A stretch of DNA of 24,760 bases, taken from positions 1 through 24,760 of IMG/VR virus record IMGVR_UViG_3300048445_000077. One strand, 5' to 3'. The notes below the pieces were generated by a model, which saw only the letters and a list, made by a program, of their open reading frames with translations, was not told where the DNA came from and searched no databases. Origin of the DNA: a virus. Made by a program: the position numbers and the translations under genes. Each line of letters opens with the position of its first letter. Positions within the stretch are counted from its first letter, which is position 1. Positions 1 through 24,760 of the stretch are shown piece after piece.

Positions 1-150
1 TCAACGCATGACTGGTACTACAGCTACAGTGATGACCACTCAGTGTGGCGTAAAGGTCAGGCTGAACGAAACGTTATCTCCAACGCTATGCGTGATAACG
101 AAGAGTTAAAAGCTGTCTACGCTCAGTATCGTGAAGAGACAGGTATGTAG
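1..150 (+). CDS. C-terminal end of an unidentified early phage protein (partial)
   Basis: Frame 1 is open from the first base to a TAG at 148-150, giving 49 residues of a protein whose start lies outside the window. The fragment is polar and rich in aromatic and charged residues (it contains DWYYSYSDDHSVWRKG near its start and ends YREETGM). It shows no motif I can assign. It lies upstream of the integrase, where T7-like phages keep small early, host-takeover genes, so an early function is a positional inference only. The frame is supported by phage-like codon use and by the next small ORF starting three bases after the stop. Confidence 0.6.
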   Translation, partial: STHDWYYSYSDDHSVWRKGQAERNVISNAMRDNEELKAVYAQYREETGM

Positions 151-152
151 CT

Positions 153-260
153 ATGCAGAATTTGCATATCTGGTATGCTTGGGACTATACGGGGGTTGAC
201 CCAGAGTTATCCCTATGTGAACTTGCGAGTCTACTGAAACACTTATTAGAGGAGAATTAA
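153..260 (+). CDS. Small hypothetical protein, 35 aa
   Basis: ATG at 153 opens a 35-codon frame beginning MQNLHIWYAW and ending HLLEEN, with TAA at 258-260. The start follows the preceding stop by two bases, and its own stop shares one base with the next ATG (TAATG), the stop-start arrangement seen throughout this genome. A weak AGG lies upstream in the end of the previous gene. The product is acidic and has no recognisable domain. It is too short to call by coding statistics alone, so the call rests on its coupled position. Confidence 0.45.
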   Translation: MQNLHIWYAWDYTGVDPELSLCELASLLKHLLEEN

Positions 261-505
261 TGTTCTTAAAACTAGCAGGGCTAGAGATTCACTTTACAAG
301 AGACATTTACACTTGCGTAACTTGTAATAAGGCTGTATGTATGATGAAGTGCGAAGGCACATCAACTGTATGTACAAGATGGGGGACTCTTATTGTCTCT
401 AAAGTTAATCAAAGCCACGCGCCTGATAGAGGAGTTCCGCAAGTTAGACTCCGAGATGCAGGCACAAACGATGCTAGCGTTCCTGTTCATCGCTCAGAGG
501 AGTGA
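260..505 (+). CDS. Small cysteine-rich hypothetical protein, 81 aa
   Basis: ATG at 260 is preceded by a good ribosome binding site (AGAGGAGAA, 250-258) and overlaps the stop of the previous ORF by one base. The first half has a cysteine cluster (CVTC, then further Cys within about 20 residues) that could bind a metal. The C-terminal half, from about residue 45, overlaps the winged-helix gene by 113 bases in another frame, which is unusual for this compact but mostly 1-4 base overlapping genome. Either this is a real long overlap, or only the N-terminal part is a functional coding region, or the two frames are linked by a frameshift. No family is recognised. Confidence 0.4.
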   Translation: MFLKLAGLEIHFTRDIYTCVTCNKAVCMMKCEGTSTVCTRWGTLIVSKVNQSHAPDRGVPQVRLRDAGTNDASVPVHRSEE

Positions 506-737
506 CCAAGGGGCACCAGCAACCGTAAAGGAAGTCGGGGAGTATCTGGGTATAACCTCCGCGTCAGCCTCAAGAAACGTAGCAGTCCTAGGCAAATGGT
601 CTAGGCACAATAAAGCAGGGCATGACCTTGTTGTCAGCTACGAAAACCCAGAACGTAGAATTGAAAAGTTTATCGAGCTTACTCCACAGGGTAAGCGTGT
701 AGCCAAAAGCATAGAGGGGTTCTTCGATGTCAGTTAA
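393..737 (+). CDS. Winged-helix (MarR-like) DNA-binding regulator
   Basis: The frame encodes about 114 residues with a winged-helix layout: an N-terminal helix (residues 4-20), a helical stretch ending FLFIAQRSDQG, a helix-turn-helix (ATVKEVGEYLGITSASASRN, about 42-61) and a wing ending in IELTPQGKRVAKSI, a typical MarR-family wing end. The best start is TTG at 393, with GGGGGA at 381-386 as ribosome binding site; no ATG lies in frame before Met22. The stop (735-737) overlaps the integrase ATG by 11 bases, so the two are translationally linked. That pairing suggests a role in controlling integration, excision or lysogeny, but this is positional inference. Confidence 0.75.
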   Translation: MSLKLIKATRLIEEFRKLDSEMQAQTMLAFLFIAQRSDQGAPATVKEVGEYLGITSASASRNVAVLGKWSRHNKAGHDLVVSYENPERRIEKFIELTPQGKRVAKSIEGFFDVS

Positions 738-1704
738 ACAACGTGGTAATGGATGGCAGGTCTATGTCCGTAGTGGGGACACCCGTTACCGTAAAACTTT
801 CTCCACTAAAGAAGAAGCAACGGTTCAGGAGGCACTTGTCCGTCAGGCTGTTGCATTGGGTAAACCTATCCCTGACAGTTCGTGCAGTTTTGCGGGGGTT
901 ACGCTCAGAGATGCCGCAGATAAGTGTTATGAGATGCACTGGAGAGGTACAAAGTCGGAAGGCAACACCATCCAGTACATTAAGCAGCTCGAAACCTGGT
1001 TCGGTAAGCACCGTGTTGTCAGCGAAATAAATACAAACTTGATTGACGAGTTTATCTTAAGCGAAAAGCAACGGGGGAGTGCTAATGCTACTATCAACAG
1101 GAAGCTTGCTGCACTGTCGAAGATACTACGACACCAGCTAGAACTAGGTAAGATACAGTCTATGCCAGTTATCCATAGACAGAAGGAGGGCAAGAACCGT
1201 ATCAGATGGTTAACAAAAGAAGAAGAATGTGCAATAATTGATACAATGTTGCAGTGGGGTTTGACTGACTTGCTAGACGCTTTTGTGGTCTCAATCGACA
1301 CAGGCATCCGTAAGGGTGAGCTTCTAAAGATACGGTCAACAGACATCAGCTCAGAAGGGCTGTACCTAGGGGATACCAAGAACGGAGACCCTAGACTCGT
1401 CCCACTCACTAAACGAGCACGAGAAGTGTTAGAGCGTAGACAGGGTGTACACAGTACTCGTCTGTTCCCATTCACTTACGATTGGGACAGAAGCATTTGG
1501 GATAGGGTGAGGAATCATCTTGAACTCGATGATGTTGTCTGGCATACGCTTCGACACACTACTTGCAGTAGACTTGTACAAGGTGGACTGCCTCTGACAC
1601 ACGTTAAAGAGTGGATGGGGCACAGAGCAATCCAAACTACCATGCGGTATGCTCACCTAGCACCTAAGCACTTACGCCAAGGTGTAAGTCTGTTGGAAGA
1701 ATAA
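727..1704 (+). CDS. int: Tyrosine recombinase / phage integrase
   Basis: This 325-aa protein is a tyrosine site-specific recombinase that would cut and rejoin attP and attB DNA through a covalent phosphotyrosine. The N-terminal part (about 1-60) is an arm-type DNA-binding region. Residues 60-150 resemble the SAM-like core-binding domain. The catalytic domain follows with all expected residues visible: Arg195 (TGIRKGE), Lys218 in the beta-hairpin (DTKNGD), His273 and Arg276 (HTLRH), His299 (MGHR) and the nucleophile Tyr308 (MRYAH). The start overlaps the regulator gene by 11 bases. The stop lies 26 bases before a complete tRNA-Leu, the usual type of attachment locus for such enzymes. Integrase upstream of the RNA polymerase is also the arrangement known from integrase-bearing marine T7-like phages. 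Confidence 0.95.
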   Translation: MSVKQRGNGWQVYVRSGDTRYRKTFSTKEEATVQEALVRQAVALGKPIPDSSCSFAGVTLRDAADKCYEMHWRGTKSEGNTIQYIKQLETWFGKHRVVSEINTNLIDEFILSEKQRGSANATINRKLAALSKILRHQLELGKIQSMPVIHRQKEGKNRIRWLTKEEECAIIDTMLQWGLTDLLDAFVVSIDTGIRKGELLKIRSTDISSEGLYLGDTKNGDPRLVPLTKRAREVLERRQGVHSTRLFPFTYDWDRSIWDRVRNHLELDDVVWHTLRHTTCSRLVQGGLPLTHVKEWMGHRAIQTTMRYAHLAPKHLRQGVSLLEE

Positions 1705-1730
1705 GTGTGGCCTTAGTAGTGGCCTAAGTC

Positions 1731-1819
1731 GCGGATGTGGTGAAATCGGTAAACACAACAGACTTAAAATTTGTCGCCTTTTCAATGGCTTGCGGGTTCA
1801 AGTCCCGCCATCCGCACCA
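1731..1819 (+). tRNA. tRNA-Leu (anticodon UAA), CCA encoded
   Basis: The sequence folds as a complete class II tRNA. The acceptor stem is GCGGATG (1731-1737) with CATCCGC (1809-1815), followed by discriminator A and encoded CCA (1817-1819). The D stem is GTG/CAC. The anticodon stem is ACAGA/TTTGT with one G-U pair around loop CTTAAAA, giving anticodon TAA. A long variable arm with a GCC/GGC stem is typical of leucine tRNAs, and the T arm is GCGGG-TTCAAGT-CCCGC. Its position just after the integrase suggests either an attachment site that carries a whole tRNA or a phage-encoded tRNA for UUA codons. Confidence 0.93.
1790..1819. other. Candidate attP core (3' end of tRNA-Leu)
   Basis: Tyrosine integrases commonly recombine within the anticodon loop or 3' half of a tRNA, and the matching gene normally sits next to the integrase, as here. 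The T arm and 3' acceptor strand (1790-1819) are the most likely segment shared with a host attB. No second copy of this segment was found in the window, so there is no direct evidence of a junction. Phage genes lie on both sides, which fits an unintegrated genome rather than an attL or attR. Confidence 0.3.
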
Positions 1820-2002
1820 CTTAAAATCTACTGGTAAACAACTACACTGGTGTAGGAATGACGTAAGTGTATGATTTGTATAGGGTTTTCTGTTAAAAAT
1901 TCATGCAAAAATACGACACTTCTTATTGTTACACTCGCGTAGAGACTTTAAACCGAGGCCACCTCTGGTGGTCAACTTGTGGCCTACAGGCAGGACTAAG
2001 AT
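1820..2002 (+). promoter_or_regulatory. Non-coding leader of the RNA polymerase operon with alternative hairpins
   Basis: This 183-bp gap between the tRNA and the polymerase N-terminal gene holds no convincing ORF. Two mutually exclusive hairpins share the arm GGCCAC (1957-1962): it can pair with GTGGTC (1968-1973, one G-U) or with GTGGCC (1979-1984, perfect, 16-nt loop). The second lies about 18 bases before the ATG and could affect ribosome access. I found no clear host sigma-70 promoter, and TTGTATAGGG near 1876 only weakly resembles the phage promoter motif. Confidence 0.35.
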
Positions 2003-2779
2003 ATGCCAACTATAGAAGACCAGATAAATCTGGAACACGAGATGCTCCAAGCAGGCATCGAAAGGTACGACAGTCAGAACATCAAACTGACAGGTCAATC
2101 ACAAGAAAGTAAGACAACTTATGGTAGAGCACTCATTGCGGGTGTAGTCAGCCAGGTTACAGAGGAAGTTAAGAAGCTACAGCTACCTTCACAGTCCTCA
2201 AGACGTTGTGTTGCCCGTGGTAAGATAAAGGAGATGGACGCAGAACAGGTAGCTTACCTAGCCCTAGTGTCAGTCATCGACTCAGTGAGTAAACGCTACA
2301 GTCTACTTAAGGTAGCCCGTGCTGTTGGAGGTCACATCGAAGACCAAGACAGACTAGCCCAGTGGGTAGCTGGAGAGAAGGAGAAAGCTAAACGAGTACT
2401 AGAGAAGGCTAATGAAAAGTCTACCCGCAGACATAAGCGCCTTGGCCTCCTTCACAAGATGGAGCTTGATGGTTACATTGGTAATGAGTGGACAAACGAA
2501 GAGAAGATATTTGTAGGTGTAAAGCTTATTGATGTTATCATTCGTGTCACAGGTCTGGTACGCTTAACCAAGCTAAGGACTGCACGTAACAAAACCACCA
2601 CTTTCGTAGAAGCTACGCCAGAGACGCTAGAGTGGATACGTAAGTTTAATGAGTACAACAGTAGACGTAAGCCTCGCTATGCTCCTTGCATTATCCCACC
2701 TAGGGATTGGGAAGGTGTATGGGGTGGTGGCTACTACTCAGACGTAATCAATCGACTACCACTTGTGAGGGCACACTGA
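2003..2779 (+). CDS. T7-like RNA polymerase, N-terminal subunit (split gene)
   Basis: This 258-aa protein aligns along its whole length with the N-terminal domain of T7 RNA polymerase. Landmarks are LEHE near residue 10 (T7 LALEHES), EQVAYLALVSVIDS (T7 EAVAYITIKTTLAC), KIFVGVKLIDVIIRVTGLV (T7 SIHVGVRCIEMLIESTGMV), TTTFVEATPE at the intercalating hairpin (T7 SETIELAPE), and the end: PCIIPPRDWEGVWGGGYY, then LPLVRAH (T7 PCVVPPKPWTGITGGGYW, then LALVRTH). It stops exactly there, at TGA 2777-2779. The rest of the polymerase begins at 3755 with MKKN, matching T7 SKKA, the very next residues. In T7 this domain binds the upstream AT-rich promoter region and helps melt DNA. The start is about 30 residues inside the T7 start. 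Identification is strong; assembly with the second piece is inferred. Confidence 0.93.
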   Translation: MPTIEDQINLEHEMLQAGIERYDSQNIKLTGQSQESKTTYGRALIAGVVSQVTEEVKKLQLPSQSSRRCVARGKIKEMDAEQVAYLALVSVIDSVSKRYSLLKVARAVGGHIEDQDRLAQWVAGEKEKAKRVLEKANEKSTRRHKRLGLLHKMELDGYIGNEWTNEEKIFVGVKLIDVIIRVTGLVRLTKLRTARNKTTTFVEATPETLEWIRKFNEYNSRRKPRYAPCIIPPRDWEGVWGGGYYSDVINRLPLVRAH

Positions 2780-2949
2780 TGAGTAACTGGATAGCAACTA
2801 ATGAACTACGGTGGTACGTGAGTACCGAAAGAGAACCATACAGTGATTATGTACTTCAGCAGAAGTGGAAGCACAACGAGGCTAGCTATTACGGAGGTAG
2901 GATTGTGTCTGAAGAATGGCGTGATGTACCTGTAGTGGAGGAAGAGTGA
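2779..2949 (+). CDS. Small hypothetical protein, 56 aa, inside the split polymerase locus
   Basis: ATG at 2779 shares its A with the stop of the polymerase N-terminal gene (TGATG), so translation is probably coupled. An earlier in-frame ATG at 2707 would overlap the conserved polymerase end and is unlikely to be used. The product begins MSNWIATNELRWYV and ends in an acidic tail; it is rich in Trp, Tyr and Glu and has no membrane segment. No family is recognised. It is the first of five small genes separating the two polymerase pieces. Confidence 0.7.
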   Translation: MSNWIATNELRWYVSTEREPYSDYVLQQKWKHNEASYYGGRIVSEEWRDVPVVEEE

Positions 2950-3242
2950 TGACCTTTGAAGAATGGTTCGATAAAGATGATGCTAATTATGTAGAGGATT
3001 TAGCTAGAGCCGCATACGAAGCTGGCATACAAGAAGGCATTCATGACCTCGTAAAGGCGCACCAGATTAGACCCAGAGGTAAGTCAATGCTTGTCTATCT
3101 GCCTGAAGGTTACGTCCTTGTACCTGTAGAACCTACAGAGAAGATGGAAGAGGCAGGGTTAGAGGTTCACCCTTGGGATTATACTGAAGATATGCAGAAA
3201 ATATACAAAGCCATGATACAAGCCGCACAGGAGGAAGAGTGA
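2949..3242 (+). CDS. Small MTFEEW-type phage protein, 97 aa
   Basis: The start ATG at 2949 overlaps the previous stop by one base. The N-terminus (MTFEEWFDKDD, then LARAAYEAGIQEG at about 19-31) resembles the short MTFEEWW-type proteins common in phage genomes, and the gene at 3600 is its likely paralogue. The C-terminal part contains the segment GYVLVPVEPTEKMEEAG and then a helical acidic end, similar to short phage proteins that carry a VLVPxxPTxEM motif. The function is unknown. Confidence 0.75.
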   Translation: MTFEEWFDKDDANYVEDLARAAYEAGIQEGIHDLVKAHQIRPRGKSMLVYLPEGYVLVPVEPTEKMEEAGLEVHPWDYTEDMQKIYKAMIQAAQEEE

Positions 3243-3382
3243 TGCAACAGTATCTAATAACAGTATGGGAAGATGGCGGTAAGTACAGCTACGTCATGGG
3301 CACTAACAACATAGATTCCGTTAAGAAAGACCTTAACAAGCGGTACAATCGTTACACTGTAGTAGCAAGGGGTACACTATGA
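3242..3382 (+). CDS. Small hypothetical protein, 46 aa
   Basis: ATG at 3242 overlaps the preceding stop by one base, and the ORF ends at TGA 3380-3382, overlapping the next ATG by four bases (ATGA). The product begins MQQYLITVWEDGG and has a beta-alpha character with a basic stretch (KKDLNKRYNRY) before a short C-terminal strand. No family is recognised. The call rests on the stop-start overlaps at both ends and an unbroken frame. Confidence 0.65.
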   Translation: MQQYLITVWEDGGKYSYVMGTNNIDSVKKDLNKRYNRYTVVARGTL

Positions 3383-3603
3383 GCAACCTAACACTAAAGC
3401 AACTGTTAGACAGCACAGAAGCAGGTGATGAGATTACACGCCATACGCTTCAGTGGCATTACCAATACCTGATGGAAGATACTAAGCGACTCTCTGACAA
3501 GGAGAACATTAAGCCGTACGAAGCTCAGGATATTGATAACAACATTATGTACATGGAAGCTATTAAGACAACGCTTAAGTTCTTTGGAGGTAGTGTTAAA
3601 TGA
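3379..3603 (+). CDS. Small hypothetical protein, 74 aa
   Basis: ATGA overlaps join it to both neighbours (start at 3379, stop 3601-3603). The product is soluble, helical and charged (MSNLTLKQLLDSTEAGDEI at the N-terminus, FFGGSVK at the end). It has no motif that allows assignment. It lies in the middle of the insertion that separates the RNA polymerase pieces. Confidence 0.75.
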   Translation: MSNLTLKQLLDSTEAGDEITRHTLQWHYQYLMEDTKRLSDKENIKPYEAQDIDNNIMYMEAIKTTLKFFGGSVK

Positions 3604-3758
3604 CATTTGAAGAATGGTGGGAAGATAGTGTGTATCCATTTATTTATGAAGACTGCGCTAAAGAAGCATGGGAAGGGGGCTTTGATGAAGGGTACAAGTT
3701 CGCTAACAAAGAGAACGAAGAGTACGACAAGACACTGACAGGGGACAGCGCAGTATGA
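3600..3758 (+). CDS. Small MTFEEWW-type phage protein, 52 aa
   Basis: The frame begins MTFEEWWEDSVYPF and contains YEDCAKEAWEGGFDEGYKFA, clearly related to the start of the 2949 gene (MTFEEWF, then YVEDLARAAYEAGIQEG). The shared order is the MTFEEW cap, a short acidic link and an amphipathic Ala/Gly-rich helix. It starts in an ATGA overlap with the previous gene and ends in an ATGA overlap with the C-terminal polymerase gene at 3755, so it is the gene directly coupled to the catalytic polymerase piece. Its function is unknown. Confidence 0.7.
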   Translation: MTFEEWWEDSVYPFIYEDCAKEAWEGGFDEGYKFANKENEEYDKTLTGDSAV

Positions 3759-5416
3759 AGAAGAACAGCAGAGCTTACCTCAAAGAACTTGAGAAGCGTG
3801 ACCTAAGCCAAGAGCTTAAGTGTGTTAATGCTCTTCAGCGTACACCTTGGCGTATCAACAAGAATGTTGTTAACGTTATCCGTACAGTGTGGGACAGTGG
3901 ACAGGAGTGGGCAGGACTTCCTCCCCGTGATGACCTAGCTCTTCCTCACTACCCGTTTGACGTTGAGCCTTCTGACTTGAACGTTGCACAGAAGCAGGAC
4001 TTTGCTGAATGGCGCAAGCGTCGAAACAGCATTCACTCATTCAACAACAAGTCACGCTCTAAGCGTATCCAGATTGAACGCACCATACAGCTTGCTGAAG
4101 ACTACCAGCAGTTCGATGAGTTCTACTTCGTATGGCAGCTAGACTTCCGTGGGCGTAAGTACCCTGTTGAATCCTTCATGTCCCCTCAAGTAGCTGACTG
4201 GGGTAAGGCATGTATTGAGTTCAGCCGTGGTGCTACTATCAACAACGACCAAGAAGCAGAGTGGCTTGCAATCCACGGAGCTAACAACTTCGGTGAAGAT
4301 AAGATTAGTCTTAAAGACCGTGAGCTGTGGGCGTATATGCAAGAAGAGAACGTTGTACGTACCGTAGAGAACCCTTACGACTTCCTGTGGTGGACTGAGG
4401 CAGACAAACCCTTCCAGTTCTTAGCGTGGTGCTTTGAGTGGTACGGTTACCTACGTGAAGGGCATGGCTTCATTACCCACCTACCTGTAGCCGCTGATGG
4501 TTCGTGTAATGGTTTACAGATTTTATCAAGCATCCTGCGGGATACAGAAGGCGGTAAGGCAGTTAACCTAATTGACTGTGACCTACCTGCTGACATCTAT
4601 CGTGACGTAGCTCAGGCAACCGAAGCCAAGGTACGCCTGGATGCCTCAAACGGTAACGAGATGGCTAAGAAGTGCCTTGAGTTTGGTATCGACCGTAAGC
4701 TTACCAAGCGTAGCGTTATGATTGTCCCTTACTCTGGCACTCAACACGCTTGTCGTCAGTACGTAGAGGAAGCTATTGAAGAAAAGGTAGCCAAGGGCGC
4801 TCACAATCCCTTTGGTGATGACTTCTTCAGCGCCAGCCTGTACCTAACTGGACATATCTGGTCTTCCATTGACGATGTAATCGGGTCAGCCCGTAAGGTC
4901 ATGGACTACGTTAAAGATGTAGGCTCCCTATACTCAGCTCGTAACATGCCTATGGAATGGATTACCCCGACTAACCTTCTGGTACGTCAGGTGTACAATG
5001 ACCATAGAACTAAAGTCATTCAGACTTTGATTGATGGCTCTATTGTCAAACTCAACTATCAACAGGGCATTGAGGACAAGATTAGTAAGAGTAAAACACG
5101 AAGCGGTGCTTCACCTAACTTCGTACACTCTTTAGACGCTTCCGCACTAACCATGACTGTAAACCGTTGTGTAGATGAAGGTATTGTAGATTTTGCAATG
5201 GTTCACGACAGCTACGGCACACACAGTCCTAATATGTGGAAGATGTCACACCTACTTAGAGAAGCGTTTGTAGATATGTTTCAAGAAAATGATGTATTGG
5301 AGCAACTATATACGTATACTAAGGAAAGGTTGAAGACAGACGATGTACCACTGCCTCCTAGTAAAGGAGACCTTGACATCCGTAACGTGTTGAAATCTAA
5401 ATATTTCTTCGCATAA
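3755..5416 (+). CDS. T7-like RNA polymerase, C-terminal catalytic subunit (split gene)
   Basis: This 553-aa protein corresponds to T7 RNA polymerase from about residue 300 to the end. It contains the palm, fingers and thumb but not the N-terminal domain, which is encoded separately at 2003-2779. Visible catalytic residues are Asp248 (AADGSCNG; T7 Asp537), Lys318 and Tyr326 (TKRSVMIVPYS; T7 Lys631 and Tyr639) and Asp485 (VHDSYG; T7 Asp812). The C-terminus YFFA matches the T7 FAFA foot. In the specificity-loop region (about 417-446) the positions matching T7 Arg746 and Asn748 appear as Lys and Ile, consistent with a non-T7 promoter. The first residues MKKN continue directly from the RAH end of the other piece. 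The start is in an ATGA overlap. This piece alone could not recognise promoters the T7 way, so I infer it works with the N-terminal piece. Confidence 0.95.
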   Translation: MKKNSRAYLKELEKRDLSQELKCVNALQRTPWRINKNVVNVIRTVWDSGQEWAGLPPRDDLALPHYPFDVEPSDLNVAQKQDFAEWRKRRNSIHSFNNKSRSKRIQIERTIQLAEDYQQFDEFYFVWQLDFRGRKYPVESFMSPQVADWGKACIEFSRGATINNDQEAEWLAIHGANNFGEDKISLKDRELWAYMQEENVVRTVENPYDFLWWTEADKPFQFLAWCFEWYGYLREGHGFITHLPVAADGSCNGLQILSSILRDTEGGKAVNLIDCDLPADIYRDVAQATEAKVRLDASNGNEMAKKCLEFGIDRKLTKRSVMIVPYSGTQHACRQYVEEAIEEKVAKGAHNPFGDDFFSASLYLTGHIWSSIDDVIGSARKVMDYVKDVGSLYSARNMPMEWITPTNLLVRQVYNDHRTKVIQTLIDGSIVKLNYQQGIEDKISKSKTRSGASPNFVHSLDASALTMTVNRCVDEGIVDFAMVHDSYGTHSPNMWKMSHLLREAFVDMFQENDVLEQLYTYTKERLKTDDVPLPPSKGDLDIRNVLKSKYFFA

Positions 5417-5421
5417 CTGGC

Positions 5422-5439
5422 TTAAACCCACTGCTATAG
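5422..5439 (+). promoter_or_regulatory. Putative phage RNA polymerase promoter, copy 1
   Basis: The 18-mer TTAAACCCACTGCTATAG lies in the short gap after the polymerase gene and before the SSB gene. It recurs exactly at 15965-15982, in the other main intergenic gap. Its end, ACTGCTATAG, resembles the T7 promoter TCACTATAG around the start site, with the final G as predicted +1. The transcript would begin with a small hairpin, CCCA-ATA-TGGG (5440-5450). This would drive the replication genes. Confidence 0.8.
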
Positions 5440-5477
5440 CCCAATATGGGTAAACTTAATACACTCAAGGAGATATT

Positions 5478-6104
5478 ATGGCTGCTAAGGCTAAAGTAAT
5501 TCAGGGTAACGCACTATGGGCAAAGGTTTTTGAACCTGATACCAAGTTCGACCCAAACGGCACATACTCTATTCAGGTTACAATTCCTGAAGAAGAAGCT
5601 GCTGGCATTTGTGAGTACCTCGATAAAGTAGTTCAAGACCGCTTTGATGAAGAGGTTAAGGCTAAACCTAAGATGAAGAATAGCCTGTCCACTAAAGCTG
5701 CGTATGAACCACACTATGACAAAGACGGTAACGAAACTGGTCTAGTAGAGTTTCGCTTCAAGCTTAAAGCTAAAGTCCAGACTCGTGATGGCTCTCTGTA
5801 TGACCAGAAGCCTATCGTTGTGGACGCTAAACGTAACCCTATGGACTCTAACAACCTGATTGGTAACGGTTCTATTGTTAAGGTGGCCTTTGAGCCTATC
5901 CCTTACGTTATGGCCTCTACTAAGCAGGTAGGTGTTAGCCTCCGTCTTAAAGGCGTACAGGTTATTGAACTCGTTGAGTACGGTAACGGTGGTGCTTCTA
6001 TGTTCGACGAAGAAGAAGGCTTCGTAGCAGAGAAGATGGAAATGGCAACCAGTCCGTTTGATGACGGTATGGATGACACCGATGAATCTGAAGGGGACTT
6101 TTGA
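5478..6104 (+). CDS. T7 gp2.5-like single-stranded DNA-binding protein
   Basis: The 208-aa product matches the gp2.5 type of SSB: an N-terminal OB-fold region (KVIQGNALWAKVFEPDTKFD, YSIQVTIPEEEA), a central part with LYDQKPIVVDAKRNPMD, and GNGSIVKVAFEPIPY, followed by a strongly acidic C-terminal tail ending in Phe (DDTDESEGDF). In T7 that tail recruits the DNA polymerase and helicase-primase and prevents unwanted DNA binding. The start has AAGGAGATATT before ATG, the strongest ribosome binding site near the promoter, consistent with high expression. It lies about 40 bases downstream of the promoter motif. The endonuclease gene overlaps its 3' end. Confidence 0.92.
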   Translation: MAAKAKVIQGNALWAKVFEPDTKFDPNGTYSIQVTIPEEEAAGICEYLDKVVQDRFDEEVKAKPKMKNSLSTKAAYEPHYDKDGNETGLVEFRFKLKAKVQTRDGSLYDQKPIVVDAKRNPMDSNNLIGNGSIVKVAFEPIPYVMASTKQVGVSLRLKGVQVIELVEYGNGGASMFDEEEGFVAEKMEMATSPFDDGMDDTDESEGDF

Positions 6105-6447
6105 GCATCGGGTTATCTCTGACCTTGAGAAGCGTGGAGTGCAGTACGAGTACGAACCTCATACTGTACCCTACGTTGTGGAGAGGAAGTACATCCCAGA
6201 CTTATTCGTGAACGGTGTTTACGTAGAGGTCAAAGGCTACTTCAGACAAGATGCCCAGCGAAAGATGAAAGCAGTAAAGGCTCAACACCCTGAGCTTGAT
6301 ATACGCTTTCTCTTTCAGCGGGGTAACTCTCCAGTCCAAGGCGCTAAGAAGCGCAAGGACGGGTCTAAGATGACTTGTGCAGAATGGGCAGACCGTAACG
6401 GCTTCTTATGGGCCGAAGGCGAACACATACCAGAGGGTTGGTTATGA
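6082..6447 (+). CDS. T7 gp3-like endonuclease I (Holliday-junction resolvase)
   Basis: The product (121 aa from this start) matches T7 endonuclease I. It has a helix FEHRVISDLEKRGVQYEYEP (T7 LEDKVSKQLESKGIKFEYEE), then YIPDLFVNGVYVEVKGYF with the nuclease residues Asp and the ExK pair (T7 YTPDFLLPNGIFVETKGLW), and QHPELDIRFLFQ. In T7 it resolves branched DNA and degrades host DNA to recycle nucleotides. ATG codons at 6061, 6073 and 6082 are all possible. I chose 6082 because the conserved region begins right after it, but the gene overlaps the SSB tail in any case. Its stop overlaps the next ATG by four bases. Confidence 0.92.
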   Translation: MNLKGTFEHRVISDLEKRGVQYEYEPHTVPYVVERKYIPDLFVNGVYVEVKGYFRQDAQRKMKAVKAQHPELDIRFLFQRGNSPVQGAKKRKDGSKMTCAEWADRNGFLWAEGEHIPEGWL

Positions 6448-6587
6448 AACTTAAAATAGACTTAGATGACATCATCCAAAAGCTGTACAGCGAAGCAGAC
6501 GACTACGAGCTTGAAGAGCTACGTGACCTTTTGACTGATTGGCTGGATGCTATTGAAGCTGAGTTGGCAGAGGAAGACGAGCTATGA
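6444..6587 (+). CDS. Small acidic hypothetical protein, 47 aa
   Basis: ATG at 6444 overlaps the endonuclease stop (ATGA), and its TGA at 6585-6587 overlaps the helicase ATG (ATGA). The product is strongly acidic and helical (MKLKIDLDDIIQKLY at the start, AEEDEL at the end). No family is recognised. Stop-start overlaps at both ends support it as a translated gene between two essential genes. Confidence 0.7.
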   Translation: MKLKIDLDDIIQKLYSEADDYELEELRDLLTDWLDAIEAELAEEDEL

Positions 6588-8182
6588 CAGCAGAGGACAG
6601 TGCATACATTAAGAAAGAAGCCTGTCCTCACTGCGGCAGTAGTGATGCTAACGCTCTATATTCAGACGGGCATCATTACTGTTTCTCTTGTGAGACTGTG
6701 ACTCCTTCCGATGACGAGGTAACTACAAACGTAGTAGAGATACCTACAGACTTCAGACAAGTAAGAGGGCAAGTCCAAGCGTTACCTAAACGCAAACTAT
6801 CTGCCGAAACTTGTAAGCTGTGGGACTACCAAGTAGCCGACTATAACAACCAGAAAGTTCAGGTCGCTTCCTACCGTGATACTAGCGGTAAGGTAATAGG
6901 CCAGAAGATACGCTTTGCTAATAAGGACTTTACGTTCCTTGGTGACGCTAAGAACGCACACCTTTACGGTAGGCATCTATGGCGTGACGCTGGCAAGATG
7001 GTCACAATCACTGAGGGTGAGCTTGATGCTCTATCCCTAAGCCAAGCATTTGGTAATAAGTGGCCTGTCGTATCAGTACGCTCTGGGGCTGCTGGCGCTA
7101 AACGTGACATTCAGAAGAGTATTGATTGGCTTGAGAAGTTCGAGTCTGTCATCTTCATGTTTGACAATGATGAGGTAGGTAAGAAAGCGGCTGAAGAGTG
7201 CGCCTTACTCCTCACACCTGGCAAGGCAAAGATTGCTTCACTCCCTCTAAAAGATGCTAGCGATATGCTACAAGAGGGACGAGTTAAAGAACTCGTTGAT
7301 GCAGTCTGGGCAGCTAAGGTGTTTAGACCAGATGGCATTGTTTCTGGCACTGAGCTGTGGGAGCTGGTCTCCTCAGAAGAAGTGGTTGAGTCCATCCCTT
7401 ACCCTTTCAACGGTCTTAACGAGAAGACGTTAGGGATACGTAGGGGTGAGATTGTAACCATTACTGCTGGCTCAGGTATCGGTAAGTCACAGCTTACCAG
7501 AGAGATTGCTTATGACATTATTAAGCAAGGCCATACTGTTGGGTACATTGCCCTAGAAGAAAGCGTTAAGCGTACCTCTCTTGGCCTCATGGGGTTAGCC
7601 CTAAACAAGCCTCTGCACTTAGGTGCTGAAGGTATAGATAAAGAGGAACTGAAGGATGCTTTTAATGCTACAGTCGGGTCTGGTAACGTGTTTCTTTATG
7701 ACCATTGGGGTTCTACAGATAGCGACAATCTTCTTGCGAAAATCAGATACTTGGTTCGTGGGTGTGGTTGTCACTACATTGTCCTTGACCATCTCAGCAT
7801 CGTTGTGTCTGGCATGGGTGATGGGGATGAACGTAGGCTTATTGATAACACCATGACCAAACTCCGTACACTGACGGAGGAACTACAGTGTGGACTTATA
7901 CTTGTATCACACTTGAAGCGTCCTGAAGGAAAGGGACACGAGGAAGGTGCGACTACTTCACTTGCACAGCTACGAGGTTCAGCAGCCATTGCTCAGTTGA
8001 GTGACATGGTGGTTGGCCTAGAGCGTAACCAGCAAGACAAAGACAACGCCAACCTCACAACAATAAGAATACTCAAGAACCGATGGACTGGTGAGACAGG
8101 TGTCGCTTGTCACCTTGAGTACAACAAAGAGACAGGCCGAATGGCTGAAACCTTCTTTAGCGAGGAACAGGATGATTTCTAA
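6584..8182 (+). CDS. T7 gp4-like primase-helicase
   Basis: This 532-aa protein has the full gp4 architecture. An N-terminal zinc finger has Cys14, Cys17, Cys33 and Cys36 (CPHC, CFSC). A TOPRIM primase domain has ITEGELDALSL (about 140-150) and MFDNDEVGKKA (about 190-200). A RecA-like hexameric helicase has Walker A GSGIGKS (about 298-304), Walker B YIVLDHLS and the LVSHLKRP motif, with a later arginine-rich KNRWTGETG segment. It would unwind DNA at the fork and make RNA primers. T7 gp4A is 566 aa, so length is normal. The start is in an ATGA overlap with the small upstream gene, and the stop overlaps the next ATG by one base. Confidence 0.95.
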   Translation: MTAEDSAYIKKEACPHCGSSDANALYSDGHHYCFSCETVTPSDDEVTTNVVEIPTDFRQVRGQVQALPKRKLSAETCKLWDYQVADYNNQKVQVASYRDTSGKVIGQKIRFANKDFTFLGDAKNAHLYGRHLWRDAGKMVTITEGELDALSLSQAFGNKWPVVSVRSGAAGAKRDIQKSIDWLEKFESVIFMFDNDEVGKKAAEECALLLTPGKAKIASLPLKDASDMLQEGRVKELVDAVWAAKVFRPDGIVSGTELWELVSSEEVVESIPYPFNGLNEKTLGIRRGEIVTITAGSGIGKSQLTREIAYDIIKQGHTVGYIALEESVKRTSLGLMGLALNKPLHLGAEGIDKEELKDAFNATVGSGNVFLYDHWGSTDSDNLLAKIRYLVRGCGCHYIVLDHLSIVVSGMGDGDERRLIDNTMTKLRTLTEELQCGLILVSHLKRPEGKGHEEGATTSLAQLRGSAAIAQLSDMVVGLERNQQDKDNANLTTIRILKNRWTGETGVACHLEYNKETGRMAETFFSEEQDDF

Positions 8183-8349
8183 TGATTACTTACACTGAAG
8201 ACGATTTACGAAAGGCGTGGCTGAAGTTCTTATTCACCCTTTACGACCTTGAGAAAGAAGGCTTGGACATGGGCGATTGGCCCGACATCGAAACGTTTAG
8301 AGAATTTTTTGAACAAGAATTAGAGGCATACTACGCCACTTTCCACTAG
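8182..8349 (+). CDS. Small hypothetical protein, 55 aa
   Basis: ATG at 8182 shares its A with the helicase stop (TAATG). The frame ends with TAG at 8347-8349, 19 bases before the DNA polymerase start. The product is acidic and aromatic-rich, beginning MITYTEDDLRKAWLKF and ending EAYYATFH, with a helical pattern and no membrane segment. The function is unknown. Confidence 0.7.
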   Translation: MITYTEDDLRKAWLKFLFTLYDLEKEGLDMGDWPDIETFREFFEQELEAYYATFH

Positions 8350-8368
8350 CTACTGCGGAGACAGAGCA

Positions 8369-10075
8369 ATGCGCTACATCTTAGATATTGAAACCAACGG
8401 CTTACTATCAACAGTCGATACCATTCACTGTGTTGTACTACGTGACATAGACACAGATGAAGTAGTCTCATACACAGAGGAAACACGTTCTGTGTGTATA
8501 GATAGAATGGACAAAGCTACACTAATAGTAGGCCACAACATTCTAGGCTACGACTTCCCAGTCTTAGAGAAACTATGGGGTTACACATTTAAAGGTGAGA
8601 AGTTTGACACCTTAGTAGCCTCTCGCACCATCTGGCCTCACCTTGGACAGGTAGACAGCGAGAACAAACGTATTCCTAAGAAGCTTTGGGGTTCACACTC
8701 CCTGAAGGCTTGGGGCTATCGTCTAGGAGACCACAAAGGAGACTTTAACGATGGTACTACGGAAGTATGGGACAGCTTCACGCCCGAAATGCTCGAATAC
8801 TGCATTCAAGACACACAGGTCACAAAGACTCTTTTGGGACTCATTACCTCAAAGAACTTTTCTGAAGACGCACTACAGCTTGAGCACAACATCGCTGAAC
8901 AAATGTTTCTTCAAGAGCAACGGGGTTTTTCGTTCGACGTTGATGCCGCACGTTCCTTATTTGGAGACCTTGCGGACAGAAAACAGGAGATTGAACAGAA
9001 TCTTCAATCCACGTTTGAACCCACGATTGTCGAGCTTAAGACTAAGACTAAAACTATTCCGTTTAACCCAGCCTCTCGACAGCAGATTGCTGACAGGCTT
9101 ATTAAAAGGGGATGGAAGCCTGAAGTATTCACTGACTCAGGCCAGCCTAAAGTAGACGAAACAATCCTATCTAAGATTGATATGCCAGAAGCGCAGTTGC
9201 TTGTGGAATACCTAATGCTGAACAAACGCCTAGGACAGCTTGGTTCTGGTAACCAGGCATGGCTCAAGCTTGAACGTAACGGGAGGCTTCATGGGCGAGT
9301 TAATCACATGGGGGCAGTTACTTCGCGCTGTACCCACAGCAACCCTAATATGGCTCAAGTCCCTAGTGTCGGAGCACCCTATGGTACTGAGTGCCGTAGT
9401 ATGTTTACTGTCCCTACTGGTTACAGTCTTCTTGGTGCTGATGCTAGCGGGTTGGAGCTACGATGCCTCGCCCACTACATGGCTAAGTACGACGATGGTG
9501 CCTACGGTCGTGAGATTTTAGAAGGCGACATCCACACAGCCAACCAACAGGCCGCTGGTCTACCTACTCGTAACAACGCCAAAACGTTCATATACGGATT
9601 CTTATATGGCGCAGGCGACGAGAAGATTGGGTCTATTATTGGTAAGGGTTCCAAAGAAGGTAAGCGTATCAAGAAGAAGTTTCTTGAGAAGACCCCTGCA
9701 CTAAAGATGCTACGCGATGCCGTAGGTAAGTCAGCAGAAAAGGGTTGGATTAAGGGACTTGATGGACGGGTTATCCCTATCCGTCACGCTCACGCAGCTC
9801 TCAACACGTTATTACAATCCGCTGGAGCAATCATTTGTAAACGCTGGTACTGGGAAATAGTCCAGTCACTAGAGGCTAATGGTTACACAGAGGGAGATGC
9901 TTCTATTGTGGCGTTTGTTCACGATGAAGTCCAAGTACAAGTTAAGCAAGGTATTGAAGATGAAATCGGCAAGCTCATTACAGAAGCAATGCACAACACA
10001 GAACGCTATTACAAATTCCGCTGTCCTCTCGACTCAGAGTACAAAGTCGGAAAGAACTGGGCAGACACCCACTAA
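8369..10075 (+). CDS. T7-like family A DNA polymerase with 3'-5' exonuclease, thioredoxin-binding loop missing
   Basis: This 568-aa replicative polymerase carries an intact proofreading domain: Asp6 and Glu8 (DIETNG), Asp62 (GHNILGYDFP), Asp148 (YCIQDT). The polymerase motifs are also intact: motif A Asp358 (GADASGLELR), motif B Lys405 and Tyr409 (RNNAKTFIYGFLYG), and motif C His518-Asp519-Glu520 (VHDE). T7 gp5 is 704 aa. Most of the difference is at residues about 214-234, where T7 has roughly 70 residues of thioredoxin-binding domain before FNPSSR and this protein has about a dozen before FNPASR. The smaller insert in the T7 palm/fingers is also shortened. Tyr409 matches T7 Tyr526 (E. coli Pol I 762), the variant linked to fast, less selective synthesis. 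Confidence 0.95.
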   Translation: MRYILDIETNGLLSTVDTIHCVVLRDIDTDEVVSYTEETRSVCIDRMDKATLIVGHNILGYDFPVLEKLWGYTFKGEKFDTLVASRTIWPHLGQVDSENKRIPKKLWGSHSLKAWGYRLGDHKGDFNDGTTEVWDSFTPEMLEYCIQDTQVTKTLLGLITSKNFSEDALQLEHNIAEQMFLQEQRGFSFDVDAARSLFGDLADRKQEIEQNLQSTFEPTIVELKTKTKTIPFNPASRQQIADRLIKRGWKPEVFTDSGQPKVDETILSKIDMPEAQLLVEYLMLNKRLGQLGSGNQAWLKLERNGRLHGRVNHMGAVTSRCTHSNPNMAQVPSVGAPYGTECRSMFTVPTGYSLLGADASGLELRCLAHYMAKYDDGAYGREILEGDIHTANQQAAGLPTRNNAKTFIYGFLYGAGDEKIGSIIGKGSKEGKRIKKKFLEKTPALKMLRDAVGKSAEKGWIKGLDGRVIPIRHAHAALNTLLQSAGAIICKRWYWEIVQSLEANGYTEGDASIVAFVHDEVQVQVKQGIEDEIGKLITEAMHNTERYYKFRCPLDSEYKVGKNWADTH

Positions 10076-10481
10076 GAAATACAACAACGACAAGCGCTTT
10101 GATGTAGACCTAGCCTACGGGCAGATGCACGAAGAGCGTGTTGTTGCGATGCTAGAGAACAAGAAGATAGAAGTTAAAACAGAGCGAGGTATGTGGGCTA
10201 AGACTGGTAACATCGCTATAGAATTTGAAAGCTATGGCAAGCCTAGCGGAATAGCCTCTACTGAAGCTGACTACTGGTTCCATAACCTAGCGATAGGAGA
10301 CACCGTGTACGCTACGCTTATGTTTGATGTAGACGTACTTCGTACACTGGTGGAGGAACTTGACGACCACAAGGTTGTTAAAGGTGGAGATAACTGGGCA
10401 TCTAAGATGTACCTAGTGAACCTAAGCAAACTCTTCTCTACCGACACTGTAAAAGTTTTTAAAGAATTGGAGAAACAATGA
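9960..10481 (+). CDS. Predicted PD-(D/E)XK nuclease-fold protein overlapping the polymerase gene
   Basis: The conserved part begins at about 10080 (NNDKRFDVDLAYGQMHEER) and includes KKIEVKTERGMWAKTGN, a likely ExK nuclease motif, and ESYGKPSGIASTEADYW. Proteins of this type sit beside the DNA polymerase in many marine podoviruses, usually unnamed. The start is a problem: between 9960 and the conserved region there is no in-frame ATG, GTG or TTG. ATG 9960 has AAGG eight bases upstream but gives a 116-base overlap with the polymerase gene and a low-complexity Ser/Thr/Gln-rich N-terminus. ATG 10125 would cut off the KRFDVDL motif. A non-standard start or a +1 frameshift at the polymerase stop is possible. 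The frame is secure; the start is not. Confidence 0.75.
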   Translation: MKSASSLQKQCTTQNAITNSAVLSTQSTKSERTGQTPTKKYNNDKRFDVDLAYGQMHEERVVAMLENKKIEVKTERGMWAKTGNIAIEFESYGKPSGIASTEADYWFHNLAIGDTVYATLMFDVDVLRTLVEELDDHKVVKGGDNWASKMYLVNLSKLFSTDTVKVFKELEKQ

Positions 10482-10660
10482 TGGAAGTAGTCTACTGGAT
10501 GTTAGGGGTTTCGTTCACTCTAGTGTCTGTCGTCTTTGCTGTACGTTTAGCGTTCCAGTCTTGGCTGGACTACGTGCAGATTAAAGAAGGCATCGACATT
10601 ATGCGTATGCACATGGACAACGCTGAGGAGGGGTTTGACGATGACAACATTACTCATTGA
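10478..10660 (+). CDS. Small single-pass membrane protein, 60 aa
   Basis: ATG at 10478 overlaps the previous stop (ATGA). Residues about 4-26 (VVYWMLGVSFTLVSVVFAVRLAF) form one clear membrane segment, followed by a charged tail ending FDDDNITH. The 3' end overlaps the exonuclease start by 20 bases. A small membrane protein at this position has no clear T7 counterpart. Holin-like, host-interaction or pore roles are all possible and none is supported by sequence. Confidence 0.7.
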   Translation: MMEVVYWMLGVSFTLVSVVFAVRLAFQSWLDYVQIKEGIDIMRMHMDNAEEGFDDDNITH

Positions 10661-11366
10661 TGGTGACATTGTTGCGTACCACGCATCGGCTGCTTGCGAA
10701 CAACCTATTAACTGGGGTGATGGTCTTTGGACTCTTCATTCCTATGAGGCTGATGTCTTAGCCAAGGTAGATGACGCAATCAGTAAGCTCGTAGCAGACA
10801 GTGGTGCTGACAAGTACGCTGTGCCTATCAGTTCTACTATCAACTACCGCAAATCCGTAGCTGACTACTACAAGGCCAACCGTTCAAACACACGTAAGCC
10901 TATGTTGTTGGAGTTTGCCAAAGACTACATCATGGAAAACCACTTCGGTATGCAGTGGAAAAACTTGGAAGCTGACGATGTTCTTGGTATTCTTACATCA
11001 AGTTCAGATGAGTACTTGTGTTTCTCACAGGACAAAGACCTTGAAACCATACCTGGTAGACACTGGATTGATGGCAAAGAGGTTGAAATCACTGAACTGG
11101 AGGCTGACTACAAGTTCTTCACCCAGACCCTCACAGGGGATGTAACGGACAACTACAAAGGCTGTCCTAAGATTGGTGCAGTAACCGCAGCCAAGATACT
11201 CAACGAAGCTAAAGATGCTGATGAGATGTGGAAGCTAGTAGTTCACACATTCTACAAAGCAGGCTTAGGCGCTGAGGTAGCTTTAGAGAACGCTCGCCTT
11301 GCACGTATACTACGTAATGGTGAGTACAACATTGATACAGGAGAGGTGAATTTATGGACACCGTAG
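10641..11366 (+). CDS. T7 gp6-like 5'-3' exonuclease (FEN family)
   Basis: The 241-aa product has the FEN/RNase H-like nuclease signature: LLIDGDIVAYHAS at the N-terminus (metal ligand Asp), an acidic cluster LEADDVLGIL, FSQDKDLETIPG, and the helix-three-turn region LTGDVTDNYKGCPKIG, with Asp and the PKIG DNA-binding turn. In T7 this enzyme removes primers and degrades host DNA. I start it at ATG 10641, which is preceded by GAGGAGG at 10625-10631; a TTG six bases upstream is less likely. It follows the polymerase block as in T7 and overlaps the DUF3310 gene by 13 bases. Confidence 0.92.
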   Translation: MTTLLIDGDIVAYHASAACEQPINWGDGLWTLHSYEADVLAKVDDAISKLVADSGADKYAVPISSTINYRKSVADYYKANRSNTRKPMLLEFAKDYIMENHFGMQWKNLEADDVLGILTSSSDEYLCFSQDKDLETIPGRHWIDGKEVEITELEADYKFFTQTLTGDVTDNYKGCPKIGAVTAAKILNEAKDADEMWKLVVHTFYKAGLGAEVALENARLARILRNGEYNIDTGEVNLWTP

Positions 11367-11599
11367 ATAATGTCAACAGCCCAGCGCATTACAAAGCTGG
11401 CTGTATTGAGACCATTGAGTACATCGAAGATGTCTTAGGTAACTATGACGCTATCCACTACTGCCACGGCAACGTGCTTAAGTATCTTGGGTCTCGTTTG
11501 TGGAACAAAAATAACCCTATCGAAGACGCTAAGAAAGCTCGTTGGTACTTGGATAGAATGATTAAGAACATGGAAAAAACAGAGGGGCATAACTGGTGA
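11354..11599 (+). CDS. DUF3310-type protein (related to part of T7 gp1.7)
   Basis: The 81-aa product shows the DUF3310 pattern: VNSPAHYKAGCIETIEYIED, then HYCHGNVLKYLGS and an alpha-helical end DAKKARWYLDRMI. This family occurs alone in many phages and as part of T7 gp1.7, which is reported as a nucleotide kinase, so a nucleotide-related role fits the surrounding genes. It overlaps the exonuclease by 13 bases and ends in a four-base overlap with the MazG-like gene. Confidence 0.85.
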   Translation: MDTVDNVNSPAHYKAGCIETIEYIEDVLGNYDAIHYCHGNVLKYLGSRLWNKNNPIEDAKKARWYLDRMIKNMEKTEGHNW

Positions 11600-11898
11600 A
11601 CGCAGATACTTTATTTGAAGCGATTGAAAAGTGGGGATGGGATAAAGGAATACTCCCTGATGCTGACCCGCTTGCTCAGTGGACTAAGACAATGGAAGAA
11701 GCGACAGAGCTAGGTGTAGCTATCGCTAACAGTAACCGAGAAGAAGTCAAAGACGCTATCGGTGACATCATTGTTACACTGACGATGCAAGCTGAGGCAT
11801 GGGCATTAACCCCACAAGAGTGTATGGAACACGCTTTTAACATTATTTCAAAACGAACTGGCAAAATGGTTGATGGAGTATTCGTTAAAGATGAATGA
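11596..11898 (+). CDS. MazG-like nucleotide pyrophosphohydrolase
   Basis: The 100-aa, all-helical product has the MazG metal-binding pattern: EEATELGVAI with a Glu pair, then EEVKDAIGDIIVTL (ExxD type). Such enzymes hydrolyse nucleoside triphosphates to monophosphates and may clean non-canonical dNTPs or alter alarmone levels. Single-domain phage forms are common. The start is GTG at 11596 inside the previous stop (GTGA). Its 3' end overlaps the glutaredoxin gene by eight bases. Confidence 0.88.
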   Translation: MNADTLFEAIEKWGWDKGILPDADPLAQWTKTMEEATELGVAIANSNREEVKDAIGDIIVTLTMQAEAWALTPQECMEHAFNIISKRTGKMVDGVFVKDE

Positions 11899-12121
11899 AG
11901 TAATTATCTTTGGTACTAGCAACTGCTCGTACTGCGACATGGCAAAGAAGCTGTGTGAAAACTTCAGCATCCCTTTTGTCTACTACGATATTTCAACTGA
12001 CACTAACGCTATGAACTACCTTATGGACGAGATTGGGATGTTTAAGACTGTCCCTCAAATCTTTGTAGATTCAGAGCACGTTGGTGGCTTCAGTGAGCTG
12101 AAGGAACTGCTTAATGATTGA
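11891..12121 (+). CDS. Glutaredoxin
   Basis: The 76-aa product is a complete glutaredoxin: beta strand VIIFGTSNC, active-site Cys12-Ser-Tyr-Cys15, TVPQIFV with the cis-proline loop, and GGFSEL for glutathione binding. It would reduce the C-terminal cysteine pair of the ribonucleotide reductase encoded directly downstream. An in-frame ATG 21 bases earlier exists, but ATG 11891 gives the normal glutaredoxin length. It overlaps the MazG-like gene by eight bases and NrdA by eight bases. Confidence 0.92.
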   Translation: MNEVIIFGTSNCSYCDMAKKLCENFSIPFVYYDISTDTNAMNYLMDEIGMFKTVPQIFVDSEHVGGFSELKELLND

Positions 12122-13841
12122 TATTGATTACTCCCGTAATGGGAACTTCTCTGAACAGGCACTAACCCTTCTTAAGGATTACTACTGTGAAGCTGGGGAA
12201 GACCCACAGGATGCTCTAGCCAGAGCGTCCCTTGCTTATTGTGAAGGTGACTTAGACTTTGCTCAACGTATCTACGACTACGCTTCTCAGCAGTGGTTTA
12301 TGTTTGCAAGTCCCGTGCTGTCTAACGCACCCGCAGAGGGCAAAGCACCTAAAGGTTTACCTATCTCCTGCTTCCTTACTTATGTTCCTGACACCCTTGA
12401 GGGTCTGATTGAGCATAACGCTGAGGTAGCTTGGCTGTCTGTTAAGGGTGGTGGTGTAGGTGGTCACTGGTCAGATGTACGTGGTGTGTCTGAGAAGTCA
12501 CCTGGCCCTATCCCTTTTCTAAAAGTAGTAGACAGTCAGATGACTGCATACAAGCAGGGCAAGACACGTAAAGGTTCTTATGCCGCTTACCTAGACATCT
12601 CTCACCCAGACATCATTGAGTTTATGAACTTCAAGTTGCCTACTGGTGGTGATGCTAACCGTAAGTGCTTCAACCTGTTCAACGCTGTCAACATTACAGA
12701 TGACTTTATGGAGGCTGTAGAAAATGACTCAGAATGGAAACTACGCGACCCTAGCACTGGACACGAACGCGCTGGTGTTAAAGCTAGAGACTTGTGGCAA
12801 CGACTTCTTGAAGCTCGCTTCAGAACTGGAAGCCCTTACCTCAACTTTATCGACACTGCCAACCGAGGACTCAATGAGTATCAAAAGGGAATTGGATTAC
12901 GCATTATGGGAAGTAACCTGTGCAATGAAATCCATCTCGCAACGGATGAGCAACGTACAGCAGTCTGTTGCCTCAGCTCAGTCAACCTCGAAAAGTTCGA
13001 TGAGTGGAAAGACACTACAATGATTGCAGACCTTGTACGTCTGCTTGATAACGTAATTACTTTCTTCATCGACCATGCACCTGATGAGCTAAATAAGGCA
13101 GCTTATTCGGCTCAACGTGAACGTTCTATTGGTCTAGGGGCTATGGGTTTCCACGGCTACTTGCAGTCTAAGCGAGTACCTTGGGAGTCAATGGTAGCCA
13201 AACTGTTGAATGACTCAATGTTTAAAACCATTAAGGAGCAAGCAGTAAATGAAACTAAGAGACTTGCACAGAAGCTTGGTGAACCTGGAGACATCGTTGG
13301 GAGTGGGCATAGGAACGCTCACCTTCTTGCTATCGCTCCTAACGCTAACAGTTCAATTATTTGTGGTTGCTCTGCTAGTATCGAGCCTATAAAATCTAAC
13401 GCCTACACACACCGTACTCGTGCTGGTGCTCATCTTATTAAGAACAAGCACTTAGAAGAGTCACTTGAAGTGATTGGTATGAATACACCTGAAGTGTGGA
13501 AGTCCATCATTAACAATGAAGGTTCTGTACAACACCTAGATGTCCCAGAGGATATTAAGGAAGTGTACAAAACAGCGTTTGAGATTGACCAGAGTTGGGT
13601 AGTAGACCATTCAGCCGACCGTCAGCAATACATCTGCCAAGGTCAGTCTGTTAACCTCTTCTTCCCTGCTGGTTCACCTAAGTCATACGTCAATGGTGTA
13701 CACCTACGAGCCTTTAAACAAGGACTCAAAGGGCTGTACTACCTACGTACTAACGCTGGTGTGGAAGCAGATAAAGTAGGTCTTCAAGTAGAGCGTAACG
13801 CCCTTAAAGACTCCGATGAATGTTTAAGCTGTCATGGGTGA
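12114..13841 (+). CDS. nrdA: Class I ribonucleotide reductase, large subunit, without ATP-cone
   Basis: This 575-aa subunit reduces ribonucleotides to deoxyribonucleotides. Active-site residues seen are Cys86 (PISCFL) and Cys285 or Cys286 as the redox pair, Asn268-Cys270-Glu272 (SNLCNE) with the thiyl cysteine, the tandem Tyr radical path (GLYYLRTN, about 537-544), and the C-terminal shuttle cysteines 570 and 573 (CLSCHG). E. coli NrdA is about 760 aa. The difference includes the whole N-terminal ATP-cone, so feedback inhibition by dATP is probably lost, as in other phage enzymes. It overlaps the glutaredoxin gene, and its partner NrdB lies 1.2 kb downstream past ThyX. Confidence 0.96.
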   Translation: MIDIDYSRNGNFSEQALTLLKDYYCEAGEDPQDALARASLAYCEGDLDFAQRIYDYASQQWFMFASPVLSNAPAEGKAPKGLPISCFLTYVPDTLEGLIEHNAEVAWLSVKGGGVGGHWSDVRGVSEKSPGPIPFLKVVDSQMTAYKQGKTRKGSYAAYLDISHPDIIEFMNFKLPTGGDANRKCFNLFNAVNITDDFMEAVENDSEWKLRDPSTGHERAGVKARDLWQRLLEARFRTGSPYLNFIDTANRGLNEYQKGIGLRIMGSNLCNEIHLATDEQRTAVCCLSSVNLEKFDEWKDTTMIADLVRLLDNVITFFIDHAPDELNKAAYSAQRERSIGLGAMGFHGYLQSKRVPWESMVAKLLNDSMFKTIKEQAVNETKRLAQKLGEPGDIVGSGHRNAHLLAIAPNANSSIICGCSASIEPIKSNAYTHRTRAGAHLIKNKHLEESLEVIGMNTPEVWKSIINNEGSVQHLDVPEDIKEVYKTAFEIDQSWVVDHSADRQQYICQGQSVNLFFPAGSPKSYVNGVHLRAFKQGLKGLYYLRTNAGVEADKVGLQVERNALKDSDECLSCHG

Positions 13842-13844
13842 TTT

Positions 13845-14042
13845 ATGAGAATTAATATAGACAGTAAACCACAGTTGTTAGGGGCATTGACTGCAATCCT
13901 AATGTTAGGCGGTTTGTTTGCCTTACTTGTAAACTGGGTAATCAGCTACTTTGTACCAACATTTGAAGTGTCCTTCAGTAACTGGGCTATGACTTGGTTG
14001 GGAATAATCATAGCTAAAATTGTACTAGGAAGCTCTAAGTGA
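13845..14042 (+). CDS. Small two-pass membrane protein, 65 aa
   Basis: ATG at 13845 lies three bases after the NrdA stop. Two hydrophobic segments are clear, about residues 12-37 (from LGALTAILMLGGLFALL) and 45-62 (FSNWAMTWLGIIIAKIVLG), separated by a short FVPTFEVS loop, with a Lys end. No family is recognised. A holin role cannot be excluded from its two-segment form, but its place in the nucleotide block is not typical for lysis genes. Its stop overlaps the thyX GTG by four bases. Confidence 0.75.
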   Translation: MRINIDSKPQLLGALTAILMLGGLFALLVNWVISYFVPTFEVSFSNWAMTWLGIIIAKIVLGSSK

Positions 14043-14686
14043 AAGTAGAATTGATTGAATCAGCAGGGGGCGACCTTTCGGTCGTCAACTCTGCAAGAGT
14101 AAGTTTTAATAAGGAAATCAATGAGTTAGGAGAGGGCGATGCGAAGCTTATTAACTACCTTGCTAAACATCGTCACGACACTCCGTTTCGACATAACTTT
14201 ATTCAGCTCCGTTGCTGTGTGCCTTTATTCCTTGCCCGTCAGTTAATGAAGCACCAAGCAGGACTGACGTGGAACGAAGAGTCACGTAGATACATTGACT
14301 ATCCACCAGACTTCTACAAGCCTGAAGGCTGGCGTAAGCGTCCTGACAAGAGCATCAAGCAAGGGTCAGGTGGACACCACCACTTCTCACCTAAGCTAAG
14401 TCGTGAGTACGAGATGTACCTTAAGAAGGCTACGGAGTACTACGAGGACTTGCTTGATGAGGGTGTAGCACCAGAGATGGCCCGTATGGTCTTACCACAA
14501 AGCATGATGGTTAACTTTATCTGGTCGGGTAACCTACTGGCTTTCTACCATGTGTACAAACTACGAGCAGGTGAAGGAGCACAAGAGGAAGCTAAGGTGT
14601 TTGCTCACCTACTTCACGATGCTATTTTCCCTGAGTTTCCTATCTCTTGGCAGGCTTTGCAGAAGCGAGACAACGGGACGTACTAG
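14039..14686 (+). CDS. thyX: Flavin-dependent thymidylate synthase ThyX
   Basis: The 215-aa product converts dUMP to dTMP using FAD, NADPH and methylenetetrahydrofolate. The ThyX signature appears at residues 67-85 as RQLMKHQAGLTWNEESRRY; the classical RHR is KHQ here, a variant common in phage enzymes. An upstream RHRHDTPFRH stretch and a downstream MVLPQSMMVNFIWSGN helix are also typical of the family. The start is GTG inside the previous stop (GTGA). Together with NrdA, NrdB and glutaredoxin it gives the phage its own route to dTTP. Confidence 0.93.
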   Translation: MKVELIESAGGDLSVVNSARVSFNKEINELGEGDAKLINYLAKHRHDTPFRHNFIQLRCCVPLFLARQLMKHQAGLTWNEESRRYIDYPPDFYKPEGWRKRPDKSIKQGSGGHHHFSPKLSREYEMYLKKATEYYEDLLDEGVAPEMARMVLPQSMMVNFIWSGNLLAFYHVYKLRAGEGAQEEAKVFAHLLHDAIFPEFPISWQALQKRDNGTY

Positions 14687-14697
14687 AGGAAGCGGAC

Positions 14698-14877
14698 ATG
14701 AGTTGGACTTATGACAGTGGCGGTCACAAAAAAGACCAGAAAAAATATCAACAAAATTATGCACTTATCTTCGGCAAGCCGTGTGGAGAATGCGGACAAA
14801 AAGGCGGACATAAGATGGATTGTACAATGAATTGGAGAGAACAACGTGACAACAAGCACAAAGAAAACAGTAACTAA
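14698..14877 (+). CDS. Small zinc-ribbon-like protein, 59 aa
   Basis: ATG at 14698 is preceded by AGAGGAAGCG (14685-14694), a good ribosome binding site, 11 bases after the ThyX stop. The product has CGECGQKGGHKMDC (about 29-42), a likely zinc-binding knuckle, within a strongly polar, Lys- and Gln-rich chain. The function is unknown; nucleic-acid binding is a guess from composition. Its end overlaps the next small gene by 32 bases. Confidence 0.7.
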   Translation: MSWTYDSGGHKKDQKKYQQNYALIFGKPCGECGQKGGHKMDCTMNWREQRDNKHKENSN

Positions 14878-15019
14878 AGCGACACCTAAGACTGAGGCTC
14901 CTGATTACACATTGGCTATCGCTACCCTAACTGGAGTCCTATTACAACGAGGACACAGCGCACACTCTGCTGTCGAACAAGCTAAGAAGATTCTGGAGTT
15001 AATCCATGAGCCTTCTTGA
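14846..15019 (+). CDS. Small hypothetical protein, 57 aa (GTG start)
   Basis: GTG at 14846 follows GGAGAG (14834-14839) at suitable spacing and opens a 57-codon frame. The N-terminus is Thr/Lys-rich (TTSTKKTVTKATPK), followed by a helical region (YTLAIATLTGVLLQRG, then HSAVEQAKKILELIHEPS). It fills what would otherwise be a 128-base gap between genes and overlaps the NrdB start by 14 bases. No family is recognised. Confidence 0.6.
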   Translation: MTTSTKKTVTKATPKTEAPDYTLAIATLTGVLLQRGHSAHSAVEQAKKILELIHEPS

Positions 15020-15956
15020 CATCAACACAGCGTACAAACCTTTTAAGTACCCTTGGGCTGTTGATATGGCTGTTAAGCATGAACAGCTACACTGGGGTGA
15101 GTGGGAAGCAAAGCTTCAAGACGATGTGACTCAATGGGCTACTAAGCTGTCTGATGAAGAAAAAAACCATATAACTCAAATACTTAGACTGTTCACTCAG
15201 TCTGATGTAGCGGTAGGTACTAACTACATTGAGTACTACTTACACAAGTTTAAGAACAACGAGATACGAGCCATGCTCACTTCGTTTGTTAACCGTGAGT
15301 TCGTACACCAGCGTAGTTACGCCCTTCTTAATGATACCCTAGGTTTACCTGAAGAAGAGTTTTCGGCTTTCACAGCCGTACAAGAGATGCAGGATAAACT
15401 AGACTTCATGGCTGACATTGATGTGAATAGCCACCAAGGTCTAGCAATGGCGGTAGCCAGGTCAGTCCTTAACGAAGGCATGAGCTTGTTCTCTGCGTTC
15501 GCTATGCTCCTCAACTATCAACGCTACGGCAAGATGCGAGGAATGTGTGAGATTGTAGAATGGAGTGTACGAGATGAAACCCTACATTGCGAAGGTATGG
15601 TCAAGCTGTTTAGAACCTTCTGTGACGAACATCCACGTATCGTTACTGATGAGTTCAAAGCGAATATCTACCAAATGTTCCGAGATGCGGTGGCACTTGA
15701 AGATAAAGTTATTGAGCTGGCATTTGAGCTTGGTAATGTGGAAGGTCTCACTATTGAAGAAGTTAAGGCATACATTCGCTACATTGCGAACCGACGACTG
15801 ACACAGCTTGGCCTCAAGCCTAACTGGACTCGTAATAATGAGAACCCTCTACCTTGGTTAGACTGGGTACTGAACGGGGACAGCTTCAAGAATTTCTTTG
15901 AAGGTACGGTCACTGATTACAACGCAGCAGGAATGGAAGGGGACTGGGGGTGGTAA
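15006..15956 (+). CDS. nrdB: Class I ribonucleotide reductase, small subunit
   Basis: The 316-aa product is a complete R2 subunit, which holds the dimetal site and radical that NrdA needs. Ligand positions fit the E. coli spacing exactly: Asp67, Glu98, His101, Glu157, Glu191 and His194 (E. coli Asp84, Glu115, His118, Glu204, Glu238, His241). The radical tyrosine is kept as Tyr105 (FVHQRSY). It is therefore not the metal-free or tyrosine-lacking variant on these residues. GGAG lies at 14994-14997 upstream of ATG 15006. It is the last gene before the second promoter. Confidence 0.96.
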   Translation: MSLLDINTAYKPFKYPWAVDMAVKHEQLHWGEWEAKLQDDVTQWATKLSDEEKNHITQILRLFTQSDVAVGTNYIEYYLHKFKNNEIRAMLTSFVNREFVHQRSYALLNDTLGLPEEEFSAFTAVQEMQDKLDFMADIDVNSHQGLAMAVARSVLNEGMSLFSAFAMLLNYQRYGKMRGMCEIVEWSVRDETLHCEGMVKLFRTFCDEHPRIVTDEFKANIYQMFRDAVALEDKVIELAFELGNVEGLTIEEVKAYIRYIANRRLTQLGLKPNWTRNNENPLPWLDWVLNGDSFKNFFEGTVTDYNAAGMEGDWGW

Positions 15957-15964
15957 CACTCCCT

Positions 15965-15982
15965 TTAAACCCACTGCTATAG
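15965..15982 (+). promoter_or_regulatory. Putative phage RNA polymerase promoter, copy 2
   Basis: This is an exact 18-bp copy of the motif at 5422-5439 (TTAAACCCACTGCTATAG), in the 43-bp gap between NrdB and the first gene of the structural block. Sequence after the predicted +1 G also shares a loose TATxxxGGGxAACTTAAT pattern with copy 1. Its place at the boundary between metabolism and virion genes matches a late (T7 class III) promoter. Confidence 0.8.
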
Positions 15983-15999
15983 ATATTTAGGGGAACTTA

Positions 16000-16185
16000 A
16001 TGAAAGTATTAAGTAATAACCTTAGTATAACTAAGGGACTAATTGAGCATCTTACAGAGCTTTTCCCAGACACCCTACCTGTCTCAACAACAACTACGGT
16101 TGAGGAATTGCGATTCCTTCAAGGTCAGCAGAGTGTCCTAAAGAAGCTACAAGAGCTTTACGATGAAATTTATGAGGACAACTAA
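16000..16185 (+). CDS. Small hypothetical protein, 61 aa
   Basis: This is the first gene after the late promoter, with ribosome binding site AGGGGAA (15989-15995) before ATG 16000. The product is helical, ending LKKLQELYDEIYEDN, with a Thr-rich middle (STTTTVEE). It ends directly before the next ATG (TAAATG). No family is recognised; position suggests a virion or assembly accessory role. Confidence 0.7.
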   Translation: MKVLSNNLSITKGLIEHLTELFPDTLPVSTTTTVEELRFLQGQQSVLKKLQELYDEIYEDN

Positions 16186-16422
16186 ATGTGTCTACCACAA
16201 CCAAAGATGCCTGACGTAAAAGTGCCAGTCACTTCTGCGGCTCCCGCTGCTGCGGCACCCCCTGCTAAAATGTTAACTGATATGGTCGATAAAGACCTAG
16301 CCTCTGCGAAAGTGAAGAAGAAAGCTAAAGGCAAGAAAGGCTTACGTGTGAAAACTAAGTCTGACAATACTGGCTTACAGATTGCTTCACCTGGCGACAA
16401 CAGTAAGAACTTGAAGGCATAA
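16186..16422 (+). CDS. Small basic, Ala/Pro-rich virion-block protein, 78 aa
   Basis: ATG 16186 follows the previous stop directly. The protein begins MCLPQPKMPDVKVP, then an Ala/Pro stretch, a basic segment (KVKKKAKGKKGLRVK) and GLQIASPGD near the end. Short proteins starting MC with a Pro/Ala linker and a KKxGxxxLRI-type end occur before the portal gene in many marine T7-like phages, with unknown function. A structural role is inferred from that position. Confidence 0.7.
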   Translation: MCLPQPKMPDVKVPVTSAAPAAAAPPAKMLTDMVDKDLASAKVKKKAKGKKGLRVKTKSDNTGLQIASPGDNSKNLKA

Positions 16423-16424
16423 TC

Positions 16425-17129
16425 ATGGCAAAGTATCAAAAGAAAACAGCACCTAGTGCACCCGCTAAGAAAGCGCCTCAAGCTAGTTCAAATAAACCAA
16501 AAAACACTGAAGAAGTACTAAACTGGGTTTCTCAACAAGGCCGTGGTGGAGACACCATGCTTGCTCACGTTTCCCGTGGTGAGCTTGTTATCCCTAACTC
16601 TTTACTAGATGCTGAAGACGCTTTCCTCCGTAAAGTTATTGAAGGCGTTATGGAAGAGTACGGATACAACCCAGGTTGGTTTACTGTCGGACATGAGATG
16701 AACAGCATCAACCCAGAGACAGGACTACCTGAGTTCGGTTGGTTCTCTAAGGCTTGGAAAGCAGTTACTAAACCTATTAAGAAAGTAGCTAAAGCTGTAA
16801 CTAAAGTTGTTAAGAAAGTCGTAGTAAACCCTGCCAAGCAAATAGTTAAAGCTATAGGCAAAGCCACAGGCATTACACCTGATGTCCCTGAAGCCGCTTA
16901 CAAAGAGCAACCTTCACAAGCTACTGCTACTACAGGCGCTTCGCCTAATTACGAGCAAGACGCTATCTCAGGTAAAGCTAAGAAGGCTACTGCCCTTCGT
17001 CGTCGTCGTCGTGGTAAGCGTCGTCTACGTGTTGCAGGTGATGTTGGTATCGGCACTTCTGGACAAGGTTCAGGCGTAGGTACTGGCGGTTCAACTGGCG
17101 GTTCTTCTATCAATGTACCACGAGGTTAA
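16425..17129 (+). CDS. gp7.3-like virion/tail assembly protein with extra N-terminal domain, 234 aa
   Basis: The C-terminal half (about 105-234) resembles T7 gp7.3, a small basic virion protein needed for tail assembly: Lys/Val repeats (PIKKVAKAVTKVVKKVV), a basic arginine stretch (ALRRRRRGKRRLRV) and a Gly/Ser-rich end finishing SSINVPRG (T7 gp7.3 ends GGGINI). T7 gp7.3 is only about 99 aa. The added N-terminal part has a Lys/Ala/Pro-rich start and then GGDTMLAHVSRGELVIPNSL (55-74), a motif seen at the ends of phage tape-measure and internal virion proteins. It sits directly upstream of the portal gene, as in T7. Confidence 0.7.
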   Translation: MAKYQKKTAPSAPAKKAPQASSNKPKNTEEVLNWVSQQGRGGDTMLAHVSRGELVIPNSLLDAEDAFLRKVIEGVMEEYGYNPGWFTVGHEMNSINPETGLPEFGWFSKAWKAVTKPIKKVAKAVTKVVKKVVVNPAKQIVKAIGKATGITPDVPEAAYKEQPSQATATTGASPNYEQDAISGKAKKATALRRRRRGKRRLRVAGDVGIGTSGQGSGVGTGGSTGGSSINVPRG

Positions 17130-17132
17130 TAA

Positions 17133-18695
17133 ATGTTTACAGAAGGGAATGGCTATGTAGCCAAACGTTATGCTCGACTAGAGTCTGAGCGTGACCCCTT
17201 CCTTCAACGAGCTAGGGATGCGGCTGAATTGACAATTCCCTACCTCGTACCACCGTCAGGTCACAGTGGGTCTACTCTATACAAGACCCCATTCCAAGGT
17301 ATCGGAGCACGAGGTGTTAACAACCTAGCATCTAAACTACTCCTATCACTTCTTCCTCCAAACTCACCATTCTTCCGTTTGATGATTGATGACTTCGACT
17401 TAGCACAGCTAGGCGATGCAGGTCGTGGTGCAGTTGAAGAAGCCCTTGGTCGAATTGAACGAGCTACTAACCAAGAAATTGAATCTAGTGCTATTCGTGT
17501 TCCAGTATTTGAAGCACTTAAGCAACTGATTGTGTCTGGTAATGCGCTTGTCTACCTGCCTAAGAAGGAAGGCATGAAGGTGTTTCGCTTAGACCGTTAC
17601 GTAGTTCAACGTGACGCTATGGGTAACGTCTTAGAAATAATCACAAAGGAGAGTGTATCTCCTGAGATGCTGTCTGATGATATCAAAGAACTAATCAAGA
17701 CAGATGAGAATAATGAACATTCTCCACACCGTAACTTAGACTTGTACACTTATGTTTGCCGTAAAGGTAAGAAGTGGGAAGCTTATCAAGAAGTGGCTGG
17801 TATCGAAGTACCTGGCTCACGCGGCTCCTACGCAATAGACAAGTCACCTTTCATTCCACTACGCTTCTCGCGTATAGATGGTGAAAGTTACGGTCGAGGT
17901 TTCGTTGAAGAATACATTGGCGACCTCAAATCACTAGAAAGTTTAACTCAAGCTATCGTAGAAGGTAGCGCAGCATCGGCTAAAGTACTGTTTCTTGTGC
18001 GTCCAAATGGCACCACAAAGGCACGAGTACTCGCTGAGTCACCTAACGGTGCTATCGTAAACGGTGATGCTAATGATGTTACCACACTTCAAGTACAGAA
18101 GGGTGGAGACTTTGGTGTAGCACTACAATCAATCCAGTCTATCACTGAACGCCTTAGCTTTGCGTTCTTGTTAAATAGCTCTGTACAGCGTCAAGCTGAA
18201 CGAGTGACTGCTGAAGAAGTGCGTTATATGGCTCAAGAGCTAGAGACTGCTCTTGGTGGTGTATACTCTATCCTGTCTCAAGAGTTCCAGATGCCTCTCA
18301 TCAATATTCTGTTGGGTCGTATGGAGCAATCAGGCAAGATGCCTAAGATGCCTAAAGACGCAGTGAAGCCTACCATCGTAACAGGTATGGAAGCACTTGG
18401 TCGTGGGCAAGACTTAAACAAACTCGCTACATTCCTACAGTACCTACAGCCACTTGGCCCAGAGGTAATTCAGGGTGAGCTTAATGTTACTGACTACATC
18501 GACCGCCTAGGGGCTTCGTTGGGTATTGATACTCAAGGTCTTGTTAAGTCAGCAGAACAGAAGCAAGCCGAAGCTGAAGCTCAGGAAGAGCAACAACGTC
18601 AGATGATGATGCAAAGTACGGCAGCAGATGCCGCTACTAAAGTAGCACCAGAGGCGTTAAAGCAGATGGGCGAGAACATGAGACAGCAACAATAA
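17133..18695 (+). CDS. Portal protein (T7 gp8-like head-tail connector)
   Basis: The 520-aa product matches the T7-type portal, which forms the dodecameric ring at the head vertex. Typical segments are ERDPFLQRARDAAELTIPYL near the N-terminus, GARGVNNLASKLLLSLLPPN (about 51-70), the FEALKQLIVSGNALVYLP region, SFAFLLNSSVQRQAERVTAE (about 344-363), and a Gln-rich C-terminus. Length is close to T7 gp8 (536 aa). ATG 17133 follows the previous stop by three bases. It lies between the gp7.3-like and scaffold genes, the T7 order. Confidence 0.95.
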   Translation: MFTEGNGYVAKRYARLESERDPFLQRARDAAELTIPYLVPPSGHSGSTLYKTPFQGIGARGVNNLASKLLLSLLPPNSPFFRLMIDDFDLAQLGDAGRGAVEEALGRIERATNQEIESSAIRVPVFEALKQLIVSGNALVYLPKKEGMKVFRLDRYVVQRDAMGNVLEIITKESVSPEMLSDDIKELIKTDENNEHSPHRNLDLYTYVCRKGKKWEAYQEVAGIEVPGSRGSYAIDKSPFIPLRFSRIDGESYGRGFVEEYIGDLKSLESLTQAIVEGSAASAKVLFLVRPNGTTKARVLAESPNGAIVNGDANDVTTLQVQKGGDFGVALQSIQSITERLSFAFLLNSSVQRQAERVTAEEVRYMAQELETALGGVYSILSQEFQMPLINILLGRMEQSGKMPKMPKDAVKPTIVTGMEALGRGQDLNKLATFLQYLQPLGPEVIQGELNVTDYIDRLGASLGIDTQGLVKSAEQKQAEAEAQEEQQRQMMMQSTAADAATKVAPEALKQMGENMRQQQ

Positions 18696-18704
18696 AGGTT
18701 TTAT

Positions 18705-19532
18705 ATGACAGAGACTTTAAACACTTTTGAAGAAGCCCCACAGGAAGCTACCGCAGAACATGATGCGGCTATGCTTGAGAAAGCAGAACAACTGGAACAG
18801 AATAATAATCCAGAGCGTCCTGAGTGGCTACCAACAAAGTTTGAGTCTCCTGAAGCAATGGCCCTCGCTTATGCGTCACTAGAACGCAAGCTTGGGTCAG
18901 GGCAACAGGAAGAATCTCAGACTGAAGAACAACCTACAGAGTCAGAAGAAGCTGAATTACCAGATGATGCTGACCTAGAAGAAATGGAAAACGCAGTAGA
19001 AGCACAGGCAAGTGAAGTAGCAGAAGCTCTTGACAATGCTGGCTTAGACTTTTCGGATTTCCAAGAAGAGTACATTGCTAACGGTGAGCTTTCAGATGAA
19101 GCTTATCAAGCATTGCAACAGGCTGGTTTCAACCGTGACCTTGTTGACTCGTGGATTGCGGGACAAGAAGCACTAATGGGCCAGACTACCCAATCAGTCT
19201 TTAGCATGGTTGGTGGTGAAGAGTCCTACTCCCAAATGACAGAGTGGGCAGGACAAAACCTTTCACCTGCTGAGATTGAAGCTTTCAACGCTAATGTTGA
19301 ATCAGGAGACTCAGCACTTGTGCAGTTCGCTGTACAGGGTCTTTACGCTAGATATCGTTCTGATGCACCTAGTGAGCCTAACCTAATGCAAGGACAGGCA
19401 ACTACTAATCAGGGCGGGGCATTTAGTTCTGCCGCTGAACTGACTGCGGCTATGAGTGACCCTAGATATCACAAAGACCCCGCTTATCGTCAGGCTGTCG
19501 CTAGTAAACTAGCACGGTCTAACGTGTTTTAA
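18705..19532 (+). CDS. Capsid assembly scaffolding protein (T7 gp9-like)
   Basis: The 275-aa product is very acidic and Glu/Gln-rich in its first half, with PEWLPTKFESPEAMALAYAS (about 39-58), a segment typical of T7-type scaffolds. The C-terminal part has AAELTAAMSDPRYHKDPAYR (247-266), also characteristic of gp9 proteins, followed by a basic end for capsid contact. It is located between portal and capsid genes. A hairpin terminator follows the stop by 17 bases. Confidence 0.92.
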   Translation: MTETLNTFEEAPQEATAEHDAAMLEKAEQLEQNNNPERPEWLPTKFESPEAMALAYASLERKLGSGQQEESQTEEQPTESEEAELPDDADLEEMENAVEAQASEVAEALDNAGLDFSDFQEEYIANGELSDEAYQALQQAGFNRDLVDSWIAGQEALMGQTTQSVFSMVGGEESYSQMTEWAGQNLSPAEIEAFNANVESGDSALVQFAVQGLYARYRSDAPSEPNLMQGQATTNQGGAFSSAAELTAAMSDPRYHKDPAYRQAVASKLARSNVF

Positions 19533-19548
19533 CTCTCTGTCTCCTTTA

Positions 19549-19567
19549 GCCCCTTCGGGGGCATTTT
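19549..19567 (+). terminator. Hairpin terminator after scaffold gene
   Basis: GCCCC (19549-19553), loop TTCG, GGGGC (19558-19562), followed by ATTTT. The stem is five G-C pairs closed by a very stable UUCG loop, with a short U run. It could partly stop transcripts from upstream or act as an mRNA stabiliser before the capsid gene. Confidence 0.65.
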
Positions 19568-19606
19568 ATACAAAGCAACTTCCCAATACTACTGATTACC
19601 TTTGGC

Positions 19607-19655
19607 CTCCTGCGGGAGACAACCTCAGTGGAAAGGATGTGTTGGATACGCTGAG
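19607..19655 (+). promoter_or_regulatory. Capsid mRNA leader with two hairpins
   Basis: The 177-bp gap before the capsid gene holds no ORF. Besides the terminator it contains CTCC-TGCG-GGAG (19607-19618) and a longer stem, CTCAGTG (19624-19630) with CGCTGAG (19649-19655, one G-U pair, 18-nt loop). The second could be an RNase III-type processing site, as T7 has between its late genes. No copy of the 18-bp promoter motif is present here. Confidence 0.35.
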
Positions 19656-19709
19656 TAGAAACAAACGAAAAACAAACTCAACCTATTCAATACTAAAAGG
19701 TAACTTATA

Positions 19710-20729
19710 ATGGCTTTTCCAACTAACCAGACGGTTTCACGTCTAGGTCAGGTCAACGCAACTGGCGACGACCGTTCATTGTTCTTGAAACTTTACGCAG
19801 GTGAGGTTCTTACTTCTTTCGAAGAACGTAACGTATTCATGGGTCTGCACCGCACTCGTACCATCCAGAATGGTAAGTCTGCAAGCTTCCCACTAGTCGG
19901 TACTGCTTCTGCTAAATACCACACTCCTGGCGAACTCATCCAGTCGGATGCTGTTAAGCATGGTGAGCGTGTTGTTACTGTTGATGACCTGCTAATCTCT
20001 AGCCAGTTCATCGGTAACATTGACGAAGCAATGAACCACTACGATGTACGTTCAATCTACTCTAAAGAAGCTGGCTACGCTCTAGCTAACACTGCTGATA
20101 AGAACATTGCTAAAGTACTTGCTAAAGCTGCGTCTATCACTGATGCTACTGCGGCTGCTGCACAGTTTGGTGCTTCTTTCGATGAAGAAGTCTACACTAA
20201 CAACGTTACTATCGGCTCACTTGCGGCTGACGCTACTGATGGCTCTGCTATCGTTGCGGCTATCTACGCTGCTCTTGAAGAGTTCGATAAGAAAGATATC
20301 ACTGGTGAGAAAGTATGTGCTCTACCACCAGCTCAGTACTACGCGCTTCTAAACAGCAACGACGTTACTAAGTCAACTTGGTTGAACAAAGACGTTGGCG
20401 GTGCTGGTTCAGTTGCTTCTGGTACTGTACCTATGGTTGGCGGTGTTAAGATTGTTATGTCTAACCACATCCCAACTACTGACGAGTCTACTACTTCTGC
20501 TACTCCAAACCCACTTACTTCTAGCCGTGCTGACGCTTACAAAGGCGACTTCTCTGCTGTACGTGGTCTAATCTTCACTCAGGACGCTGCTGCAACTGTT
20601 AAGCTGCTAGACCTAGGTGTTGAGTCTGAGTACCAGATTGACCGTCAGGGTACAATCATGGTTGCTAAGTACGCGATGGGTCACAACATCCTTCGCCCAT
20701 CTTGTGCAATCGCACTGAACGCTGCGTAA
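19710..20729 (+). CDS. Major capsid protein (T7 gp10-like)
   Basis: The 339-aa product matches T7-type major capsid proteins (HK97 fold). It contains LFLKLYAGEVLTSFEERNVF near the N-terminus (T7 LFLKVFGGEVLTAFARTSV), SASFPLVGTASAKYHTPGE (about 54-72), DDLLISSQFIGNIDEAMNHY (91-110), and a C-terminal region ending MGHNILRPSCAIALNAA. Length agrees with T7 gp10A (345 aa). The gene uses few kinds of codon (GCT, AAC, GGT dominate), fitting strong expression. It is preceded by AAAAGG and flanked by terminators. No slippery site or extension giving a gp10B-type minor form was seen. Confidence 0.96.
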   Translation: MAFPTNQTVSRLGQVNATGDDRSLFLKLYAGEVLTSFEERNVFMGLHRTRTIQNGKSASFPLVGTASAKYHTPGELIQSDAVKHGERVVTVDDLLISSQFIGNIDEAMNHYDVRSIYSKEAGYALANTADKNIAKVLAKAASITDATAAAAQFGASFDEEVYTNNVTIGSLAADATDGSAIVAAIYAALEEFDKKDITGEKVCALPPAQYYALLNSNDVTKSTWLNKDVGGAGSVASGTVPMVGGVKIVMSNHIPTTDESTTSATPNPLTSSRADAYKGDFSAVRGLIFTQDAAATVKLLDLGVESEYQIDRQGTIMVAKYAMGHNILRPSCAIALNAA

Positions 20730-20748
20730 TCGTACTCGTTCACAACAT

Positions 20749-20776
20749 AGGGTGGCCTTCGGGCTGCCCTTTTTTT
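20749..20776 (+). terminator. Strong intrinsic terminator after the capsid gene
   Basis: AGGGTGGCC (20749-20757), loop TTCG, GGCTGCCCT (20762-20770): a 9-bp stem with two G-U pairs, followed by a run of T to 20776. The position directly after the capsid gene matches T-phi of T7, which partly stops the phage polymerase there. Confidence 0.92.
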
Positions 20777-20793
20777 GCTTTTGAGAGGACAGC

Positions 20794-21384
20794 ATGACTC
20801 CAAACACTAAACTTGAAGCTGTCAACATCATGCTGTCGGCAATCGGTGAATCCCCAGTTAACCGTTTGTCTTCAGGTCTTGTTGAAGCTGAAACCGCTGA
20901 GATTATCCTAACTCAAACCAGCCGTTCAGTCCAAGCTGAAGGATGGCAATTTAACCGTGAGACTAACGTAACAGTTGCTCCAAACCTTACTGGCGAGATT
21001 ATCCTTGCTACTAACACTATCCGTGCAGACCAGATGGTTGGCTCTAACACAGACATCGACCTCACTCAACGTGGTAGTAAAATGTATGACCGTAGAAACC
21101 ATACATTCAAGATTAATTCCCCAGTTCAGCTAGACATAACATACGAGCTGGACTTTGAAGAACTCCCTGCGGTTGCTCGTAGGTACATTACAATTAAATC
21201 AGCACGTCACCTACAAGACAACATCGTAGGCTCTGCTGAACTCCACGGCTTCCACCGTGATGACGAAGCTCAAGCATTGTTTGAGATGAAAGATTTTGAA
21301 AATGAAACGGCTGATTACAACATTGCAGACAACTATGATGTCTACCGTGTAATTGACCGTGTAGGTAACAAGAGGGTTTACTGA
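20794..21384 (+). CDS. Tail tubular protein A (T7 gp11-like)
   Basis: The 196-aa product matches T7 gp11, the upper tail ring that attaches to the portal: an N-terminal LEAVNIMLSAIGESPVNRL (7-25), QTSRSVQAEGWQFNRE (about 46-61) and a conserved YDLDF-like FEELPAVARRYI segment. Length equals T7 gp11 (196 aa). The start has GAGAGGAC (20782-20789) upstream of ATG 20794. Its stop shares one base with the next start (TGATG). Confidence 0.95.
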   Translation: MTPNTKLEAVNIMLSAIGESPVNRLSSGLVEAETAEIILTQTSRSVQAEGWQFNRETNVTVAPNLTGEIILATNTIRADQMVGSNTDIDLTQRGSKMYDRRNHTFKINSPVQLDITYELDFEELPAVARRYITIKSARHLQDNIVGSAELHGFHRDDEAQALFEMKDFENETADYNIADNYDVYRVIDRVGNKRVY

Positions 21385-23747
21385 TGCCTTTGATTAGTGG
21401 CTCTATCCCAAACTTGATTAATGGGGTGTCTCAACAGCCTCCTTCCTTGCGCCTTAAGACACAGGCAGAGCTACAAGAGAATGGCTTATCCTCAGTTGTA
21501 GCTGGTCTCGTAAAGCGCCCAGGTACGGAGCACGTACAACAACTAGCTAATTTCCTACCAGCTTCGGTACGCTCTAACATAGATAGTGCGTTCATTCACG
21601 CTGTACGTAGGGACAACACAACGCTTAACACTATAGTAGTTACCAACAATGGCTCCACAGCTAACGTTGCTATGTTTGATAAGAATGGTAATGAGCTTAC
21701 GGTTAACGGTGATTACTCTTACCTAAACTCAGCAACTAACCCTAACGAAGATTTAGCGGCTGTGACTATTGCCGACTACACTTACATTCTTAATAAGAAG
21801 CAAGCTGTAACAATCAACTCAGCAACTACATCTTACCCTTCAAGCTCTCGTAAGTACGAAGCCTTGGTCTATGTACGTCAGGGTGACTACCAGACTACTT
21901 ACTCGTTAAAGGTACGTAGACCTGGAGCTAGCTGGACAACTAAAAGTTATACCACAGGTAAGTCTACCAACGATACAACATCTGCTACACAGGCTGCTGA
22001 GGCTACCATTAAGACAGATAATATCGCTAACCAGCTAGACAATATTACACTGCCTTCAGGTATCTCTAAAGGTCGTTATAACAACGTAATCCACCTATAC
22101 TCTACTACTGACTTTGAGATTCAGGTAGAGGACTCCCGTGGTAATACCCATGTGTATGCTTTCAAGGATGAAGTACTTGACTTTAAGACCCTTCCTAAAG
22201 ACGGCCCGCCTAACTTCTTAATCAAAGTTGCAGGTGACAATGAGAAGGCTCAGGACGACTACTACGTTAAGCTGATTACTGACTCTACTGGTGGCGGTGT
22301 CTGGAAGGAAACAATCAAGCCAGGTATTAAGTACAAGTTTAATGGCGGTACGATGCCTCATCAAATCCGTAAGGAAACTAACGGTACTTACACGATGGAG
22401 CAAATGTCATGGGCTGAACGTAAAGTAGGGGATGATGACTCTAACCCATTCCCGTTGTTTGCTGAAGATAACCTTACTCTTAATGATATCTTCTTCCACC
22501 GTAACCGCTTAGGTCTACTATACGACGAGAACATTATCTTGTCTGAGTCAGGTGAGTTCACAGATTATAACTTCTTCCGTAGGACTGCGTTAACCATTGT
22601 AGATAGCGACCCTATAGATGTAGCTGTATCGAACAACCAAGTATCAATCCTACGTCACGCTGTACCCTTCAACGAATCCTTGGTTCTCTTCTCAGAGCAA
22701 ACTCAGTTTAAGCTTAACGCTATAGACCTGCTTGCTCCTGATACTGTAACCATTGACGTTACAACTCAGTTCGAAACATCGTTACGTGCCAAGCCTGTAG
22801 GCGCTGGTAAGAACGTATTCTTCCCTGTAGTTCGTGGACGTTGGTCTGGTGTACGAGAGTACTTCGTAGATTCTGAGACAGACTCAAACGATGCGGCAGA
22901 TATTACTGCACACGTACCTCGTTACATTGACGGTGAAATCATTAAGATGACAGCCTCTTCAAACGAAGACACTATCTTATGTATTACTGATAATGACCCT
23001 AATGCCGTGTACGTCTACCGCTACTACTGGCAGAACAACGAGAAGCTACAGGCATCTTGGTCACGTTGGACATTCGAAGGTAAAGTCTTGAACATGGCCT
23101 TCAGTAAGTCAGATATTTTATTGATGGTTAAGTACTCAGAAGATGACATCTGTCTTGAGCGTATTAACCTATCTACTGATGATGCTACTCTTGAGACTGA
23201 AGGTAACTGGCCTGTGCGTCTTGACAGACGTTACCTCCTAACTTCAGCTAACAATACTCTACCGTATTCTCAAGACGGCCTGAAGTATGTTACAACTTTA
23301 GGCGAGGTAATCACTGAAGACGCTGTTCAGGATGCGTTAGACGCTGGCAAGAAAGTCTTTGCTGGCCTTCCGTATAACTTTAGGTACGTGTTCTCCGAAC
23401 AGGTTATCCGTCAGGATAAAGAGCCTGTGACTATCGGCAGATTGCAGATACGTAACATGAACGTGGTATACAGTGAGACTGGTTACTTTGAAGCTGACGT
23501 TAAACCTAAAGGTTCAGAGAACGCAGCTAACCGTACTCCATACAAAACCATCTTCTCAGGTCGTACTGTAGGTGGACGAACTAACATATTGAACCGACCC
23601 GCAATCTCTGACGGTACATTCCGTATTAACGTTATGGCTAACTCAGAAGGCTTGGATGTAGAGCTGGTATCAGACTCTCATCTTCCTTGTGCGTTCCAGT
23701 CAGCAGAGTGGGAAGGATTCTACAGAATAAGGTCTCAACGTATTTAA
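21384..23747 (+). CDS. Tail tubular protein B / nozzle (T7 gp12-like)
   Basis: The 787-aa product is the T7 gp12 type that forms the lower tail nozzle. The N-terminus is diagnostic: SGSIPNLINGVSQQPPSLRL (5-24), then QAELQENGLSSVVAGLVKRP. Central segments include LTLNDIFFHRNRLGLLYDEN (about 366-385) and SESGEFTDYNFFRRT. The C-terminus is a beta-rich region ending EWEGFYRIRSQRI. Length is close to T7 gp12 (794 aa). Start and stop each overlap a neighbour by one base. Confidence 0.96.
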   Translation: MPLISGSIPNLINGVSQQPPSLRLKTQAELQENGLSSVVAGLVKRPGTEHVQQLANFLPASVRSNIDSAFIHAVRRDNTTLNTIVVTNNGSTANVAMFDKNGNELTVNGDYSYLNSATNPNEDLAAVTIADYTYILNKKQAVTINSATTSYPSSSRKYEALVYVRQGDYQTTYSLKVRRPGASWTTKSYTTGKSTNDTTSATQAAEATIKTDNIANQLDNITLPSGISKGRYNNVIHLYSTTDFEIQVEDSRGNTHVYAFKDEVLDFKTLPKDGPPNFLIKVAGDNEKAQDDYYVKLITDSTGGGVWKETIKPGIKYKFNGGTMPHQIRKETNGTYTMEQMSWAERKVGDDDSNPFPLFAEDNLTLNDIFFHRNRLGLLYDENIILSESGEFTDYNFFRRTALTIVDSDPIDVAVSNNQVSILRHAVPFNESLVLFSEQTQFKLNAIDLLAPDTVTIDVTTQFETSLRAKPVGAGKNVFFPVVRGRWSGVREYFVDSETDSNDAADITAHVPRYIDGEIIKMTASSNEDTILCITDNDPNAVYVYRYYWQNNEKLQASWSRWTFEGKVLNMAFSKSDILLMVKYSEDDICLERINLSTDDATLETEGNWPVRLDRRYLLTSANNTLPYSQDGLKYVTTLGEVITEDAVQDALDAGKKVFAGLPYNFRYVFSEQVIRQDKEPVTIGRLQIRNMNVVYSETGYFEADVKPKGSENAANRTPYKTIFSGRTVGGRTNILNRPAISDGTFRINVMANSEGLDVELVSDSHLPCAFQSAEWEGFYRIRSQRI

Positions 23748-24208
23748 TGGCTACATTCAGGAAGACTATCCCTAGTGATGTCCCTGAACTTGCTGACAAC
23801 TTACGTAAAGCCGACATCCAAGAGCTTTTGGCTTCTTCTGGGTTACCCCCATTGGAAGCCTTAACTCTGTCTGTAAGCATCTCCGAAGAGGCTAACACGA
23901 TTGTTATGGATGACGGACGTGTTGCAGGTATTTTCGGGATAGCTAGGCTTAATGATACTATTGGATGCCCTTGGTTAATGGGCACTGATTTAATCAAGGA
24001 CATTAAGAAACAATTTATGGTCGGCTCATACAAATGGGTCAAAGAAAAGAATGAACAGTACCAAGTATTAACCAACTATGTTCATGCAGAAAACGAAGTA
24101 GCAATCCAATGGTTAAAGGCCCTTGGTTTTAAGTTCCCCCGCTTGGTCGAAGAGTACGGAGTAGGGAAGGAACCTTTCTACGAATTTGTGAGGATACAAG
24201 ATGTGTGA
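23747..24208 (+). CDS. T7 gp13-like internal virion protein with GNAT-like fold
   Basis: ATG 23747 shares a base with the gp12-like stop (TAATG) and gives 153 aa; an ORF extension from 23687 overlaps gp12 and is unlikely. The product resembles gp13-type proteins, which look like N-acetyltransferases: RKTIPSDVPELADNLR at the N-terminus, VAGIFGIARLNDTIGCPWLM in the middle, and a late NYVHAENEVAIQWLKALGFK, matching T7 NYVWVGNTSHIRFLKTIGA. An acetyl-CoA binding loop is not evident, so a structural role is more likely than catalysis. It overlaps the next gene by eight bases. Confidence 0.85.
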   Translation: MATFRKTIPSDVPELADNLRKADIQELLASSGLPPLEALTLSVSISEEANTIVMDDGRVAGIFGIARLNDTIGCPWLMGTDLIKDIKKQFMVGSYKWVKEKNEQYQVLTNYVHAENEVAIQWLKALGFKFPRLVEEYGVGKEPFYEFVRIQDV

Positions 24209-24760
24209 CCCAATAAGCATGGCTGCACTAGCTATCACTCAGGGTGTAATGCAACATCAACAAGCTAGTGCTGTCGCTAAATACTCTAACAAGGTAGCTG
24301 ATGCAAACATCGCAGCATCACATAAAGGTTTTGAGGACTCTGCTCGTGCGATGAACGCTCGACAGGTTCAAGAACAAGAAGCTATAGCCGACAAACGACG
24401 GCAACAATTAATAGCCTATATGGAAAATATGGGTACTGCTCAGGCCGCTAACGCAGAACGTGGCGTTACTGGTCGAGTACTAGAAATGGACTTGGCACAA
24501 CGTCAAGCTGATTACTTAAATAATGAAACTGGTGTTAACCGTGCGCTAGACTCAGTTGCGACTGCGTTTGCGTTTGAACGGAACGGCCTAGAATCGACAC
24601 TGCAAGGACGTATCATGCAAGCTAACGCACAGCGTAAGCCTAAGCCTGACCTCCTTACGTCACTTGTCACTACAGGTGTCAGCGCAGGTATGTCCTACGC
24701 TAGTGCTAATTCTGGTACTGGTGCAGATGGCACTGGACAAACGTTCTCCCAAAACTGGGA
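24201..24760 (+). CDS. T7 gp14-like internal virion protein (partial, runs off window)
   Basis: ATG 24201 opens a frame without stop to the window end (186 full codons). The N-terminus MCDPISMAALAITQGVMQHQ resembles T7 gp14 (MCWAAAIPIAISGAQA), with a conserved MC start and a hydrophobic segment. It continues into a long Ala/Gln-rich helical region (ARQVQEQEAIADKRRQQL), then GTAQAANAERGVTGRV. T7 gp14 (196 aa) is ejected into the host outer membrane at infection. The visible part is almost full length. Confidence 0.88.
   Translation, partial: MCDPISMAALAITQGVMQHQQASAVAKYSNKVADANIAASHKGFEDSARAMNARQVQEQEAIADKRRQQLIAYMENMGTAQAANAERGVTGRVLEMDLAQRQADYLNNETGVNRALDSVATAFAFERNGLESTLQGRIMQANAQRKPKPDLLTSLVTTGVSAGMSYASANSGTGADGTGQTFSQNW

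Follow-up and report, generated by a model that had tools for sequence, protein, structure and literature searches.

Genes and features of the window

The window, by which is meant the whole stretch of 24,760 nucleotides analysed here (positions 1 to 24,760 of IMG/VR virus record IMGVR_UViG_3300048445_000077), carries an early module in which split RNA polymerase ORFs are followed by genes for an SSB (5478-6104), an endonuclease (6058-6447), a primase-helicase (6584-8182), the DNA polymerase, an exonuclease (10635-11366), a glutaredoxin, ribonucleotide reductase genes, a ThyX-like gene and structural genes. The endonuclease, exonuclease, reductase, ThyX and structural names were assigned by eye or from gene order as compared with HTVC019P and CRP-171. 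The window thus shows the features of an Autographiviridae-type genome, namely its own T7-type RNA polymerase (two ORFs) and a T7-like gene order resembling that of HTVC019P. A megablast comparison of the window with 50,697 phage records gave two short matches and no others. The features considered here are the following:

2003-2779: first half of the RNA polymerase, 258 aa (Pfam RPOL_N)
3755-5416: second half of the RNA polymerase, 553 aa (Pfam RNA_pol)
5478-6104, plus strand: gp2.5-like SSB with the acidic tail ..DDTDESEGDF (family match)
6584-8182, plus strand: T7 gp4-like primase-helicase with the acidic tail ..FFSEEQDDF (family match)
8182-8349, plus strand: 55-aa acidic ORF (14 D/E, 5 K/R) between helicase and polymerase, present in part of the clade only
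8369-10075, plus strand: T7-type family A DNA polymerase with 3'-5' exonuclease domain and without a T7-type thioredoxin-binding domain (TBD), 568 aa (homology, fold model)
9017-9061, plus strand: polymerase residues 217-231, EPTIVELKTKTKTIP, a 15-residue thumb β-hairpin at the site of T7's 72 residues with the TBD (alignment, model)
9722-9748, plus strand: polymerase residues 452-460, up to W460 (T7 W592), where a KWKRR-type front patch is absent (alignment)
9879-10481, plus strand: ORF overlapping and following the polymerase, start codon unsure; the part past the polymerase stop belongs to PHROG 13596 (family match)
11870-12121, plus strand: glutaredoxin (CSYC), overlapping the start of a ribonucleotide reductase alpha-like gene at 12114-13841 (family match)

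The T7-type RNA polymerase is cut at about T7 residue 297-300. Its halves were found in separate ORFs in nine distinct contigs of the window's clade (the window, L001, L005, L006, L100, L103, L105, L106 and L140; polymerase 62-100% identical to that of the window), and perhaps also in L131 and L143 of the HTVC011P branch, where the contig end truncates the first half. They lie in one ORF in 33 sequences, and one half only was found in 22 further ones (L097 and L176 being copies of the L001 contig). In L005, L006, L100, L103, L105, L106 and L140 there is a 1-4 nt overlap between the stop of the first half and the likely start of the second. Simple frameshifting is excluded in L001 and the window, since the halves are 307 and 975 bases apart, respectively, and no intron was detected between them in the window by Rfam at gathering thresholds. 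The insert of the window (2780-3754) holds small ORFs; L005 and L006 have no such insert. A two-subunit T7-type RNA polymerase is described for phage N4 in the available portion of PMC4496689, with the N-terminus and thumb in gp15 and the palm and fingers in gp16; N4 RNAPII and the window enzyme are both encoded by two genes but are cut at different positions. No such split in Autographiviridae was found among literature titles and the opening lines of abstracts, and in the accessible parts of PMC9915841 and PMC10974468 the phrase "split into two" refers to other things. The split RNA polymerase is possibly more novel than the polymerase without a TBD.

Positions 727-1819 hold an ORF judged by eye to be tyrosine integrase-like and, immediately after it, a complete tRNA-Leu (TAA), which is the sole Rfam match at gathering thresholds across the window. 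The tRNA-Leu is likely the attachment site; in LUZ100, too, a tRNA-Leu lies next to the integrase. In HTVC019P, HTVC011P, CRP-171 and LUZ100 a lysozyme/amidase is annotated between the endonuclease and helicase genes; the corresponding interval of the window (6447-6584) has no room for one.

The polymerase and its thumb hairpin

The ORF at 8369-10075 is an uninterrupted reading frame whose 568-residue product has the exonuclease domain at its N-terminus. T7 gp5 was its top solved relative (phmmer, E 1.3e-129), the alignment being interrupted at the TBD (query residues 4-217 and 226-568 versus T7 residues 3-262 and 328-704). In the MAFFT alignment the exonuclease positions D5, E7, D65 and D174 and the polymerase positions D475, E480, H506, R518, K522, Y526, Y530, H653 and D654, which we take to be the catalytic residues of T7 gp5, were all identical in the window polymerase (13/13), in agreement with the sequence-only reading, which had described all exonuclease and polymerase motifs as intact. 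The AlphaFold2 model (24-row alignment, mean pLDDT 92.8) superposed on T7 gp5 over 567 of 568 residues at 2.1 Å (Z 44.1, 46% identity), and less well on the Klenow fragment (517 residues, Z 36.9, 22-24% identity). Among the matches listed, the closest named polymerases by protein were those of Roseobacter phages (best 51.8%), followed by LUZ100 and Pelagibacter phages; whole-protein identity to the CRP-171, HTVC019P, HTVC011P and LUZ100 enzymes was 44.5-51.8%.

Between F261 and F334 T7 gp5 has 72 residues, and between the equivalent F216 and F232 the window polymerase has 15 (MAFFT alignment). In the model these 15 residues form a β-hairpin with strands 219-222 and 227-230, the pLDDT across it being 92, 86 and 93 in ten-residue blocks, and K224, K226 and K228 are placed at and beside its tip. 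The KTK motif is present in all 58 rows with a 15-residue loop (23 distinct loops); the net charge of the window hairpin is only +1. Its likeness to the T7 TBD was within chance, 382 of 500 shuffles scoring as high in local alignment. A frameshift or assembly error behind the short loop was ruled out: L001, with a polymerase 93% identical, has the identical 15 residues, and 58 of 167 rows are 15 long. The absence of a T7-type TBD, deduced earlier by eye, is therefore borne out by the phmmer break, the alignment, the modelled hairpin and the shuffle test. The loop had been placed at residues 214-234 and put at about a dozen residues, accurate within a few, and the structure prediction and alignment to T7 gp5 suggested at that stage gave a plain hairpin at the TBD site, with the remaining fold superposing on gp5. 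The window polymerase is a full T7 gp5 homologue but no thioredoxin-type member.

A second feature of T7 gp5 is also missing. The KWKRR stretch at 587-591 is presumably the front basic patch of T7 gp5; no such patch was found in the window polymerase by alignment, one Lys being present among the five residues before W460. The five residues before the W592 equivalent were compared in distinct segments by loop class. Four K/R were found in 5 of 10 segments from polymerases with loops of 61 residues or more, and 0-2 in all segments of the 15-22 (44/44) and 46-58 (12/12) classes; the 30-39 class had 0-2 in 50 of 52 and 3 in the other two. The faecal phage contig MT836074 (L096) combines a front-patch-like KWKKR with a loop of only 34 residues, which suggests from sequence that the front patch is the older of the two features, provided that L096 did not lose a TBD. 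According to the consulted parts of PMC5997990 and PMC12593628, the acidic tail of the T7 helicase docks on two gp5 sites, the TBD patch and the front patch, and the processivity of the replisome increases from 5 to 17 kb through these contacts.

Loop lengths and history of the thioredoxin-binding domain

The loop survey started from 176 sequences, of which 170 gave polymerases and 167 had both anchors (111 distinct loops). The viral contigs were chosen by likeness to the window polymerase and the named phages were hand-picked, so that loop-length frequencies are biased accordingly, and the 167 rows contain duplicates (the window twice, one contig twice, and near-identical contigs). Within this sample the loop measured 4 (1 row), 15 (58), 17 (1), 22 (14), 30-39 (70), 46-58 (12) and 61 or more residues (11), the 4-residue loop belonging to a mycobacteriophage polymerase (outgroup) and the 17-residue loop to a fragment. 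Short loops among named phages were those of HTVC019P (22), CRP-171 (33), HTVC011P and LUZ100 (34 each), and Syn5, P60, P-SSP7, S-TIP28 and S-CBP42 (30 each). The S-CBP42 polymerase is unannotated, yet present in the DNA. Since 4-58 residues stand at the TBD site in 156/167 rows, absence of the TBD is no oddity of this marine T7-like phage, as it had earlier been framed; the exceptional polymerases of this sample are those of T7 and its near kin.

Likeness to the T7 TBD was assessed for 20 loops by local alignment to T7's 72 residues against 500 shuffles each. The KN3-1, LET1, Rostov-1, ICP3 and BIM BV-46 loops were clearly T7-like (0/500 shuffles as high). Weak likeness was obtained for BB8 (62 residues, 1/500) and for two loops of 34/35 residues, L029 (1/500) and L056 (4/500), and marginal likeness for L008 (38/500). 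The loops of SP6, phiKMV, 521E56-1, L156, L155, L170, L116, L164, L096, CRP-171, HTVC019P and the window showed none (82 to 483 of 500). The 62-residue loop of Bordetella phage BB8 (L085) may represent a distant or intermediate TBD. In the 46-58 class the loops tend to share their ends with the 15-residue class (..MKT/MKS ... KTKxIP) and to have the extra residues inside (by eye). In L155, L159, L166, L170, L171 and L175 thumb hairpins of 47-58 residues have ends much like the 15-residue hairpin and an unrelated insert; here another domain may be growing at the site of T7's TBD. Other inserts thus seem to occupy the same hairpin tip as the TBD.

A tree of 70 rows was built without the loop columns, and its root was not inferred. 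In an earlier quick tree of 91 rows, also without loop columns, long branches met, the outgroup was very far and the rooting was unsure. Rows more than 80% identical were dropped from the 91-row tree and rows more than 70% identical from the 70-row tree. Left out of the trees were rows with fewer than 480 aligned residues, ICP3 (annotated frameshift), L028 (broken frame) and P-SSP7 (annotated split gene); the 70-row tree was also built without the long or divergent rows phiKMV, SP6, PainterBoy, 521E56-1, L056-L060, L062 and L063. In this tree loops of 63 residues or longer were labelled as TBD, so that BB8 (62) and L156 (61) counted as other. The loops of 63-72 residues (T7, Rostov-1, LET1, BIM BV-46) formed a single clade (support 100/98) with L096 as its sister (100/100); next outward were L116 (34 residues) and BB8 (98/93), and then rows with 15 and 39 residues (100/96). 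The window lineage was placed away from the T7 clade, and the 15-residue form appeared on several branches.

Read most simply, these sequences place the origin of the TBD in or near Studiervirinae, the window line never having had one. Because the clear T7-like TBDs fall into a single clade surrounded by shorter-loop rows, "never gained" probably fits the window polymerase better than "lost". A slightly older TBD, shortened later in L096 and L116, is possible, since the BB8 loop is weakly T7-like and the root was not inferred. No sequence sign was seen that the TBD had grown from a 34-residue hairpin, 82 and 106 of 500 shuffles scoring as high as the L096 and L116 loops, respectively. As the close relatives examined are also devoid of a TBD, the comparison suggests that binding thioredoxin is peculiar to the T7 branch.

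Holding the polymerase at the fork

Near the polymerase the window encodes both partners of a T7-type replisome, a gp2.5-like SSB and a gp4-like primase-helicase, each with a Phe-ending acidic C-terminal tail. Among relatives, distinct tails were scored as acidic at a net 3 or more in the last 15 residues. Acidic tails with a terminal aromatic residue were found, for the 15-22, 30-39, 46-58 and 61-or-more loop classes, in 33/40, 33/35, 4/8 and 3/3 SSBs and in 26/43, 34/49, 4/11 and 4/5 helicases, respectively. The helicase tails failing this test (17/43 and 15/49 in the two shorter classes) include that of HTVC011P (..LAESSFDE), and among 12 listed of the 17 in the 15-22 class 9 come from the L030-L064 lineage. 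All seven failing SSB tails of the 15-22 class come from the L030-L054 lineage and have bacterial-SSB-like ends (..DDDIPFAS, ..AVPF). The L030-L054 group thus consists of relatives of the window polymerase with bacterial-looking SSB tails (..DDDIPFAS, ..EAVPF), not ..DF. For Rhizobium phages RHEph21 and TRX32-1 the last SSB residues are EEIPL and DDIPF.

The loops at the TBD site were richer in K/R than the whole proteins, with 22 versus 14% in the 15-22 class, 21 versus 13% in the 30-39 class and 20 versus 13% in the 46-58 class; the enrichment was lesser in loops of 61 or more (17 versus 13%). Net-positive distinct loops numbered 33/37, 50/51 and 10/11 in the three TBD-less classes (93/99 in total) and 10/11 in loops of 61 or more. 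Because the TBD-less loops are K/R-rich and net positive, we propose, with moderate confidence, a replisome without thioredoxin in which the polymerase is tethered by the tails of helicase and SSB, with its basic thumb hairpin as a possible dock. This would be a T7-type replisome whose polymerase probably never gained the thioredoxin clamp and kept a short thumb β-hairpin with conserved lysines (KTKTK) in place of T7's TBD. The primase-helicase hexamer and the SSB would mainly hold the polymerase at the fork, their tails acting as tethers that recapture it after release; the likeliest docks for the tails would be the basic thumb hairpin and the remainder of the region ahead of the fork. Processivity would then come from tethering, with thioredoxin unused. 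Acidic tails have other roles in T7, the SSB tail shielding the protein's own DNA site, and so their retention is no proof that they dock on the polymerase; the K/R-rich hairpin, lying in the DNA-binding thumb, could simply touch the duplex. The sequence-only reading had named the SSB and helicase among possible sources of processivity, which agrees indirectly with the tails kept by both; it had overlooked that both docking sites of the T7 helicase tail are missing. Its view that processivity must come from another source is reasonable, although a moderately processive polymerase with frequent rebinding may do as well. A wider version of the proposal is offered tentatively, as a rather unlikely one: the T7 thioredoxin clamp would be a late, lineage-specific graft on a basic thumb hairpin that was an older dock for the acidic SSB and helicase tails, marine podophages would be thioredoxin-independent with a 15- to 35-residue hairpin as the whole tether, and other lineages would have grown different mini-domains (46-95 residues) there.

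Tethering may also be superfluous. The modest intrinsic processivity of a fast Pol I-type enzyme, with frequent release and rebinding at high local concentration, may suffice for a genome of about 40 kb; the contig nearest to the window has 39,636 bases, the TBD-less thumb resembles the Klenow arrangement (fold match Z 36.9), and the loop shrinks to 4 residues in the mycobacteriophage outgroup. The retention of the SSB, helicase and polymerase genes and of the tails of T7's coupled replisome, together with a retained and conserved basic hairpin, argues against this explanation, which we consider possible and fairly unlikely. The involvement of a thioredoxin or thioredoxin-fold protein, bound through the small hairpin or another surface, is less probable again and would be unlikely in our estimate. 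The factor could be the phage's own thioredoxin-like protein in Synechococcus podophages with a 30-residue loop or, in the window phage, the glutaredoxin. In its available text PMC2784036 reports thioredoxin in T7-like marine phages and calls it a seemingly universal accessory cofactor, similar reasoning is found in the accessible part of PMC4961962, cyanopodoviruses with a polymerase are expected to replicate much like T7 in that of PMC9860041, and an excerpt of PMC3556154 gives phiCbK a thioredoxin-binding loop 11 aa longer. The portion of PMC6775973 available has thioredoxin in a reference title only, and the accessible parts of the open-licence literature yielded no mention of a missing TBD in marine T7-like polymerases. 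Sequences of the window type do not support T7's way of binding thioredoxin in marine T7-like phages, and the 15-residue hairpin is far smaller than T7's thioredoxin-binding loop (71 residues in the consulted part of PMC3997047).

Thioredoxin-like ORFs follow the helicase gene in 4/5 cyanopodophages examined, all five having polymerases with 30-residue loops. The four ORFs, Syn5 gp25, P60 gp15, S-TIP28 gene 27 (annotated as thioredoxin) and S-CBP42 gene 50, are thioredoxin/glutaredoxin-like, related to one another and placed immediately behind the helicase gene; none is annotated there in P-SSP7. In the sequences of these four Synechococcus podophages the ORFs lie between helicase and polymerase at L082:10475-10771, L088:7603-7866, L180:3483-3785 and L181:3483-3788. 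With a thioredoxin-like ORF after the helicase and a 30-residue-loop polymerase in all four, these phages may be an exception in which the TBD-less polymerase is partnered by a thioredoxin-like protein of the phage itself. The window glutaredoxin adjoins a reductase gene, not the polymerase, and was matched in at least 3/89 sequences, window included (blastp E 1e-3, which missed the annotated glutaredoxin of CRP-171). It is most likely the reductant of ribonucleotide reductase, and as a processivity factor it is a weak candidate. Still more doubtful is a dedicated small phage protein, encoded by the 55-aa ORF before the polymerase or by the PHROG 13596 gene behind it. Both adjoin the polymerase in the window and relatives, and PHROG 13596 recurs behind the HTVC019P and HTVC011P polymerases; it was matched in 17/89 sequences, the window and its copy included. 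The model of the 9879-10481 protein (pLDDT 50) was too poor to read or to search with. The 55-aa ORF had no family match above the cut-off; it was found in the window, L001-L006, L098, L100 and perhaps L101 (E 0.003), and not in L102, L104, L106 and L108 of the window's clade or in L103. It cannot be required, because these five short-loop relatives leave only 28-46 nt between the helicase match and the polymerase, and so the "unknown small protein" suggested earlier, if equated with this ORF, gives no general answer. Use of the host beta sliding clamp has the general precedent of bacterial polymerases as its sole point in favour; no clamp-binding-like motif was found in the window polymerase with the two patterns tried, and this explanation is extremely unlikely.

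T7 is the textbook minimal replisome, with thioredoxin presented as part of it, and the role of thioredoxin in marine phages was extended by analogy in the portions available of PMC2784036 and PMC4961962, with T7-like replication expected in that of PMC9860041. If tail tethering is the answer and marine relatives work without thioredoxin, tethering by helicase and SSB would be the general mechanism and thioredoxin an add-on. The question raised is how a T7-type replisome functions when thioredoxin and both known docking sites are lacking. A natural gp5 homologue devoid of TBD and front patch would be a clean tool for locating acidic-tail binding.

Compared with known systems, the window polymerase resembles T7 gp5 in its entire fold and in its exonuclease and polymerase residues (structural-alignment identity from 39% with Foldseek to 46% with VIA-align), and differs from it in having 15 instead of 72 residues at the TBD site and no front basic patch. 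It shares the family A fold with the Klenow fragment of E. coli DNA polymerase I, a repair enzyme, and this fragment has no TBD. The polymerases of Syn5, P60, S-TIP28 and S-CBP42 likewise have a short form without a T7-length TBD, but these phages differ from the window in the thioredoxin-like ORF between helicase and polymerase. Roseobacter phage CRP-171, Pelagibacter phages HTVC019P and HTVC011P and Pseudomonas phage LUZ100 are, like the window, without T7-type TBD or front patch, and their hairpins (33, 22, 34 and 34 residues, respectively) are longer than the 15 residues of the window.
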